Source: Chloroflexota bacterium (GTDB taxonomy: Bacteria > Chloroflexota > Dormibacteria > Dormibacterales > Dormibacteraceae). Taken from it: a stretch of DNA of 64,000 nucleotides. The translations under genes and the position numbers were made by a program. The notes under the pieces are model-generated. The model was given only the letters and a program-made list of their open reading frames with translations, had not been told where the DNA came from and made no database searches. Where the stretch lies: contig VBFH01000024.1 in the NCBI GenBank assembly GCA_005883575.1, forward strand, positions 62,001 through 126,000. The letters run 5' to 3'. Positions 1-64,000 of the stretch are shown here, piece by piece; positions within the stretch are counted from its first letter, which is position 1; every line of letters begins with the position of its first letter.

Positions 1-879
1 GGGGTACCCCTGCTCACCGGCCACCCTGGTGCAGAAGTCGTGCCGGGCATACGCGACCAAGACCCATTGCCGGCGATCGGCTGCCTCCGAGACGTGCGCG
101 TCGACACAGAACTCAACCCAGCTGGATGGGTCGCGGGCTGGATCGAAGGCCGAGCCCTGAACCTCTTCCAGGACCGCGTAGTACTCACGCGTGTGCCGCC
201 CCAGATAAGGCTCGATGGAGACGAACTCCGGGCGGAGCAGCCCCTCCCTGGCAAGGACAAGAGATTGGACCACCCGCGCGAGCCGCCCATTTCCGTCCCG
301 AAACGGATGCAAGGAGACCACGTTCAGATGCGCCATCGCCGCGCGGACCACCGGATGGCGCGAGACATCGCCTGATTCCAGCCAAGAGGCCAGCTCGTTG
401 ACCAGCCCGGGGACTTCGGAGGACTCCGGCGGCCGGTAGGGATCGCGGCCCGGTCCGCGAGTCACGAACACCGATCCGTCGCGCAGGCGCCCCGGCCTGG
501 CATCGCTCTGCGGATGGCAGATCAAGAAGTGGAGCTCGAGGATGGTCTGGCGTGACCAGTGGAAGTGAGGATCCTCAGCCAGGGCGGCGACACGATCCAT
601 CGCCTGCCCGTAGGCCGCGATGATTCGCTGGGTCTCCTCCGACGCCTGTGGCGGGTGGCCTCCGGCGAGGATCTCAAACGCGGCTTCGACGCTGGTGCCG
701 TAGCCCTCGATCGACGTGGATCCCACGGTCGCCTCCGCAGCCGCGAGGCGCCGCAGGGCGCCGGTCCAGGGCTGGGCCGATTCCCCCAGGTGCCGAGCAA
801 GGTAGCGGCGAAGCTTGTCGAGCTTGGTCAACCGGCTTTCGAGAGCTCGTGACTTCGGAGGGGTCGAAAAGATGGCCAT
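1..879 (-). CDS. Fic family protein (AMPylase-type), 3' end outside the window
   Basis: The frame is open from an ATG at 879 to the window edge (293 codons, C-terminus missing). The Fic signature HPFRDGNGRLAR is complete: catalytic His, acidic residue, phosphate-binding GNGR. Known Fic enzymes transfer AMP or another phospho-moiety to target hydroxyls. An upstream SxxxEG motif (in GSTSIEGYG, about residues 53-61) is the class II N-terminal inhibitory helix, so the enzyme is predicted to be auto-inhibited. The N-terminal part resembles the Fic_N region of stand-alone bacterial Fic proteins. The target is unknown. No Shine-Dalgarno is seen. TAAACT (886-891) lies 6 nt before the ATG, so the mRNA may be leaderless. 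The gene follows the TetR gene on the same strand, after an AT-rich inverted repeat. Confidence 0.88.
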   Translation of the reverse strand, partial: MAIFSTPPKSRALESRLTKLDKLRRYLARHLGESAQPWTGALRRLAAAEATVGSTSIEGYGTSVEAAFEILAGGHPPQASEETQRIIAAYGQAMDRVAALAEDPHFHWSRQTILELHFLICHPQSDARPGRLRDGSVFVTRGPGRDPYRPPESSEVPGLVNELASWLESGDVSRHPVVRAAMAHLNVVSLHPFRDGNGRLARVVQSLVLAREGLLRPEFVSIEPYLGRHTREYYAVLEEVQGSAFDPARDPSSWVEFCVDAHVSEAADRRQWVLVAYARHDFCTRVAGEQGYP

Positions 880-892
880 GCCAGCAGTTTAG

Positions 893-920
893 CTGAATAA
901 ACGATTATTCGCCTATTCAG
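893..920. promoter_or_regulatory. AT-rich inverted repeat in front of the Fic gene (candidate operator)
   Basis: Outer arms CTGAATA (893-899) and TATTCAG (914-920) enclose a nested GAATAA-ACGA-TTATTC palindrome (895-910). The element covers the region just upstream of the predicted Fic -10 box and the TetR stop codon. There is no T-tract, so an operator is more likely than a terminator. The binding protein is unknown. Confidence 0.4.
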
Positions 921-2070
921 CCTTTCGACCGACTCGCGCCTCCACCCCGTCGAGCAGGATCTCCAGGGCCGACGCGTGCTTGCCGCCCGCCCGCGGCTCG
1001 GCCGCCGCGGCCGGCGTCGTCTCCTGCGGTTCGTATGAATCGAGCGCGATCTTCACCGCACCGGTCGAGATCTGCAACTCATAGCGATCCGCCGCGATCG
1101 ATGCCTCTCGACTCTGCCAGTGCACGTCGGAGACGGTCACCCTGGTCGAGAAGTCGTCGAGCCTCACCTTGACGGCGCCGGTGCTGACGTTAGCGACCAC
1201 CGCGGCGCCGGCGGCTCGATGAAGTCCAACATCGGCCACACCGCTCGAGATATGAATCGGCACCACGCCGTGAGGCCGGGGGAGGAAGCACTGCAGCTTG
1301 GCAGCTCCGCTATCCACATTCAGCTCGCGCAGGTCCAGCCCGGCCGCATCGATCCGGATGTTCCATGTCGGCGCCTGGACCTGAACTCGCCACGGTCGCC
1401 GTGGGTTGAGCTCGATCTCGCCGAGCCCGATGCCGCGCAAGCGGCGGACGACGACCGTCTCTCCGCGCAGGACCGCGGGCGCGGCCGCCGACTGGTCGTG
1501 AGGAACGCGAAACAGCGCCTCCATGTCGGGAGTGCCCGCCCGCAGGACCACCCCGCGCGATCCGGTGTCGACGGCAATCGAGGCCGGCGCCGCGCTGTCG
1601 ACAACCGGCAGGTCGGCAGGCACCCGGGCTGAGATGACGTTGGTCATGACCATCAAAGCGACCTGGCCCGCCTCGACGGACGGAAGCCCGGCGACCTCGA
1701 GCTGCGTCTTCAGGTCGACGAAGGTGCCGCTGTGCTCGAGCGCCTCGGGGACCTCGAGCAAGATACGGGTCGCGTCCTGCTGAGCTGAGACGCGCCGCCG
1801 TAGCGCCTCCGCCGTGGCGACCGCCGACGGCCGCCAGCCGCCGCCGCGGCGCGGCCGCGGCACGCCTTCGAGGATCGATTCGGCCAGCAGCTCGACCAGC
1901 TCCCGGCGGTCGCGCACGTGCCAGTAGAGAGACGCAGCCTTGACCTCCAGGCGGTCGGCCAGAGCCCGCATCGACAGGCTGTCCAGACCTTCCGCGTTGA
2001 CCAGCGCCAGGGCGGCATCGACCAGCCGCTCCCGGGTCAGACCCCGCTGCTTCTCTTCCTCAGGGCTCAA
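913..2070 (-). CDS. TetR-family regulator fused to a C-terminal DUF4097-like beta-repeat domain
   Basis: Residues about 8-60 are a TetR_N helix-turn-helix (TRERLVDAALALVNAEG; SMRALADRLEVKAASLYWHVRDR). A short helical ligand-type segment follows. From about residue 165 to 360 the protein is beta-rich with repeats such as STGAVKVRL and STGAVKIAL, resembling DUF4097/DUF2807 putative adhesin domains. At 385 aa it is almost twice the usual TetR length. The start is TTG at 2070 behind an AGGAGA-like SD. It is divergent from the DUF998-MFS operon, with two palindromes in the gap, so it most likely represses that operon and itself. A beta-helix domain on a cytoplasmic TetR is unusual. Function of the extension unknown. 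Confidence 0.85.
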   Translation of the reverse strand: MSPEEEKQRGLTRERLVDAALALVNAEGLDSLSMRALADRLEVKAASLYWHVRDRRELVELLAESILEGVPRPRRGGGWRPSAVATAEALRRRVSAQQDATRILLEVPEALEHSGTFVDLKTQLEVAGLPSVEAGQVALMVMTNVISARVPADLPVVDSAAPASIAVDTGSRGVVLRAGTPDMEALFRVPHDQSAAAPAVLRGETVVVRRLRGIGLGEIELNPRRPWRVQVQAPTWNIRIDAAGLDLRELNVDSGAAKLQCFLPRPHGVVPIHISSGVADVGLHRAAGAAVVANVSTGAVKVRLDDFSTRVTVSDVHWQSREASIAADRYELQISTGAVKIALDSYEPQETTPAAAAEPRAGGKHASALEILLDGVEARVGRKAE

Positions 2071-2113
2071 TTCGAAAGATTCTCCTCTAAATGCTGTAGT
2101 TGCACTTGCAATC

Positions 2114-2126
2114 CTAACACTGTTAG
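2114..2126. promoter_or_regulatory. TetR operator candidate 1
   Basis: A perfect 13-bp palindrome CTAACA-C-TGTTAG in the 107-bp divergent intergenic region between the TetR gene and the DUF998 gene. A second site of the same half-site design lies 36 bp away centre to centre. Confidence 0.65.
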
Positions 2127-2149
2127 TTGTATGGTGGGCGGGTAGGCGC

Positions 2150-2162
2150 CTAACAACGTTAG
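2150..2162. promoter_or_regulatory. TetR operator candidate 2
   Basis: CTAAC-AAC-GTTAG, with the same half-sites (CTAAC/GTTAG) as the palindrome at 2114. It sits immediately before the AGGAGG Shine-Dalgarno (about 2163-2168) of the DUF998 gene, so binding would block transcription or early elongation. Confidence 0.65.
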
Positions 2163-2177
2163 AGGAGGAAACGACAA

Positions 2178-2912
2178 TTGAGCGAACTCGAATCGACAGA
2201 CCGTTTTCGCCGAGCAGCCGCCCGGCGCTGGAGCGTAATGCCGATGGTCCCGGCGAGATGGCTCGCGCTCGGGGCCGTCGCCGGTCCGGCGGTATTGACG
2301 CTCGCCTGGGTCGTCCTGGGCTTTCTCAGTCCGGGCTACGACCTTTGGGGCGCTCACATCGCTCCGTACTCGGCGATCAGCCAGCCTTTCAGCGGACTCG
2401 GCCTTGGTCCCACCGGACCCTTCATGAACACCGCGTTCGTTCTCAGCGGGCTGCTGATGGTCGCCGGAGTCGTCGGCGTCTTTCGCCAGATTCCCCAGCT
2501 CAGCGCGCGCGCACGCCTGATCTGCGCGGGCCTGCTGGCGTTGCCCGGGTTGGGGGGAGTGATCGACGGCCTTTTCAACCTGGAGTCGTTCTTGCTCCAC
2601 TTCGCAGGTTTCCTGCTGGCACTGACGACCGTCGTCAGCTTCCCCGTCGTCGGCTCTTTGCTCCGACGCGTCCCAGAGTGGCATTCGCTCGGTAGCTGGC
2701 TCATCTTGGCGGGGCCGCTCACGCTGGCCCTCGCCGTCCTCTATTTCGTCTCGTTCACGCCCACCGTCGAAGGCGTGCAGAGCGGCGTCGCCGGCCTGAC
2801 CGAGCGAATCCTCGTGCTCGAGCTCCAGGCCTGGTACGTGGCGCTCGGCTGGCTGACGTTTCGACGCGCTGGTCGCCAACCGTTGGCTTCACCTCATACC
2901 AAAGGGAGATGA
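2178..2912 (+). CDS. DUF998-family integral membrane protein
   Basis: A 244-aa protein with about six hydrophobic helices (first at residues about 30-52, last about 215-230), matching the DUF998 family of unknown biochemical role. The start is TTG at 2178, supported by AGGAGG about 9 nt upstream; no ATG is better placed. The stop overlaps the next gene by 4 bp (ATGA), so the two are translationally coupled and likely form one TetR-controlled operon with the drug exporter. It may assist or accompany the exporter, but that is inference. Confidence 0.8.
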   Translation: MSELESTDRFRRAAARRWSVMPMVPARWLALGAVAGPAVLTLAWVVLGFLSPGYDLWGAHIAPYSAISQPFSGLGLGPTGPFMNTAFVLSGLLMVAGVVGVFRQIPQLSARARLICAGLLALPGLGGVIDGLFNLESFLLHFAGFLLALTTVVSFPVVGSLLRRVPEWHSLGSWLILAGPLTLALAVLYFVSFTPTVEGVQSGVAGLTERILVLELQAWYVALGWLTFRRAGRQPLASPHTKGR

Positions 2913-4516
2913 ACACCATGACCCGCATTCGCAACCACCCGATGGCCGCGCTGGGCGTGCTCGTGCTCGGCCTCTTCATGACCCTGCTCGATCTGACGAT
3001 CGTCAACATCGCGGTCCCGTCGATCCTTGACGGTCTTCACGCGAGCCTCGACCAGGTGTTGTGGGTGCTCAACGCCTACAGCCTCCTGTACGCCGTGCTG
3101 TTGATCACCTCGGCAAGGCTCGGCGACATCTACGGGCCTCGCAACCTTTTTGCCGTCGGCGTCGTGATCTTCACCATCGCGTCCGGATTCAGCGCCCTGG
3201 CACAGGACCCGACCCAGCTGATCCTCTCTCGCGGGCTGCAGGGCCTTGGCGCCGCGCTGCTCGCGCCGCAGGGCCTTCCTTTGATGATGTCGCTGTTCCC
3301 GGTCGAGAAGCGAGGCGGGGTGTTCGCCATCTACGGCGTCATCGCGGGCCTCGCTGTGATCGCCGGGCCGACCGTCGGCGGCTTCCTCGTCACCCATTTC
3401 GGCTGGCGCTCGATCTTCACCGTCAACCTCCCGATCGGCGTCATCACCTTCAGCCTGGCGATGCTCCTGATCCCCGATCTCCGGCCGGGCCGCCGCCACC
3501 GCCTCGACCTCGCCGGCGTTGCGCTAGCCACAGCGGGCTTGCTCGGCGTGATCTTCGGCCTGATCGAAGGCCAGCGCTACGACTGGGGCGTCGTGACCGG
3601 AATGGTCACCGTCCCTGAGCTCATCGCCGCTGGCGTCTTGCTGCTGGGTGCCTTCCTCTACTACCAGGCGCGGCGGCAGGACTCCGAGCCACTACTCGCC
3701 TTCGCGGTGTTCAAGGACCGCAACTTCACGCTGATGACATTCGTGATGGCGGCCATGGGATTTGCCATCCTTGGCCTCTATCTCCCGCTGACCATCTACC
3801 TGCAGTCGGTGCTGGGACTCAGCGCGATTGACGCGGGGCTCACAATCGCACTCCAACCGATCGCGATGATCGTTTCGTCGGGCATCGCGAGCGGCCTCGT
3901 CCAGAAGATCAACGGCAAATACCTTCTGATCCCGGGTCTGCTCGTCCTTGCGGCCGGCAGCGGGTACATCGATTGGGCGGCGCACACGAGCTCGGGTCGC
4001 TGGGACTTTGCACCCGGCCTCATGCTCAGCGGCCTTGGCATGGGCTGCATCTGGACTCCAGTGTTCAGCATCGCAACGCGCGACCTCCGCCCGGACCTTG
4101 CCGGCGTCGCATCCGGCGTCATCAACACCATCCAGGAGCTGGGCGGCGTGATCGCCAGTGCGGCGGTCGGCGCCTTCCTGCAGAACCGGCTGGCCCTGGC
4201 GCTGCACGACCAGGCGGTGGCCGCGGCCGGACATCTGCCTCAGCCTTACCGAGACCCGTTCGTCAACGGATTCAGCAACGCGGCGCACTCCGGATTCGAG
4301 GTCGGTGCCGGCCAGTCCGGCGTGAGCATGCAGCTGCCGGCGCAGGTGGAGCAGATCGCTCACTACGTCTTCACCCACGCGTTCGTCGACGCAATGCACC
4401 CAACACTGCTCCTGCCGATCGCCGTCCTCGTCGTCGCGGCAGCGGCATCGGCCTTCGTCCGTGGCCCGAGGCAGATCGAGCTTGCGGCCCGCGAGGAGAC
4501 GGCGGCCGTGGCCTAA
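2909..4516 (+). CDS. DHA2-type MFS multidrug exporter (EmrB/QacA family, 14 TM)
   Basis: A 535-aa transporter. The first helix carries the DHA2 signature LDLTIVNIAVPSI, and motif A-like sequence (ARLGDIYGPRN) lies between TM2 and TM3. Length and hydrophobic pattern fit 14 TM drug:H+ antiporters. It overlaps DUF998 by 4 bp and is under the predicted TetR operators, a typical inducible drug-efflux arrangement. The substrate cannot be told from sequence. The C-terminus contains the usual large loop before the last helix (about residues 440-500). Confidence 0.9.
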   Translation: MNTMTRIRNHPMAALGVLVLGLFMTLLDLTIVNIAVPSILDGLHASLDQVLWVLNAYSLLYAVLLITSARLGDIYGPRNLFAVGVVIFTIASGFSALAQDPTQLILSRGLQGLGAALLAPQGLPLMMSLFPVEKRGGVFAIYGVIAGLAVIAGPTVGGFLVTHFGWRSIFTVNLPIGVITFSLAMLLIPDLRPGRRHRLDLAGVALATAGLLGVIFGLIEGQRYDWGVVTGMVTVPELIAAGVLLLGAFLYYQARRQDSEPLLAFAVFKDRNFTLMTFVMAAMGFAILGLYLPLTIYLQSVLGLSAIDAGLTIALQPIAMIVSSGIASGLVQKINGKYLLIPGLLVLAAGSGYIDWAAHTSSGRWDFAPGLMLSGLGMGCIWTPVFSIATRDLRPDLAGVASGVINTIQELGGVIASAAVGAFLQNRLALALHDQAVAAAGHLPQPYRDPFVNGFSNAAHSGFEVGAGQSGVSMQLPAQVEQIAHYVFTHAFVDAMHPTLLLPIAVLVVAAAASAFVRGPRQIELAAREETAAVA

Positions 4517-4527
4517 CCTTCTTATTG

Positions 4528-5958
4528 ATGGCCAAAAAGCTGGCCCAATACGAAGCGAAAAGGGATTTCAAGAAGACCCCTGAACCTGGCGCCCGGGTGC
4601 CCCGGAAAGCACCCCGGGCGCCACGCTTTGTCGTTCAGGAGCACCACGCCCGGCGCCTGCACTGGGACTTCCGCCTTGAGAAGGACAGCGTGCTGGTCTC
4701 CTGGGCGGTCCCGAAAGGGGTGCCGCCCGACCCGAAGAAGAACCACCTCGCGGTCCACGTCGAGGACCACCCGCTCGACTACATCGACTTTCATGGCGAG
4801 ATCCCCAAGGGCAACTACGGCGCGGGCCAGGTCTTGATCTGGGACGAAGGCACCTACGACATCGAGAAGTGGTCTGACCGGGAGGTGATGGTCGTCCTCC
4901 ATGGCAAGCGCTTGCGGGGCCGCTACGTGCTCTTTCAGACCAACGGCGAGAACTGGATGATCCACCGCATGGATCCGCCGCAGGATCCGGAGCGCAAGGC
5001 GATGCCCGACAAGATCATTCCGATGATGGCCAGGCTCGCGGCCAGACTCCCGACGCCGGACGACGCATGGGGCTTCGAGTTCAAGTGGGACGGCATCCGC
5101 GCCCTCGCGTACGTCGAGGGCGGGCGCGTGCGGCTGCAGAGCCGGACCGGTGAGGAAATCACGCCTCGGTACCCCGAGATCCACCCGATGGGTCGCGCCC
5201 TCGGCTCGAACGAGGTGATCCTCGATGGCGAGATCGTCGCCCTCGACGAGAAGGGTCGACCGAGCTTCGAAGAGATCCAGCAGCGAATGGGACTTACGGC
5301 CGAGTCTGAGATTCGGCGGAAGATGAAAGAGGTGCCGGTGACCTACATGGTGTTCGACCTCTTGTGGCAGGACGGCCGCTCGGCGATGGAGCAGCGTTAC
5401 ACCGACCGGCGCAAAGCCCTGGCGCAGCTGAAGCTTGCGGGCGCCTCGTGGCAGACACCGCCTTTTGAGAAAGGCGGCGGGCAGACGATGAAGGAAGCCA
5501 GCGCGAAGGCTGGGCTCGAAGGCGTCGTGGCCAAGCGGTTGGACTCCAGGTACGAGCCCGGCCGCCGAAGCGGTGCGTGGGAGAAGATCAAGAATCGCAA
5601 CCGCCAGGAGTTGGTGATCGGCGGCTGGCTCGAGGGGGAAGGCAAGCGGCGCGGATTTCCCGGCGCGCTGTTGGTCGGTTACTACGAAGACGGCAAGTTC
5701 GTCTACGCGGGCAAAGTCGGCACCGGGTTCACCGACTCGACGCTGGAGAAGCTGAACGCGATGCTGAAGCCGCTCGCAGTCGACAACAGCCTTTTCGAGG
5801 CGGGTTCAGCACCCCGCGCCGCCCATTTCGTCAAACCGAAGCTAGTGGCCGAGTTCGAGTTCGTGGAATGGACGCGGGGCGGGCAGCTGCGCGCGCCAGC
5901 GTTCAAGGGATTTCGCGTCGACAAGCCCGCAAAAGAGGTGATCCGCGAAGGTGGCTAA
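4528..5958 (+). CDS. ligD: LigD-type 3'-phosphoesterase/ATP-dependent DNA ligase
   Basis: A 476-aa two-domain protein. Residues about 30-150 are the LigD 3'-phosphoesterase domain, with the metal-binding set HHARRLHWDFRLE and a later HVEDHPLDY. Residues about 180-475 are an ATP-dependent ligase: nucleotidyl lysine in EFKWDGIRAL, DGEIVAL, and motif IV/V EGVVAKRLDSRY...GAWEKIKN, then an OB fold. In the known NHEJ pathway this part trims 3' ends and seals breaks. I chose ATG at 4528 (MAKKLAQYEAKRDF); the same frame continues upstream, but only as an out-of-frame reading of the MFS gene. The polymerase domain is a separate overlapping gene. No Ku gene is in this window. Confidence 0.92.
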   Translation: MAKKLAQYEAKRDFKKTPEPGARVPRKAPRAPRFVVQEHHARRLHWDFRLEKDSVLVSWAVPKGVPPDPKKNHLAVHVEDHPLDYIDFHGEIPKGNYGAGQVLIWDEGTYDIEKWSDREVMVVLHGKRLRGRYVLFQTNGENWMIHRMDPPQDPERKAMPDKIIPMMARLAARLPTPDDAWGFEFKWDGIRALAYVEGGRVRLQSRTGEEITPRYPEIHPMGRALGSNEVILDGEIVALDEKGRPSFEEIQQRMGLTAESEIRRKMKEVPVTYMVFDLLWQDGRSAMEQRYTDRRKALAQLKLAGASWQTPPFEKGGGQTMKEASAKAGLEGVVAKRLDSRYEPGRRSGAWEKIKNRNRQELVIGGWLEGEGKRRGFPGALLVGYYEDGKFVYAGKVGTGFTDSTLEKLNAMLKPLAVDNSLFEAGSAPRAAHFVKPKLVAEFEFVEWTRGGQLRAPAFKGFRVDKPAKEVIREGG

Positions 5959-6949
5959 GGAGACCTCGGTCGAAGTCAAGATCGAAGGGCGGACGTTGAA
6001 GCTGACGAACCTGGAGAAGGTGCTGTACCCCGAGGCCGGCTTCACCAAGGCGCAGGTGATCGACTACTACACGCGCATCGCGCCTGTCTTGCTGCCGCAC
6101 ACACGCGACCATCCGCTGACGTTGAAGCGCTACCCCAACGGCGTCGACGGCGAGTTCTTCTACGAGAAGAACTGCCCCAAGCACCGGCCGGACTGGGTGG
6201 ACACGGCCAAGGTCTGGAGCGGGGGCAACAACCGCGACATGTACTACTGCCTCGCGCAGGACCTGCCGACGCTCGTCTGGCTTGCCAACCTGGCGACGCT
6301 GGAGATGCACACGTCGCTGTCGCTCTGCAGCAAGCTGCCCGAACCGCGCACCCTGGTCTTCGACCTCGACCCGGGACCGCCCGCGACCATCGTTGAGTGC
6401 TGTCGCATCGGGCTCATGCTGCGAGACCTTTTCGCAGAGCACGGACTCGAGAGCTGCGCCAAGACCTCTGGCTCCAAGGGCTTGCAGCTGTACGTGCCCC
6501 TGAACACGAAGGTCGACTACAACCAGACCAAGGTCGTCTCCAAGGGTCTCGCGCAGTACTTCGAGGAGAAGCACCCGGACCTCGCGGTGCACAAGCAGCT
6601 GAAAGAGCTGCGCACCGGTCGCGTTCTGATCGATTGGAGCCAGAACGATCAATACAAGACCACGGTCAACGTGTACTCGCTGCGAGCGCGTGCGCGGCCG
6701 ACGGTTTCGACGCCTGTGTCGTGGGACGAGGTCGAGAAATGCTTCGAAGCGAAGGACCCAAGCATGCTGGTGTTCGACTCCGAACAGGTGCTGAAGCGGG
6801 TCGAGAAGCACGGCGATCTTTTCGAGCCCGTGATCAATAAGAAGCAGAAGCTTCCGAAGACCCTGCTCCAGGCGACGGGAGGCGCGGCCGCGTTGGAGAA
6901 GATGGCGAACAGGCGGCATAGCGGAGGGCGTCGTTACCCTCGTCAATGA
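5951..6949 (+). CDS. LigD-type polymerase domain protein (archaeo-eukaryotic primase fold)
   Basis: 332 aa, the stand-alone LigD polymerase (PolDom) that fills gaps with rNTPs during NHEJ. Visible motifs: TNLEKVLYPE near the N-terminus, DLDP metal-binding aspartates (about residue 138), and TSGSKGLQLYVPL, a variant of the usual SGGKGLHV motif. Start is GTG at 5951, overlapping the ligase stop by 8 bp, so the two halves of LigD are co-translated as separate polypeptides. The C-terminal tail (about residues 300-332) is basic. It overlaps the next gene by ATGA. Confidence 0.92.
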   Translation: MAKETSVEVKIEGRTLKLTNLEKVLYPEAGFTKAQVIDYYTRIAPVLLPHTRDHPLTLKRYPNGVDGEFFYEKNCPKHRPDWVDTAKVWSGGNNRDMYYCLAQDLPTLVWLANLATLEMHTSLSLCSKLPEPRTLVFDLDPGPPATIVECCRIGLMLRDLFAEHGLESCAKTSGSKGLQLYVPLNTKVDYNQTKVVSKGLAQYFEEKHPDLAVHKQLKELRTGRVLIDWSQNDQYKTTVNVYSLRARARPTVSTPVSWDEVEKCFEAKDPSMLVFDSEQVLKRVEKHGDLFEPVINKKQKLPKTLLQATGGAAALEKMANRRHSGGRRYPRQ

Positions 6950-8202
6950 AACGACCCCGCGTCGTCATCGCGGGCGCGGGCTTCGGCGGCCTGACCTGCG
7001 CGCGGGCTTTGAAGAAGACGCCGGTCGAGGTGCTGCTGGTCGACCGCAACAATTACCACCTCTTCACGCCCCTGCTCTATCAGGTCGCGTCCGCGCTTCT
7101 CGACCCGGGTGAGATCGCGCGACCGGTGCGCCAGCTGATCCGGCCGCTGCCGAACGCGGACTTCCTCCAAGCGTCGATCACAGGCGTCGATTTCGCCGCC
7201 CGTCGCCTGCTGACCGACCACGGTCCCATTGCGTACGACTACCTCGTCCTGGCGACCGGCGCGCAGAGCGACTACTTCGGCAATCCGGCGCTGGCCCGGC
7301 ACAGCCTCGGCCTCAAGGAGCTCGACGAGGGGCTTGCGGTGCGCAACCGGATCCTCTCCCAGTTCGAGGCCTCGCGATGGACAAGCGACTCCGCGACCCG
7401 GCGCATGCTCCTGACCTTTGCCATCGCCGGCGGGGGCCCGACAGGCGTGGAGATGGCGGGTGCGGTTTCCGAGCTCATCCGTCTCGTCCTGCGCAAGGAT
7501 TACCGGGACCTCGACACAAACGAGGTCCGCGTGGTGCTCATAGAAGCAGCGCCCTATGTCCTTGGAGCTTTTCAGCCGTCGCTCCGCGAGGCTGCCCGCC
7601 GCTCGCTCGAGCGCAAGGGCATCGAGGTGATGCTGAACTCAAAGGTCGAGGCGGTGACCGAAAGCAGCCTGCGCCTGGCCGGTGGCACGGAAATCCCGAC
7701 CGGGATGGTGATCTGGACGGCCGGCGTCAGAGCGTCGGAAATCGGGAAGGCGGCGGGCGTGCAGCTGGCCCGCCAGGCCCGGATCAAGGTCGATCCCACG
7801 CTGCAGATCCCCGGGCATCCGGTCGTGTTTGCGATCGGCGACCTCGCCGGGGCGCGGCAACATGCAATGGATGGTGAGGCGCTGTTGCCGATGCTGATTC
7901 CGGTTGCGATGCAGGCGGGCAAGCACGTCGGCGCTTGCATCTCGGAGCTGGTCGCCCAGGGGGGCGCGCGCGCGTTTCGCTACCAAGATCCGGGCATCAT
8001 GGCGACCATCGGCCGCAACTCAGCGGTGGCGCAGATCGGGTGGGTGCATCTGTCCGGGTTTCTCGGATGGGTGACGTGGCTGACGGTCCACCTCGTGAAG
8101 GTGATCAGCTTTCGGAGCCGCCTCGTGGTCCTGATCAACTGGGCCTGGGAGTACCTGTTCTACGACCGGCCCATCCGCATCATCGTGCGGGCGCGTCAAT
8201 GA
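6946..8202 (+). CDS. Type II NADH dehydrogenase-like FAD oxidoreductase
   Basis: 418 aa with an N-terminal FAD-binding GxGxxG (VVIAGAGFGGLTCARAL), ATGA box (LVLATGA), a second Rossmann motif for NAD(P)H (FAIAGGGPTGVEMAG) and the second FAD motif VFAIGDLA. A C-terminal amphipathic stretch (about residues 350-405) fits membrane association, as in NDH-2. It would pass electrons from NADH to quinone without proton pumping. It is joined by 4-bp overlaps to the LigD polymerase and to the following lipoprotein gene, so transcription is likely shared although the functions are unrelated. Confidence 0.85.
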   Translation: MKRPRVVIAGAGFGGLTCARALKKTPVEVLLVDRNNYHLFTPLLYQVASALLDPGEIARPVRQLIRPLPNADFLQASITGVDFAARRLLTDHGPIAYDYLVLATGAQSDYFGNPALARHSLGLKELDEGLAVRNRILSQFEASRWTSDSATRRMLLTFAIAGGGPTGVEMAGAVSELIRLVLRKDYRDLDTNEVRVVLIEAAPYVLGAFQPSLREAARRSLERKGIEVMLNSKVEAVTESSLRLAGGTEIPTGMVIWTAGVRASEIGKAAGVQLARQARIKVDPTLQIPGHPVVFAIGDLAGARQHAMDGEALLPMLIPVAMQAGKHVGACISELVAQGGARAFRYQDPGIMATIGRNSAVAQIGWVHLSGFLGWVTWLTVHLVKVISFRSRLVVLINWAWEYLFYDRPIRIIVRARQ

Positions 8203-8882
8203 GACGCCTCCTCGCCGCGGCCGCGGCGGCGGTTGCGCTCACCGGGTGCAGCGGCAATGAGGCGACGGGGGACGCGCCGAAGGTCCTCCGCGACAGCGCC
8301 GCCGCCATGGCGAAGCTGCAAAGCGTGAGCGCGACCCTGAAGCTCACCAAGGGCACGGTCACGATCCAGGGATTCAGGTTGGTGAGCGCGAAAACGTCGG
8401 TCCGCATGCCCGCCGACAGTGACACCGTCTACATGGTGAAAGAGCAGGACATTACGTTTGCCCTGCAGGTCGTGATCGCCGCCGGACATACGTACGTGCA
8501 CCTTCCCTTCTCCAGGTTCGAAGAGGTGAACCCATCCCAGGCCGCGCAATTTCCCGACATGGCCAAGCTTTTCGACCCTTCAACGGGGCTTCCCGCCGTG
8601 ATCCCGTCCGGCACTCAAAAGAAGTACATCTCGTCCGAGCAGCTCGACGGCAAGACGGTCGACCATGTCTCCACGACCTACACGCCGGAACAGGTACGAA
8701 GCCTCCTCACCCAGTTGAACTCCAGCGGACCGGTGGCCGCCAACATCTGGGTGCGGTCGGATCATCTGATCCGCAAGGCGGTGCTCGACGGAGCGTTCGG
8801 GGACGGGGGCAAGGAGGCCGCTGTGGAAGTTGACATCTCAGCTTTCAACCCCACCGTCACGATTACGTCTCCCACGCCTTAA
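8199..8882 (+). CDS. LppX/LprAFG-family lipoprotein (LprG-like)
   Basis: 227 aa. The N-terminus MRRLLAAAAAAVALTGC is a lipoprotein signal with lipid-attachment Cys17. The rest matches the LppX_LprAFG fold (beta-sheet plus helices forming a lipid-binding cavity): an early DAPKVLRDSAAAMAKLQSVSATL segment and a late SGPVAANIWVRSDHLIRKAVL segment, as in mycobacterial LprG. Known LprG carries triacylglycerides or lipoglycans to the outer envelope with the MFS pump P55. Here a 14-TM MFS follows directly, the same pairing. The ATG at 8199 overlaps the dehydrogenase stop by 4 bp. Confidence 0.85.
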   Translation: MRRLLAAAAAAVALTGCSGNEATGDAPKVLRDSAAAMAKLQSVSATLKLTKGTVTIQGFRLVSAKTSVRMPADSDTVYMVKEQDITFALQVVIAAGHTYVHLPFSRFEEVNPSQAAQFPDMAKLFDPSTGLPAVIPSGTQKKYISSEQLDGKTVDHVSTTYTPEQVRSLLTQLNSSGPVAANIWVRSDHLIRKAVLDGAFGDGGKEAAVEVDISAFNPTVTITSPTP

Positions 8883-8886
8883 TTGC

Positions 8887-10389
8887 TTGCGTAAGAGCGT
8901 CCTGCTCGCGCTGGCAGGCGCCGGGCTGTTCGTAGCGGCGCTCGATGCCTATGTGGTCGTCACCCTGCTGCCAGCCATGATGGGCGACCTCGGGCTGTCG
9001 ATCGAACGCTTCGAGCAGGCGACGCCAATCGTGACCGGCTTCCTCGCGGGCTACGTGGTGGCGATGCCCTTGCTGGGCGCGTACTCAGACGTTCGCGGCC
9101 GAATTCCCATCTACGCCGCATGCGTGGCGGCGTTCGCATTTGGCTCGATCATCACCGCAACCTCCGGGCTATGGATGTTTGCCGGTCTGCCGTGGCTCGT
9201 CGCCGGACGTTTCGTGCAAGGCCTCGGCGGCGGCGGGCTCGTCCCGGTCTCGCTCGCGCTGGCCGCGGATCTCTATCGCGACCGCTCGCGCACTTTTGCG
9301 CTCGGGGCGGTGGCCGGGCTGCAGGAAGCCGGGAGCGTGCTGGGTCCCGTTTACGGCGCGACGCTGGCCGCGGCCGCCGCGATGACCGGAGGCTGGCGTT
9401 TCGTCTTCTGGCTGAACGTTCCTCTGGCGGCGATTTGCGGCGCCGGCCTGGTGGCTTCTGGTCGGACAGCGAAGCCTGCGGCGCCGGGCGTGCGCAGATC
9501 GTTCGTGGACTGGCCCGGCGCGGCGTTGCTCGGCGCGGGCCTCGGCGCGCTTGTGCTCGCCCTCTACCCCGACGACCCTGAGCATCGCGCGATCAACGCC
9601 CTGTTCCTACCGGCGTTTGCCGGTGCGGTGATCTTGCTGGCCGCATACGCGTGGAGGCAGTCGAGAAACCTCGAACCGCTCATCCCGCGCGAGCTATTGC
9701 GCACCCGCGCCTTCGCAGGGGTGGCCACCGCGAACGTTTTGATCGGCGCGGCTTTGATGGTCGCGCTGGTCGACGTGCCGCTGCTCGGCCGCCTCGTTTT
9801 CAACCTCGACCAGCTGGCCTCGGGCCTGCTGCTCACACAGTTCCTGGTCGGCGTGCCCGTCGGCGCCGTGGTTGGCGGCCGGCTCGCCGGCCGCTTCGGC
9901 GATCGCGCCACCGGCGCGATGGGCATCGCGCTCTCCGGGCTTGCCTTCTTGCAGATGTCGGGCTGGAGCTCAAGTGAGCTGTCGCTCCGGATCGGGCCGC
10001 TGCGCCAGGCAGACATCGCGCTTGCGATCTGCGGGCTCGGTTTCGGCTTCGTCATCGCGCCCCTGACCTCGGCCGTCCTGGCTCTGACGCGCGCGCAGAG
10101 CCACGGTCTTGCGACCAGCCTGGTCGTGCTCGCGCGGACGATGGGAATGCTGATCGGTCTCTCGGCGCTCACCGCCTTCGGCCTCTATCGCTTTCACCAG
10201 ATTCTCGGCACGCCGGTCCTGACCGATCCGGACATAGGCGATCGCGTCAAGCACCTGGAGCGGCTGGTGGCGGCGGCCTTCCTTCAGGAATACCGGGAGA
10301 TCTTCTTGATCGCCGCCGCGATGTGCCTGCTCACGGCGGCCGTTATCGCTTTCGCGCTACGACCACCACGTACGAGTGGTGGTACCTGA
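8887..10389 (+). CDS. 14-TM MFS exporter, P55 (Rv1410c)-like partner of the lipoprotein
   Basis: About 500 aa with 14 hydrophobic helices, TM1 AALDAYVVVTLLPAM and motif A GAYSDVRGRIPIY. A charged segment near the C-terminus (DIGDRVKHLERLVAAAFLQEYREI) precedes the last helix, where P55-type transporters carry an extension between TM11 and TM14. Position right after an LprG-like lipoprotein suggests lipid export. The start is uncertain: I use TTG at 8887, just after the lipoprotein stop; another TTG at 8830 would overlap it. Neither has a clear SD. The 3' end overlaps the convergent methyltransferase gene by 47 bp. Confidence 0.82.
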   Translation: MRKSVLLALAGAGLFVAALDAYVVVTLLPAMMGDLGLSIERFEQATPIVTGFLAGYVVAMPLLGAYSDVRGRIPIYAACVAAFAFGSIITATSGLWMFAGLPWLVAGRFVQGLGGGGLVPVSLALAADLYRDRSRTFALGAVAGLQEAGSVLGPVYGATLAAAAAMTGGWRFVFWLNVPLAAICGAGLVASGRTAKPAAPGVRRSFVDWPGAALLGAGLGALVLALYPDDPEHRAINALFLPAFAGAVILLAAYAWRQSRNLEPLIPRELLRTRAFAGVATANVLIGAALMVALVDVPLLGRLVFNLDQLASGLLLTQFLVGVPVGAVVGGRLAGRFGDRATGAMGIALSGLAFLQMSGWSSSELSLRIGPLRQADIALAICGLGFGFVIAPLTSAVLALTRAQSHGLATSLVVLARTMGMLIGLSALTAFGLYRFHQILGTPVLTDPDIGDRVKHLERLVAAAFLQEYREIFLIAAAMCLLTAAVIAFALRPPRTSGGT

Positions 10390-11257
10390 AGGCGTCGTCC
10401 GGATCTCCAAGGCTGGCCATAGCCGCCTCGACCTCCGCCTCCAGCTCATTGCGGTAGCGGGGCCCGAGGGCGCGGATCAACGTGTATGGCAGCGGGCCGG
10501 CGCCGGCCATCAGCTCCGTCCATTCGCGGGCGTCGTTTGCCCGGCCACCGGTCACCATCTCGGTCAGCCGCCCGACCTCGAAGCCGGCCGCCCCAAGGAT
10601 CTGGGTCAGGACGTCGGGCTCGCCAAACCTCGACCGCTCCGAGCTGTAGCGCGGAAGGCTGAGGTAGTGGCGCCGGGCGAGCGGCGCGAGACCCTGGAAG
10701 AAGAGGTCCTGGGCACGGGTGTTGAGGCTGCGCCGCTGGCAGGACATCGCCAGCCGGCCTCCCGGACGCAAGACCCGGTGTGCCTCGGCGAGGGCTTGGG
10801 TCGGGTCGGCCAGGTAGGCCAGCGCCTGGCCCATCGTCACGAGGTCAAACGTCTCCGGGCGGAAAACAAGGTGCTCGGCCGCCATGCCCAAGAACTGCAC
10901 GTTCGGGTTTTTACGGGCGGGGTTGTCCCCCCTGTCGCCCAGGGCTGGCAGAACCCGGGCTTTCGGGCCATCCCCCTGGCGGGCGCGAGCGATCGAGAGC
11001 ATGTTCTCCGAGAGGTCGATGCCGAAGACCAGGCCCGGCTTGACGCGGGGTGCCACCAGGTGGGCGACCAGACCGGTCCCGGTGCCGACGTCGAGCACCT
11101 GCTCGTTCTTCGCGGGAGCGGCCAGGTCGACCAGGCGCGCCGCCACCCGTCCGTGCTGACCGCCCGCCCAGGCGTCGTAATGGGGGGCGATGCGATCGAA
11201 AAAGTCGACGACATGGTCGACCATCTCGTCCGAAGAATCCGGATCCATCAAGGCCAC
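10343..11257 (-). CDS. Class I SAM-dependent methyltransferase (UbiE-like)
   Basis: 304 aa. FDRIAPHYDAWAGGQHG at the N-terminus and motif I VLDVGTGTGLVAHL, then GIDLSENML (motif II) and an HRVLRPGGRLAMS loop, are typical of Methyltransf_11/UbiE-type enzymes. The substrate is unknown; quinone methylation is possible but the protein is longer than UbiE and has no UbiE-specific signatures that I recognise. Start is GTG at 11257; an ATG (residue 4) is an alternative. It is convergent with the MFS gene, with overlapping 3' ends. Confidence 0.82.
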   Translation of the reverse strand: MALMDPDSSDEMVDHVVDFFDRIAPHYDAWAGGQHGRVAARLVDLAAPAKNEQVLDVGTGTGLVAHLVAPRVKPGLVFGIDLSENMLSIARARQGDGPKARVLPALGDRGDNPARKNPNVQFLGMAAEHLVFRPETFDLVTMGQALAYLADPTQALAEAHRVLRPGGRLAMSCQRRSLNTRAQDLFFQGLAPLARRHYLSLPRYSSERSRFGEPDVLTQILGAAGFEVGRLTEMVTGGRANDAREWTELMAGAGPLPYTLIRALGPRYRNELEAEVEAAMASLGDPDDAFRYHHSYVVVVARKR

Positions 11258-11396
11258 AGCAGCTGCTTAACCTTTGTCGACGCCTTGGGGCACGGCTGTT
11301 ACGATGCTAGCTCCCTGAAATCCTGGCTCATCACGTTTGGACGGAAATTGTGTGCCGAGTCGGGATGAAAGTATGGAAAACGCAACGGAGGAATCG

Positions 11397-11771
11397 ATGG
11401 CTCAAGCAGAAAAAACCGCGGCTCAGGCTTCCAGCACGCAGAACGGCGGCGCCAATGTGGTCAGCCTCGGGCCGCGCGACGTGCTGCAGGGACGCCTCGA
11501 GATCCAAGGCGACCTCAAGGTGGCGGGCAACGTCGAGGGCGACCTGAAGGCCAGCGGCGACGTCACGATCGACTCGACGGCCAGCATCCAGGCGGCCATT
11601 GAGGGCGCCAACGTCAGCGTTCGCGGCCAGGTGACCGGCAACGTGACCGCCAAGCGTCGCTTGACCCTCGCCGGCACCGGCCGGCTGAACGGCGACGTCA
11701 AGGTCGGGCGCCTCACCGTCGAGGACGGCGCCACCCTCAACGGCAACGTAACCATGTCGTCGGAGCGCTAG
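11397..11771 (+). CDS. Bactofilin family cytoskeletal protein
   Basis: 124 aa. After a disordered N-terminus (about 35 residues) the protein is a run of short beta-helix repeats, LEIQGDLKVAGNVEGDLKAS, ISVRGQV-like and LNGDVKVGRLTVEDGATLNGNV, which is the bactofilin (DUF583) right-handed beta-helix. Bactofilins polymerise without nucleotide and scaffold cell-shape or envelope functions. I chose ATG 11397 because GGAGG lies 5 nt upstream; the frame is open further up to 11337. The stop overlaps the convergent small membrane protein by 4 bp. Confidence 0.9.
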   Translation: MAQAEKTAAQASSTQNGGANVVSLGPRDVLQGRLEIQGDLKVAGNVEGDLKASGDVTIDSTASIQAAIEGANVSVRGQVTGNVTAKRRLTLAGTGRLNGDVKVGRLTVEDGATLNGNVTMSSER

Positions 11772-12175
11772 CCCACAGCAGCTCGTTCCGCTCGCCGGAT
11801 GGCGGGCAGCACCACGTTTTCGACGTAGCTCCTGGCCGCGTCCATGCCGGCGTGGACGATCCGCCACTCGAGCCGAACGAGCAGCACCTGCTCCCGGTTG
11901 ATGTCGGCGAGGCGGGCGCGCCAGAACGATGAGGTCAGGTTCAACCCGGGTAGCGGACCACGCGCTCCCTGGCCCGTGATGGCGGGGATGTCAGGCAGGG
12001 GCGAGTCCTCCGTCCCGACGTTGGGCGCGGCGTCGGGCGCCGCCGCGGCTGGACCACCCACCGCGGGCCTGAAGGACGATGCGAGGACGCTCCACGCCAC
12101 GACCACCAACAAGCCGACCACGACAAACTCGGCGACCACCATCCACGTCAGCGGAGTACGAATCAGCCTGCGCAT
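11768..12175 (-). CDS. Hypothetical single-pass membrane protein
   Basis: 135 aa, not recognised. Basic start MRRLIRTP is followed by one TM helix (WMVVAEFVVVGLLVVVAWSVL, residues about 11-31), an Ala/Pro-rich linker and a helical C-terminal part (NREQVLLVRLEWRIVHAGMDAARSYVENVV) with an external or periplasmic location predicted. It is convergent with bactofilin and lies downstream of nothing obvious on its own strand; 44 bp separate it from the aminotransferase stop. Codon use matches its neighbours. Confidence 0.6.
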   Translation of the reverse strand: MRRLIRTPLTWMVVAEFVVVGLLVVVAWSVLASSFRPAVGGPAAAAPDAAPNVGTEDSPLPDIPAITGQGARGPLPGLNLTSSFWRARLADINREQVLLVRLEWRIVHAGMDAARSYVENVVLPAIRRAERAAVG

Positions 12176-12219
12176 GACGCCAGGCTAGGGGTCGGAAATC
12201 CGGAAAGAAACTCTGGCTG

Positions 12220-13395
12220 TTAAGGCTGCTTGAGGCGTCGAAGCGCCGACAGCCCGCGATCGATCGTCTCGATCTTTTTCGGAAAGCTGAACCGGATGTG
12301 CCCACGGCCCAACGTGGAGTCGTGATAGAAGCTCGAGGCAGGCACGGTGGCGACGGCGACCTCCTCGATGAGGCGGCGCGCGAATGCGACGTCGTCATCG
12401 GCACCGAACGCTCCGATGCCGACCATCACGTAGTAAGCACCATCAGGCGCCTTGGCCTCGAAGCCGCACTCCTGCAAGCCCGCCACCATCGCGTCGCGGC
12501 GTTCCTGGTAGTCGCCGAGAAGGTCCAAATAAAAAGACGAGGGAAATTCCAGCGCCTGAGCGACCGCGATCTGCAGTGGATGCGCGGCGCCGACGGTGAG
12601 AAAGTCATGGACTTTGCGGATGCCGGCGCTGATCGCAGCCGGTGCGATCAGCCACCCCACACGCCAGCCGGTCACTGAATAGGTCTTGCTGGCGCCGCTG
12701 ATCGTGATCGTGCGCTCCGCCATGCCTGGCAGCGTGGCCATGCTGACATGCCGCCCGCGATACACGAGGTGTTCGTAGATCTCGTCGGTGATCGCAATCG
12801 CGTCGTGCTCGACGCAGAGCTGCGCGATCAGCTCCAGCTCGCTTCGCGAGTACACCTTGCCGGTGGGGTTGTGGGGAGTGTTCACGACGATCGCCCGCGT
12901 CCTGTTGTTGAAGGCGGCGCGCAGCTCGCCCTCGTCGAACGACCAGTCGGGCGGACGCAGCGCGACGTAACGCGGAACGGCGCCGCTGATCACGCAGTCC
13001 GGGCCGTAGTTCTCGTAGAAAGGCTCGAAGATGACCACCTCGTCGCCGGGATCGACGGCGGCGAGCATCGCCGCGATCATCGCCTCGGTCGCGCCGCATG
13101 ACACCGTGATCTCGGCGTCAGGGTCGACGGGCCGCCCCCACGCCGCGGACTGCTTGCGGGCGATCGCCTGACGCAGGGCTGGCGCGCCCCAAGTCGTCGC
13201 GTACTGGTTGTAACCCTGCCGCAACGCTTGCGCGGCCGCATCGAGGATGCGCGGATCGGGATCGAAGTCGGGGAATCCCTGGGCGAAGTTCACGGCCTCG
13301 GCCGGGCCGTGGAGTGCGAGGTTGAGCCGTGTCATCTCGCGGATGACGGACTCGGTGAAGCTTTGAGCCTTCACAGACTGCCGAATTTCTCTCAC
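12220..13395 (-). CDS. Class I/II PLP-dependent aminotransferase
   Basis: 391 aa from GTG 13395. PLP lysine lies in SGASKTYSVTGWRVGW; NTPHNPTGKVYS and DEIYEHLVY are the substrate/PLP-binding motifs of fold-type I family I-gamma enzymes (aspartate/kynurenine/methionine-type aminotransferases). Substrate not assignable. The usual family N-terminus (FTESVIREMTRL) starts soon after GTG 13395; another GTG at 13464 adds 23 residues that look unconserved and would overlap the CBS gene by 20 bp. It is the last gene of the dtd-EamA-dehydratase-CBS run, so it probably works in amino-acid metabolism. Confidence 0.88.
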   Translation of the reverse strand: MREIRQSVKAQSFTESVIREMTRLNLALHGPAEAVNFAQGFPDFDPDPRILDAAAQALRQGYNQYATTWGAPALRQAIARKQSAAWGRPVDPDAEITVSCGATEAMIAAMLAAVDPGDEVVIFEPFYENYGPDCVISGAVPRYVALRPPDWSFDEGELRAAFNNRTRAIVVNTPHNPTGKVYSRSELELIAQLCVEHDAIAITDEIYEHLVYRGRHVSMATLPGMAERTITISGASKTYSVTGWRVGWLIAPAAISAGIRKVHDFLTVGAAHPLQIAVAQALEFPSSFYLDLLGDYQERRDAMVAGLQECGFEAKAPDGAYYVMVGIGAFGADDDVAFARRLIEEVAVATVPASSFYHDSTLGRGHIRFSFPKKIETIDRGLSALRRLKQP

Positions 13396-13444
13396 CCGGG
13401 GTCCCCGCGACGTCGCGGCGAGGCCTCCGACTTCATCGGGATCG

Positions 13445-13912
13445 TCAGTGTCCCGGATCGGCACGCTCCAGGCGCAGGTCGGTGCTCGAACACGAGTAGC
13501 ATCGCGTCGGCCGCTCGAGGCTTCGCTCCCACCACCCGCAGACCTTGCATGTCCAGCGCGTCTTGGCGAAGAAGTCGAGCACGTCGGAACGGCTGAGCAG
13601 GCCGACCATCTTGCCCCCGCGGATCACGGGTACGCGGCGGATCCGCTCCCCGATCAAAAGACGCGCGGCCTCGTCGATTCCCGTCTCTTCGGTGACCGAG
13701 ATCACGCGCGGGCTCATGATGTCACGCGCCGTCTTGCCCTTCTTGGAGAACACATCTGTCTCGGAGACGATGCCCACGACGTGGCCTTCATTTGCCACCA
13801 CCGGCGCGCCAGTGATGCGCTTGGAGGTCAGCGTGCTTGCGATTTCCTCGATCGGCGTGTCCTCGCGAAACGTGATCACGTTTCGCGTCATCACTTCTTT
13901 GACCGGGATCAT
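13445..13912 (-). CDS. CBS-pair protein with C-terminal zinc ribbon
   Basis: 155 aa. Two CBS motifs (residues about 5-60 and 65-120; VKEVMTRNVITFREDTPIEEIA and ARDIMSPRVISVTEETGIDEAA) form one adenine-nucleotide-sensing Bateman module. The C-terminus has CKVCGWWERSLERPTRCYSC, a CxxC...CxxC pair that looks like a zinc ribbon or rubredoxin-type knuckle. The ATG at 13912 overlaps the threonine dehydratase stop (ATGA). Position between a dehydratase and an aminotransferase suggests energy-dependent control of amino-acid metabolism, but the partner is unknown. Confidence 0.85.
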   Translation of the reverse strand: MIPVKEVMTRNVITFREDTPIEEIASTLTSKRITGAPVVANEGHVVGIVSETDVFSKKGKTARDIMSPRVISVTEETGIDEAARLLIGERIRRVPVIRGGKMVGLLSRSDVLDFFAKTRWTCKVCGWWERSLERPTRCYSCSSTDLRLERADPGH

Positions 13913-14877
13913 TTCTTGAGGAGTGTAGCCACCGTCTGGAGGTTGGCGTTGCCGCCGCTGAGGATCAGACCCATCAGGCCCTTCGGCAGCTTTTCGGCGA
14001 GGTAGGCAGCAAGGGGAAGCGCGCCGGTCGGCTCCAGGGCGAGGTGCAGTCGCGACCACGCGACCTGGACCGCATCGGCGATTTCTTGCTCGGTCACCGT
14101 CACGACCTCGTCAACCAGGCCATGGGCGAACATGACCTCGAAGTTACGCCGTCCGATCGCGGTGGTGCGGACGCCGTCCGCGAGGGTCGACGGCGATGTC
14201 GGGAGGGTCTGGATGCTGCCGGCTTTCCACGTCCGGTACGCGTCGTCCGCGGCGGCCGGCTCAACCCCCACGACCTTCACCGACGACCGGTGACGTTTGG
14301 CGGAGATGGCGGTGCCCGCGAGCAGGCCTCCGCCGCCCACGGGCGCCGCGATGACATCGAGGTCGGGGGCGTCCTGGAGCAGCTCGCGGGCCGCGGTGCC
14401 CTGGCCGTGGATCACGTCCCAGTCGTCGAATGGGTGGACGAGCGTGAAGCCTCGCTCGGCCATGACCTCGCGCAGCCGCTGCTCGCGGTTGGCGAAATTG
14501 ATGCCTTCCTGGATGACCTCGGCGCCGAGGGCGCGTGTCGCCGCGACCTTGGCCGGGTTGGCATCTTCTGGGATCAGGATCAGCGCCGGAATGCCGACCG
14601 ACGAAGCCGCGAGCGCCACCGCCTGCGCATGGTTGCCCGAGCTGACCGCGATCACACCTGGAGGACGGCTGCCTCGGGCGACCAGCGAAAGCACCGCGTT
14701 GAACGCGCCTCGCGGCTTGAAGGAGCCGGTGACCTGGAAGCACTCGGGCTTCAGGCGGAGCTCTGGATCGAGGTCGGTGCCAAGCACCGGTGTGCGCCGG
14801 ACGTGACCGCGTATCCGCTCCGCGGCCTCGTGTACCTGGTCGGCGTGCTCCTCGAGGTAACGACCTGGGCCGCTCAC
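13909..14877 (-). CDS. Threonine/serine dehydratase-like PLP enzyme
   Basis: 322 aa, fold-type II PLP family (PALP). PLP lysine K54 is in QVTGSFKPRGAFNAV; the phosphate loop is APVGGGGLLAG; SSGNHAQAVALAA is the usual substrate loop. There is no C-terminal ACT domain, so it resembles the short catabolic form or serine/threonine (racemase-)dehydratases rather than full-length IlvA. GTG at 14877 overlaps the EamA stop by 4 bp (GTGA). The same frame is open upstream through the EamA gene, but the product there is not protein-like. Confidence 0.88.
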   Translation of the reverse strand: MSGPGRYLEEHADQVHEAAERIRGHVRRTPVLGTDLDPELRLKPECFQVTGSFKPRGAFNAVLSLVARGSRPPGVIAVSSGNHAQAVALAASSVGIPALILIPEDANPAKVAATRALGAEVIQEGINFANREQRLREVMAERGFTLVHPFDDWDVIHGQGTAARELLQDAPDLDVIAAPVGGGGLLAGTAISAKRHRSSVKVVGVEPAAADDAYRTWKAGSIQTLPTSPSTLADGVRTTAIGRRNFEVMFAHGLVDEVVTVTEQEIADAVQVAWSRLHLALEPTGALPLAAYLAEKLPKGLMGLILSGGNANLQTVATLLKK

Positions 14878-15806
14878 GCGGCGGCTGAGTCGCTTTCGAC
14901 CGCGGTCATGGGCCGCGACGGCCGGCGCAGATTCGTTAGCACGATTCCCGCGAGGATGACAACCATCCCGGCGACGATCGTGACGCTCAGGATCTCGTGC
15001 AGCAGAACGACCCCCCAGAAGACCGCCGTCACCGGGACGAGAAAGGTGACGCCCGCGGCCCGAACAGCGCCCAGACTGTTCATCACGTAGTAGTACAGGA
15101 GATACGCCACGCCGGTGCCGATGGCGCCGAGCGCCAGCACTGCTGCCATCGACACCGGGGCCACGTGCACATGGGAGAGTGACGGCGCAGCGATCGGAAT
15201 CGCAAACAGCGCGCTGGCGGCGAGCTGGCCGAGGCTGACCTCGAAGACGCTGACGTCGCGCATCTTGCGCCGTTGATACAGCGCGTTTACGGCATAGGAG
15301 AGGGACGCCACCAACACCGCCACCGCGCCAAGGACGTTGCCCGAGATTCCGTGGGTCGTGATATCCGGATAGACGAGCACGATCACACCGGCAAAGCCGA
15401 TGAGGACGCCCAAGTAGTTCAACAAGCTCGGACGCTCGTTCGGCATCACCCAGTAGATCAAGACCGCCGTCCACAACGTGGTCGTGGAATTGAGAATGCT
15501 CGCGAGGCCGCTCGAGATTCGCTCCTCACCCCATGCGATCGCGATCCAGGGAATGACCGCGTTGGTCACCGCCATGATGGCGAAGGAGATGACCCGGCCG
15601 CGCCAGCCCGGGTTGAACAGCGGCCGCCCGATCACGAGCATGATCAGGGCCAGAGCGACGAAACCTGAGGCCGAGCGAAGAAGCAGGAGCGAGGTAGGGC
15701 TCATGTCCTGGACCGCGAGCTTGATCATCAGGAACGATGCACCCCAGATCAGGGCCAGCGCAGCGAACGCCGCGTAAGGCAGCAGCGACCGTTTCGAGTC
15801 AGACAC
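14874..15806 (-). CDS. EamA/DMT-family transporter (10 TM)
   Basis: 310 aa with two EamA repeats: FAALALIWGASFLMIKLA starts repeat 1, and GVAYLLYYYVMNSLGAVRAAGVTFLVPV is in repeat 2. Ten hydrophobic helices. The family exports amino acids and other metabolites. I chose GTG 15806 (VSDSKRSLLPYA), which overlaps the dtd stop by 8 bp; a start at 15836 is also open. Between dtd and threonine dehydratase, an amino-acid exporter is a reasonable guess. Confidence 0.85.
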   Translation of the reverse strand: MSDSKRSLLPYAAFAALALIWGASFLMIKLAVQDMSPTSLLLLRSASGFVALALIMLVIGRPLFNPGWRGRVISFAIMAVTNAVIPWIAIAWGEERISSGLASILNSTTTLWTAVLIYWVMPNERPSLLNYLGVLIGFAGVIVLVYPDITTHGISGNVLGAVAVLVASLSYAVNALYQRRKMRDVSVFEVSLGQLAASALFAIPIAAPSLSHVHVAPVSMAAVLALGAIGTGVAYLLYYYVMNSLGAVRAAGVTFLVPVTAVFWGVVLLHEILSVTIVAGMVVILAGIVLTNLRRPSRPMTAVESDSAAA

Positions 15807-16266
15807 GAGTCGCCCAATCGTCGCTCGAGAGCACAAGCGTGACGGGACCGTCGTTCTCGATGCTCACGTGCATGACGGCTCCAAAGCTTCCGGTCTGGGT
15901 CCCTATTCCACGCTCGCGAAATCGCTGGACGAAGGCTTCGTAGAAGTATTCGGCGCGGGCGGGATCACCGGCCTTGAGAAGGCTCGGCCGCCGGCCGCGG
16001 CTCATGTCCGCGAACAAGGTGAACTGGGAGACGATCAGCGCCGCGCCGCGCACGTCGACCAGACTCAGGTTCATCTTCCCAGCCTCGTCCGCGAAGACGC
16101 GGAGATCGATGAGCTTGTCCGCCAGGCGCTGCACAGCGCTCTCCTCGTCATCGCCACCTGCACCCACCAACAACACGAAACCGTGGCCGATGGTTGCTCG
16201 GTGCTGCTGTCCGCCGTCCTCCCAAGCCACGGCGCCGGAGGCGACGCGCTGCGCGACTACCCGCAA
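15799..16266 (-). CDS. dtd: D-aminoacyl-tRNA deacylase
   Basis: 155 aa, the normal DTD length. It hydrolyses D-amino acids (and glycine) mischarged on tRNA. The two active-site signatures are present: SQFTLFAD, and NDGPVTLVL near the C-terminus (family NxGPxT). N-terminus MRVVAQRVASGAV matches the family, supporting the start at 16266. It is first in a tightly overlapping run with EamA, dehydratase, CBS and aminotransferase genes, 103 bp after accA. Confidence 0.93.
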   Translation of the reverse strand: MRVVAQRVASGAVAWEDGGQQHRATIGHGFVLLVGAGGDDEESAVQRLADKLIDLRVFADEAGKMNLSLVDVRGAALIVSQFTLFADMSRGRRPSLLKAGDPARAEYFYEAFVQRFRERGIGTQTGSFGAVMHVSIENDGPVTLVLSSDDWATRV

Positions 16267-16291
16267 CTTGATTTCACGAGCGTGGACCGAA

Positions 16292-16310
16292 GGCCGGGTT
16301 CATCCCGGCC
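16292..16310. terminator. Hairpin between accA and dtd
   Basis: GGCCGGG (16292-16298), 5-nt loop, CCCGGCC (16304-16310) in the 103-bp gap after the accA stop. No T-tract follows on either strand, so it is a possible mRNA-stabilising or Rho-assisted element rather than a proven intrinsic terminator. Confidence 0.35.
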
Positions 16311-16369
16311 GACACCCTACGCAATCCTTCAAACGCCTCGCCTCGTCGCGCCCAACCCCCAAGAGGGGC

Positions 16370-17194
16370 CTAATCGATCTTGGGGCCGAAGTGCGGCTCG
16401 GCCTGCACCAGCGAGTCGATGTAGCGGAAGCGGTCGTAACGGTGCTGCAGCAGCTCCGACGCAGGCATCTCGAGAAGCGGCTGCATCAGTCGGTGCAGCG
16501 CCTGGTCGAGCGCCTTCGCGGCGGCGTCGTAGTCGGCACTGGCGCTTCCGTCCGGCTCCACCACGACCTCCTCGACCACACCCATCGCCAGGATCTCGCG
16601 CGAGGTCAGCTGCAGCTGCTCCGCGGCCTCGACCTTACGCGAGTTGTCGCGCCACACGATCGACGCGGCAGCCTCCGGCGACGCGACCGAGTAGATGGAG
16701 TTCTCGAGCATGATCACGCGGTCGGCCACGCCCATGCCCAACGCGCCGCCGCTTCCACCCTCGCCGATCACCGCGGCGACGATCGGCACGGGGATGCGGA
16801 ACCACTCCATGATCGCGTGTGCGATCGCGGCGGCGATGCCGCGCTCCTCCGCTCCCGCGCCTGGATAGGCGCCTGGCGTATCGATCAGGGAGAGGATCGG
16901 GAAGCCGAACTTGGCGGCGTGGTGCGCGAGTCGCAGGGCCTTGCGGTAGCCCTCGGGATGCATCATGCCCCAGTTCCGAGCCACTCGTTCCTTTATGCTC
17001 CGGCCCTTCTGGTGGCCGAGAAACACGGTGGTTCGGCCGTGCCAGGTGCCGATCCCGCCGACCAGCGCAGGATCGTCGGCAGAGAGACGATCACCGTGCA
17101 GCTCGATGAAATCGGGCGCCAGGCGGCGAATGTAGTCGAGCGAGTACGGCCGCTGTGGATGGCGGGCGAGCTCGACGATCTCCCAGACGCTCAT
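16370..17194 (-). CDS. accA: Acetyl-CoA carboxylase carboxyltransferase subunit alpha
   Basis: 274 aa. Carboxyltransferase alpha signatures: ELHGDRLSADDPALVGGIG, RNWGMMHPEGYRKALRL, DTPGAYPGAGAEERG, and the oxyanion region EGGSGGALGMGVAD. It transfers the carboxyl group from carboxybiotin to acetyl-CoA with AccD to give malonyl-CoA. The start ATG overlaps the accD stop by 4 bp, giving 1:1 coupling. It is the last gene of the fab-acc cluster. Biotin carrier and carboxylase (accB, accC) are not in this window. Confidence 0.95.
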   Translation of the reverse strand: MSVWEIVELARHPQRPYSLDYIRRLAPDFIELHGDRLSADDPALVGGIGTWHGRTTVFLGHQKGRSIKERVARNWGMMHPEGYRKALRLAHHAAKFGFPILSLIDTPGAYPGAGAEERGIAAAIAHAIMEWFRIPVPIVAAVIGEGGSGGALGMGVADRVIMLENSIYSVASPEAAASIVWRDNSRKVEAAEQLQLTSREILAMGVVEEVVVEPDGSASADYDAAAKALDQALHRLMQPLLEMPASELLQHRYDRFRYIDSLVQAEPHFGPKID

Positions 17195-18024
17195 GGGTAC
17201 ATCTCCAGGAGGTGAGCCAGCAGCGGGCGGAGCTCTGTGCGCGGCAGCACCATGTCCACCTGTCCGTGCGCGAGCTGGAACTCCGCGCTCTGGAATCCGG
17301 GCGGGAGGTCTGCGTAGGTCGCCTGCTTGATCACCCGCGGTCCGGTGAATCCGATCGCGGCACCCGGCTCCGCGATGTTGATGTCGGCCAAGAGGGCGAG
17401 CGATGCGGCAGTGCCGCCAAACGTCGGGTCGGTGAGCACCGAGAAGAACGGCACGCCGGCGCTGTGCAGGCGCCCAACCGCGGCGTTCACCTTGGCGAGC
17501 TGCATCAGTGCCAGCACTCCCTCCTGCATGCGCGCGCCACCCGACGCCGAGATGAGGAGATACGGCGTGCCTGATGAAGCCGCCTGCTCCATGCCGCGGG
17601 CGAGCCGCTCGCCGGCGACGATCGACAGTGTGCCACCCACGAAACCGAAGTCGAAGGCGGCGAGCCAGATCGCCCGGCCGTCGAGCGTGCAGGTGCCCGT
17701 GCGCACCGCTTCGTTCAGGCCATCTTCGAGAAGACGCTCGACAGTCTCCTGGTACGGCTTGGGCACCGTCCAGTTCAGAAGGTCGTGCGAGCGAACATCA
17801 CTCCAGCGCTCCAGCCAGGAGCCCTTGTCGGCCAGGAGCGGGATCCAGACGTCGGCGCCAAGACGGAAGTGATGCCCGCAGTGGGTGCAGACGTAGTTGT
17901 GCGCCCGCAGCTCGTCCGCCGCGAGCGCGATCCCGCACCCTGGACAGTTGGTGGGCAGCAGGATCTCGGGCAGCTCGCCACCCTGGATCGCGACCTCGTC
18001 ACGGTGTCTTTCGAGGATCGCCAT
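17191..18024 (-). CDS. accD: Acetyl-CoA carboxylase carboxyltransferase subunit beta
   Basis: 277 aa. The N-terminal zinc ribbon has C27, C30, C46 and C49; the crotonase-like core shows SASGGARMQEG and DPTFGGTAASLALLAD. ATG 18024 is chosen because GGAGG lies 7 nt upstream; the frame is open to 18111 but that part is not AccD-like. Coupled to accA by overlap. The gap before it (18025-18220) separates it from fabG and could hold its own promoter. Confidence 0.95.
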   Translation of the reverse strand: MAILERHRDEVAIQGGELPEILLPTNCPGCGIALAADELRAHNYVCTHCGHHFRLGADVWIPLLADKGSWLERWSDVRSHDLLNWTVPKPYQETVERLLEDGLNEAVRTGTCTLDGRAIWLAAFDFGFVGGTLSIVAGERLARGMEQAASSGTPYLLISASGGARMQEGVLALMQLAKVNAAVGRLHSAGVPFFSVLTDPTFGGTAASLALLADINIAEPGAAIGFTGPRVIKQATYADLPPGFQSAEFQLAHGQVDMVLPRTELRPLLAHLLEMYP

Positions 18025-18220
18025 CAAGAGCCTCCGATCCCGGAAATCCGACACAGATTCGCGGCATAGACGGCCGGAGCCAAGGAAAGTGTGGCGCCAC
18101 GAGGAGCGCATCGATAGATACGTGACGAGTCAGCGCCGGGCCCGATGACGCCGGCTTCAGTGCCGCAGGCGCCCGGCCGTACAGGCCGCGAAGATGCGGG
18201 GGGCTTCCGGGAGTGGAGGC
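18025..18220. other. Gap between fabG and accD
   Basis: 196 bp with no convincing ORF or RNA gene. On the minus strand, TATCTA-type sequence near 18110-18120 could be a weak promoter for accDA. I see no clear terminator. Confidence 0.3.
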
Positions 18221-18949
18221 TCACAGTGAGAGGCCTCCATCGACGGCGATCACCTGGCCGGTGATGAAGCCGGCGCGCTCCGAGCACAGAAACCCTACCG
18301 CGGCCGCGACCTCTTCAGCCGTGGCTTCGCGCTTGATCGGAGTCATCTTGATCAGCTCGCCGACCATCTCGTCGGTCAGCGAACCCGTGGTTAGCTCGGT
18401 GCGCACGTAGCCCGGTGCGACCGCGTTGCAGGTGATGTTGCGCGATCCGTATTCACGGGCCACGGACTTGGTGAATCCGATCAACCCGGCCTTGGCCGCT
18501 GCGTAGTTCGTCTGCCCCGCGTTGCCAGTCAGACCCACGATCGACGAAATGTTCACGATGCGCCCCCAACGCGCGCGCATCATGCCGGACATGATGGCCG
18601 CCCTGGTGGTGGCGAACGCCGACAGCAAGTCGGTGCGGATCAGGTCTTCCCAATCGGGCGGCGACATCTGGATCAGGAGCTTGTCGCGCACCGCGCCCGC
18701 GTTGTTGACCAGCACGTCGACCCTTCCGATGGCCTTCACCATCGCCTCTACCTGAGCCGGATCGCCAACGTCCGCCTGGTGTGCGATGCCGTCGGGCAGG
18801 GACGCGGCGGTCTCCTCAGCAGCGGTCTTGTCCGATCGATAGTTCACGACCACGCGCGCGCCCATGTCCGCGAGGGCCTGGCTGATGGCGCGGCCGATGC
18901 CCTTGCCGCCGCCCGTGACGAGCGCGGTCTTGCCGTCCAGGTCACCCAC
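18221..18949 (-). CDS. fabG: 3-oxoacyl-ACP reductase
   Basis: 242 aa SDR. NADPH-binding TGGGKGIGRAIS near residue 12, NNAG at 82-85, catalytic Ser in NISSIVG (about 136), Tyr149 and Lys153 in YAAAK. It reduces 3-oxoacyl-ACP in each elongation cycle. GTG start shares one base with the fabD stop. Within the fab cluster the assignment to fatty-acid synthesis rather than another SDR is secure. Confidence 0.95.
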   Translation of the reverse strand: MGDLDGKTALVTGGGKGIGRAISQALADMGARVVVNYRSDKTAAEETAASLPDGIAHQADVGDPAQVEAMVKAIGRVDVLVNNAGAVRDKLLIQMSPPDWEDLIRTDLLSAFATTRAAIMSGMMRARWGRIVNISSIVGLTGNAGQTNYAAAKAGLIGFTKSVAREYGSRNITCNAVAPGYVRTELTTGSLTDEMVGELIKMTPIKREATAEEVAAAVGFLCSERAGFITGQVIAVDGGLSL

Positions 18950-19896
18950 TAAGCGGTTGTCGGTCCCGCGTAATCGACGAAGAGCTCCTCAGCGTTCCAG
19001 GTGTCAACGCCCGGAATGTGCTTGGCGGCCAGGCTCGCGAGCACCCGTCCCGGCCCGAGCTCGACCACCGTGCGCACCTTCATCGCGCGCATTGACACCA
19101 TCGTGCGCGCCCAGTCGACCTGGCGCAGCATCTGCAGGCGAAGCTCCTCCTGCAGCGCCGTCACCGTGCGCAGCGCCTCGCCCGACGCGTTGGCGAGGAT
19201 CGGGATCGAAGGCGCCTTCAGCGGGAGCAAGTCGACCGCCTTGCGGAACGCGGCCGCGGCCGCCTCCATCAAAGGGGTGTGCGCGGCCAGAGGGATGGTC
19301 AGGATCAGGGCCCGGCGCGCGCCGGCCGCGATGGCGAGGCGCTCGGTCTCCTGCACGGCAGGCATCTCGCCGGAGAGGACCAACTGGACGTCCGCGTTCC
19401 GATTCGCGATCCACAGCCGTCCGCGCTCTGCAGCCTGCAGTCGAATGCGCTCGACCTCGGTCTCGTCCAGGCCGACGATCGCGATCATGCCCACGTGCTC
19501 ACCCGCCGCCTCGGCCATGACGCGGCCGCGCTCCTTGACGAGCAGCAGCGCAGTCTCCCACGGGATCGAGCCGGCCGCCGCAAGCGATGCGATCTCGCCC
19601 AAGCTGTGGCCGGCGGTGACGCTCACGTTCTCGAGCCCGTAGCTCTCGCGCCACACCTCGTACGCGGCCCAGCAGACGGTCATCACGCACGGCTGGATGA
19701 CGTCGGTGCGGTTTAGTTCCTCCACCGGGCCCTCGAAGCACAGCTTGCGGATCGGCATCTCGAGCACCTCTTCAGCGCGCTCGAAAACGCGGCGAGCTGC
19801 CGGGTAACGCTCATAGAGGTTTTTGCCCATGCCCGGCCTTTGCACCCCCTGGCCGGGGAACAGAAGCGCGATGGGTCCGGCGAGCTTTATGTCCAT
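18949..19896 (-). CDS. fabD: Malonyl-CoA:ACP transacylase
   Basis: 315 aa. LLFPGQGVQRPGMG at the N-terminus and the serine nucleophile in GHSLGE (Ser98), with QPCVMT and a late AAHTPLMEAA histidine region, are FabD hallmarks. It loads malonate onto ACP for FabH and FabF. It lies 20 bp downstream of fabH and overlaps fabG by one base. Confidence 0.95.
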   Translation of the reverse strand: MDIKLAGPIALLFPGQGVQRPGMGKNLYERYPAARRVFERAEEVLEMPIRKLCFEGPVEELNRTDVIQPCVMTVCWAAYEVWRESYGLENVSVTAGHSLGEIASLAAAGSIPWETALLLVKERGRVMAEAAGEHVGMIAIVGLDETEVERIRLQAAERGRLWIANRNADVQLVLSGEMPAVQETERLAIAAGARRALILTIPLAAHTPLMEAAAAAFRKAVDLLPLKAPSIPILANASGEALRTVTALQEELRLQMLRQVDWARTMVSMRAMKVRTVVELGPGRVLASLAAKHIPGVDTWNAEELFVDYAGPTTA

Positions 19897-19916
19897 GTCA
19901 GCTCCAGGTCATTGCG

Positions 19917-20954
19917 TCAGGCCCACTTCAGCAGGGTTGCCCCCCAGGTCAAGCCGGACCCGAACCCTGCGAGCAGGACGTGGTCACCGGGCTTGACGCG
20001 ACCCTTGCGAATGGCCTCTTCCAGCGCCAGCGGGATGGAAGCGCTGGAGGTGTTGCCGAATTCGTCGATGTTGATGGCGACGCGCTCGATGGGCAGGCCG
20101 ATGCGGCGGGCGGCGGCGTCGATGATGCGGTAGTTCGCCTGGTGCGGCACCCACAGGTCGATCTCGTCCAGCGCGACGCCGGCCGCGCTGCACACCTCAC
20201 TCGCCTGGCGGATGAAGATGTCGACCGCAAACTTGAACACGTCGGGGCCGACCATATTGATGAATGGCGTGGCGTCCTTCGCCGCATAGGCGCCCTTCTC
20301 GATGTTGCCGCAGGTCACCTGCGCGTAGCCGCGGCCGTCCGAACCGAGACACCAGCTGAGGAAACCGGCGCCCTTCGGCGCCGCCCGGACGACCGCCGCG
20401 CCCGCCCCGTCACCGAAGATGACGGCGGTGCCGCGGTCGGAGTAGTCGAGCATCCGCGAGAGGACCTCGGCGCCAATGACGAGCACGGTGTCAGCGCGCT
20501 CGGTGGCAATGAACGAGTCCGCGATGGAAAGCGCGTAGACAAAGCTGGTGCACGCGGCCAGTGTGTCCCATGCGACCGCGCCGGGCGCGTCGAGCTCGTT
20601 CTGCACCCGGCACGCGACCGAGGGAAACGGGCCGTCGGGTGAAGAGGTACCGACCAGGATCATGTCCAGCTCCTGGGCCGCGATGCCGGCTGCATCGAGG
20701 GCGGCTCTCGCGGCTCTGGTGGCCATCTCGAACGTCGTCGTGCCCGGCTCCGCAATGTGGCGGCGGTGGATGCCGGTGCGCTCGGTGATCCACTTGTCAG
20801 AGGTGTCCATCATCGTCTCGAGGTCAAAGTTCGAGATGATCTTCTCCGGCGCGTAGACCCCGACGCCCGCGATCGCGCTCTGGCGACCCTTCGCCTTGAA
20901 CGAGCGGAGCGGCAGAGCGTCCGACCGAGTGCGGTAGTTGGTGGTGATGGCCAT
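19917..20954 (-). CDS. fabH: Beta-ketoacyl-ACP synthase III
   Basis: 345 aa. The Cys-His-Asn triad is visible: Cys about 135 in LAACTSFVYAL, His in LWVPHQANYRI, Asn in EFGNTSSASIP. It starts fatty-acid chains by condensing an acyl-CoA with malonyl-ACP. A non-conserved N-terminal extension of about 20 residues precedes the core. It begins 5 bp after the acpP stop. Confidence 0.95.
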   Translation of the reverse strand: MAITTNYRTRSDALPLRSFKAKGRQSAIAGVGVYAPEKIISNFDLETMMDTSDKWITERTGIHRRHIAEPGTTTFEMATRAARAALDAAGIAAQELDMILVGTSSPDGPFPSVACRVQNELDAPGAVAWDTLAACTSFVYALSIADSFIATERADTVLVIGAEVLSRMLDYSDRGTAVIFGDGAGAAVVRAAPKGAGFLSWCLGSDGRGYAQVTCGNIEKGAYAAKDATPFINMVGPDVFKFAVDIFIRQASEVCSAAGVALDEIDLWVPHQANYRIIDAAARRIGLPIERVAINIDEFGNTSSASIPLALEEAIRKGRVKPGDHVLLAGFGSGLTWGATLLKWA

Positions 20955-20959
20955 CGGCG

Positions 20960-21217
20960 CTAGGCCTCCAGCCGCTCAGCGGTCTTCTGCTCCAGGAACT
21001 TCCACAGGTCGGCGATGACCTTCATCTTCTCGAGCTCCTCTTCGGGCAGCTCCACGTCGTACTTGTCCTCGATCGCGGCGATCAGCTCGACGAGGTCGAG
21101 CGAGTCCGCCGCGAGGTCGCGCTGAAAGCTCTTGTCCATCTGGACCTGGTCGGGGTCGATGCCGAGGATCTCCGCCGAGAGATCCTGCAGTTCCTTGAAA
21201 TCGAGCTGGGTTGCCAT
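20960..21217 (-). CDS. acpP: Acyl carrier protein
   Basis: 85 aa. The phosphopantetheine serine is in DLAADSLDLVELI, followed by the acidic recognition helix (VELPEEELEKMKVIADLW). It shuttles intermediates between the Fab enzymes. AGGAGG upstream serves either TTG 21223 (5-nt spacing) or ATG 21217 (11 nt); I report the ATG. It lies between fabF and fabH. Confidence 0.95.
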   Translation of the reverse strand: MATQLDFKELQDLSAEILGIDPDQVQMDKSFQRDLAADSLDLVELIAAIEDKYDVELPEEELEKMKVIADLWKFLEQKTAERLEA

Positions 21218-21232
21218 TGGCAATCCGTCCTC

Positions 21233-22507
21233 CTAGTTTTTCGCGCCCAGTGGGCTCTTCTTGATGACGAGGGTCGCGTTGTGGCCGCCGAACCCGAAAG
21301 AGTTCGAGATCGCCACGTTGACGTCCGCCTTGCGCGCCTTGTTGGGCACGTAGTCGAGGTCGCAGTCGGGGTCGGGGTCGTCGAGGTTGATGGTCGGCGG
21401 CAGTAGCCCCCGCTCCAGAGCCAGCACACAGGCGGCCGCCTCGATCGCGCCCGCGGCGCCGAGGAGGTGGCCGTGCACCGACTTGGTCGAGCTGACCGCC
21501 AGCTCAAATGCGTGGTCGCCGAACACGGACTTGATCGCTTTGGTCTCCGCCACGTCGCCGAGCTTGGTCGACGTGCCGTGGGCGTTGACGTAGCCAACGT
21601 CGTTGGGGTCGACGCCGCTCGTCTCGAGGGCATGACGCATCGCTCGCGTCGCGCCCTTGCCCTCCGGCTGCGGGGCCGTGAAGTGGTACATGTCGGCGCT
21701 CGCGCCGTAGCCGGCGATCTCGGCCATGATCCGGGCGCCGCGGGCCTTCGCGTGCTCGAGGTCTTCGAGGACGAACATCACCGACCCCTCGCCCATGACA
21801 AATCCGTCGCGGCCGAGGTCGAAGGGACGGCAAGCCTTCTCCGGCTCGTCGTTGCGCTCGCTCGTCGCCTTGATCTGGCAGAAAGCACCCATCGTCAGCG
21901 GCGTGATGGTTGCTTCCGAGCCACCGGCAAGCATGGCTACGGCGTCGCCACGCTTTATGATCTCCGACGCCTCGCCGATGCCGTGAGCGCTGGATGCGCA
22001 GGCGCTGACGATGGCGTAATTGGGCCCGCCGGCTTGAGTGTGAATGGCGACGACGCCGGCCGCCATGTCGGCGATCATCATCGGCACCGTGAACGGGCTT
22101 ATCCGCTTGGGCCCGCGCTCCAACAGCGCGGTGTGACTTTTCTCGATCTCCTCCATGCCGCCGATGCCCGAGCTCACAATCACGCCGACGTCGTCCGGGT
22201 TCATCTGGGCGGGGTCGAGGCCCGACTGCGCCAGCGCCTGCTTGGAAGCCGCGAGCGCGAACTGGCAGTAGCGGCCGATGTGGCGGGCGGTCTTGCGATC
22301 CATGTAGTCCTCGGCGTTGAAGCCCTTGACCTCGGCCGCGATCTTGGTGTCGAAGTTGGCGGTGTCAAAGCGGGTGATGCGGCCGACTCCGGAGACGCCC
22401 TCGACCATGTTCGACCACACAGTCTCCATGTCGTTTCCGATCGGCGTGATAAAACCGATGCCGGTGACGGCCACGCGGCGACCGTTGGATTTTGGCTCTT
22501 GCGTCAT
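21233..22507 (-). CDS. fabF: Beta-ketoacyl-ACP synthase II
   Basis: 424 aa. RRVAVTGIGFITPIGNDM starts the thiolase fold; the nucleophile is Cys in VSACASSAHG, and the two histidines are in NAHGTSTKLGD and SVHGHLLGAAG. It elongates acyl-ACP. I take ATG 22507; another ATG at 22567 would sit almost inside the operator-like repeat at 22572-22592, and its extra 20 residues look non-conserved. First structural gene of the cluster, directly downstream of the PucR/FasR-like gene. Confidence 0.94.
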   Translation of the reverse strand: MTQEPKSNGRRVAVTGIGFITPIGNDMETVWSNMVEGVSGVGRITRFDTANFDTKIAAEVKGFNAEDYMDRKTARHIGRYCQFALAASKQALAQSGLDPAQMNPDDVGVIVSSGIGGMEEIEKSHTALLERGPKRISPFTVPMMIADMAAGVVAIHTQAGGPNYAIVSACASSAHGIGEASEIIKRGDAVAMLAGGSEATITPLTMGAFCQIKATSERNDEPEKACRPFDLGRDGFVMGEGSVMFVLEDLEHAKARGARIMAEIAGYGASADMYHFTAPQPEGKGATRAMRHALETSGVDPNDVGYVNAHGTSTKLGDVAETKAIKSVFGDHAFELAVSSTKSVHGHLLGAAGAIEAAACVLALERGLLPPTINLDDPDPDCDLDYVPNKARKADVNVAISNSFGFGGHNATLVIKKSPLGAKN

Positions 22508-22571
22508 AAACCCAGCATACGGACGCCGCGTCGAATCGGCACCGGCGCGAAGTGGCAAAAATTGCATGATT

Positions 22572-22592
22572 CTTTGGACCCACTGTCCAAAG
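22572..22592. promoter_or_regulatory. Candidate FasR-type operator in front of fabF
   Basis: A perfect 21-bp inverted repeat, CTTTGGAC-N5-GTCCAAAG, between the regulator stop (22599) and the fabF start. Its layout and most bases match the repeat upstream of the regulator gene itself (23907-23927). No T-tract follows, which argues against a simple terminator. Confidence 0.65.
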
Positions 22593-22598
22593 GCGATC

Positions 22599-23879
22599 TC
22601 AGAGGAGCTTGCGGAGATCGAGCGCGAGCTGCAGCCGAAGCCGGGTCGCGGGCACGTCGAGGTCGCCCCCCAGTAGCTCCTTCAACTTCTCCAGCCGGTA
22701 AAGCACCGTGTGTCGGTGCAGGCCCAGGGCGCCGGCGGCGTCCTTGACCGAGCCCTTCGCTAGGTACGCCTCCAGGGTCTCCAGCAGCTGTTCGCGGTTC
22801 CGGACCTTGGGGTCCGTCAGGCGCCCGAGGCTGTGAGTGACGAAGCGCTCGGCGAGCAACGGGTTCTGCGCGAGCACCAGGTGCGGGATCACATCGTCAT
22901 GCCTGTGCGCCACTGAGTCGGGTCTCAGCTTGCGCCCGGCTTCGAATGCCTGCTGCGCCTCCAGGTAGGAGCGCGACACTCCGTGCAGACCTGGGTGATA
23001 GCCGCCGATGCCGGCGCGGACGCGGGCGCCGAGCTGCCCCGCCCGCTGCTCCACCTGATCCTGCAGCTGGGCCACGAACTGACGCGCCGACTCGGCGTCG
23101 GCGAGCGTCTCGGCCGGCCACAGGACGACGAGCGTGCTCGGATCGGTGGCCAGCGTCAGGGTTCCTCGCCTCAGCTCGAGCGACTCGGTCACCTCGGAGA
23201 GCGCCTGGCCGCCGCGCTCGCCGTCCCGGTTGCCCATGACGAGCTTGCAGACGACCGCGACGTAGCCGGTGGCGATCAGGGGAGTGTTGATCGCCAGCGC
23301 CTGGCGCTGGAGCTCGAGCTCGGTATCGAAGTTGTCGCTGATCAGGGCGTGGAAGAGCCGCGCGTGAGCGCGGGTGCCACGCTGCATGTGCTGCTCGCGA
23401 GCGTGCAGATACGTTTTGGTGACCTCGGCCGCCACCTGGTCAAGCGCGGCGAAAACGTAGTTGGCAACGAGCATGATCGCCTCGGGAGTCGCCTCCGAGT
23501 GGCCACGCCAGGCGCGCAGGATCTCATCCCATGCGACGCGCGCGGCCATGCGGTAGGCGGCGAGGATGGGCTCGACCGATTGGCTGCTCCGGGCCTGGAG
23601 GATGCCCAGCTGCGCGACGCGCCGCAGCTCTTCCTGCGTCGCGGGCCGGGCTTCACGCGCGGTGGCGAGGAAGAGATCAAGGCCGGCCTCGCACGCCCGG
23701 ACGATGGCGTCGCGCTGCGGCGGGACGCCGGTTGAGCTGTCCCAGCGGACGAGCGTCACGACAGCCCGAGCCATATGCCTGGCCATACCCGCGTGACGGC
23801 GTTCCAGTTCGTCGATCAAGCCCTGTGGCAGCCGCGGGGCGGCTCTCGGCGTCTTGGACCTGGAGGCCAACTTCACCAC
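22599..23879 (-). CDS. PucR/CdaR-type regulator, FasR-like, next to the fab cluster
   Basis: 426 aa. The C-terminus is a PucR-type HTH_30 domain: LLETLEAYLAKGSVKDAAGALGLHRHTVLYRLEKLKELLG (split motif, about residues 365-405). The N-terminal two-thirds is a helical sensor with a GGDEF-like middle domain typical of CdaR/PucR. In Streptomyces, FasR next to fabD-fabH-acpP-fabF is described as this kind of regulator and activates fatty-acid synthesis; gene order differs here. The start is GTG 23879 (or 23876). TATAGT at 23886-23891 lies 6 nt upstream, so the mRNA is probably leaderless, and a 21-bp palindrome overlaps the -35 region, suggesting autoregulation. Confidence 0.85.
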   Translation of the reverse strand: MVKLASRSKTPRAAPRLPQGLIDELERRHAGMARHMARAVVTLVRWDSSTGVPPQRDAIVRACEAGLDLFLATAREARPATQEELRRVAQLGILQARSSQSVEPILAAYRMAARVAWDEILRAWRGHSEATPEAIMLVANYVFAALDQVAAEVTKTYLHAREQHMQRGTRAHARLFHALISDNFDTELELQRQALAINTPLIATGYVAVVCKLVMGNRDGERGGQALSEVTESLELRRGTLTLATDPSTLVVLWPAETLADAESARQFVAQLQDQVEQRAGQLGARVRAGIGGYHPGLHGVSRSYLEAQQAFEAGRKLRPDSVAHRHDDVIPHLVLAQNPLLAERFVTHSLGRLTDPKVRNREQLLETLEAYLAKGSVKDAAGALGLHRHTVLYRLEKLKELLGGDLDVPATRLRLQLALDLRKLL

Positions 23880-23885
23880 GCCTCG

Positions 23886-23891
23886 ACTATA
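23886..23891 (-). promoter_or_regulatory. -10 box of the fasR-like gene (leaderless)
   Basis: TATAGT on the minus strand, followed by CGAGGC and then the GTG start codon. Transcription would begin at or next to the start codon. Confidence 0.55.
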
Positions 23892-23906
23892 CGTGGACTC
23901 CGACGG

Positions 23907-23927
23907 CCTTCGACACCGCGTCGAAGG
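23907..23927. promoter_or_regulatory. Candidate FasR-type operator in front of the regulator gene
   Basis: A perfect 21-bp inverted repeat, CCTTCGAC-N5-GTCGAAGG, whose promoter-proximal arm sits where a -35 box would be for the TATAGT -10. Aligns with the fabF-side repeat as CYTTSGAC-N5-GTCSAARG. Confidence 0.65.
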
Positions 23928-23977
23928 GTCTGTTAAGGGCCTATTGGCGATTCGGCCGCCAGGCCGTATTCTCGGCG

Positions 23978-24007
23978 CCACCCGCGCCAGCCCCCCTGGG
24001 CGGGTGG
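23978..24007. terminator. Hairpin downstream of the dienelactone hydrolase gene
   Basis: CCACCCGC (23978-23985), 14-nt loop, GCGGGTGG (24000-24007). TTTT follows on the plus strand but no plus-strand gene ends here; on the minus strand it lies 28 bp past the hydrolase stop without a T-tract. Possible bidirectional or weak terminator. Confidence 0.3.
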
Positions 24008-24034
24008 TTTTGGGGGGTGGGTCAAGGGAAAAGG

Positions 24035-24775
24035 CTAGCGGTGCTTTGTCACGAAGGCCAGCATCCGCCGCCAGGCGTCGTCGCAGGCATCCTTCCACTG
24101 CTCGTAGCTGCGGTCGAAAAAGCTGTGCGGCGCGCCTTCATACACATGCTCCTCATGAGTCACGCCCGCTGCCGTGAGCGCACGCTCGAACTCCTTCGAC
24201 TGTTCAGGCGTCGTCGCGGCGTCGGCGCCAGCGACCATGACCAGCAATGGGGCTTTCATTTTTGGGATTAGGGGCTCGCTGCGCATCGGCCTCCCATAAA
24301 ACCCGATGCATCCGCTCAGGTCTGGATGCATAGCCGATTGGTTCCATGAATTGGACCCGCCAAAGCAAAACCCGACCGTGAAGACGGACTTGACCGCGCC
24401 TCCATCCATCGACTTGAGATGTGCAATCGCCGCACCGACGTCCGCGGCGATGTTTTCGGTCGTCGTCCTCTGCACATGCGGCATGTAGTCGAAGGCATCG
24501 CTGCGATCGCTGGTCTCGGCGGTCCGGGCGAAGTAGTCGATCGCCACCGCGTCGATGCCCGCTTCCGCGAATCGCTGGGCTAGCTCCTTGAAGAACTGAT
24601 GCAGGCCGCGCACATCAGGCAGCACGACCATGCCCGCGCCGGTGGGTTTTGCCGCCCGCGCGAAGTAGGCGGCGAACTTTGTGCCGTCAGACGAGGTCAG
24701 GTCGATATCACCCTGGTCGGCGGCGCCGCCGCTCACGGGCGGCAGAGGCGGACGCGCGTCATCTCGGTAGCACAT
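24035..24775 (-). CDS. Dienelactone hydrolase family alpha/beta hydrolase
   Basis: 246 aa. Nucleophile Cys in GFCFGG (in place of the Ser elbow), acid Asp in AGADAATTPEQ and His in GAPHSFFDR give the Cys-Asp-His triad of the DLH family. LPDVRGLHQFFKELAQRFAEAG is the usual N-terminal segment. DLH enzymes open dienelactones in chloroaromatic breakdown, but many relatives have other ester substrates and no aromatic genes are near. Divergent from the DinB-like gene. Confidence 0.88.
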   Translation of the reverse strand: MCYRDDARPPLPPVSGGAADQGDIDLTSSDGTKFAAYFARAAKPTGAGMVVLPDVRGLHQFFKELAQRFAEAGIDAVAIDYFARTAETSDRSDAFDYMPHVQRTTTENIAADVGAAIAHLKSMDGGAVKSVFTVGFCFGGSNSWNQSAMHPDLSGCIGFYGRPMRSEPLIPKMKAPLLVMVAGADAATTPEQSKEFERALTAAGVTHEEHVYEGAPHSFFDRSYEQWKDACDDAWRRMLAFVTKHR

Positions 24776-24804
24776 GTTTCGATTCTCGCTTAGTCTGAAA
24801 GCCG

Positions 24805-25326
24805 GTGAAGATCGAGAGCCCGGCGTTCACGCTCGACGACGTCAAGGCGTTCATGGACACGTATCTGGACCGCGAGAGGACCATCCTCGCGGACCGGCTG
24901 CAGGCGGCCTCCGACCGGCTGGCGGCGCTTGCGCCGCGCATCCGGTTTGAATCCGGCTCCACAAGCGGATGGAGCGCGCACGAGCTGCTAGCCCACCTGG
25001 CCGTGCTTTCGAAGTTCTACGGCGTGCTCGTGCACCGCATCTCGACCGGACAGCCGCCGAACATCGACCTGCTCGAGGCGGTGCATCTTCGCGACACGGT
25101 GGGACACCAGATGTCGCAGCTGGAACCCGCTGATCTGCTCCGGATGGCGATGGCGGACCACCAGCGCACGATCGAGACGCTTCGCACCGGCGACCCGAAA
25201 GCCCTGCGGCGGTCGGCGGAGCTCGGCGAAGGGATCACCATGACCGCCGAGGAGATCGCCCGCCTGCCGCTGGTCAGCCACCTCGAGATACATCTCGACC
25301 AGCTGGAGAGGCTGCTGGAGAGCTAG
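24805..25326 (+). CDS. DinB-like superfamily protein
   Basis: 173 aa four-helix-bundle protein. WSAHELLAHLAVL and LVSHLEIHLDQLERLL supply histidines in the positions of the DinB/YfiT metal site. Many such proteins are thiol-dependent transferases; the substrate is unknown. GTG at 24805 has TAGTCT (24791-24796) 8 nt upstream and no SD, so a leaderless message is likely. The stop overlaps the convergent HIT gene by 4 bp. Confidence 0.7.
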   Translation: MKIESPAFTLDDVKAFMDTYLDRERTILADRLQAASDRLAALAPRIRFESGSTSGWSAHELLAHLAVLSKFYGVLVHRISTGQPPNIDLLEAVHLRDTVGHQMSQLEPADLLRMAMADHQRTIETLRTGDPKALRRSAELGEGITMTAEEIARLPLVSHLEIHLDQLERLLES

Positions 25327-25745
25327 TCACTTACCTGCGTGTAGCTGAGCCTGCGCAGCTCGCGACGGATCGTCTCCGCCGCGTCGTCCATCATGGCGGG
25401 GTCGGGGTCAGGATCCTGGTTGCCGAAGTCCAGATCGTGCAGCCCCCTGATCGGCACCACGTGGAAGTGGCAGTGCGGGACTTCCAGACCCGCCAGCATC
25501 ACGCCGATCCGCTCAGGCTTGAATCCCGCCATCTGCGCGCGTCCGACCGCCTGCGCGGTCTCGGCGAGATGGTCGAGCAGCGAGGCTTCGAGATCGAGCC
25601 AGTGGTCGACTTCCTCTCGCGGCACCACGAGCGAATGCCCGGGACGTAGGGGCCGGTTGGAGAGGAAAACGACGCAGCGATCATCCTTCCAGACAAAGCG
25701 CGCCGGCAGCCTTCCTTCGATGATCTGGGTAAAGATGGTCGTCAC
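25323..25745 (-). CDS. HIT family nucleotide hydrolase/transferase
   Basis: 140 aa. FTQIIEGRLPARFVWKDD is the usual HIT N-terminus, PGHSLVVPREEVDHW the substrate loop, and HCHFHVVP the histidine triad HxHxHxx. HIT proteins cleave nucleoside phosphoramidates or dinucleotides. GTG 25745 with TAGAGT 7 nt upstream marks a leaderless start; the open frame above this belongs to the divergent ABC gene and is not HIT-like. Confidence 0.9.
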   Translation of the reverse strand: MTTIFTQIIEGRLPARFVWKDDRCVVFLSNRPLRPGHSLVVPREEVDHWLDLEASLLDHLAETAQAVGRAQMAGFKPERIGVMLAGLEVPHCHFHVVPIRGLHDLDFGNQDPDPDPAMMDDAAETIRRELRRLSYTQVSD

Positions 25746-25752
25746 CGCAAAG

Positions 25753-25762
25753 ACTCTAGCCT
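25753..25762. promoter_or_regulatory. Overlapping divergent -10 boxes for the HIT and ABC genes
   Basis: Minus-strand TAGAGT (25753-25758) and plus-strand TAGCCT (25757-25762) share the TA at 25757-25758. Each is 7 nt from its start codon (GTG 25745, ATG 25770), in a 24-bp intergenic region. Confidence 0.5.
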
Positions 25763-25769
25763 GTAACCG

Positions 25770-26666
25770 ATGACGGATCCGGCCGTCCAGCTGACCAACA
25801 CCTCGAAGCGCTACGGAGACGTGGAAGCCCTGCGTGACGTCAGCCTGAGCATCGAGCCGGGCGAGGTCGTGGCGATGCTGGGTCCCAACGGGGCGGGAAA
25901 GACAACCTCGATAAGCCTCATGCTCGGCGTCCGCAATCCGAGCTCGGGTGGGGCGCGTCTCTTTGGAATGGATCCCAAGAACTTGAAGGCTCGGAGCCGG
26001 GTGGGCGTCATGCTCCAGGAATCCGGGGTGCCGGGCATGCTTCGCGTCAGCGAAATCGTCGATCTTTTCCGCTCGTACTATCCAGCCCCGCTGCCCACCT
26101 CCGAAGCGATCGCGATGGCCGGCCTGGAGGAAAAGGCCCACAGCCTCGTCAAAGACCTGTCCGGCGGTCAGCATCAGCGCCTCTACCTCGCGCTTGCGGT
26201 GTGCGGCAACCCGGACGCCCTTTTTCTCGACGAACCGACAGTCGGCATGGACGTGGAGGGCCGCCGGCGCTTTCTAGAGGAAGTCGGTGAGCTCGCCGCC
26301 AAAGGTCGAACCGTAGTCCTCACGACCCACTACCTCGAGGAAGCAGACCAGCTTGCCCAGCGCGTGATTGTCATCGACCACGGAACCGTGATCGCGGACG
26401 CGAGCCCCGCCGCCATCAAGGCGCGCGTGGCCGGCAAGCGGATCACCTTTACGACCGCGGCGCCGCCAGAAGACAGCCAGCTCGCCGGCCTGCCCCTGCA
26501 GTCGCGTGTGGTCGAAGACCATCGGGTCCGGTTGTTGACCAACGAGCCCGAAGGCGTGCTGCGCGAGCTATTTCGTCGCGGGGTGCCGATGCAGGACCTC
26601 GAGGTTTCAGGTGCGGACCTGGAGGAGGCGTTCATCGCGATGACTCATCGCGAGGTTCACCCGTGA
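25770..26666 (+). CDS. ABC exporter ATP-binding protein
   Basis: 298 aa. Walker A GPNGAGKTTS, Q-loop MLQESGVPGML, signature LSGGQHQRLYLAL, Walker B ALFLDEPTVGMD and H-loop LTTHYLEE are all intact. The C-terminal 80 residues form the extra domain found in DrrA/NatA-type exporters. It pairs with the ABC-2 permease that follows, which it overlaps by 4 bp. Substrate unknown; drug, lipid or polysaccharide export is possible. Confidence 0.93.
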   Translation: MTDPAVQLTNTSKRYGDVEALRDVSLSIEPGEVVAMLGPNGAGKTTSISLMLGVRNPSSGGARLFGMDPKNLKARSRVGVMLQESGVPGMLRVSEIVDLFRSYYPAPLPTSEAIAMAGLEEKAHSLVKDLSGGQHQRLYLALAVCGNPDALFLDEPTVGMDVEGRRRFLEEVGELAAKGRTVVLTTHYLEEADQLAQRVIVIDHGTVIADASPAAIKARVAGKRITFTTAAPPEDSQLAGLPLQSRVVEDHRVRLLTNEPEGVLRELFRRGVPMQDLEVSGADLEEAFIAMTHREVHP

Positions 26667-27466
26667 GCGCGGTCGCGACTCGCCCGACGACCGCTCCGGT
26701 ACTGCCGATGCTGGCGAGGCAGTCGTACGCCGAGTTCATCAAGCTGTTTCGCGTCCCCGCGTTCAGCGCGACCAGCATCGTGCTGCCGTCGATGTTCTAC
26801 GCGTTCATCGGACTCGGCCAGGCAAGCGAACCTCTCTTCCCCGGCTCACACGTGACGTTCGGTCAGTACTTCCTGGCCTCGATGGCGCTTTATGGAGTCG
26901 CCAACGTGATGGTCCTCGGATTCGGCATCTCGCTTGCCAACGAGCGGGGACAGAAGCAAGACCTGCTCATGAAATCGACTCCGCTACCGGCGCCGATCTA
27001 CTTCGCGGCCAAGGCCCTATCCGCGCTCGCCATCGCCCTGATCGCGATCGTCGTCCTGGGACTGTTTGCCGCGGTTGCCGCGCACGTTCAACTCACCACC
27101 GGGCAGTGGGGAACACTCGGCCTGCGCGCCATGCTGTGCTCGATCCCTTTCATCGGCCTGGGCTTCGCGCTCGGCTACGTCGCGGGACCAAACTCCGCCC
27201 CCGCAGTGACCAACCTGATCTATCTGCCGACCGCGTTTGCGTCGGGACTGTTCTTTCCGCTCAGGCTGCTGCCGCACTTCCTGCAGAATGTCGCGCCTTA
27301 CCTGCCGCTCTATCGAGCCGCGCAGCTGGTCTGGGATTCGGTGGGAGCGCGGACCGAAGGTGGCAGCATCTCGACCGATTGGCTCTACATGGCAGCCTAT
27401 GCAGTGGGGTTCTTCCTGCTCGCGTTCTGGGCGTACAGGCGCGACCAGGGGAAGAAGTTCAACTAG
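26663..27466 (+). CDS. ABC-2 type permease
   Basis: 267 aa with six predicted TM helices (SATSIVLPSMFYAFIGLG; YFLASMALYGVANVMVLGFG; AKALSALAIALIAIVVLGLF; and later ones). The ABC2_membrane signature TNLIYLPTAFASGLFFPLRLLP is present. GTG start overlaps the ATPase gene. Its stop overlaps the convergent kinase by 8 bp. Confidence 0.9.
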   Translation: MSAVATRPTTAPVLPMLARQSYAEFIKLFRVPAFSATSIVLPSMFYAFIGLGQASEPLFPGSHVTFGQYFLASMALYGVANVMVLGFGISLANERGQKQDLLMKSTPLPAPIYFAAKALSALAIALIAIVVLGLFAAVAAHVQLTTGQWGTLGLRAMLCSIPFIGLGFALGYVAGPNSAPAVTNLIYLPTAFASGLFFPLRLLPHFLQNVAPYLPLYRAAQLVWDSVGARTEGGSISTDWLYMAAYAVGFFLLAFWAYRRDQGKKFN

Positions 27467-28412
27467 TCCAGAGCTTCTCCGAGACCTCGAAGCCGAAGGC
27501 TTCGCGATGCCGCACGCAAAATTCGGCGCGCGTGTAGGCGTGCTCGATCGTACCGACGTGCTCGACCGCGTACGTCGCCGCCAGCGACGCGATCCGACCC
27601 GCCTCGCCCAAGTCGAGTCCCCTCATCAATCCCGCGACGAGACCCGCGCGGTAGGCGTCGCCCGCGCCGGTCGGGTCGGCTTCGCGTAGGGCGGGCGCCG
27701 AAGGGACGTCGACCGAGTGGTCGCGCGTGGTGATCCTCGATCCATGCCGGCCGAGAGTGGTGACCACGATGTCCGCCAGGTCGAGCAATCCCTTCGTATC
27801 ACGCCTTGTCCGCTCCTGGATGAGCTCGAGTTCGTAGTCGTTGCCGATGACGATCCACGCTCCCGTGGTGCTGTCGGTCACATCCGAGCTGTCCATCATC
27901 GGAAGCTGGTGCGCGGGGTCGAAGACGAAAGGCACACGGCGCTCACGGCACTCGACCACGAGGCGCTTCATTGCCCCCGGATCGTTCGGGCCGATGATCA
28001 CCGCATCGACATGCGGCGGTCCGTCGTCGAGACCCAGCATCGCGGCGCGCCACATCGCACCTCCGTAGTAGCCGGTCAGCTGGTTGTCGTCCATGTCGGT
28101 GGTGGTGAAGCCCGTGGCGCTCATCTCGCCCTCCAGCAGGCGCAGCCCACTGCAGTCGACGCCCTTGGCCATCAGCCAGTCGCGATACTCCGCCGCGTCG
28201 CTCCCCGCGGTCGCGAGCACGGCCGCCGGACACCCCAGCAGCGCGAGGTTGTAGGCGTAGTTGCCGGCCACGCCACCCCTCCGCTTCTGCAGGTCGTCGA
28301 CCAGGAAGCTGAGGTTTAGGATGTGGGTCTTGTCGAGAAGGATGTGGTCTTTGAAACGGCCTTTGAAGGTGAGGATGTAGTCGTACGCGATGGAACCGGT
28401 GCAGAGGACCAT
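27459..28412 (-). CDS. PfkB-family carbohydrate/nucleoside kinase
   Basis: 317 aa. N-terminal RRGGVAGNYAYNLALLG is the PfkB substrate/GG motif and ADPTGAGDAYRAG holds the anion hole and catalytic Asp. Overall it resembles the adenosine kinase/ribokinase-like branch. No nearby catabolic gene reveals the sugar or nucleoside. A TAGCCT box lies 12 nt before the ATG. Confidence 0.88.
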   Translation of the reverse strand: MVLCTGSIAYDYILTFKGRFKDHILLDKTHILNLSFLVDDLQKRRGGVAGNYAYNLALLGCPAAVLATAGSDAAEYRDWLMAKGVDCSGLRLLEGEMSATGFTTTDMDDNQLTGYYGGAMWRAAMLGLDDGPPHVDAVIIGPNDPGAMKRLVVECRERRVPFVFDPAHQLPMMDSSDVTDSTTGAWIVIGNDYELELIQERTRRDTKGLLDLADIVVTTLGRHGSRITTRDHSVDVPSAPALREADPTGAGDAYRAGLVAGLMRGLDLGEAGRIASLAATYAVEHVGTIEHAYTRAEFCVRHREAFGFEVSEKLWTS

Positions 28413-28439
28413 TGACCCCGACCAAGGCTAGCTGAAATC

Positions 28440-28474
28440 AAAAAGGGCGCCCTCCGATCTCGGCGGGGCGCCCT
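28440..28474 (-). terminator. Intrinsic terminator of the 28492-28953 gene
   Basis: On the minus strand, arms AGGGCGCCC / GGGCGCCCT (28444-28452 and 28466-28474 in plus coordinates) with a 13-nt loop, followed by TTTTTGATTT. It lies 18 bp beyond the stop codon. Confidence 0.85.
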
Positions 28475-28491
28475 CGATTGTCGTCTGGGGG

Positions 28492-28953
28492 TTACGCGGC
28501 GCGGCGACGCGCCGAGCGGCGGCGTGGCCGGCGTGCCGGAGTCGACGCCGCGGCCTGGCGCTGCGGCGTCAGGTCGCTCGCCTGCTCGAGGCGGGTGGCC
28601 GTCCGGGCAATGGTCTTGAACGATCCGTTGAAGACCTTGAGCGTCCGCTTGGCGACGCCACCGACCACGTCCTGGCGACGCGCCTGCACCTTGACGAGCT
28701 GCAGCCCCCTGATGGCCAGCTTCTCAGGCAATCGATCGTTGACCTCGAGGCCGAAGAGCACGACCCTGTCGGGGATCAGCGCGTTGAGCCGGCGGTTGAT
28801 CCGGCGCACCGCGGGTGTGCCCTTCCGTTCCAGGCTCCGCGCCTGCTTGCGGGCGGCGCGCACAGGATCGGCCGCGACTTCGGCCGCGGTCTGGACCGCG
28901 CCGACAGCAACCTCTTCAACGGCCGTGGCGGTATCGGAAAATTCAGTGCTCAT
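28492..28953 (-). CDS. Hypothetical protein with Arg-rich C-terminal tail
   Basis: 153 aa, not recognised. Acidic, helical N-terminus (TAVEEVAVGAVQTAAEVAADP), a central basic region and a final tail rich in Arg/Ala/Pro (PARRPRRRSARRRAA), reminiscent of histone-like or phasin-like tails. GAGGAGG upstream gives a strong SD for ATG 28953. It stands alone, with a good sigma70-type promoter carrying a palindrome and its own terminator, so it is an independently regulated single-gene unit. DNA or surface-polymer binding by the tail is a guess. Confidence 0.65.
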   Translation of the reverse strand: MSTEFSDTATAVEEVAVGAVQTAAEVAADPVRAARKQARSLERKGTPAVRRINRRLNALIPDRVVLFGLEVNDRLPEKLAIRGLQLVKVQARRQDVVGGVAKRTLKVFNGSFKTIARTATRLEQASDLTPQRQAAASTPARRPRRRSARRRAA

Positions 28954-28974
28954 GTTCAGTCCTCCTCTGATTCT

Positions 28975-29010
28975 TGACGCAGTATAACGCGTTGCGTCAT
29001 TAGCCGTCAA
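28975..29010 (-). promoter_or_regulatory. Promoter with palindromic operator
   Basis: Minus strand: -35 TTGACG (29005-29010), 18-bp spacer, -10 TATACT (28981-28986). A perfect inverted repeat TGACGCA-N11-TGCGTCA (28975-28999) spans the -10 box. It drives the 28492-28953 gene and looks repressible. Confidence 0.7.
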
Positions 29011-29306
29011 GGGTGAGACCTGAGCCGCTCGATCAGGGCTTGAGCCGCCGGCCCAAAGAGGTCGTAGTGGGCGACGGCGCGCCGCTTTTCAGGCTGAATC
29101 CACTCCGGCCGAAGCCCGTGAAGCCTGCCCCACTCTTCGAGGGTGGGGCGCAGCCCGATCACGTGGAGAAACGGCTTCTCCCTTCTGAACCCGCGGATCG
29201 TTGAGCCGTGATAGGAATCGAAGTTGCGGTGAATGGCGATCCCGCCTTCCTCGGCGAAAGCGATCGCCTCTTTGATCTGGCGGCGCTCAAAGTACTTTTC
29301 GCGCAT
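29007..29306 (-). CDS. Small conserved-looking protein after the AdnB-like gene
   Basis: 99 aa from ATG 29306, overlapping the helicase-nuclease stop by 20 bp. Its C-terminal half (EEWGRLHGLRPEWIQ...AHYDLFGPAAQALIERL) faintly resembles DUF4031 proteins, but I am not sure. The frame is open further up to 29447 inside the helicase gene, where it is only a shadow. As third gene of the AdnAB-like operon it could be an accessory factor, or simply co-transcribed. Its 3' end overlaps the promoter region of the next gene. Confidence 0.6.
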   Translation of the reverse strand: MREKYFERRQIKEAIAFAEEGGIAIHRNFDSYHGSTIRGFRREKPFLHVIGLRPTLEEWGRLHGLRPEWIQPEKRRAVAHYDLFGPAAQALIERLRSHP

Positions 29307-32300
29307 CGCGACAGATAGGACGATAAGCGCAGAGCTTGCAAGGCCTCTGCGCGTGCTCAGGCCGCAAGCCAAAGTCCTCCTCGCTGATCCGCGCCGCGGC
29401 GGCGAGCACGTGGGCTTCGACGGCGGAGTCGTCGGCGGCGATCTCATGCTGCTCCCCGCGCCTCATGTCGAACAAGATCAGCCTTGGATCACTGCCTCCG
29501 GGCAGCAGGCCACGGCGCGCCGCCAGACCATAGATCCGCAGCTGCAGCGAGTAGGCCGCCAGCAGCGCGGGGTCGAGCGTGGCGTTGGTTTTGAAGTCGA
29601 TCAAGGCCACCCCGCCATCGATCTCGCAGACGCGGTCGACGACTCCGCGCACACGCGTGCCGCCGATCGCCATGTTGAACCCGGCCTCGACCGCGAGCGT
29701 CCGCGCGGCGGCCAGTGGGTGCGCCAGGTAACGGGCCAGCATCTCCCGACCGGCCTCGGGTCCGCGATACAGCCCGAGCGCGGTGGCCACGCCATCGGTC
29801 TCGTCGCCAGTGTTGTGCCACGCGGCAAGCGCCTCATGCACGGCGGCGCCGAGCTCGGTGGAGCCGGCGGCGCGGACGTGCGCCGGTTGCAGCTCGTCCG
29901 GCGGCACCGGCACGCGCCAGACGTGGGCGAACCTGTAGCGCACCGGGCAGACCTCGAAGTCGTGCAGCTGGGAGAAGCTCAGCTCGATCAGCTGCGCCGA
30001 GCCCCGCGCCGCGGTGTCGCGCCCCGGTTGGATCTGCTCGAAGCGGTCCAGCACGGCGGCCACGATCGAAGGGTCGTCGCGGACCTCGCCGATGGCCGTC
30101 CTCGGCACTGGAAGCTCAAGCTGCTCGGCCTCGACGACGGCCGCGGACTCGGGATGTGCGAGAGCCCAGCTCACGATCTCGGCGAAATGATCATGATCGT
30201 CGTGCGGAGATGCGCCCTGCGCGCGCCCGGCGCCATTAGCCCCGACCTCATTCGCGCTCGGCTCCTCGCGGGTCGCTGTGACATAGAGGGCGTCCTTGGC
30301 TCGGGTGAGGCCGACGTAGACGATCCGCCGCCGCTCGCCGATGGCTAGCGCCACCGCCGGGGCTCCGGGTGACGTGTCGACGTATCGCGGGTGCTTTTCG
30401 CCCCGCCAGTTCTTCATTACGAAGCCCAGGCCGTCCGGGTCGAAGAACAGCCTCTCCATGTCGCGCGGCCGGGGCGGCCGCAGGTTGACAAGGAACACGA
30501 CCGGAAACTCGAGGCCTTTCGCGGCGTGGATGGTCAGGAGGGAGACGGCCTCCGCGCCCGTGGCCCCTTCCGCCGCCTCGCCGACGGGGAGCTCCGCATC
30601 GATGACCTGGTCGAGATGGCGCACGAAGTCGCCGATTCCCGCTAGCGCCAGGTCGCGCTCGAAGCGGCCGGCCAGCTGGAAGACCTTGCGCAGGTTCAGC
30701 AGCGCACGCGGGCTGCCGTCGCGTTGCGCTCGCAGCTCCGCCCAACGAAGGTAGCCGCTTTCCTCGAGGAGCCTGTTGAGGATGTCGGCGACCGTCAGCG
30801 CATCGCGCAGGCGCCCGATCCGGTCCGTGAGCTCGACCAGCCGCACCGCCTCCGCTGCGACCTTCGGATCCATCTCGGGAAAACCCTCGCGCGATGATTC
30901 GTCGAAGCAATCTCGCAGCCTCATGCCTGATCGTTCGAAGCGGAGCGATGCGAGCCGGTACATGCCCTGGTCGGGAAGACGCACGATCGGGCCCTGGAGG
31001 AGGCGCACGAACGCGCCGTCGTCCATCGGGTTTTCGGTCAGCCGGAGCAGCGCCAGCACGTCCTTGATCTCCTGGCGGTCGAAGAATCCCGAGCCACCGC
31101 TGGTCAGGTATGGGATGCCCTGCATGCGCATCTCGTCTTCGAACTCGCGGGGGAGCATCCGGACCGAATGCGAGAGGACCGCGATGTGTTGAAACGGCAT
31201 CCCTCCGATGTGGAGGCGACGAATCGTCTCGCCAACGGAGCGCGCCTCGGTCCGGGGGTCGGGTGCCATGAGAACGCTGACCGGCGGGCCTGCGCCGGGG
31301 CCGCGGGTCGCGACCAGCTCCGGTTCGTCCGCGAAATCGGCGTCGCGGCGGATGAAGTCCGTTGCGCAGTCGAGGATGCCCTGGTACGAGCGCCGGTTGT
31401 GGGTGAGGGGAAGGCGCCGGCCGGGAAAGCGGGTGCGGATGTTCTCGATCTCGGCGTCGCGCCAGCCGTAGATCGACTGCTTGGCGTCACCGACCACCGT
31501 GACGTTGCCGAAATTCTCGGCGGCGGCAAGACGGATGAAGTCGAGCTGGATCCGATTCGTGTCCTGGAATTCGTCCACGATGAGATATCGGAATCGCTCG
31601 CGGCAGCGCCGACGAAACTCAGGCACGCGCTCGAGCGCGTCGATCACCTCGAGCAGCAGGTCGTCGAAGTCGCGGAGCGCCTGAGCGTGCAGCCCGTCTT
31701 CGTAGGCGCGATAGATCGTGAACAGCACGTCGATCGCCTCGACCTCGGCGCGCGCCGGGTCCGGGCCGCCCGAACCGTTGAGCGAAGGGCGAGCGCTCCA
31801 GTGCCGCTCATGCATCTCGAGCGCGCCTTGGCGAAAGCGTTCGGGGCTGATGCCTCGGCCCTTGAGCTTGAGCAGGAACCGCAGGCCCGACCGCAGCAGG
31901 TCGTCGAGGTCGTCGACGGACAGGGCGCTGAACGAGTCGGGATCGAAGGGCGCCGCGGCGCCGCTGCGCAGCCTTGCCATGAGCTCCTGCTCGAACAGCC
32001 GCTGCCCCGTCTCGTCGAGGATGCGCAACTCGCGCGGCGCCCCGACCAGATACGCGAACTCGTCCAGAAGCCTTGCGCAAACGCTGTGAAAGGTTCCGAT
32101 CAATGACCCATCGAGAGCCCTGGCCCCGATGTCCGGCCGCCGTGCCGACAGCTCGGCGGTGATCCGCTGCCGGAGCTCCTCGGCGGCGCGCTCGCTGAAC
32201 GTCACCGTTAGGATCTGGTCGGGCGCGACGCCTTGCTCGACGAGCCAGCAGAAACGTTCGGTGGCGGTGAAGGTCTTTCCCGTCCCGGGTCCGGCCGAGA

Positions 32301-32385
32301 TCAAAAACGCGCCTTGCGGTCCCGCATGGGCTGCAGTCGCCTGCTCGGGACTCAACACCGGGCCTCGAACCCTGGTCGCGCTCAT
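29287..32385 (-). CDS. UvrD-like helicase with RecB-type nuclease, AdnB-like
   Basis: 1032 aa. SF1A motor: Walker A SAGPGTGKTF (Lys37), motif II LIVDEFQDTNRIQ, QSIYGWRDAE, and late TIHAAKGLEFPVVF and YVGLTRAKDALYV. The C-terminal PD-(D/E)XK domain shows GVVDRVCEIDGGVALIDFKTN and QLRIYGLAAR. An Fe-S set is visible: Cys in DFEVCPVRYRF and CKLCAYRPIC (C-x2-C-x5-C), as in AddB-type nucleases. Paired with a second complete helicase-nuclease, the architecture is AdnAB, which resects DNA breaks for recombination. ATG 32385 overlaps the partner stop by 4 bp. Confidence 0.9.
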   Translation of the reverse strand: MSATRVRGPVLSPEQATAAHAGPQGAFLISAGPGTGKTFTATERFCWLVEQGVAPDQILTVTFSERAAEELRQRITAELSARRPDIGARALDGSLIGTFHSVCARLLDEFAYLVGAPRELRILDETGQRLFEQELMARLRSGAAAPFDPDSFSALSVDDLDDLLRSGLRFLLKLKGRGISPERFRQGALEMHERHWSARPSLNGSGGPDPARAEVEAIDVLFTIYRAYEDGLHAQALRDFDDLLLEVIDALERVPEFRRRCRERFRYLIVDEFQDTNRIQLDFIRLAAAENFGNVTVVGDAKQSIYGWRDAEIENIRTRFPGRRLPLTHNRRSYQGILDCATDFIRRDADFADEPELVATRGPGAGPPVSVLMAPDPRTEARSVGETIRRLHIGGMPFQHIAVLSHSVRMLPREFEDEMRMQGIPYLTSGGSGFFDRQEIKDVLALLRLTENPMDDGAFVRLLQGPIVRLPDQGMYRLASLRFERSGMRLRDCFDESSREGFPEMDPKVAAEAVRLVELTDRIGRLRDALTVADILNRLLEESGYLRWAELRAQRDGSPRALLNLRKVFQLAGRFERDLALAGIGDFVRHLDQVIDAELPVGEAAEGATGAEAVSLLTIHAAKGLEFPVVFLVNLRPPRPRDMERLFFDPDGLGFVMKNWRGEKHPRYVDTSPGAPAVALAIGERRRIVYVGLTRAKDALYVTATREEPSANEVGANGAGRAQGASPHDDHDHFAEIVSWALAHPESAAVVEAEQLELPVPRTAIGEVRDDPSIVAAVLDRFEQIQPGRDTAARGSAQLIELSFSQLHDFEVCPVRYRFAHVWRVPVPPDELQPAHVRAAGSTELGAAVHEALAAWHNTGDETDGVATALGLYRGPEAGREMLARYLAHPLAAARTLAVEAGFNMAIGGTRVRGVVDRVCEIDGGVALIDFKTNATLDPALLAAYSLQLRIYGLAARRGLLPGGSDPRLILFDMRRGEQHEIAADDSAVEAHVLAAAARISEEDFGLRPEHAQRPCKLCAYRPICRDARKVL

Positions 32386-35300
32386 TCCGGCGGAGCGCCT
32401 CCGTAGGAGCAGATCGCCGCGTGCGGACACGTGCCGAACCGGGTCACGCATGTGCCCGCGATCTCGCGCGGCGCGGGCTCGAAATGCCCGGCCTTGATGC
32501 GCTCGATGGCCGTGATCACCACGGCGCGGCTGCGGTCGAGGTCATCTGCGCTCAGCGGTCTCTCCCGGTATTCCTTGAGCCCGGCAGGCCGGCCGACGCT
32601 GAAGATGTCCTGCCGCATGCCGCCCCAGACCCAGTCCTTCGGGTACCACAGGGAAAGGAATCGAGGCTGAAACCCCAGCGGCTTGCCGTCGTCGTCGAAC
32701 CCATACTTGCAGGCCAGGTAGTAGAGCGCGAGCTGGACGTCGTGCAGCGCGGGCCCGAAGTACATCTCGTAGGCGATGCGCATCGGCTTGCCCGACCCGG
32801 TCTTGTAGTCGACCACCTCCACCTCGCCGTCACCCACGTCGTTGACGCGGTCGATCTTGCCCACGACCTCGACCCCGTCGAGCTGGAGATGGAAGCGCTT
32901 CTCGACGGCCAGGGTGCCCAGCCGGCGGATGAACTGGAGGCTGGTGAGGGAGCGGATGTAGTTCCCGAGCAGCGAGCGAACCTGCTTTTCCTCGCGCCTG
33001 CGATCGAGCACACCTTCCATACGCGAGAGATAGCCGTCGAGATGGCGCTGCAGCGAATCTTCCAGCCACTGCCGCTGCTGCTCCGCATCGAGCGGCCGCC
33101 ATTCTTGCTCGTGCTCATGAAAGTCCTGCAGCACCTCATGAAGGAAGCCGCCTCGCTCCATGGCCACCGAACGCGGCTCTTCGACCAGACGGGGATGGTG
33201 GTTGTACCAGTAGAGCCGGGGACACTTGAGATAGTCGTTGAGCGTGGTCGGGCTGAAGTGATCGATCTCCACCGTGGCCGGGTTGCGCCCCTCGCCGTAC
33301 GGCTCGAACGGCTCGCCTGACGCCGGGTCCGTCAAGAATGCGACGTCAAGACCGAGCGCACCCGCCCTGGCAATGACCGCCTCACCCAGGGCCGACGGAT
33401 GCGAAGCGAGCAAGACCTCGGCCTCGCGCGCAAGAAGGACGTCGCCGGGCTGCAGTCGTGAGGACGCCCGCGTGAACTCCCTTGAGTCGGCCTGCGGTTC
33501 GGCCATATCGAGAAACACCGAGCGACCGGCCTGGCGCAGGTAAGCGTCTGCGTAGGTGACGTAGAGACATCGGCGAGCCCGGGTCATCGCCACAAAGGCG
33601 AGGCGCGCCTCTTCAGCGAGATGGCCGTCCGGATCCGAGGGCCATGACGGCATGAAGCCGACCTTGAAGCGCTCGAGCCAGGCGCGGTCCTCCGCGTCGA
33701 GCAGGGGATGGGGTCGCGCCTCGAGGGGAAACAGACCATGCGCGAAGCCCGAGCAAAAGACCACCTCGAACTCGAGACCCTTCGCCTGATGCACCGTCAT
33801 GACCTGCACCGCGTCGCGGCGACCGGCCGCGGCCTCGGTGTCGTCCGCGGCCGCCGAGAGGAGGCTTTCCAGCGAGCCCGTAAGGTCGGACAGCAGCGGC
33901 TTGGATCCGTGCAGCCGCTCGTGCACGTCCTCGATCGACTCGAGACCTTCGATCGCCGAGCGCAGGTCGGCGATCGCCTCGGCCCGCTCGTCCGCGGGCA
34001 GCTCGAGGTCGAGCAACCTCGCCATCGCGCCGTCCTCGATGAGGACCGAATAGGCGAGGCTCGCGATCGGAAGCTGGCGTGCGAGGCCAAGCAGCCGCTG
34101 CCGGGCCACCATGGCGCGATAGAGACCATCGAGCTCCTCGTCGCTGAGGAAGGGCATGAAGTCTGGGTCCGGTCGCGTCTCATCTGAAGGTGCGCCCTGC
34201 ACGCCCCCGGCCGGCACTTCCTCGCCCCACGGCAGCGGATGCAGCTGGGGGTCGCGGGTGGCGAGCACGTACATCACACGGTCGACGACCTTCTTGAGCG
34301 GACGCCCTCGGTGCGTGGCATGCGCGCGAAGCCGGCTCACCGTGCGTGGGCCGACTCCGCCCAGGCTCGATGCGAGTGCGCTCTCGAAAGCGTCCGGGTC
34401 GTCGGGCCTGCGCAGCGCCTCGAGGTAGCCGATGAGAAACCGGACCACCTCATTGCGCGGCGTCGCACCCCAGCCGCGCACCTCATAAGGAAGGCCGAGT
34501 GCGCGAAGCGCCTCCTCAAATGGCGCTCCGAGCGCGGTGGTGCTGCGCAGCACGATGGCGAAATCCGAGTAGCGCAGCCCGGGCCTTTCCGAATGCAGGC
34601 GCCTGATCTCGCGCGCGCAGAAGAATGCCTCGCCGACCGGATCGCCCTCGCGCGCCAGAACCACCGCCGGCGCCTCGTGCGCAACGTCCGCACGCAGGAC
34701 ACGTGGGACGCGGTCGGGCTGCGTCGCGGCGAGGAGGCGCTCGCCCGCGTCAAGAGCCTCCTGCGAACAGCGGCGGCAAGACTCAAGGCGGAGCGTTTTC
34801 GCCCCATACAGAACGCTGAAGTCTTGACTGAGCAGGTGCGGAACAGTGCCTCGAAAGCCGTAGATCGACTGGTCGGGATCGCCGACGACCACAAGGCGCG
34901 GGCGCGACTCTGGCGGCGCGATGAGACGCAGCAGCTCGAACTGTGCGGGGTCGACGTCCTGGAACTCGTCGACTAGGACCAGCTCGAACTTCGAGCGCAG
35001 GCGTGCGCGCAGCGCCCCATTCGACTGGAGAAGCTCGATGGTTCCCGAGATAAGGTCGCGGAAATCGACAAGCCGTGCGCCTTGCATCCTTTCCTGGTAG
35101 GCCTGATACACGGCCGCAAGGACGCGCAGCCGCTCACCAGCGCTCGCCTCGGCGGCGAGGAGCAGGGAGGCCGGGTGGACGAGGTTCTGCTTCATGAGCG
35201 CCACGAATCCGAGCAGGTCCTTCGCGAACGCGTCCGAGCGGCGGACCTCGTCGAGCGAGCCGAGCAGCTCCGGGTCGATCTCGGTCAGCAGCTTGCGCAT

Positions 35301-35627
35301 CACGATCCACTCCTGGAATCCATTCATCAGCAAGCGCTCGCGGTTGGGCGCGTGATCACGGAGGAGGCGGGCGCAGAAGCTGTGAAAGGTCGAGATCCAC
35401 GCTTCGCCGTAGTCATCCTTCAGCTGCTCGTCGATCCGGCGCGCGATCTCGCCGGCCGCGCTTGTCGAGAACGTGAGCACGAGGATCTGGGCACGGCTGG
35501 CGGCCCGCTGGCGCACCGCCTGCGCGTAGAGGTCGACCAGCGTATGCGTCTTCCCCGTGCCCGGCCCGGCCAGCACACGGAGTGGTCCGTCTATTTGATC
35601 TAGATCGAGTTCCTGGATGTTGAGCGT
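32382..35627 (-). CDS. UvrD-like helicase with RecB-type nuclease, AdnA-like; non-canonical start
   Basis: About 1081 aa if started at 35627. Walker A VLAGPGTGKTHT, motif II LVDEFQDVDPAQ, QSIYGFRG, TVHQAKGLEFEVVF and FVAMTRARRCLYV make a full SF1A motor. The C-terminal nuclease has VGKIDRVNDVGDGEVEVVDYKT and QLALYYLACKYG; cysteines in DYLKCPRLYWY and CVTRFGTCPHAAIC could bind an Fe-S cluster. The first ATG/GTG/TTG in frame is GTG 35576, only 2 residues before the Walker A loop, leaving no Q-motif. Upstream codons read NIQELDLDQIDGPLRVLAG, as expected for the family, and GGGAG (35635-35639) stands 7 nt before ACG 35625-35627. Confidence 0.85.
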   Translation of the reverse strand, partial: TLNIQELDLDQIDGPLRVLAGPGTGKTHTLVDLYAQAVRQRAASRAQILVLTFSTSAAGEIARRIDEQLKDDYGEAWISTFHSFCARLLRDHAPNRERLLMNGFQEWIVMRKLLTEIDPELLGSLDEVRRSDAFAKDLLGFVALMKQNLVHPASLLLAAEASAGERLRVLAAVYQAYQERMQGARLVDFRDLISGTIELLQSNGALRARLRSKFELVLVDEFQDVDPAQFELLRLIAPPESRPRLVVVGDPDQSIYGFRGTVPHLLSQDFSVLYGAKTLRLESCRRCSQEALDAGERLLAATQPDRVPRVLRADVAHEAPAVVLAREGDPVGEAFFCAREIRRLHSERPGLRYSDFAIVLRSTTALGAPFEEALRALGLPYEVRGWGATPRNEVVRFLIGYLEALRRPDDPDAFESALASSLGGVGPRTVSRLRAHATHRGRPLKKVVDRVMYVLATRDPQLHPLPWGEEVPAGGVQGAPSDETRPDPDFMPFLSDEELDGLYRAMVARQRLLGLARQLPIASLAYSVLIEDGAMARLLDLELPADERAEAIADLRSAIEGLESIEDVHERLHGSKPLLSDLTGSLESLLSAAADDTEAAAGRRDAVQVMTVHQAKGLEFEVVFCSGFAHGLFPLEARPHPLLDAEDRAWLERFKVGFMPSWPSDPDGHLAEEARLAFVAMTRARRCLYVTYADAYLRQAGRSVFLDMAEPQADSREFTRASSRLQPGDVLLAREAEVLLASHPSALGEAVIARAGALGLDVAFLTDPASGEPFEPYGEGRNPATVEIDHFSPTTLNDYLKCPRLYWYNHHPRLVEEPRSVAMERGGFLHEVLQDFHEHEQEWRPLDAEQQRQWLEDSLQRHLDGYLSRMEGVLDRRREEKQVRSLLGNYIRSLTSLQFIRRLGTLAVEKRFHLQLDGVEVVGKIDRVNDVGDGEVEVVDYKTGSGKPMRIAYEMYFGPALHDVQLALYYLACKYGFDDDGKPLGFQPRFLSLWYPKDWVWGGMRQDIFSVGRPAGLKEYRERPLSADDLDRSRAVVITAIERIKAGHFEPAPREIAGTCVTRFGTCPHAAICSYGGAPPE

Positions 35628-35661
35628 TACGGGTCTCCCGGAGTGGCGCGGGCGACCCTGA

Positions 35662-36837
35662 TTATGCGGTCGCCCGTCTCCTGGAGTCAGCCCAGGCTGT
35701 TAACGGCCCGACGGCGGCCAGCAGCAGGGCGGCGAAAATTACGATCTCTAGCCAGGGCCACTGCGTGAGGTGTGGGCTGTCGCCCTTCAGGTAGAGAAAG
35801 GGACTCGAGAGCAACCACCCGGCCGCCAGGAGCGCGCGCCAGGGGATCGTCGGACGCTCCTCCCAGATCATCCAGCCCGCCGCGGCGAGCAAGCAGAGGT
35901 CAGCACCGTGCAGGTAAGGGGATACCAGGAGCGAGCCCACGATCGCGAGCGGGATCACCATTCCCGGCGACTCGCGAAGCCTCAACGCCGCCGCCATGAC
36001 CGCGGCCACGATCAGGACGCGCAGCAGTGCGGCAAACGTGCCGGTCGCGTCGAGCGCGCCGTGCAAAGTGACATTGTCGGCGCCGCTGGGCCAGGGGCCG
36101 AGCATCTGGTGGACATAGGCGCTGACGCCAGCTGGCCCGAGGACCGCAGCGATCACGGCCGTAACGGCGGTAGCGGTCGCGGCCCAGGCCGCAAGGGCCC
36201 GATAGCGCGCGGCGAAGAGGAGCGCGATCGGAACCAACATCGCCGTATTCGGTTTCAGGAGCAGCGAAGCAAAGGCGACGCCGGCAAGAACGTCGCGTCT
36301 GTCTCGAAGCAAGCGCCAGCCGACCACCATCCCTGCCGCGACGAGCGGCACGACCTGCCCGACGTTGACCGCGTGCATGATCCACCAGGGGGCGAGCGCG
36401 CCGACCACCGCGACCCAGCGGCTCAATCCCCGGCTGATGCCCGACAGCGCCATGGCGACGGCGAATGCGGCAAACGTGAGCACCGCCCAGATCACATAAG
36501 CGGTTTGGAATGGGAGCTGCGCCAGCGGCGCGACCACAAACGCGACGGTCGGCGGGCTGATGAAGGGCTGCAGGCGCTCGCCGGGTGCGAGTCGGTCCTG
36601 CTGGATGGTGACGAGACCCTGGTCGTAGATGTGCGACCAGCCTTGCTGAAGGCCAACCTGCGCCGCCGCGAGGTAGGTGTGGAAGTCGACGCTGATAGGG
36701 TCATGACGGATGGCGACGTCCAGGTACAGAGCCCAAACCACAACGGCAAACGCCGCCACGACGAGCCCGCGCCCCACAGCCACGTGTACATGCCTGAACA
36801 AAATCTCCCCCGTTTCTGAGCGTAGCTGACCCGCCAT
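35662..36837 (-). CDS. GT87-family (DUF2029) polyprenol-sugar-dependent glycosyltransferase
   Basis: 391 aa polytopic protein. VDFHTYLAAAQ after TM1 holds the acidic residue usual in GT-C enzymes, and RLQPFISPPTVAFVVAPLAQLP matches the GT87 loop; NVGQVVPLVAAGM and LLLKPNTAMLV are further family features. These enzymes add mannose or arabinose from polyprenyl phosphate on the outer face of the membrane. It is divergent from a GT39-like enzyme with only 25 bp between them, so the two probably act on the same envelope glycan. Confidence 0.85.
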   Translation of the reverse strand: MAGQLRSETGEILFRHVHVAVGRGLVVAAFAVVVWALYLDVAIRHDPISVDFHTYLAAAQVGLQQGWSHIYDQGLVTIQQDRLAPGERLQPFISPPTVAFVVAPLAQLPFQTAYVIWAVLTFAAFAVAMALSGISRGLSRWVAVVGALAPWWIMHAVNVGQVVPLVAAGMVVGWRLLRDRRDVLAGVAFASLLLKPNTAMLVPIALLFAARYRALAAWAATATAVTAVIAAVLGPAGVSAYVHQMLGPWPSGADNVTLHGALDATGTFAALLRVLIVAAVMAAALRLRESPGMVIPLAIVGSLLVSPYLHGADLCLLAAAGWMIWEERPTIPWRALLAAGWLLSSPFLYLKGDSPHLTQWPWLEIVIFAALLLAAVGPLTAWADSRRRATA

Positions 36838-36845
36838 CAGCGACG

Positions 36846-36853
36846 CCTATATT
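36846..36853. promoter_or_regulatory. Symmetric -10 region between the two glycosyltransferase genes
   Basis: The stretch CCTATATT reads TATATT on the plus strand (36848-36853, 9 nt before ATG 36863) and TATAGG on the minus strand (8 nt before ATG 36837). A shared divergent promoter is likely. Confidence 0.4.
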
Positions 36854-36862
36854 CCAAAACGC

Positions 36863-38347
36863 ATGGAATCCGATCGTCCGACAACTTCCTGGCGGGCAGC
36901 GGTTTGGCCGCTCGGAGTCGGGATCGTCGTCGCCGCCGCCCACGTGCCCGAGTTTCTGCATCGGCTGCTGGACGGCGACGAAGCGATCTACGGCTCCATC
37001 GCGGTGTTGATGAACATGGGCGGCGACCTCTACGGCGCCGGTGGCGTGGACAACAAGCCGCCCGGGATCTACTGGGTCTACTCGCTGACGTTCCGGCTGT
37101 TCGGCGACTACCAGATGACGGCCATACACGCGGCCGGATTTGTCGCCATGGCCGGGACATGCTTGCTCGTCTTCATGATCGCTCGCGACCTCGCCGGAAG
37201 CCGCGCCGGACTGCTGGCCGGGCTCTTCTACGGAGTGCTAACCGCGGCGGGCAACCCAAGGCTTCTCGCCACGAACACCGAGATCTTGATGATGGTTCCG
37301 CTCACGGCGTCTGTCCTTTTCATGCTGCGGCGGCGCTGGCTGTGGGCGGGCGTCCTGCTCGTCGCCGCGGGCGCATTTCGACAGTCGGCAGCGGTGAACG
37401 TGCTCTTGCTGGCGATCGCGATCTTCTGGCTCGAGCCCGGGGAGGGGCGAGGTCGAGCCGCCGCGCTGCTTGTCGCGGGCGGTCTTGCGGGTCTATTTGC
37501 GGGCGCCGGACTGATCGCGCTCACCGGCTCACTGACGGGATTCTGGAGGTGGACGGTGCAAACGCTGACCGGCTACGCCTCGCTCAACTGGACGCCCGAG
37601 TTCGTGTGGGAACGCGCCAGGGACAGCGTAGTGCCGTTCGTGATCGACATGGGCGTCTTCTGGATCGCGGCGATCGCACTTGCGATCCGATGGCGCGACC
37701 TGGACGTCCGCGCGCGTTTGACCGTGGCGTGGCTCGGGGTCGCGATCGCGGGCTCGCTCTCGGGCGGTCATCTCTCATGGCACTACTTCATCCAGGCGAT
37801 GGGCCCGCTGGCGGTCGTTGCGGCGCTGGCGTTCAACCACTTTCAGCCGCGGCGGTTCGTGGCCGCCGCTGCGGTGGCCGGAATCGTTATCCCGGCCATC
37901 GCGTGGTGGGCATTCGATTTCAGCGCCGACCCGCTCACATACGACTTCAGCCCCCCTGTCCCGCGGCACGAGGCGGTGTCGGCGTACATCGGGGCGCACA
38001 CGTCACCTTCGGACCGGGTCTTCGTCTGGGGTGACTGGCCAGCGGTGTACGTGGAGTCCGACCGTGTGATGGCATCGCGCTTTCCGGGCTTTCTGCGCGG
38101 TTTCGCCCGGGGTTCCAGCCTGCCGCCAGACAACTGGGACACCGCACCCGACGTGTGGCCTCTCCTCCAATCAGACCTCGACGCGCATCCGCCGGCGCTG
38201 GTCGTCGACACCGCCGCCGCGGGCTGGAGCGACTTCTCGATGTATCCGATGCGCGATTACCCGGTGCTGGAAAACCTGGTCGCGTCCGGCTATCACATAG
38301 TGGCCACGGTCGACGGCGTTGTGTTCTACGCCCCGAACGGCGCCTAG
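36863..38347 (+). CDS. GT39/ArnT-like membrane glycosyltransferase
   Basis: 494 aa with about 11 TM helices. LLDGDEAIYGSIAVLMNMG in the first outer loop carries the catalytic-type acidic pair and GGVDNKPPGIYWVYSL is the PMT_2 signature. LSWHYFIQAMGPLAVV is another family segment. A soluble C-terminal domain follows from about residue 365 (HEAVSAYIGAHTSPSDRVFVWGDWPAVYVES), typical of these enzymes. Acceptor unknown. The stop overlaps the convergent sigma-like gene by 4 bp. Confidence 0.86.
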   Translation: MESDRPTTSWRAAVWPLGVGIVVAAAHVPEFLHRLLDGDEAIYGSIAVLMNMGGDLYGAGGVDNKPPGIYWVYSLTFRLFGDYQMTAIHAAGFVAMAGTCLLVFMIARDLAGSRAGLLAGLFYGVLTAAGNPRLLATNTEILMMVPLTASVLFMLRRRWLWAGVLLVAAGAFRQSAAVNVLLLAIAIFWLEPGEGRGRAAALLVAGGLAGLFAGAGLIALTGSLTGFWRWTVQTLTGYASLNWTPEFVWERARDSVVPFVIDMGVFWIAAIALAIRWRDLDVRARLTVAWLGVAIAGSLSGGHLSWHYFIQAMGPLAVVAALAFNHFQPRRFVAAAAVAGIVIPAIAWWAFDFSADPLTYDFSPPVPRHEAVSAYIGAHTSPSDRVFVWGDWPAVYVESDRVMASRFPGFLRGFARGSSLPPDNWDTAPDVWPLLQSDLDAHPPALVVDTAAAGWSDFSMYPMRDYPVLENLVASGYHIVATVDGVVFYAPNGA

Positions 38348-39105
38348 AGGACCTGCTTGGGCTTCAGGGGAAGACGCGGCAGCGGAGGCAAGGTCACCGG
38401 CACGGTGACTGTGGGCACCTGCACGGACGGAACAGGCGCCGGCACCGGCACCGTTTGCAAACCCTCCCCCGGAACCGTGACCGGGACGGTCGGCGAGGGC
38501 AGCGGCGGCACCACAGTGCCGGCCGCGGCGGGCGCCTGCGTGGTGGCGGGAGCGCGCTGACTCCCCACAGCCGCGGGCACCGCCGGCTGAGTGACGGCGA
38601 TGACCGCCGCGGCGCCGGCGACCGCCGTCGCCTGCAAGAAGTGCTGGGCGCTGTCGCTCAACCATCTGCCTGACAGCCAGAGCGCCAGGGCGTAGAAGGC
38701 GCGCCGCCCGAGGACGCGTCCGTGCTGGATGTGGTCGCTGATCGCGGCCAGCGCGCGGCGGAGGCGGCGCTGCACCGTCCCCTCGGTGAGGCCGATCTCC
38801 CGCGCGATCTCGCGGTTGGAGTAGCCGCCGAAGTAGGCCAGCTTGACCACCTGGGTGTCCTCCGGTGGAAGGGCGCGCATCGCGTCATCGACTGCGTGAC
38901 GCACCATCGCGCCGGAAAAGTCCTTCCACGTATACGGAGCCTCGGCGCTGTTCAGGAGGCCCTCGACGAGGATCTTCTTCAGGCCTTTGTGCGCGCCGCG
39001 CATACGGCGCGGGTCGACCGGAGTCCGCCGGGCGCCCGTCATAAGCCATGTACGCCAGCTGTCATACGTGCCGACAGGGACCGTTTGGTTCTCGAGATCA
39101 GTCAT
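38344..39105 (-). CDS. Sigma70 region-4-like HTH fused to a TM helix and Pro/Val-rich tail
   Basis: 253 aa. Residues about 65-130 (AVDDAMRALPPEDTQVVKLAYFGGYSNREIAREIGLTEGTVQRRLRRALAAI) are a sigma70 region 4. I find no region 2. One hydrophobic helix follows (about 168-190, ATAVAGAAAVIAVTQ), then about 60 residues of PVP/VTVP-type sequence, presumably outside the membrane. It could be a membrane-tethered transcription factor. ATG 39105 is chosen; longer reading to 39444 overlaps the DsbA-like gene. It follows that gene on the same strand by 61 bp. Confidence 0.72.
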   Translation of the reverse strand: MTDLENQTVPVGTYDSWRTWLMTGARRTPVDPRRMRGAHKGLKKILVEGLLNSAEAPYTWKDFSGAMVRHAVDDAMRALPPEDTQVVKLAYFGGYSNREIAREIGLTEGTVQRRLRRALAAISDHIQHGRVLGRRAFYALALWLSGRWLSDSAQHFLQATAVAGAAAVIAVTQPAVPAAVGSQRAPATTQAPAAAGTVVPPLPSPTVPVTVPGEGLQTVPVPAPVPSVQVPTVTVPVTLPPLPRLPLKPKQVL

Positions 39106-39166
39106 TGCCTGTTGCTCCGCCCGCAGTGACAACTCCGGATGCCTCGAAACCACCCGAACCGTCCGG

Positions 39167-39778
39167 TTAAGGTTTGTGAGGACGCTTGATCTCCAGAATT
39201 CGCGGCTCGGCCGCGGCGACCGTGACCACGCGGTCGAACACCTCCAGGACGCCGTTTTCAGCCGCCGACTCGGCGAGCCGCACGTAAGCCGAGGCGCCAT
39301 CTGCGAAGACCAGGGTCGGCGTCCCGAAGACGCCATGCACGGTGACGGCTTCCCTATGATCCCGGGCCAGCGCATCGAGGATGGAGGGGTCGGCGACGTC
39401 ACGGCGGAACCGCTCGATGCCGAGTCCAGCCTCGGCTGCCACATGCTCCACCACGCTCACGTCGTCGATCTCGAGGCGGTCGCGGTGTCGCGCCAGCAGC
39501 AGCCCACGATGAAACTCATCGAATCGTTCCTGCCTGCGAGCAGCTTCAGCTGCCTGGAACGCAAACCGCCCGCGCACCTTCTCCGATGCCGGCGCACCCC
39601 AAACGGTCCAGACGTCATCCTTGGAGTTCACCTGCGTGAGCGAGAAGTACCGCCAGCCAACGTCGAGGTTGCGCTGCCCTGAGCGACGCACCGCGTCGAG
39701 AAGGCCCGCCGCCCGATAGACGAACGGGCACTGGTAATCGAAGAAGACGTCGAATTTGATGAGCTCTCCACCAGCCAT
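39167..39778 (-). CDS. DsbA-family thioredoxin-fold protein (FrnE/HCCA isomerase-like)
   Basis: 203 aa. FDVFFDYQCPFVYRAAGLLD is the DsbA start, but only one cysteine is in the active-site position (CPFV, not CPxC), so it is not a classic disulfide oxidase. The helical insert and the cis-Pro loop GVFGTPTLVF are present. It lacks a signal peptide, as in the FrnE and 2-hydroxychromene-2-carboxylate isomerase branches. ATG 39778 shares three bases with the divergent CPBP start (CATG). Confidence 0.82.
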   Translation of the reverse strand: MAGGELIKFDVFFDYQCPFVYRAAGLLDAVRRSGQRNLDVGWRYFSLTQVNSKDDVWTVWGAPASEKVRGRFAFQAAEAARRQERFDEFHRGLLLARHRDRLEIDDVSVVEHVAAEAGLGIERFRRDVADPSILDALARDHREAVTVHGVFGTPTLVFADGASAYVRLAESAAENGVLEVFDRVVTVAAAEPRILEIKRPHKP

Positions 39779-40391
39779 GTCAGACACTCGAACGCGACTC
39801 GTCCTCACCCGTATTCCAGACAGCTGGGCCTGGGTCCGCACCGACGTACCGATCAGGCTGCTGCCTCTGACGGCTGCCTACGCGATCGCGTACAAAGCAA
39901 GCGGCCGGGCCGGCTGGCTTGGGTTGCAGGCCGGCGACATCCCCGTCCAGCTCTGGTTTGGGCTGGTGGGCGTTCCCGTCATGTTCACAGCGGCTGCAGC
40001 GGTGCGGCTGTGGCTGACACGCCGGCGCGGTGCGCTCAACGTGCCGGCCGGAGCCGCCGACGCCTTTTTCCAGGCGGGGTTCTACGCCCTCAACGGCCCT
40101 ATCGAAGAGGCGTTCTTTCGCGGCCTGGTGCAGGGAGGTCTGAGCATCGTCTGGGGAGCGCCGATTGGCTTCGCCGTCGGCACCGCGTCCTACGTGCTGT
40201 ACCACCGGCTCGGCCGGTGGACCTGGGAGGAGACGTTTGCCACCGCGCTCGTCGGCGTGCCGCTGGGGCTTGCGTTCTGGCTCCTGCCCGGCCCCGCGTC
40301 ACTGCTCGGCGTCTCGCTCGCGCATATCGCGGCGACCTGCGGCTTCCTCGGCCCGGGGCCCTACCTGCTCAGGAAGATGAGGCTTGTCTAG
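39777..40391 (+). CDS. CPBP-family intramembrane metalloprotease-like protein
   Basis: 204 aa, about six TM helices. The CPBP (Abi/CAAX protease) motif EEAFFR lies in GPIEEAFFRGLVQ; the second motif region YVLYHRLGRW and third SLAHIAATCGF provide the histidines. These membrane proteases process prenylated or peptide substrates, often for bacteriocin self-protection. Start ATG 39777 overlaps the divergent DsbA-like start; an ATG at 39759 would extend into that gene. The stop overlaps the convergent ABC permease by 4 bp. Confidence 0.75.
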   Translation: MSDTRTRLVLTRIPDSWAWVRTDVPIRLLPLTAAYAIAYKASGRAGWLGLQAGDIPVQLWFGLVGVPVMFTAAAAVRLWLTRRRGALNVPAGAADAFFQAGFYALNGPIEEAFFRGLVQGGLSIVWGAPIGFAVGTASYVLYHRLGRWTWEETFATALVGVPLGLAFWLLPGPASLLGVSLAHIAATCGFLGPGPYLLRKMRLV

Positions 40392-41263
40392 ACCTGACGC
40401 CGGCGGACGGCGAGATAGACGAGGCCGGAAAAGACAACGACCATGAAAGCCCACCACGCGATGTCCCCACCTCCCGAAGCTGACGGCACAAAAGCAAACG
40501 TCGTCGTGTTCCCGGACTGGTTCTCGATCTGCAGCTGGGCGCGGACCAGGTCCCCAGGCGCGCTGCTGACCAGGGCGTGCGGCACCGTCCAGTAGAGAAC
40601 GTCGAAGACAGTCTTGACCAGGTCGTTGTGGAACGCGCCGCTGTCGAAGAACATGTGCACTGTCGTGATCACGCCCGTGATCACGTTGTAGTAGACGAAG
40701 GCGACGATCGCGGCCACGATGTTGTTCATCCACGTGCTCAGCGCGAGCACGATCAGCATCACCACCACTGTGTTGGCTGTGGTTGCGATCACCTGCCCGG
40801 TCAGCGAGCTCTCGAGCCCTCCCGGAAACAGCAGCATCACGAGCCGCGCCTCGAGAGCGAGGACCCCGACGATCAGGACGAGCGAGCCGATTGCGGCGAC
40901 GATCTTTCCGAGCGCAAACGCGAAGCGGGTGATCGGCTTCGAGAGCAGGCTCACCGCGGCGCCCGAATCGAGGTCGTGATAGATGGCGGTCATCCCGATC
41001 CCAAAGCCGATCAGCAGGGCGAAGGTCGAAAGCGCCCCATATAAATAGGAAAGGAACTGAAGCTGCAGGAGCCGGTCGAAGGTGGCCGGATCGAGGTTGC
41101 TCGACGATCCCAGGCCGCCCGACGACGCGAACGAGTAGAGAAAACGAAAGCCGAAACCGAAGATCAAAAGGCCGACCGCGCCGAGGAGGAAGAAGACGAG
41201 CAGGATCCGCCGCCGCGAAAGCTCCAGCATCGTGTAGCGGGCGACTGCGCCCACGCCGTTCAC
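40388..41263 (-). CDS. ABC-2 type permease (NatB/YtrF-like)
   Basis: 291 aa. Six TM helices; RYTMLELSRRRILLVFFLLG at the start and YHDLDSGAAVSLLSKPITRFAFALGKIVAA are typical for ABC2_membrane_5-type permeases. It is encoded after, and overlapping by 4 bp, an ABC ATPase, so the two form an exporter of unknown substrate. Confidence 0.88.
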   Translation of the reverse strand: MNGVGAVARYTMLELSRRRILLVFFLLGAVGLLIFGFGFRFLYSFASSGGLGSSSNLDPATFDRLLQLQFLSYLYGALSTFALLIGFGIGMTAIYHDLDSGAAVSLLSKPITRFAFALGKIVAAIGSLVLIVGVLALEARLVMLLFPGGLESSLTGQVIATTANTVVVMLIVLALSTWMNNIVAAIVAFVYYNVITGVITTVHMFFDSGAFHNDLVKTVFDVLYWTVPHALVSSAPGDLVRAQLQIENQSGNTTTFAFVPSASGGGDIAWWAFMVVVFSGLVYLAVRRRQV

Positions 41264-42033
41264 ACGGTCCCGTCCTTATCGGTGATGAATGAGGGCAGGT
41301 GGTCGCGCGGCATCTGGTTCGTCTCGACGAGCTGGACGAAGACATCCTCGAGGTTGCGGCCCTCGGGAACGACCTCGCTCATCGTCCCTTCCTTCAACAC
41401 GCGCCCCTTCGCCATGATCGCGACCGTGTCGCACACGAGCTCGACCTCACTGAGCAGGTGGCTGTTGAGAAGGATCGCGACGCCGCTTTGCTTGAGGCGC
41501 TCGATCAGCGCGCGCACGTCGCGCCGGCCCAGCGGGTCGAGGTCGGCGGTGGGCTCGTCGAGGATCAGGAGCTTCGGCCGGCCGAGGATGGCCTGCGCGA
41601 TGCCGAGACGCTGCTTCATGCCTTTCGAGTACTGGCGGATCTGTCGGCGCTCACTCTCCAGTCCGGCAAAAGCGAGCGTCTCGGGGATACGCCGCTTGCG
41701 TTCGGCGTCATCAAGCCCAAGGAGGCTGGAGAAGTAGTCGAGCACCTCGGCCGCGCGAAGAAACTTCGGAAAGTCAGGGTCTTCGGGCGCGAAGCCCAGC
41801 TGGGCGCGCGCCGCCGGATCGCCCGGCGAGGAGCCAAACACCGTGATGGCGCCGCCGTCCGGGCGCAGCAGGCCCGCAATCATCTTCACCACGCTGGTCT
41901 TGCCGGCGCCATTCGGGCCGAGCAGGCCAAAGGCCTGGCCGGCCCCGAGCTCGAGCGTCACGCCGTCCACCGCCCAAGGATCGCGGCGGCGGTAGCGCTT
42001 GCGCAGGTCTCGAACACTCACGACAGCCGCCAT
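41260..42033 (-). CDS. ABC transporter ATP-binding protein
   Basis: 257 aa. Walker A GPNGAGKTSVV, Q-loop FAPEDPDFPKFL, signature YSKGMKQRLGIAQ (variant of LSGGQ common in CcmA/NatA exporters), Walker B LLILDEPTADLD and H-loop LNSHLLSE. Its ATG (42033) is divergent from the MFS gene. Substrate unknown. Confidence 0.92.
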   Translation of the reverse strand: MAAVVSVRDLRKRYRRRDPWAVDGVTLELGAGQAFGLLGPNGAGKTSVVKMIAGLLRPDGGAITVFGSSPGDPAARAQLGFAPEDPDFPKFLRAAEVLDYFSSLLGLDDAERKRRIPETLAFAGLESERRQIRQYSKGMKQRLGIAQAILGRPKLLILDEPTADLDPLGRRDVRALIERLKQSGVAILLNSHLLSEVELVCDTVAIMAKGRVLKEGTMSEVVPEGRNLEDVFVQLVETNQMPRDHLPSFITDKDGTV

Positions 42034-42046
42034 GGGTAGCCGCGAC

Positions 42047-42052
42047 TATAAC
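42047..42052 (+). promoter_or_regulatory. -10 box of the MFS gene (leaderless)
   Basis: TATAAC followed by six bases and GTG 42059. No SD is present, so transcription is expected to start at or beside the start codon. Confidence 0.5.
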
Positions 42053-42058
42053 GGCCCA

Positions 42059-43234
42059 GTGACTGGTCTAGACAGGCGGCAGCGGGTGACGCTCATCTGG
42101 GTGGGCGTGGCTGTGGTCCTGTCCGGATTCCAGGGCTCGATCCTCGTCCTCGCCCTTCCCGCCATCGCCGCCGATTACCACGCCAGCATCCCCGCGCTCT
42201 CGGGCCTGGGCTCGATCCTGGCCATCGGCACCCTTGGGGCGCTGCCCCTGGCCACCCTCGCCGACCGGTTCGGACGGCGCCGCCTGATCGCCACCGGCGT
42301 GGCCGGCTTCTCGCTGGTCAACTTTGGCAGCGCTTTTGCGCCGTCGCTGGCGGACCTGGCCTTGCTGAAGCTGTTTGCGGTGTGCTTCGAGGTCGTCGTG
42401 GTCGGAGTGGCGACGGCGCTGATCGTCGAGGAGGCGCCGCCGGGACGGCGCGGCCAGGCGGTCAGCGTGCTGGCGCTGCTCTCCGGGTTTGGCACCGGCA
42501 TCACTGTGATCGCGTACCCGCTGGTCGCGCCGCACTGGCGCTGGCTCTTCTACGCCAGCGGGATCGGGCTCCCGCTGGCCCCGCTCATCTGGTGGCTTTT
42601 GCCCGAGGGCCGGACCTGGCAGGGCGTGCGCGTGACCGGCTCGGCGATTCGCCTCCTGATGGAGCCGCGGTGGCGGCGCCGCATCATCGTCCTGGCGGTG
42701 ATGTTCGGCCTACTCGCGGTCCTGCTCGAGCCCGCCGGCCTGCTCTACACCGTCTACGCAAGCGCCGTATTGCGCTGGACCCCGGTCGAGATCAGCCTCC
42801 TCGTGGTCGTCTCAGGAGCGGTGGGCGCGGTGTCCTATCTCGCCGGCGGCTATCTCACGGATCGCTACGGTCGCCGGGGGCCGGCGATCGCGCTGACCAT
42901 CGCCACCGCGGGCGCGACCAGCCTCAGCTTTGTCACCGCGACCGTCGGTTTCTTCGTCGGCAACGTGCTCTGGAGCTGTTTCGCCAGCGCGGCCACCCCG
43001 GTCTTCGGCGCGTGGTCCGGAGAGCTGTTTCCGACACGCGCCCGGGCGACGGCCGAGGCCGCGATCGCCCTCGCAGGCGCGGTCGGGAGCATCGCGGGGC
43101 TGCAAGGGGTCGCGCTGCTGGCGGCGTCGGCGGGACTCGGCGGCGCGATCGAGCTCGGAGGCGTGGCCGCCGTCATCGGCGCGCTGCTCCTCTTCCTCTT
43201 GCCGGAGACGAAACAGCAGCCCCTACCCGAGTGA
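42059..43234 (+). CDS. MFS transporter (12 TM)
   Basis: 391 aa. Motif A LATLADRFGRRRLIATGV between TM2 and TM3, and its repeat GYLTDRYGRRGPAIALTI in the second half, are clear; GPGWSGELFPTRARATAEA-like C-terminal loop reads GAWSGELFPTRARA, a pattern seen in sugar/metabolite:H+ symporters. GTG 42059 is preferred over ATG 42032 because TATAAC stands 6 nt upstream. It is followed 25 bp later by the demethylating oxidoreductase, so it may import that pathway's substrate. Confidence 0.85.
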   Translation: MTGLDRRQRVTLIWVGVAVVLSGFQGSILVLALPAIAADYHASIPALSGLGSILAIGTLGALPLATLADRFGRRRLIATGVAGFSLVNFGSAFAPSLADLALLKLFAVCFEVVVVGVATALIVEEAPPGRRGQAVSVLALLSGFGTGITVIAYPLVAPHWRWLFYASGIGLPLAPLIWWLLPEGRTWQGVRVTGSAIRLLMEPRWRRRIIVLAVMFGLLAVLLEPAGLLYTVYASAVLRWTPVEISLLVVVSGAVGAVSYLAGGYLTDRYGRRGPAIALTIATAGATSLSFVTATVGFFVGNVLWSCFASAATPVFGAWSGELFPTRARATAEAAIALAGAVGSIAGLQGVALLAASAGLGGAIELGGVAAVIGALLLFLLPETKQQPLPE

Positions 43235-43259
43235 GGGAATCCCTACGATTCCAAGCCGA

Positions 43260-45656
43260 ATGGAAACCGCACGCGCAGTGGTCATCGGCGGCGGGATCAC
43301 CGGCACAAGCGTCGCCTACCACCTCGCAAAGGCGGGATGGCGCGACGTCGTCCTCCTCGAAAAGGACGAGCTGACAAGCGGGTCGACGTGCCACGCGGCG
43401 GGTCTCGTGACCCAGTTCAACCCCTCGCCGACGATGATGCGATTCCGCACCTACAGCATCGAGGTGTACCAGGAGCTCGGCGTCTTCGAGACGGTCGGCA
43501 GCCTGCGCTTCGCGTCGACCAGGGACCAGCTCATGGAGCTGCAGCGCGGAGTCAGCCGCGCCCGCGGGATCGGCCTCGACGTCGAGCTGGTTTCGGCGGA
43601 AGACGCCGCCCGATTGATGCCGGTCATCAGCAGCGACTCTCTCTACGGCGCGGTCTGGCTGCCGGGCGACGGCCACCTCGACCCGCACAGCGCGACCCAC
43701 GCGCTGGCAGCCGCAGCTCGCAATCTAGGCGCGCGCGTCCTGACGCACCGCCGGGTCACGGGCATCGAGCTCTCGGCCAGAGGCGCCATCACGGCGGTCC
43801 AGACGGAAGCGGGCCGGATCGAGACCGAGGTCGTGGTCGTCGCGGGCGGGATCTGGGGACCACAGATCGCCGCCATGGCGGGCGCGTTCGTGGTCTCGAC
43901 ACCGGTCGACCACCAGCACGCGGCGCTGCTCGCGGTCCCCGGCCACGAGCTGCCGCACGACATGCCCTGCTTCCGCGATCCCGACAACCTGGTCTACGGC
44001 AAGGCCGAGGCGGGCGGGATGGTCCTCGGGGGCTACGAGCTGAACCCGGTCGCGCGGTGGATAGACGGTGTGCCCTGGGATCACGCCGAGATCTCACTGC
44101 CTCCCGATCAGGCACGCTTCGAGCCGCTGCTCGCCGGCGCGGCACGGCGCTTTCCCTTCGTCCACGAGGCGGGCATCGTCAAGCTTGTCTGCCATCCCGA
44201 CGCGATGACGCCTGACGCCGGACCGCTCGTCGGGGCGGTGCCAGGCGCGCGCGGGCTGTACATGGCGGCAGGCCTCTCGCTCAACGGGTTTGGCGGCGCG
44301 GGTGGCATCGGCCGGTCGATCGCCGAGATCGTCACGGGCGGCGAGACCGAGCTCGACCTGTACGCCTACCGACCCTGGCGGTTTGGTCCTGCACATCGAG
44401 CCCCTCGATACGCCGCCGAGCTCGCGCGCGAGACGTACAAGTACTACTACTACCAGCGCTACCCCCTCGACAATGACGAGTGGGCCCGGCCCCGGAGGAC
44501 CAGCGCCCTGCACACCCGCATGCAGGACCTCGGGGCGGTGTTTGGCGTCAAGCACGGGTGGGAGCGGCCTGACTACTTCGACCCAGGACATCCGTGGCGG
44601 CGGGCGGGCGCCGACCAGCGCGCGTTCGGGTTCAAGCGTCCGCCATATTTCGACCTGCTGGCGGCGGAGCACCTGGCGTTTCGCGAGCGCGTGGGCATCA
44701 TCGACATGAGCTCGTTCGGCAAGATCGAGATCACGGGCCCTGGCGCCCTGCCGCTGCTGGAACGCGTGGCCGGCAACCTGATCGACCGCCCCGCGGGTTC
44801 GGTCGTCTATACCCAGCTGCTGGAGAAGGACGGTGGCATCGCCGCCGACGTGACCATCACACGCGTGTCGGCCGACCACTTCCGGCTCGTCACCGGCGCC
44901 GGATACGTGAACAGCGACCTCGGCTGGCTGCAGATGCAGGTGCGCGAGGGCGATCCGCCCGCCCATCTGCGCGAGTCCTCAGAGGATCTCTCCGTGATCG
45001 GTATGTGGGGACCGAAAGCCAGACAGGTGCTGGAGCGCGTAACGCGCGACGACGTGACCGAGCAGGGTTTTGCCTTCATGCGCGCCCGCGAGATCCACGT
45101 GGAGGGAATCGCGGTGTTCGCGCAGCGTGTCACCTATGTCGGCGAATTGGGTTGGGAGCTCTACGTCGAACCGGTCTGGGCGGGCCAGATTTGGGATCGC
45201 CTGATGGCAGCGGGGCATGAGTACGGGATCACGCCCGGCGGCTATCGAGTCCTCGATTCCCTGCGCATGGAGAAGGGCTATCGCTACTACGCCGCGGATA
45301 TGGGCTTGCTGGACAACCCGTTCGAAGCGGGGCTGGGATTTTGCGTGCACCGCGAAAAATGGCCCGCCATCCCGCGCGATGTCACGCGCAGGCTGCGCAC
45401 GCTCGCGGTGGGCGGCGACGACTACGTGCCGATCTACGGCGGCGAGGCGGTGATCAGCGACGGCCACGTCGTCGGCCGCCTTCGCAGCTGCGCCTACGGC
45501 TTCACCGTCAAGAGAAACCTCGCCTATTCCTACCTACCGATCGAGCTCAAGCCTGGCGCGCAGGTCGATGTCGAAGTCTTCGGCCGCCTGCTACGCGCGG
45601 CGGTGATGCCCGACGCGGTGCTGTCCCGGCAGGAGGCCAGACAACACGCAAGCTGA
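43260..45656 (+). CDS. FAD-dependent dimethylglycine/sarcosine dehydrogenase-like protein (DAO + GcvT fusion)
   Basis: 798 aa. Residues 1-370: DAO fold with VVIGGGITGTSVAYHLAKAG; His45 in GSTCHAAGL is where the covalent FAD histidine sits in mammalian DMGDH/SARDH (usual motif has Trp instead of Cys before it). About 375-430: FAO_M linker. About 430-795: GcvT folate-binding domain with KDGGIAADVTITRV and YVGELGWELYVEP. Such enzymes oxidise N-methyl groups and hand formaldehyde-level carbon to THF, with ETF as acceptor. ATG 43260 gives the proper N-terminus. A paralogue is at 53366. Exact substrate not assignable. Confidence 0.88.
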   Translation: METARAVVIGGGITGTSVAYHLAKAGWRDVVLLEKDELTSGSTCHAAGLVTQFNPSPTMMRFRTYSIEVYQELGVFETVGSLRFASTRDQLMELQRGVSRARGIGLDVELVSAEDAARLMPVISSDSLYGAVWLPGDGHLDPHSATHALAAAARNLGARVLTHRRVTGIELSARGAITAVQTEAGRIETEVVVVAGGIWGPQIAAMAGAFVVSTPVDHQHAALLAVPGHELPHDMPCFRDPDNLVYGKAEAGGMVLGGYELNPVARWIDGVPWDHAEISLPPDQARFEPLLAGAARRFPFVHEAGIVKLVCHPDAMTPDAGPLVGAVPGARGLYMAAGLSLNGFGGAGGIGRSIAEIVTGGETELDLYAYRPWRFGPAHRAPRYAAELARETYKYYYYQRYPLDNDEWARPRRTSALHTRMQDLGAVFGVKHGWERPDYFDPGHPWRRAGADQRAFGFKRPPYFDLLAAEHLAFRERVGIIDMSSFGKIEITGPGALPLLERVAGNLIDRPAGSVVYTQLLEKDGGIAADVTITRVSADHFRLVTGAGYVNSDLGWLQMQVREGDPPAHLRESSEDLSVIGMWGPKARQVLERVTRDDVTEQGFAFMRAREIHVEGIAVFAQRVTYVGELGWELYVEPVWAGQIWDRLMAAGHEYGITPGGYRVLDSLRMEKGYRYYAADMGLLDNPFEAGLGFCVHREKWPAIPRDVTRRLRTLAVGGDDYVPIYGGEAVISDGHVVGRLRSCAYGFTVKRNLAYSYLPIELKPGAQVDVEVFGRLLRAAVMPDAVLSRQEARQHAS

Positions 45657-46548
45657 GGAAGCGGCGGCGCGCGTATCCCTCTGGAAGGATCGGCGGGTCA
45701 GCATCTCGCCGCTCTCTGGCGGCCTGACTAACGAGAACTACCTGGTGCAGGTGGACGGCGAGCGCTACGTGATGCGGGTGCCCGGCAAGTCGACAGAGCT
45801 CCTGTCGATCGACCGGGAGAACGAGGTCTCCAACACCAAAGCCGCGGCGACGACGGGCATCGGTCCGAGGGTGCTCGAGCACGTGCCCGGAATCGACGTC
45901 ATGGTCCTCGAGTTCATCGTCGGCTCGACGATGTCGGCGAAGACGCTCCAGTCGCCCCGGATGGCCGCCCGTATGGCGCAATCCTTTCACCGCCTGCACG
46001 GCGCGCCGAGCTTCTTGCGGGACTTCAACATGTTCCGGCTTATCGAGTACTACCTTGGCATCGTCGAGCAGCAGGGCGCGACCATTCCCGAGGGCTACAG
46101 CGATTGGCTGTCCACCGTGAGCGAGATCGAGCGGGCGGTAGACGCCGCCGCGCTGCCGCCGGCCCCGTGCCACAACGACCTCCTGTGCGAGAACTTCATC
46201 GACGACGGGACCACGCTGCGGATCGTCGACTACGAGCTGAGCGGCAACAACGACCCGTGCTTCGACCTTGGCAACACGGCACAGGAGGCGGCGTTCGACC
46301 AGGACCTGAGGGCAGCGCTGTGCGAGGCCTACTTCGGCAGACCGGATGCACGACAGCTGGCGAGGATGAACCTGTTCGCGCTCATGTCCGACGTCGGCTG
46401 GACGCTTTGGGGAGCCATCCAGGCCGGAATCTCGGGGGTCGAGTTCGACTTCCGAGGCTACTACATGGGTCGCTGGGAGCGGGCGCTCGAAGTGCTCCGC
46501 TCCGACGACCTGAGGCGCTGGATGGCGGAGGCCAGCAATTTGACGTAG
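45646..46548 (+). CDS. Choline/ethanolamine kinase-like phosphotransferase; probable ACG start
   Basis: About 300 aa, APH/choline-kinase fold. ISPLSGGLTNENYLV is the nucleotide-binding loop, CHNDLLCENFIDDG the catalytic HxD...N loop and RIVDYELSGNNDPCFDLGN the metal-binding DxE. The first ATG/GTG/TTG in frame is GTG 45745, downstream of the conserved GGLTNENYLV loop. In-frame stop is at about 45613. ACG 45646-45648 has AGGAGG (45631-45636) 9 nt upstream and gives a plausible N-terminus. It overlaps the dehydrogenase stop by 11 bp. Substrate is likely an amino alcohol, by family and context. Confidence 0.8.
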   Translation, partial: TQAEEAAARVSLWKDRRVSISPLSGGLTNENYLVQVDGERYVMRVPGKSTELLSIDRENEVSNTKAAATTGIGPRVLEHVPGIDVMVLEFIVGSTMSAKTLQSPRMAARMAQSFHRLHGAPSFLRDFNMFRLIEYYLGIVEQQGATIPEGYSDWLSTVSEIERAVDAAALPPAPCHNDLLCENFIDDGTTLRIVDYELSGNNDPCFDLGNTAQEAAFDQDLRAALCEAYFGRPDARQLARMNLFALMSDVGWTLWGAIQAGISGVEFDFRGYYMGRWERALEVLRSDDLRRWMAEASNLT

Positions 46549-46618
46549 GGCCCCCATGGTGCTACGTTCCGCGCCGGTATATCGGTCGCATATCGCCGCT
46601 TTGGTGGGAGAAGGGGAG

Positions 46619-47278
46619 TTGGCGGTCGCCGAGCCGGTTGAGGCACGGTCGCAGAGTGAGGTTGCCTACCAGCGCATCCTAGGGCGGATCGTGAGCCTGG
46701 AGATGGCGCCCGGCTCGGTGGTCAACGAGGCCCAGCTGCGCGAAGAGTTGAAGATCGGCCGCACGCCGATCCGGGAGGCCCTGCAGCGCCTGGCCAGGGA
46801 GAACCTGGTCAAGTCCATCCCTCACCGCGGCACATTCGTCACCGACGTCAACATCACCGACCTGGCCCGCATCACGGAGGTGCGCGTGGTGCTCGAGGCG
46901 CACGCGGCCAGGCTCGCCGCGGAGAAGCTGTCGACCGGGGACCGCGATTTGATCGAAGAGCTCCTCGAGCTCGTGGGCCGGGGCTACGTCACCGACCAGC
47001 GCGACCTGATGCAGCTCGACCAGCAGATCCACCGCACGATCTACAGGGCGGCGCGCAATCCCTTCCTCGAGGCCACGCTCGAGCGCTACTTCAACCTCAG
47101 TCTCCGCCTCTGGTATCTCGTGCTCGACCGCGACGTGCGCTTGCGCGAGGCGGTTGACGAGCACGTCGAGCTCCTTCATGCGATCCTCGCCGGGGAAGGC
47201 GAGCGCGCCGAAGCAATCATGCGCAGGCACGTCACCGGCTTCGAGCGCGAGATTCGCAAGGTACTGGTCGAGGGATGA
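46619..47278 (+). CDS. GntR-family regulator, FadR/FCD subgroup
   Basis: 219 aa. wHTH: AYQRILGRIVSLEMAPGSVVNEAQLREELKIGRTPIREALQRLARENLV, then RGTFV; all-helical FCD ligand domain from about residue 80 with metal-site residues in DQQIHRTIYRAARN and EHVELLHAI. I prefer TTG 46619 with GGAG 8 nt upstream; ATG 46556 is also in frame but lacks an SD, and TTGACG/TACGTT promoter-like boxes overlap it. It probably controls the amine catabolic genes around it. Confidence 0.88.
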   Translation: MAVAEPVEARSQSEVAYQRILGRIVSLEMAPGSVVNEAQLREELKIGRTPIREALQRLARENLVKSIPHRGTFVTDVNITDLARITEVRVVLEAHAARLAAEKLSTGDRDLIEELLELVGRGYVTDQRDLMQLDQQIHRTIYRAARNPFLEATLERYFNLSLRLWYLVLDRDVRLREAVDEHVELLHAILAGEGERAEAIMRRHVTGFEREIRKVLVEG

Positions 47279-48210
47279 CCAAGATCTTTTTCGCCACCGA
47301 TCTCCATGGCTCCGAGGTGTGCTGGAAGAAGTTCCTCAACGCCGCCCGCTTCTACGACGCCGACGTCCTCATCTGTGGCGGCGACATGACCGGTAAGGCG
47401 ATCGTGCCCATCGTTTCTGAGAACGGGGCCTTCAGCGTCGTCCTCGGCGGGGAGCAACAGACCGTGCCGGCCGAGCAGGTGGGCGAGGTCGAGGCCACGA
47501 TCCGGCGCAAGGGTTACTACCCGCTCCGCATGAGCGTGGAGCGGCTGCACGAGCTCGACCAGAGCCCGGAGAAGCGTGCCGTGTGCTTCCAGGAGGTGAT
47601 GCTCGAGGGTGTCGACCGCTGGATGAACATGGCGGCCGAGAAGCTGCGCGGATCTGGCATCCGATGCTTCGTGTGCCCGGGCAACGACGACGAGATGGAG
47701 GTGGACGATGTCGTCCGGCGCTCCGAGCTGGTCGAGCTCGGCGAGGGCCGCATGGTCGACATCGACGGGTTCGCGATGATCTCGACCGGCTGGTCGAACC
47801 CGACGCCCTGGAAGACCCACCGCGAAGACTCCGAGGAGCAGCTGGCCGAGCGGATCGAGACCATGGCCTCGCAGATCGCCGATCCCAGGCGGGCCATCTT
47901 CAATCTTCACTGCCCGCCCTTCAAGTCCGGGCTGGACGAGGCGCCGGCCATCGACGCGGACCTGAAGCTGCTGCACGGCGGCCGCGCCCTGCGACCGGTC
48001 GGCTCGACCGCGGTTCGCGAGGCGATCGAACGCCACCAGCCGCTGCTCTCCCTGCACGGCCACATTCATGAGAGCAAAGGCGCGGTGAAGATCGGCAAGA
48101 CGCTGTCCATCAACCCGGGCAGCGCGTATGAGGAGGGGATGTTGATGGGGGCGATCGTCCTGCTGGATGCCAAAAAAGGCATCAAGAGCTATCAGCTGGT
48201 CAACGGATGA
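47275..48210 (+). CDS. Calcineurin-like metallophosphoesterase
   Basis: 311 aa. All five metal motifs are there: DLHG (residue 9), GGDMTG, PGNDDEMEV, NLHCPPF and LHGHIHES. The NPGSAYEEG end is typical of YfcE/MPP-type phosphodiesterases. An insert of about 80 residues (about 50-130) separates motifs 2 and 3. It overlaps the GntR stop by 4 bp. In this operon it may dephosphorylate an intermediate made by the kinase-like protein; that is inference. Confidence 0.85.
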   Translation: MTKIFFATDLHGSEVCWKKFLNAARFYDADVLICGGDMTGKAIVPIVSENGAFSVVLGGEQQTVPAEQVGEVEATIRRKGYYPLRMSVERLHELDQSPEKRAVCFQEVMLEGVDRWMNMAAEKLRGSGIRCFVCPGNDDEMEVDDVVRRSELVELGEGRMVDIDGFAMISTGWSNPTPWKTHREDSEEQLAERIETMASQIADPRRAIFNLHCPPFKSGLDEAPAIDADLKLLHGGRALRPVGSTAVREAIERHQPLLSLHGHIHESKGAVKIGKTLSINPGSAYEEGMLMGAIVLLDAKKGIKSYQLVNG

Positions 48211-48230
48211 AGAGGTAAGGAGGAAGCACT

Positions 48231-49892
48231 ATGGCGGACACAACGATGGGGACGGCCGCAGCCGCGAGGCCGGGCCTGTTCCTCCGCAACGCGACCGGCC
48301 TGGTCAAAGCCTGGTCGACGTTCGACGCGTTCGTTTACTCGTTCTGGTCGATCAACCTGATCACGCTCGGCCTGTACGGAATGTCTTATGTGTACTGGGT
48401 ACCTGATGGACAGCTTCTCGCGGCGATCGTGATCTTCGGGGTGCTCACCACATTCCTTGTCATCACCTACGCGATGTTGGTCAGCGTCATGCCGCGAACC
48501 GGCGGTGACTACGCGTGGCAGAGTCGAGTGCTGGGTGGCGGCCTCGGCTTCGTCCTCTCGATTACCGGCTGGTGGTTCACGCTGTTCCTCTGGGCTCCGA
48601 TCTACGCCAACATCCTCAACGTCCAGTTCTTTCTGCCCCTCGCCTATACCCTCAAGCTGTCGGGCGTCGCCACGTTCTTCACCAGCCAAACAGGCCTCTT
48701 CGTCAGCTGCCTGATCGTTCTCGCATTCGTCAGCGTCGTGGTCACATTGGGCATGGAAACCTATGCGCGGATCCAGAAGATCTGCTTCTGGATTGGGCTG
48801 GGCGGGCTCGTGGTCGTTTGCGGACTTTTGCTTTTCGCAAGCCAGAGCGACTTCCAGCATGCATTCAATCGCGAGGCGGCTTCGCTGTTCGGCGCCAGTG
48901 GAAACGCCTACCAATCGACTATCGATCTGGGGACCAAGGCAGGCTACACGCAGCATGACTTCGGGGCGTTCAGTCTCGGCCCGATCTTCCTGTTGATGCC
49001 CTTCCTTGCCTTCTACCTGCTGTGGCCCAACTGGGGCGCAACGCTCTATGGCGAGGTCCGCGGGGCCAAGGACATCCGCAAGCCCTTCTGGAGCATGTTC
49101 TGGGGCCTGTGGGTGACGATCGGCCTTGTGGCGCTGGTCATGATCCTCATCGTCAAGACCATGGGCTGGCAGTTCTACAACTCCGCCAACGCCGCTTACT
49201 ACAACTACGCCTTCTATGGCGGCGACGCCACCCCGGTTGCCACGTGGCCTTACCCGGTGATGTTCGCCGGGTGGTTGGTGGACAACCACCTCTTCCAGGC
49301 CCTGCTCATCGTCGTCATGGGACTATGGTTCTTCGGCTGGGCGGGCACGCTGTTCCTTTCCTCGACACGAGTGATCTTCGCCGCCGCCTTCGACCGGGTT
49401 CTCCCTTCGTGGGCGGCCAACATCTCGGCCAGGCGGCGCGTGCCGTACGGCTCCCTCGTCCTGATGATCGTGCCGTCGGTCGTGATCAGCGCGATCTATT
49501 CCTATGTCCCCAAGTTCCAGAGCGTCTTCCTGGACGCCACCGCCGTTCTCGCGTTGACTTTCCTGGCCACTGTGGTCGCGGCGATCATCCTGCCCTGGCG
49601 GCGGAAGGATCTGTATGAAGCCTCGCCTGTCGCCAACTACAAGGTTGCCGGGGTGCCGACGATCACGGTTGTCGCGGTTATCACCGCGATATTCCTGCTG
49701 TTCATGCTCTACGAGTGGTCGTTTAACAGCAGTAATCTCTATGGGACCTCGTTCCAGGCAACCCTTAACTCCGTGTACTACTTCCTCGCCACGTACGTGG
49801 TGGCAATCGCCATCTACCTCGTCGCGCGAATCGTCCGCAGCAGGCAAGGTATCGACCTGCGCCGGATCCACCATGAGATACCGGTTGAATAG
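48231..49892 (+). CDS. APC-superfamily amino acid/amine permease
   Basis: 553 aa with 12 or more TM helices. VKAWSTFDAFVYSFWSINLIT is TM1 with the unwound motif region; PRTGGDYAWQSRVLGGGLGF matches the APC TM2-3 segment. An extended loop (about residues 205-250) and a late soluble tail differ from basic amino-acid permeases. AGGAGG-like SD precedes ATG 48231. It is the likely importer for the island's substrate and is followed by an intrinsic terminator. Confidence 0.87.
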   Translation: MADTTMGTAAAARPGLFLRNATGLVKAWSTFDAFVYSFWSINLITLGLYGMSYVYWVPDGQLLAAIVIFGVLTTFLVITYAMLVSVMPRTGGDYAWQSRVLGGGLGFVLSITGWWFTLFLWAPIYANILNVQFFLPLAYTLKLSGVATFFTSQTGLFVSCLIVLAFVSVVVTLGMETYARIQKICFWIGLGGLVVVCGLLLFASQSDFQHAFNREAASLFGASGNAYQSTIDLGTKAGYTQHDFGAFSLGPIFLLMPFLAFYLLWPNWGATLYGEVRGAKDIRKPFWSMFWGLWVTIGLVALVMILIVKTMGWQFYNSANAAYYNYAFYGGDATPVATWPYPVMFAGWLVDNHLFQALLIVVMGLWFFGWAGTLFLSSTRVIFAAAFDRVLPSWAANISARRRVPYGSLVLMIVPSVVISAIYSYVPKFQSVFLDATAVLALTFLATVVAAIILPWRRKDLYEASPVANYKVAGVPTITVVAVITAIFLLFMLYEWSFNSSNLYGTSFQATLNSVYYFLATYVVAIAIYLVARIVRSRQGIDLRRIHHEIPVE

Positions 49893-49903
49893 GATTGCAA
49901 CGC

Positions 49904-49933
49904 CCGCCGGGCGCAAGCCCGGCGGCTAGTTTT
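49904..49933 (+). terminator. Intrinsic terminator after the permease gene
   Basis: CCGCCGGGC (49904-49912), GCAA tetraloop, GCCCGGCGG (49917-49925), then CTAGTTTT. It ends 7 bp before the next start codon, so the alcohol dehydrogenase transcript either reads through or starts very close by. Confidence 0.75.
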
Positions 49934-49939
49934 CCAGCG

Positions 49940-51139
49940 ATGCTCGAGTACACGCTCCGCACCTACCAGAACCCCACCCGCCTCGTCCAACGCTTGGGCG
50001 CGATCCAGGAGCTGGGCCGCGAGGCGAGCCTGCTCGGGATCCGCCGGCCGCTTCTCGTCACCGACGCCGGCGTGAAGGCGGCGGGACTCCTCGATTCCGC
50101 TCTCGAGGCGCTTCGCACCTCGGACGTAGAACCCATCGTGTTCGACAAGGTCCGCGCCAACCCCGGCGTCGAGCTCGTCGACGCGGGCGCGGCCGAGTAC
50201 CGAGCCCAGGGCTGCGACGGCCTCGTCGCCATCGGCGGCGGCAGCTCGATGGACACCGCCAAGGGCATCGGCGTGGTGGCCGTCCACCACGGCAGCATCG
50301 TCGACTACGAGTGGGGAGGGAGCCCCATTCGCTCCCGGATCCCGCCGATGATCGCGGTCCCGACCACGGCCGGGACCGGCAGCGAGGTCACCCTGTGGGC
50401 CGTCATTACCGACCCCAAGCGCAAGATCAAGTTCAACGTCGGCGGCACGCCTGACATCGCTGCCTGGGTCGCGGTCATCGACCCCGAGCTGACGGTGAAG
50501 CTGCCGCCGGCCGTCACCGCGGGGACCGGGATGGACGCCCTTGCCCACGCGGTCGAGTGCTTCACCATGTCGTATCACCAGCCTTTCACCGACGCGGTCG
50601 CGCTGCTGGCGATGGAATACGTCGCACGTTATCTGCGGGTCGCGTTCTCACAGGCCGGCAACCTCGAGGCGCGCTATCACATGAGCGCCGCGGCGACCCT
50701 GGCGGGGCTCGCGTACGGCACTGATTCGGCCGGCGCGGCGCACGCCATGAGCCAGACCGCGGGCGGCGTGCACGACGCTCCCCACGGCGCGCTTACGGCG
50801 CGGCTGCTCGGGCCGGTCATGGAGTACAACCACTCCGGCGAGCCGGAGCGATTCGCCCGCATGGCGGCCGCGTTCGGCCTCGACGTGCGCGGCGTGTCCA
50901 CCTGGCGCGCCGCCGAGATGGCCGTCGAGTACGTCCACCAGTTGACCGTCGACGTGGACATACCGAGCATGCACGAGCTGGGGTTCAGCGAAGAGGAGAT
51001 CCCCATGCTCGCGGACAAGGCCTTCGCCGACCCGCAGACGATCGGCAACCCGCGCGACGTGGACGCGGCGAACTACCGCAAGATCTACAGGCGCGCGTTC
51101 GACCTCGGCAAGCACCGCATGAATGGAGCCCGTCCATGA
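49940..51139 (+). CDS. Iron-containing (group III) alcohol dehydrogenase
   Basis: 399 aa. GGGSSMDTAKGIG binds NAD; VPTTAGTGSEVT follows. Metal ligands align: Asp and His in GMDALAHAVE, His in AHAMSQTAGG and His in APHGAL. The histidine four residues after the third ligand in FucO (HxMxH) is Gln here (HAMSQ). ATG 49940 starts at the family N-terminus (FxxPTRL). With the following aldehyde dehydrogenase (4-bp overlap) it would oxidise an alcohol to an acid. Confidence 0.9.
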   Translation: MLEYTLRTYQNPTRLVQRLGAIQELGREASLLGIRRPLLVTDAGVKAAGLLDSALEALRTSDVEPIVFDKVRANPGVELVDAGAAEYRAQGCDGLVAIGGGSSMDTAKGIGVVAVHHGSIVDYEWGGSPIRSRIPPMIAVPTTAGTGSEVTLWAVITDPKRKIKFNVGGTPDIAAWVAVIDPELTVKLPPAVTAGTGMDALAHAVECFTMSYHQPFTDAVALLAMEYVARYLRVAFSQAGNLEARYHMSAAATLAGLAYGTDSAGAAHAMSQTAGGVHDAPHGALTARLLGPVMEYNHSGEPERFARMAAAFGLDVRGVSTWRAAEMAVEYVHQLTVDVDIPSMHELGFSEEEIPMLADKAFADPQTIGNPRDVDAANYRKIYRRAFDLGKHRMNGARP

Positions 51140-52602
51140 CAATCGACGTCGCACGATCCGTGAAGAAGATGTTCATCGCGGGAGCATGGGTCGAAAGCGA
51201 GTCGGGCGAGCACTTCGACGCCGAGAGCCCGGCGACAGGCGAGGTCATCGCCGAGGTTCCGAAGGGCACACGAGCCGACGCTCAGCGCGCGGTCGAGGCA
51301 GCGCACAGGGCGCGCGCGGCCATGGCCGGGTTGAAGGGCTTCGAGCGCTCGAGACGACTGCACCGGATCGCGGAAGCAATCGAGAAGCGCCGCGACGAGA
51401 TCGCGCGCCTGCTCACGCTCGACCAGGGGAAACCTCTCAAGGCCGAGGCCCTGGGCGAGGTCGACGAGTGCATCGAATACTTCCGGATCGCGGCCGAAGA
51501 CCTGAAGCGCCTCGAGGGTCGCGTCCTGCCGTCGGCCAGCCCGAGCAAGCTGGTCCTAGCGCGCCACTACCCGCGCGGGGTCTACGGGATCATCACGCCC
51601 TGGAACTGGCCGCTGACGATGGCGGCCGAGCTCATCGCTCCGGCGCTCGCCGCGGGCAACACCGTGGTCTGGACGCCGGCCTCCTCCACCAGCGTGATCT
51701 CCGTTGCGCTCATGGAATGCATCGCCGAAGCCGATTTCCCCGCCGGCGCGGCGAACCTGGTCACCGGCCCTGGCGCCGAGGTCGGCGACGAACTGGCGGG
51801 TCATCCGCTCGTGGACGGCGTCGGTTTTGTCGGCTCGACCGAAACCGGCGCTTCGGTGGCGAAGCGCGCGGCAGGCAAGCACGTGATGCTCGAGCTCGGC
51901 GGCAACGGCCCGCAGGTCGTCTTCGCCGACGCCGACATCGGCAAGGCGGTGGAAGGAGCGATCGTCGGCTGCTACCTGTGCGCGGGCCAGAGCTGCACGG
52001 CTGGCGAGCGCATCCTGGTCGAGGAACCTGTGCGCGACGAGTTCGTAGCCCGCCTGGCTGATGCTGCCCGGGCGCTGCGGCTCGGCGACCCGTTCGCCGA
52101 TGACACGACGCTCGGTCCGCTCAACAACGAGGGCGTCGCGACGAAGATGGACCAGCACGTTGCGGATGCGCTGAAGCGCGGCGCGAAGCTCGTTCTCGGC
52201 GGCGAGCGCGCGAAAGGCTTTCCGACGCGCCTGTACTACCACGCGACGATCCTCGACGGCGTCGAGCCGGACATGCGCGTCAGCCGGGAAGAGACGTTCG
52301 GGCCGATCGCTCCGATCATCAAGTTCCAGGACGAGAAGCAGGCCCTGGAGCTTGCGAACGACTCGCCCTACGGCCTTCTCGGCGCGGTCTACACCAAGGA
52401 CCTGTCTCGGGCGTTGCGCTTTGCCGACAGCCTCGAGACGGGCTGGGTGAACATCAACGAGTCGACCAACTACTGGGAGGCGCACCTGCCCTTCGGCGGG
52501 CGCGCCGGGAAGAAGAGCGGAATTGGGCGCGTGGGCGGCCGCTTCGCGCTCGAGCAGATGACGGACCTGAAGACGATCGTGATCGAGATCTCGCCTGATT
52601 GA
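51136..52602 (+). CDS. NAD(P)-dependent aldehyde dehydrogenase
   Basis: 488 aa. ITPWNWPLTMAAELIAPALAAGN binds cofactor; catalytic Glu in LELGGNGPQVVF and catalytic Cys in GQSCTAGERI; PFGGRAGKKSGIGR ends the fold. It oxidises the aldehyde from the preceding alcohol dehydrogenase. Betaine or succinate-semialdehyde-type roles are both possible. Overlaps neighbours on both sides by 4 bp. Confidence 0.93.
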   Translation: MTIDVARSVKKMFIAGAWVESESGEHFDAESPATGEVIAEVPKGTRADAQRAVEAAHRARAAMAGLKGFERSRRLHRIAEAIEKRRDEIARLLTLDQGKPLKAEALGEVDECIEYFRIAAEDLKRLEGRVLPSASPSKLVLARHYPRGVYGIITPWNWPLTMAAELIAPALAAGNTVVWTPASSTSVISVALMECIAEADFPAGAANLVTGPGAEVGDELAGHPLVDGVGFVGSTETGASVAKRAAGKHVMLELGGNGPQVVFADADIGKAVEGAIVGCYLCAGQSCTAGERILVEEPVRDEFVARLADAARALRLGDPFADDTTLGPLNNEGVATKMDQHVADALKRGAKLVLGGERAKGFPTRLYYHATILDGVEPDMRVSREETFGPIAPIIKFQDEKQALELANDSPYGLLGAVYTKDLSRALRFADSLETGWVNINESTNYWEAHLPFGGRAGKKSGIGRVGGRFALEQMTDLKTIVIEISPD

Positions 52603-53360
52603 GCAAGCCTCACGAGGATCCGATCGAGGAGTCGGAGCGAATCGCCGATGCGGCCCGCAGGAAGAAGCTTGGCCTGAAGCTCCTGGGCGGCGCCGGCATC
52701 CACGCCCACTCCCCCAGCGCGCGCAAGCCGCCTCTCAAGCGCAAGTACGGCGACCTCGACTTCGTGATGACGAAACGAGACCGCAAAGCCGTCCTCGAGC
52801 TGTTTCGAGAGTTGGGGTACGAGGCCAACGACCGTTTCAACCTCATGAACGGCGACCGGCGCCTGTACTTCTACGACGCACACCACAGCCGCCAGGTGGA
52901 CGTGTTCGTCGACGTCTTCCGGATGTCGCACACGATCGACCTGCGTGGACGCCTGGAGCACGAGCATCCCGCGGTCAGCCCCTCTGACCTGCTGCTCAGC
53001 AAGCTGCAGATCTACGAGGTCAACCACAAGGACTTGGTCGACATCGTCGCCCTGATCCTCGACCACACCATAGAGATGAACGGGCACGACGAGGCCATCG
53101 AGGCCGCGTACATCGCGCGAGTGGCGGCCGAGGACTGGGGCTTCTACCGCACCTTGCAGGTGAACACCGAGAAGCTGCGCGGCATGCTCCACGAGCTCGA
53201 CGTCGATCGCGACCTGGTCAGTGCGCGCCTCGACGAGCTGTGGCGGGTGATAGAAGGTCAGCCCAAGCCGCTGAAGTGGCGCCTGCGCGCGCAGGTGGGC
53301 GACCGCGTCCGCTGGTACGAGCTGCCGGAGGAGACGCGCTCGCCCTACCAGCCGGAGTGA
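52599..53360 (+). CDS. Nucleotidyltransferase-like protein (AbiEii/DUF1814-like fold)
   Basis: 253 aa. GLKLLGGAGIHAH then KRKYGDLDFVM gives the GG...DxD pattern of the nucleotidyltransferase fold; QVDVFVDVF supplies a third acidic position. The rest is helical and unrecognised. TTG start overlaps the ALDH stop by 4 bp and the next dehydrogenase begins 5 bp after its stop, so it belongs to the operon. No antitoxin-like partner is present, so a toxin role is unlikely. A transferase for a phosphorylated amino alcohol is conceivable but unproven. Confidence 0.65.
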   Translation: MSKPHEDPIEESERIADAARRKKLGLKLLGGAGIHAHSPSARKPPLKRKYGDLDFVMTKRDRKAVLELFRELGYEANDRFNLMNGDRRLYFYDAHHSRQVDVFVDVFRMSHTIDLRGRLEHEHPAVSPSDLLLSKLQIYEVNHKDLVDIVALILDHTIEMNGHDEAIEAAYIARVAAEDWGFYRTLQVNTEKLRGMLHELDVDRDLVSARLDELWRVIEGQPKPLKWRLRAQVGDRVRWYELPEETRSPYQPE

Positions 53361-53365
53361 CTGCG

Positions 53366-55882
53366 ATGGACAACGGGCTTCCCCGCCACGCGCGCGCGGT
53401 CGTCATCGGCTGCGGGATCGTCGGCAACAGCCTCGCCTACCACTTGACGCGGCTGGGCTGGCGCGACGTGGTGCTGCTCGACAAGGGACCGCTGCCCAAC
53501 CCCGGCGGCTCGACCGGACACGCGTCGAACTTCATCTACCTGGTCGACCACTCCAAGGAGATGACCGCGCTGACTGTGGAGAGCGTGCGCCAGTACAGGG
53601 AGATGGGTGTCTTCATCCAGTCGGGCGGGATCGAGGTCGCGCGGACGAAAGAACGCATGCAGGAGCTGACCCGGCGCATGGCGTCGGCGGGCTCGTGGGG
53701 CATCGAGCCCGTGTCGCTCCTGACGCCCGGCGACGTGAAGGAGTTCGTGCCGTACATCAATGAGAAGGTGATCCTCGGCGGGTTCTACACGCAGGGGGTT
53801 GGGGTCGTCGATTCCTTGCGCGCCGGCACCCTGATGCGGGACAAGGGACAGGCCGCCGGGGCCCTCCACGTGGCGCCCAAGACCGAGGTCGTCGGCATCG
53901 ACGTCGAAGGCGGGCGGGTGCGTCGCGTGCGCACGACGCAGGGGGACATCGAAGCTGAGGTCGTGGCGATCACGTGCGGCGTCTGGAGCCCGCGTCTCGC
54001 CCGGATGGCGGGGACGCACATTCCGCTCACGCCCGCCGTGCACCAGATGATCGACATCGGCCCCGTGCCGCGCTTCCGCGGAGCGAAGTCCGACATCGAG
54101 CACCCGATCGTCCGCGACATGGACACCAACATGTACGAGCGGCAGGCGGGGGGCGATCTCGAGATCGGGTCCTACGCGCACCGGCCGATCCTCTACGACC
54201 CTGAGGACCTGCCGCCGGTGGAGCAGGCGGCGCTGTCGCCGACCGAGTTCCCCTTCACGCAGGCCGACTTCGACGAACAGATGCAGCACGCGCTCGAGCT
54301 GATGCCTGAGATCGTGGGTGACGAGTCGGTCGGCGTGAAGTACGCGATCAACGGAATCCTGTCGTTGACGTCGGACGGGATGCCCGTGCTCGGTGAGTCA
54401 CCGGACGTCAAGGGCCTGTGGGCCGCCGCCGCGGTCTGGGTCAAGGAAGGGCCGGGAACCGGCAAGGCCGTCGCCGAGTGGATGGTCCACGGCTCCTCAG
54501 AGATCGATCTCCATTCCTCCGACATCGCGCGGTTCCATGAACATCAGAGGACCCGCGCGCACGTGCGCGCGAGGGCGGCGGAGGGTTTCAACAAGACGTA
54601 CGGCATCGTCCACCCGAGCGAGCAGTGGGCCTCCAACCGCGATGTGCGGCTCGCGCCGTTCCATGCGCGCGAGCGCGAGCTGGGTGCCGTGTTCTTCGAG
54701 GCCGCCGGCTGGGAGAGGCCGCATTGGTACGAATCGAACGGGGCCTTGCTCGAGGAGTACGACGACCAGGTCACGCACCGGACCTCGGAGTGGGAATCGC
54801 GGTGGTGGTCGCCGATCATCAACGCCGAGCACCTGGCGATGCGCGAGCGCGCCGGCCTGTTCGACCTGTCCGCGTTCACGATCTTCGACGTCGTCGGTCC
54901 CGGCGCCCTCGCCTCGGTCCAGTGCGCTGCCCTGCGCCAGATGGAGGTGCCGGTCGGTCGCGTGGTCTACACGCCCGTGCTCAGCCCGAACGGCGGGTTC
55001 AAGTCCGACCTCACGATCATGCGGCTCGGTGACGAGCACTTCCGCGTCGTCACCGGCGGGGCGGCCGGGATGTCGGACAAGAAGTGGTTCCGCGACCAGC
55101 TCGTCCCGGGCGCTGAGCTGGCCGACCTGACTTCGTCAATGACCACCATCGGGCTCTGGGGCCCTCGGGCGCGGGACATCCTCGAAAGCACCACCTCCGA
55201 CGACGTTTCCAACGAAGGCTTCAAATTCGGGACGTGCCGCGTAATCGAGATCGGCACGCAGCGCGTCCTCGCCTCGCGCATCTCCTACGTCGGCGACCTG
55301 GGCTGGGAGCTTTACGTCCCGATGGAGCAGGGCTTGATGCTCTGGGACACGCTGTGGGAGGCCGGGCGCCCACACGGCTTGGCGGCATGCGGGATCGGCG
55401 TCTACGGCACGACCGGCCGTCTGGAGAAGTGCTATCGCGCGCACGGCAACGAGCTGGAAACCGAGTACAACGTGGTCGAAGCCGGCATGGCCGCCCCGCG
55501 GGTGAAGGCAGAGGACTTCGTCGGCAAAGCGGCGCACCTTAGACATCGCGAAGAGGACCCTGCCGCCATGCTCTGCACGCTGACCGTCGACGACCACCGC
55601 TCCAAGTCGGGCGAGAAGCGGTACATGCTCGGCCGCGAACCAATCCTCACCAGGGACGGAAAGCGAATCGTCGATCGTCACGGCCGGGGGTCATACGTCA
55701 CGAGCGCCGGTGCCGGACCGTCCGTCGGCAAGCACATCCTGATGGCGTACCTGACGCCCGAGGAGTCCGTGCTCGGCAACCAGCTGCTGGTCGAGTACAT
55801 GGGCGAGCGCTACCCTGCCTCGGTGGCCGTGGCCGGCGCGACCCCGCTTTTCGATCCCGAGAACACGCGCATTAGGGCTTAG
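53366..55882 (+). CDS. Second dimethylglycine/sarcosine dehydrogenase-like protein (DAO + GcvT fusion)
   Basis: 838 aa, paralogue of the 43260 gene. FAD motif VVIGCGIVGNSLAYHLTRLG; His52 in GGSTGHASN is at the covalent-flavin position. The GcvT half carries LSPNGGFKSDLTIMRL, YVGDLGWELYVP and a C-terminal domain ending near GATPLFDPE. It differs from the first copy in the substrate half, so the pair probably acts on two methylation states or two substrates. ETF genes follow 3 bp later, giving its electron acceptor. Confidence 0.88.
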   Translation: MDNGLPRHARAVVIGCGIVGNSLAYHLTRLGWRDVVLLDKGPLPNPGGSTGHASNFIYLVDHSKEMTALTVESVRQYREMGVFIQSGGIEVARTKERMQELTRRMASAGSWGIEPVSLLTPGDVKEFVPYINEKVILGGFYTQGVGVVDSLRAGTLMRDKGQAAGALHVAPKTEVVGIDVEGGRVRRVRTTQGDIEAEVVAITCGVWSPRLARMAGTHIPLTPAVHQMIDIGPVPRFRGAKSDIEHPIVRDMDTNMYERQAGGDLEIGSYAHRPILYDPEDLPPVEQAALSPTEFPFTQADFDEQMQHALELMPEIVGDESVGVKYAINGILSLTSDGMPVLGESPDVKGLWAAAAVWVKEGPGTGKAVAEWMVHGSSEIDLHSSDIARFHEHQRTRAHVRARAAEGFNKTYGIVHPSEQWASNRDVRLAPFHARERELGAVFFEAAGWERPHWYESNGALLEEYDDQVTHRTSEWESRWWSPIINAEHLAMRERAGLFDLSAFTIFDVVGPGALASVQCAALRQMEVPVGRVVYTPVLSPNGGFKSDLTIMRLGDEHFRVVTGGAAGMSDKKWFRDQLVPGAELADLTSSMTTIGLWGPRARDILESTTSDDVSNEGFKFGTCRVIEIGTQRVLASRISYVGDLGWELYVPMEQGLMLWDTLWEAGRPHGLAACGIGVYGTTGRLEKCYRAHGNELETEYNVVEAGMAAPRVKAEDFVGKAAHLRHREEDPAAMLCTLTVDDHRSKSGEKRYMLGREPILTRDGKRIVDRHGRGSYVTSAGAGPSVGKHILMAYLTPEESVLGNQLLVEYMGERYPASVAVAGATPLFDPENTRIRA

Positions 55883-55885
55883 ATC

Positions 55886-56650
55886 GTGCGGATTGCGGTG
55901 TGCATTAAACGCGTGCCGATCACCGGTGGCCGCATCGTCCTCACCGCCGACGCGCGGGCGATCAACACCCAGCACCTCGGGTTCACCATGAGCCCGCACG
56001 AGGAGTGCGGCGTCGAGGAAGCGGTGCGCCTGATCGAGGCGAACAAAGGTGACTCGGTTGTGCTCACGCTCGGGCCGCCCGAAGCCGTGGAGCAGCTGCG
56101 GGACGCGATGGCGCTGGGCATCGACCGCGCGATCCACCTGCAGACCGATGGTCAGGAATGGGATGGCGAGTCCACCGCCGCTGCGCTCCTCGACGCGATC
56201 CGCGCCGACGAGACCTCAAACGGACCGTTCGACATCATCTTTTTCGGCAACGAGTCGGCCGACTCGGGCGGCTTCCAGGTCGGCCTGCGCGTCGCTTACG
56301 CGTTGAACCGCCCCTGCGTGACCGGTTTGAAAAGGGTGACCCTCGAAGGTTCGTCCGTCCGCTGTGAGCAGGAGGTCGAAGACGGCCGGGACGTCTACGT
56401 AGTGCCCCTGCCTGCGGTGCTGACCGTGAAAGAAGGCCTGAACCTGCCCCGCTACCCGTCGGTGCCGGGGCGGATGCGAGCTCGCAGCAAGCCAGTCGCC
56501 GATGTCACGCCGGCTCGACCCGCGCCGAGGCTGGAGCTGGTCAAGCTCTTGGTGCCCGCGGGCCAGGGCAGGCGCGCGGAGTCGCTGGGGAGCGGCGCGG
56601 CAGCCGCACCCGCCGTGGTCGACGTATTCCAGAAAGCCGGCGTGCTGTGA
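55886..56650 (+). CDS. etfB: Electron transfer flavoprotein subunit beta
   Basis: 254 aa. N-terminus RIAVCIKRVP, SPHEECGVEEAVRL, and the AMP-binding-type loop FFGNESADSGGFQVGLRVAYAL; LPAVLTVKEGLNLPRYPS is the ETF-beta signature. It takes electrons from the flanking FAD dehydrogenases. GTG start; overlaps etfA by 4 bp. Confidence 0.93.
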   Translation: MRIAVCIKRVPITGGRIVLTADARAINTQHLGFTMSPHEECGVEEAVRLIEANKGDSVVLTLGPPEAVEQLRDAMALGIDRAIHLQTDGQEWDGESTAAALLDAIRADETSNGPFDIIFFGNESADSGGFQVGLRVAYALNRPCVTGLKRVTLEGSSVRCEQEVEDGRDVYVVPLPAVLTVKEGLNLPRYPSVPGRMRARSKPVADVTPARPAPRLELVKLLVPAGQGRRAESLGSGAAAAPAVVDVFQKAGVL

Positions 56651-57522
56651 ACGTCCTCGTGCTGATGGAGCCAGGCGAGCCATCGCGGCAGGCGCTGACG
56701 CTCGCCCGGAAGTTCGGCGAGCCACATGGGCTGCCCGTACAGGCGGTGCAGCCGTTCGCCCCGGACGCGCTGGCCGCGGCGCTCGCGCGGGCGGTCGAGG
56801 AGCTCGACGCCGGCGCGGTGTTCGCGGCCGGCACCGATCGGGGCAACGAGGTCATGGCGAGGCTCGCAGCGCGTCTGAACCTGCCCCTGGCCGCCAACTG
56901 CATCGGCGCCGCGCCCGGCGATCCCGCGACCGTCACGCGCCTGCGCTGGGGCGGGAGCCTCCTCGAGGAGGCTCGCCTGCACAGCCCACGTCCGCTGGTG
57001 ACCGTGGCGCCTCACACCGTCCCGGCCGATGACGGGCCGCAGCCGCCGACCATCGAGGTGGGTTCTCCGGCTCTGGGCGACCTGGTCGTGCGCGTGTCTG
57101 ATCACATCAAGCCGACAAACGGAGGCATTTCCCTCGCCGACGCCAAGGTGATCGTCAGCGGCGGACGGGGCGTCGGCTCCAAGGAGGGCTTCGCCATCAT
57201 CGAGGAGCTGGCCGGGTTGCTGGGCGCCGCCGTGGGCTGCTCGCGCGCGGTGACCAGCGCGGGGTGGCGGCCGCACAGCGACCAGGTGGGGCAGACCGGG
57301 ACCAAGGTCGCGCCGGAGGTCTACATCGCCTGCGGCATCTCGGGAGCGACGCAGCATATGGCCGGCCTCAAGGGCGCCAAACGAATATTGGCGATCAACT
57401 CGGACCCGCAGGCCCCGCTGATGCTCAACGCTGACTACACCGTAACCGGCGACCTCAAGGAGATTGTGCCCGCGATCTCCGCGGAGATCCGCCGGGCGCG
57501 CGCAGGGCGCACTTCAAGCTGA
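56647..57522 (+). CDS. etfA: Electron transfer flavoprotein subunit alpha
   Basis: 291 aa. FAD-binding C-terminal domain: SGGRGVGSKEGFAIIEELA, SRAVTSAGWRPHSDQVGQTGTKVAP, YIACGISGATQHMAGLKGAKRILAINSDPQAP. The N-terminal domain is shorter and more divergent than usual (about 100 residues). It forms the heterodimer with the preceding beta subunit and is followed by the membrane oxidoreductase. Confidence 0.93.
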   Translation: MNVLVLMEPGEPSRQALTLARKFGEPHGLPVQAVQPFAPDALAAALARAVEELDAGAVFAAGTDRGNEVMARLAARLNLPLAANCIGAAPGDPATVTRLRWGGSLLEEARLHSPRPLVTVAPHTVPADDGPQPPTIEVGSPALGDLVVRVSDHIKPTNGGISLADAKVIVSGGRGVGSKEGFAIIEELAGLLGAAVGCSRAVTSAGWRPHSDQVGQTGTKVAPEVYIACGISGATQHMAGLKGAKRILAINSDPQAPLMLNADYTVTGDLKEIVPAISAEIRRARAGRTSS

Positions 57523-57539
57523 CGCCGCTGATCGCGCTG

Positions 57540-59465
57540 GTGCTGTTGCTTGCGATCTCGGTCGCCCTGTTCTCGCGGCGTGCGTTATTCCTCTTCCGGC
57601 TCCTGCGCACCGGCAAGCCGGCCGCCCGGTTCGACAACGTGCCGGCCCGGGCGCGAGCCGAGGCCAAGGTCGTAATCGGTCAGAGCAAGCTGCTGCAGCG
57701 ACTCCTGCCAGGTCTCATGCACGCCGCGATCTTCTGGGGCTTTCTGGTCTTGTTCCCGACCATCCTGATCGCGATGATCGGCGCAGTCGACCCGCGCGCG
57801 ACGATGCCGTGGCTCGGCGCCCAGGGCTGGTACGCGTTCCTAGTCGACATCTTCGCGCTGCTCGTGTTGATCGGCGTCGCGATGGCGTTCGTCATCCGCA
57901 AGGTGCAGCGGCCGGCGCGGTTCGCCGGCAGCCACCTCGGCGAGGCCGACCTGATCCTCGCGCTGATCACGGGCATCGTGATCACGCTCTTCCTCTGGCA
58001 CGCATCGCAGATCGCCCTACACCTGAATGACTACCCCGCGCAGTGGGCGCCGATTTCACACGCCCTGTCCAACGTGGTTGGGCCTGCGGCACCGGTGCTC
58101 GAGCGCGTGGCCGTCTGGTCCCATGTCCTCATCATCCTTTCGTTTCTGGTCTACCTGCCTTACTCGAAGCACCTGCACATCCTGGTCGCGGCCTTCAACG
58201 TGTACTTCGGACGCACGCAGCCGCGGGGCCGGCTCCAGCCGGTCGATTTCGAGGTGACCGAGCAGGAAGTCAGATTCGGCTCCGCGCGGGCAAGCGACAT
58301 GACGTGGAAGCAGATGCTCGACACGATGTCGTGCACCGAGTGCGGCCGCTGCCAGGAAGTGTGCCCTGCCTACAACACAGGTAAGCCGCTGTCGCCAAAG
58401 CTCCTGATGATGGCTCTGCGCGACAACCTGCTGAGTGAGACGTCGACTCCGATCGTGCCCAACGCCGTGATCGATGACGTCGTCTGGGACTGCGTCACGT
58501 GCGGCGCGTGCGTGCGCGAATGTCCTGTGAACATCGAGCACATCGACCACATCATCGACCTGCGCCGCAACCTGGTCATGGTCGAATCGAGGTTTCCCGA
58601 GGAAGCGGGGACGATGCTGCGGGACGTCGACAGGAGCTCCAATCCGTGGGGCAAGCCGCAATCTGACCGCACACTGTGGGCGGAGGGACTCGGCGTGCGG
58701 GTGCTTCAGCCGGGCGATCCCGCGCCGGGGGTGCTGTTCTGGGTCGGCTGCGCCCCGGCCTTCGACGAACGGGCCCGCAAGTCCGCGGTGTCGACCGTCA
58801 AGCTGCTCCAGCAGGCGGGCGTCGATTTCGCGATCCTCGGCCCGCGCGAGGCGTGCAACGGAGATCCGGCGAGGCGAATGGGCGACGAGTACACATTTCA
58901 GCGGCTCGCCGGCGAGAACGTCGCCACGCTGAACGGCGCCGGGGTGACGAAGATCCTGACGACCTGCCCACACTGCTTCAACACCCTTGGCAACGAATAC
59001 CCCGACTTCGGCGGCCGCTACGAGGTCGTGCACCACACCGAGTTCCTCGCCGAGCTGGTGCGCGAGGGCAAGCTCAAGCCCGCGGCAAGCAACCAGACCA
59101 TCACGTACCACGATTCCTGTTACCTGGCACGCCACAACGACGTGCGCACCCAGCCGCGTGAGCTGGTGGCCGCGGTGGGCAAGGCTGTGGAGATGCCGCG
59201 CAACCGAGAGCGGACGTTCTGCTGCGGAGCCGGCGGGGCGCGGATGTGGATGGAGGAGAAGCGCGGCCGTCCGATCAACCAGGAGCGCGTTCGCGAGGCG
59301 GCCGCGACCGGAGCGGAGACGCTGGCGGTCGCCTGTCCCTTCTGTACGGTGATGCTCGACGACGGCGTACGCGAAACGGGCGCGAATCTTCAGGTCTTCG
59401 ACCTGGCAACGCTGCTCCACGAGGCCGTGGAGCGCCAGCGCAACGTCAGGCTCTCAGATACGTAA
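57540..59465 (+). CDS. Membrane Fe-S oxidoreductase, EtfD/DgcB-like (ETF:quinone)
   Basis: 641 aa. N-terminal membrane domain of about five TM helices (nitrate reductase gamma-like), two [4Fe-4S] ferredoxin motifs CTECGRCQEVCPAYNTG and CVTCGACVRECPVN, then two CCG domains (CPHCFNTLG; HDSCYLARHN; FCCGAGGARMW; ACPFCTVML) as in heterodisulfide reductase HdrDE. Mycobacterial EtfD and DgcB of dimethylglycine catabolism have this layout and move electrons from ETF to quinone. GTG 57540 begins inside TM1; in-frame codons upstream (LTPLIAL) are hydrophobic, so the true start may be a few codons earlier. Confidence 0.88.
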   Translation: MLLLAISVALFSRRALFLFRLLRTGKPAARFDNVPARARAEAKVVIGQSKLLQRLLPGLMHAAIFWGFLVLFPTILIAMIGAVDPRATMPWLGAQGWYAFLVDIFALLVLIGVAMAFVIRKVQRPARFAGSHLGEADLILALITGIVITLFLWHASQIALHLNDYPAQWAPISHALSNVVGPAAPVLERVAVWSHVLIILSFLVYLPYSKHLHILVAAFNVYFGRTQPRGRLQPVDFEVTEQEVRFGSARASDMTWKQMLDTMSCTECGRCQEVCPAYNTGKPLSPKLLMMALRDNLLSETSTPIVPNAVIDDVVWDCVTCGACVRECPVNIEHIDHIIDLRRNLVMVESRFPEEAGTMLRDVDRSSNPWGKPQSDRTLWAEGLGVRVLQPGDPAPGVLFWVGCAPAFDERARKSAVSTVKLLQQAGVDFAILGPREACNGDPARRMGDEYTFQRLAGENVATLNGAGVTKILTTCPHCFNTLGNEYPDFGGRYEVVHHTEFLAELVREGKLKPAASNQTITYHDSCYLARHNDVRTQPRELVAAVGKAVEMPRNRERTFCCGAGGARMWMEEKRGRPINQERVREAAATGAETLAVACPFCTVMLDDGVRETGANLQVFDLATLLHEAVERQRNVRLSDT

Positions 59466-60090
59466 GTACGGCCAGAACGCGCCGGTGATCTTCTGCCGCG
59501 GGCTCGAGCTCGAGCTTGGAGAAGATGCTCCGGACATGGCCCTCGACCGTCTTCTCGCTCAGATGCAGTGACGTGCCGATGCCAGTGTTGGAACGGCCCT
59601 CTGCCATCAGGTTGAGCACCGCGCGCTCGCGTTCGGTCAGCTCCCCGACCACGTCGCGGCGCCGGCGTCTGACCAGCAGCTCCGACACCACGTCGGGATC
59701 GATCGCCGATCCACCGCCCGCCACTCGCCGCACCGTGTCGAGGAATTCGCGCACGTCTGAGACGCGGTCCTTGAGCAGATAGCCCACCCGTCCGGCGCCG
59801 CGCTCCAGCAATCGGAGCGCGTGAGTCGTCTCGACGTACTGGGACAGCAACAGCACGGCCACCTTGGGGTGCGACTCCCTGATCTGGACGGCAGCCGCCA
59901 ACCCTTCGGTGGTGTGCGTAGGCGGCATCCGGATGTCGGTGATGACGACGTCGGGGCTTTGCGCTTCGACAATCGCGATAAGTTGCGCCGCGTCTCCGGC
60001 GCGCCCGACCACCTCCATGCCTGACGCCTCCAGGAGGCGGGCCAGCCCCTCCCGAAAGAGGACCGAATCATCGGCGACGGCTACGCGCAA
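59446..60090 (-). CDS. NarL/LuxR-type response regulator
   Basis: 214 aa. Receiver domain: acidic pair VADDS, phospho-acceptor Asp in VVITDIRMPP, Lys in YLLKDRV. LuxR HTH: LTERERAVLNLMAEGRSNTGIGTSLHLSEKTVEGHVRSIFSKL. TTG start overlaps the kinase stop by 10 bp. Its 3' end overlaps the convergent oxidoreductase by 20 bp. Confidence 0.93.
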   Translation of the reverse strand: MRVAVADDSVLFREGLARLLEASGMEVVGRAGDAAQLIAIVEAQSPDVVITDIRMPPTHTTEGLAAAVQIRESHPKVAVLLLSQYVETTHALRLLERGAGRVGYLLKDRVSDVREFLDTVRRVAGGGSAIDPDVVSELLVRRRRRDVVGELTERERAVLNLMAEGRSNTGIGTSLHLSEKTVEGHVRSIFSKLELEPAAEDHRRVLAVLTYLRA

Positions 60091-62270
60091 GGAAGCTCGG
60101 CGGTGATGGTCGTGCCGCCCCCGGGCGGGCTGACGACCTCGATGCTTCCACTTGCCGCGGCCACGCGGTCTCGCAGCCCGACGATCCCCGAACCGCGGCT
60201 TGGATCAGCTCCGCCGACGCCGTCATCCGAGACCTCGAGGTGGAGCCTTCCGCCGGACTCATCGACCGTTATCTCGATCGAGCCGGCTCCCGAGTGCTTG
60301 GCGGCGTTCGCCAGTGCTTCGGCGATCACGAAATATGCCGCGGCCTCCACTGCTTCCCCGTACCTGCGGTCGGATCCGGCGACCACTGTGGTCACGATTG
60401 GCGAGCGGTCCGCGAGCGCGCGGATCGCGGGCACCAACCCGGCCTCGGCAAGAAGCGGCGGCTGCAGCCCGCGCGCAAGGTTTCGCAGCTCGGCCAGGCC
60501 TGCGCGGACCTCGCGCCCCGCTTCTCCAATCAGCTCGCTACGGCCCTTCTCGCCGGCGACGTCAGCCATGCCCAATGCCAGAAGCGCGTTGACGAATCGC
60601 TGCTGAGCGCCATCGTGGAGGTTGCGCTCGATGCGGCGTCGCTCGACGTCTTGGGCAGCCACGATCCGGGACCGCGAGTCTCGCAATTCCTGAACGAGGC
60701 GGAAGCGAACCAACACCAGCCCAGCATGGGACGCAAGGTCATGGAAGAGGCGCTGCTCTACTGAGGTGAGCTCTTCGCCGCGAGACTTGGCGAGAACGAG
60801 CGCACCAAGCAAAGCACCATCGTGAAAGACCTCTTCCACCCTGACCTGGGAACCGAGTCGAGCCTTGACCTCATCAAGTGAAGTCAGGCTCACTTGCGCT
60901 CCATCTCGTTCTGGCGAGGAAGCGGCCAGCTGCAGCCGATCGCCCAGCTTGACCCACACCTCTGTAATCGAGGCGCCGGTACCCTCGCGCAGGAGCTCCG
61001 CCATCCGGGGCAGCAAGACGTCTGCTTGCTCGGCGCGGCCGATGCCGGCCGCGAAGTCGGACAAAATATCGTAGGGCCGCGCTCGCTTGCCGTAGACGGC
61101 GGCGTTGGCAATGGCCTGGAGCCGGGACCGCACAGGGAGCAGAAGCGCGGCTATCACCGCAATGGCGACAACATTGAGCAGCGGGTCGACTCCTGCGCGC
61201 TGACCAAGGAGACTGCCCACACCCGCGATGACGATCGCATATGAGGCCGTCACGAATAACGCCAGGCCGCCATAGAGAATGGTCCTGTTGATGACGATGT
61301 CGATGTCGTAGAGCCGATAGCGCACGATCGCGATGCCGATTGCCATCGGCACGAGCACCGCCCCCGCCAGTGACGACGCGAGCCCAGACCAGCTTCCGAT
61401 GGCGTGCGCAGTTTCCGATTCAACGAATTGCTGCACCGCCAGCCGTGTGGAATCCGGAAGCCAATCTAGGGGCGGGGGATTGTCTGCCAGACCCAACAGA
61501 ACTGTCACGACAAAAATGGTCGCCGCGTAGGCGAACCATTTCAGCTGCAGGCGAACCTCACCGGAGGCGGTGGCCAGCCGCAGCAGCAGATAGGTGGCGA
61601 CCAGAACCGCGAGCCCCGGCCGCGCCCAACCGACAGCGCCCGAGGCGAAGCCGATCGAGGCTCCGATCGGCCACACACTCGGCGGCAGGGTGACCGGCAC
61701 CCACTGCTGAGGGCCTACCCGCAGCGGATAAGGATCGTCGAGGCCAACGAGCAGGTCGGCGGCTACATCGAGGATGACGAGAACGACCAGCAGCCGCCAC
61801 CGAGATGACTTGAGCCGCCCATCGGGGAATATGAGAACGAACAGGACGCCGCCCAACAAGCTCAGGCCAGGGGTGAATTTCTCGCTCCACGCCGCGATGT
61901 CGGCAAGGGGCAGAGAGCCTGGAGCCACAAGAAGTCCACGCACCGCGTACTCGGCCGCAAACGCTTGCAGCCAGCTGAACACAACCCACTGCACAAAAAG
62001 CAGGCTCAGGAGTGCCCGAGGCCGCCGCCAGACGATGGCCGCGCAGATCAGCGACAGCGTGATCAGTGCCACGGTCTGAGCGAGGGTCCGAACCGCGAGC
62101 GACCAGCCCACACTGAGCCCAGCCAGCGTGTACGCCGGCGGGCTCTGGCGATCGATGATCGTAAGCCCCAACGTGGCAACCGCAAGTGCCGGCCCGAGGA
62201 GTGCGATCGCAACGCCGGCAATCGCAGGCGGGCCAGGGACGCTGCGGAAGCCGGCTACGCGGGCCGCCAC
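60081..62270 (-). CDS. Membrane histidine kinase (HisKA_3) with GAF-like domain
   Basis: 729 aa. About nine TM helices in residues 15-360, a GAF-like segment (about 375-510), DHp of the NarX/DesK type, DVERRRIERNLHDGAQQRFVNALLALG with the phospho-His, and a HATPase with N-box EALANAAKHS, DDGVGG and GIVGLRDRVAAASGSI. It overlaps the lipoprotein stop (16 bp) and the response regulator start (10 bp), a three-gene unit. The signal is unknown. Confidence 0.9.
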   Translation of the reverse strand: MAARVAGFRSVPGPPAIAGVAIALLGPALAVATLGLTIIDRQSPPAYTLAGLSVGWSLAVRTLAQTVALITLSLICAAIVWRRPRALLSLLFVQWVVFSWLQAFAAEYAVRGLLVAPGSLPLADIAAWSEKFTPGLSLLGGVLFVLIFPDGRLKSSRWRLLVVLVILDVAADLLVGLDDPYPLRVGPQQWVPVTLPPSVWPIGASIGFASGAVGWARPGLAVLVATYLLLRLATASGEVRLQLKWFAYAATIFVVTVLLGLADNPPPLDWLPDSTRLAVQQFVESETAHAIGSWSGLASSLAGAVLVPMAIGIAIVRYRLYDIDIVINRTILYGGLALFVTASYAIVIAGVGSLLGQRAGVDPLLNVVAIAVIAALLLPVRSRLQAIANAAVYGKRARPYDILSDFAAGIGRAEQADVLLPRMAELLREGTGASITEVWVKLGDRLQLAASSPERDGAQVSLTSLDEVKARLGSQVRVEEVFHDGALLGALVLAKSRGEELTSVEQRLFHDLASHAGLVLVRFRLVQELRDSRSRIVAAQDVERRRIERNLHDGAQQRFVNALLALGMADVAGEKGRSELIGEAGREVRAGLAELRNLARGLQPPLLAEAGLVPAIRALADRSPIVTTVVAGSDRRYGEAVEAAAYFVIAEALANAAKHSGAGSIEITVDESGGRLHLEVSDDGVGGADPSRGSGIVGLRDRVAAASGSIEVVSPPGGGTTITAELPCA

Positions 62271-63235
62271 CGCGGTAGCACCTTGACCCCACGTCCATGC
62301 GTCAGCTGCGTCAGATCGCTTCCGTCGGGTCGCACAGCAAAGAGCTGAGAGTCATTGGCGTTACGCTCGAAGACGATCCAGGTGCCGTCGGGCGACCAGT
62401 CGGGATAATCGTCGAACCTGAGCCCGGGCACGCTCGCAGTGACGCGGTGGGGCTCGATTTGGTCGACATTGTCCTGGCCGACGGTCAACCAGTAAATCAA
62501 CGCCGGCTGCCCAGCCGCCAGCGCGGCGAAGGTGATGCGTGTGCCGTCCGGCGACCATCGCGGAAAGCCCGCGCCGCCTCCAGTGCCTTCGTGGTGAGTG
62601 AGCTTTTGGAGTCCGCTTCCGTCCGCCCCCGCTCTGTATATGTCAAAGGTCCCACCCATATCGGACTGGAAAGCCAGGGAGCGCCCGTCTGGGCTCCACG
62701 CCGCCTCATTGAAGGTTCCAGAGTGGATCACCAGGCGGTGGATGTCAGTGCCGTCCGGGTGCATCAGGTAAAGGTCGCGGTAGTAGCCAGTTCCGCCTGA
62801 GTCAGCCACTCCATCGCGGGTGCTGTTGAAGCTGATCCACTGCCCGTCGGGCGACCATGAGGGGTACTCGTTGAAACCACGACCGTCGGTCAACCGCTGA
62901 ACCCGGCCCCCGCTGAGGTCCATGACATAGATGTCATCGCGACCGTCGCGCGTGCTTTGAAACACGATCCTGGATCCGTCCGGCGACCAAGCGCCGTCCA
63001 GGTTCCAGGCCAGGTCCGAGGTGAGCGCCCGGACACCGCCAGTCGCCACGTCGAGCAGGTAGAGGCCGCCGTTCACGCTGGGCCAGTCAGAGCAGTAGTA
63101 GAGAACCTCGCCACCGATCTCCGGATGCGGTCTGCCGGCGCCCGTGCCGCACGTGGCCGGCGAGGAAGAGCCTCCGCATGACGCGAGTCCGGCCAGAAGC
63201 GCCAGGCCCAGCGCGCCGCTCAAACAACGGTTCAT
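62255..63235 (-). CDS. TolB-like PD40 beta-propeller lipoprotein
   Basis: 326 aa. MNRCLSGALGLALLAGLASC is a lipoprotein signal with lipidated Cys20. Five WSPDGxxIxF-type PD40 repeats follow (AWSPDGSRIVFQS, SWSPDGQWISFNS, AWSPDGRSLAFQS, RWSPDGTRITFAA, DWSPDGTWIVFER). Unlike TolB there is no N-terminal TolB domain and no Tol-Pal genes are near. I chose ATG 63235; 63256 and 63283 are in frame but would bury the signal. It overlaps the histidine kinase by 16 bp, so it could be that kinase's outer sensing partner. Confidence 0.85.
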   Translation of the reverse strand: MNRCLSGALGLALLAGLASCGGSSSPATCGTGAGRPHPEIGGEVLYYCSDWPSVNGGLYLLDVATGGVRALTSDLAWNLDGAWSPDGSRIVFQSTRDGRDDIYVMDLSGGRVQRLTDGRGFNEYPSWSPDGQWISFNSTRDGVADSGGTGYYRDLYLMHPDGTDIHRLVIHSGTFNEAAWSPDGRSLAFQSDMGGTFDIYRAGADGSGLQKLTHHEGTGGGAGFPRWSPDGTRITFAALAAGQPALIYWLTVGQDNVDQIEPHRVTASVPGLRFDDYPDWSPDGTWIVFERNANDSQLFAVRPDGSDLTQLTHGRGVKVLPRWRPA

Positions 63236-63392
63236 GGGCGCGATGTTGCCACTCATGAGGCCATCCGAACAGCGGGCAAGCACCTGTTGCCATGCAGGAG
63301 TGTCGAGGGCCAGCCCTCGGAGAGATTCCGGGATCGCCCTCGTGTGGGCGGCCGGCCGCGAAACCTACTCTGCCGTCGAGGTGAAGTCGACG

Positions 63393-63551
63393 ATGAACAA
63401 TCTGAAACGCGGTGCTGTCACGGCGGGCCTGGTGATTGCTTTCTTTCTCGCCCTCACCATTTCGGTGCAGTTCTGGCTGGCGACCACCCCGCCAGCGGGT
63501 GGCTCGGGTGCCGTCGTGATGGCGTATCCGACTCCCGATCCGCATCCGTGA
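63393..63551 (+). CDS. Small single-TM protein
   Basis: 52 aa: a basic start MNNLKRGAV, one TM helix (TAGLVIAFFLALTISVQFWLA) and a short Pro/Gly-rich tail. GAGGTGAAG lies 6-14 nt upstream and may act as SD. It sits between the lipoprotein gene and the Fhs gene, both on the other strand. Not recognised; real but small, or possibly spurious. Confidence 0.45.
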   Translation: MNNLKRGAVTAGLVIAFFLALTISVQFWLATTPPAGGSGAVVMAYPTPDPHP

Positions 63552-63562
63552 GTGGCGCCGGA

Positions 63563-64000
63563 TTACGACAGGCCGACTATGTCCCCGTTCTCGTCGATGT
63601 CGATGCTGGTCGCGTTCGGCTTGGTCGGCAGCCCAGGCATGGTGCGCATGTCGCCGCAGATCGGGTAGATGAACCCGGCGCCCACCGACGCGCGGACCTC
63701 GCGCACCGGCAGCACCCACCCGGTCGGGGCACCCTTCATCTTCGGATCCGACGAGATCGAGAGGTGCGTCTTGGCGATGCATACAGGGAGGCGCCCAAAC
63801 CCGCTCGCTTCGTAGGCGTCGAGCTGCTTGGCGGCCGCTGGGTCGTATTCGACCCGCCGCGCTCCATAGATCCGCAGCGCGATCGCTTCGATCTTCTCGC
63901 GCAGCGTCGCGGCGTCCGGATAGAGCAGCTGGAACGTGCTCGGCTCTTCGGCCGCAGCGGCGACCATCTCGGCCAGCTCGACGGCGCCCTCGCCCCCGTC
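63563..64000 (-). CDS. fhs: Formate-tetrahydrofolate ligase, C-terminal part (5' end outside window)
   Basis: 145 residues of the C-terminus, open through the window edge. LPVCIAKTHLSISSDPKMKGAPTGWVLPVREVRASVGAGFIYPICGDMRTMPGLPTKPNA is the Fhs end, with the ending ...IDIDENGDIVGLS. The enzyme makes 10-formyl-THF from formate and ATP and so connects to the one-carbon units released by the GcvT-fused dehydrogenases. Most of the protein, including its P-loop, lies outside. Confidence 0.93.
   Translation of the reverse strand, partial: DGGEGAVELAEMVAAAAEEPSTFQLLYPDAATLREKIEAIALRIYGARRVEYDPAAAKQLDAYEASGFGRLPVCIAKTHLSISSDPKMKGAPTGWVLPVREVRASVGAGFIYPICGDMRTMPGLPTKPNATSIDIDENGDIVGLS

Follow-up and report, generated by a model that had tools for sequence, protein, structure and literature searches.

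The closest described systems to the locus analysed here are FasR of Streptomyces coelicolor (SCO2386), an activator of fabD-fabH-acpP-fabF, and MabR of Mycobacterium tuberculosis (Rv2242), the mycobacterial orthologue of FasR. The operator of MabR is TTTTGT-N9-ACAAAA, its binding is modulated by long-chain acyl-CoAs, and FasR of S. coelicolor activates from highly similar repeats located at about -67 (PMC5541348). MabR forms tetramers, and its architecture, which combines a globin domain, a GGDEF-like domain and a PucR HTH, was described in 2024 as largely restricted to the Actinomycetia (PMC11617747). A further point of reference is BAD_0249 of Bifidobacterium adolescentis, a PucR-HTH regulator of known structure (3onq). 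No literature on lipid regulation in the Dormibacterota was found.

The window, a 64-kb stretch of a 3.6-Mb Dormibacterota MAG, encodes a PucR-type regulator directly upstream of a FAS II operon (table 1). The fab genes overlap or are separated by short spaces only, and the gap between fabG and accD is about 110 nt, so that a single transcript through accA is likely. The preliminary description had noted that the gene order differs from that of the FasR cluster and that fabG-accD-accA is appended; both are seen in the window, and the order regulator-fabF-acpP-fabH-fabD-fabG-accD is kept across the family. The relatives used for comparison are Dormibacterota MAGs, many of them deposited as Chloroflexi, and were drawn from two genome collections that partly duplicate loci; from the footprinting onward, counts refer to loci with distinct upstream sequence. 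Upstream of the regulator, and in the same orientation, is a dienelactone-hydrolase-like gene (24035-24775), which nearly all relatives have at this place. One genome bin (G001) holds two regulator loci, on contigs C47 and C101 (L005/L039 and L122/L044), which match the window at 91% and 87%; the locus is duplicated or else the bin is mixed.

Table 1. Positions of the genes, promoter elements and putative operators of the regulator-fab-acc locus in the window.
Feature	Position	Strand	Remark
O1, upstream operator of the fabF promoter, CTTTGGAC-N5-GTCCAAAG	22572..22592	.	centre 22582, ~-75 from inferred start
O2, weaker operator-like site, ATTCGAC-GCGGC-GTCCGTA	22518..22536	-	centre 22527, 55 bp from O1, overlaps fabF -10
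Regulator-promoter operator, CCTTCGAC-N5-GTCGAAGG	23907..23927	.	centre ~-38, overlaps -35 region
fabF promoter -10 box, TATGCT	22514..22519	-	6 nt before ATG
Regulator promoter -10 box, TATAGT	23886..23891	-	6 nt before GTG
PucR-type regulator, predicted non-heme globin-like + GGDEF-like + PucR HTH	22599..23879	-	GTG start 23879
fabF	21233..22507	-	
acpP	20960..21223	-	
fabH	19917..20954	-	
fabD	18949..19896	-	
fabG	18221..18949	-	
accD	17191..18111	-	
accA	16370..17194	-	

Pfam places the regulator in the PucR family: a C-terminal PucR HTH (PF13556) scored 72 bits against a cut-off of 27, and a GGDEF-like domain (PF17853) before it scored 60.6 bits against 24.5. These matches, together with the domain set of MabR, bear out the PucR-type label given earlier. 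No hot-dog effector domain, the feature of the malonyl-CoA responsive repressor FapR, was found among its Pfam domains, and the AdeR, CdaR and Rv1453 models of NCBIfam match far below cut-off. In an AlphaFold2 model (mean pLDDT 86), residues 10-160 match the N-terminal MabR fragment 9fb1, a non-heme globin-like domain, with a Z of 12.4, and the RsbR/pXO sporulation-inhibitor globins with a Z of 12.9-13.9; as helical folds inflate Z, this globin-domain match was given moderate weight. GGDEF folds match residues 163-331, and the C-terminal part of the model matches both PucR-HTH structures available for matching, MabR 9f80 (Z 12.1) and BAD_0249 3onq. It should be noted that PucR structures are few in the PDB, where MabR/Rv2242 is the only match of the single regulator sequence and the best match of its profile (E 5.9e-16), with about 22% identity over the C-terminal part. 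The regulator is a PucR family protein of MabR architecture and most likely works in the manner of FasR.

The two 21-bp palindromes first reported for this locus are exact and perfect: CTTTGGAC-CCACT-GTCCAAAG before fabF, designated O1, and CCTTCGAC-ACCGC-GTCGAAGG in the promoter of the regulator. Their proposed consensus, CYTTSGAC-N5-GTCSAARG, fits both sites and nothing else in the genome, with two matches in the 64-kb window as well as in the whole 3.6-Mb MAG and zero matches of its reversed control in either. As bare structures, perfect 8-N5-8 palindromes are common enough here (7 in the window against 2.9 expected, with a maximum of 7, in 60 dinucleotide shuffles) that the argument is carried by pairing and conservation. 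A larger regulon in the same genome was considered and rejected: with up to one mismatch, TTSGACN5GTCSWAA gave 20 forward sites and its reversed control 17; judged by the ORFs alone, none of the sites inspected resembled a lipid-gene promoter.

Phylogenetic footprinting, which the preliminary description had suggested as a check, showed the operator to be kept before fabF throughout the family. In 28 family fabF promoters, aligned on the -10 box independently of the palindrome, the 7-nt arms of O1 carry 0.8-2.0 bits per column and the 5-nt spacer 0.1-0.4 bits, and complementarity at the O1 centre reaches 0.77, by far the highest of the region (mean 0.26, sd 0.10). The family form of the site is TTTGGAC-N5-GTCCAAA, and its conservation across relatives excludes a chance origin of the putative operators. 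Bases 1, 2 and 6 of the fabF -10 box are invariant in the same promoters, and the box lies 6-7 nt upstream of the fabF start codon in most relatives; the TATAGT of the regulator promoter lies about 6 nt before the regulator start codon there. Given this proximity, here and in most relatives, the transcripts from the fabF (22507) and regulator (23879) promoters are likely leaderless in this Dormibacterota group, which would centre O1 near -75. The family fabF promoters also share a further conserved block, TTTTnCCAC (1.4-2.0 bits in most columns), some 20 nt downstream of O1; its window copy, TTTTGCCAC, is at 22552-22560 on the minus strand. An UP-like element or a binding site for a different regulator could account for it.

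The position of O1, which begins 7 nt past the regulator stop and could form an 8-bp hairpin, also allows it to be read as the transcription terminator of the regulator gene. Against this, no T-run follows directly, the terminator scan was negative and the folding equals that of shuffles (z 0.02); moreover, O1 keeps a constant distance from the -10 box (62-64 nt from the O1 centre in all promoters, sd 0.4) and a variable one from the stop codon (sd 7.9), and the motif is also present upstream of the regulator, of fabH, and of fabF genes that have no regulator next to them. With scan, folding and spacing all opposed to it, a terminator is so improbable that this reading was dropped.

To what extent the site follows the fatty-acid genes can be seen in the relatives. 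Among 61 of these, the strict form TTTGGACN5GTCCWAA occurs at 18 distinct sites, of which 16 are at fabF (for one of them, which immediately follows a second copy of the regulator, the contig ends and fabF itself is unseen), one lies before a relocated fabH (G027), and one is unrelated, from a family in which no full-length relative of the regulator occurs. G036, a further related genome, has a near-perfect site before fabH as well, and where other genes lie between the regulator and fabF (L126, L127), the regulator and fabF each retain a site. When one mismatch was allowed across 41 family genomes, nearly every site belonged to fabF, fabH or the regulator, and those left over were about as numerous as the matches of the reversed control; the frequent occurrence away from lipid genes that had been named beforehand as evidence against the proposal was thus not observed. 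The few off-target candidates for additional regulon members, a LysM/CHAP protein, a luciferase-like monooxygenase, MoxR and an MFS protein, were rejected, as their count is about that of the control and they are unshared beyond sister species. The site before the LysM/CHAP protein gene is an operator-like palindrome, TTCGGAC-N5-GTCCAAA, in two sister species (L168 1827 and L169 2354).

These distributions also bear on the question of which protein reads the operators. The genome encodes three further clear PucR-HTH proteins, and the pairing of regulator and operator, which we infer, rests on gene linkage and the analogy to MabR; the PucR-type gene could be a mere neighbour of sites that serve a different regulator. 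Family f4 is in line with such a reading: its fabF (65% identity) adjoins an oxidoreductase instead of the regulator, of which only a relative of about 30% is encoded, elsewhere in the genome, and yet it carries TTAGGAC-N5-GTCCTAG, with both arms altered together, symmetry kept, and no other exact site in any of the 4 genomes. We nevertheless consider a different regulator improbable, as the promoter of the regulator itself has the site as well, the length and spacing of the site equal those of the MabR operator, and the family f3 genomes (L134, L136), whose regulator matches are C-terminal and partial only, show no site before fabF. Distant regulator relatives (25-34% identity) were also observed in family f2 (L065, L067, L070-L073), where they are divergent from a neighbour gene; of four such neighbours scanned, two (L067, L073) score as a ferritin-like acyl-ACP desaturase (FA_desaturase_2). 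Several of the f2 loci have TTTGGCC-N5-G sites between the two genes, and a second lipid regulon under the same type of regulator is possible.

The promoter of the regulator itself carries a weaker version of the site in most relatives, TCGAC-N5-GTCCWA, centred mostly 25 nt (range 23-27) upstream of TATAGT; the perfect symmetry of the window copy is thus peculiar to this genome. The overlap of the window copy with the -35 region, pointed out previously, agrees with its centre relative to the inferred start. The accompanying claim of autocontrol held in part: most loci have the weaker site, but three loci of the same genus (L006, L009, L044) lack it while retaining the -10 box, so that autocontrol is not universal. 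Compared with O1, the spacing is less strict, a pattern that suits autorepression by steric hindrance better than activation, and the regulator may repress its own gene through the site over the -35 region.

A second site in the fabF promoter, O2, was overlooked in the preliminary description and recurs in related promoters. With a matrix derived from O1, the best further match was found 54-56 bp downstream of O1, over the -10 box, in 35 of 40 promoters, in the form (A/T)TTSGMC-N5-GTCCGTA; in the window promoter it stands out against shuffles (p = 0.005). O2 is strong in promoters of other genera in which O1 has decayed (L123, L124, L125, L128 and L129), being nearly perfect in L123, L125 and L129 (TTTSGAC-N5-GTCCGTA), and the five weakest-O1 promoters have a strong O2; conversely, O2 scores below zero in L024, L025 and L050, where O1 is retained. 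Over all promoters, the negative correlation between the strengths of O1 and O2 is not significant (rho -0.22, p 0.20).

It should be noted that the right half of O2 abuts the -10 box, so that promoter function may account for some of the conservation of O2. There is a considerable chance that O2 is no operator, with GTCCGTA extending the -10 element and the left half belonging to a weak -35, a reading that covers O2 only and is compatible with our view of the two palindromes: GTCC directly precedes the conserved TA of the -10 box, and the left halves are often degenerate, with low matrix scores. Arguing for an operator instead, the left half TTSGMC forms an island of conservation amid less conserved columns, the near-perfect copies stand in promoters with a decayed O1, and the offset from O1 is held within three positions in the majority of promoters noted above. 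On balance we lean towards O2 being an operator.

Taken together, the earlier proposal is well supported as to the nature of the repeats and the genes that they serve. We consider it probable that the regulator, which resembles FasR and MabR, switches on the fab-acc genes from O1, uses O2 as a brake and represses its own gene. Sequence, conservation, spacing, specificity and gene order are observed here and the domain folds are predicted, whereas binding, the sign of regulation, the role of O2, the ligand and the extent of the operon are inferred. A dimer of the regulator would bind O1 and, from a class-I activator position relative to the leaderless fabF start (compare -67 for FasR), would activate fabF-acpP-fabH-fabD-fabG-accD-accA. 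At higher occupancy, binding to the weaker O2 would limit or shut the promoter, possibly with a tetramer bridging O1 and O2, and the site over the -35 region would keep the regulator gene itself in check. The protein probably responds to a long-chain acyl-CoA or acyl-ACP, with either the globin or the GGDEF-like domain as the sensor.

The same regulator and sites could also act in pure repression, with O1 and O2 bound jointly and the promoter looped until a lipid signal releases it. A pair of sites, one upstream and one on the promoter, would fit this too, as do the fixed 55 bp between O1 and the O2 over the -10 box, the overlap of the regulator-promoter site with the -35 region, and the tetramers formed by MabR (PMC11617747). 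However, O1 is far stronger and better kept than O2 and stands at the position from which FasR and MabR activate (PMC5541348), it persists in the genera in which O2 scores below zero, and the fabF promoter has a poor -35 (the scan returned no sigma-70-like promoter), as is seen in activator-dependent promoters. Pure repression by looping is therefore unlikely, and activation from O1 with O2 as a brake is the reading we follow.

If so, the regulator and its kept operators appear to constitute the switch for membrane-lipid production in the Dormibacterota, an almost uncultured soil phylum in which a regulon for membrane-lipid synthesis (operator, promoter and regulator) could be defined by sequence alone. 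The two-site promoter suggests a route by which one regulator may both raise and limit fatty-acid synthesis. More speculatively, and as a proposal that may well not hold, a single MabR-like protein with operators 55 bp apart, at an activator position and on the -10 box, would both turn on and cap fatty-acid synthesis, possibly as a bridging tetramer, in an arrangement that is old in the Dormibacterota. In the literature consulted here, such a two-operator arrangement is unreported for the FasR/MabR family. The many natural variants of the operator provide material to probe both DNA recognition and the mechanism of activation.

In comparison with the known systems, the regulator shares with FasR the PucR family, a gene directly before the fab genes, and an inverted-repeat operator upstream at activator distance (about -75 here and -67 in FasR). 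The cluster differs, with fabD-fabH-acpP-fabF in Streptomyces and fabF-acpP-fabH-fabD followed by fabG-accD-accA here, as does the second site overlapping the -10 box. MabR has the same three domains and is likewise placed before the FAS II operon, and its operator and O1 are both 21-bp inverted repeats of the form 6-N9-6 with a TTTG core in each arm; the bases differ in part, the arms being TTTTGT-N9-ACAAAA in MabR and cTTTGG-N9-CCAAAg in O1. The recognition regions differ as well (HPNTVRYRL in MabR and HRHTVLYRL here), which may explain the altered arm bases. BAD_0249 has a similar C-terminal GGDEF-like and HTH fold; it has no link to FAS II genes in the evidence considered. The MabR architecture is largely actinomycete by report (PMC11617747), and the present regulator is from the Dormibacterota. 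This brings the globin-GGDEF-PucR design, by report essentially an actinomycete one and indispensable to mycobacteria, to another phylum. A switch of the FasR/MabR type is already known from Streptomyces and Mycobacterium; what looks new here is the second site on the promoter itself.
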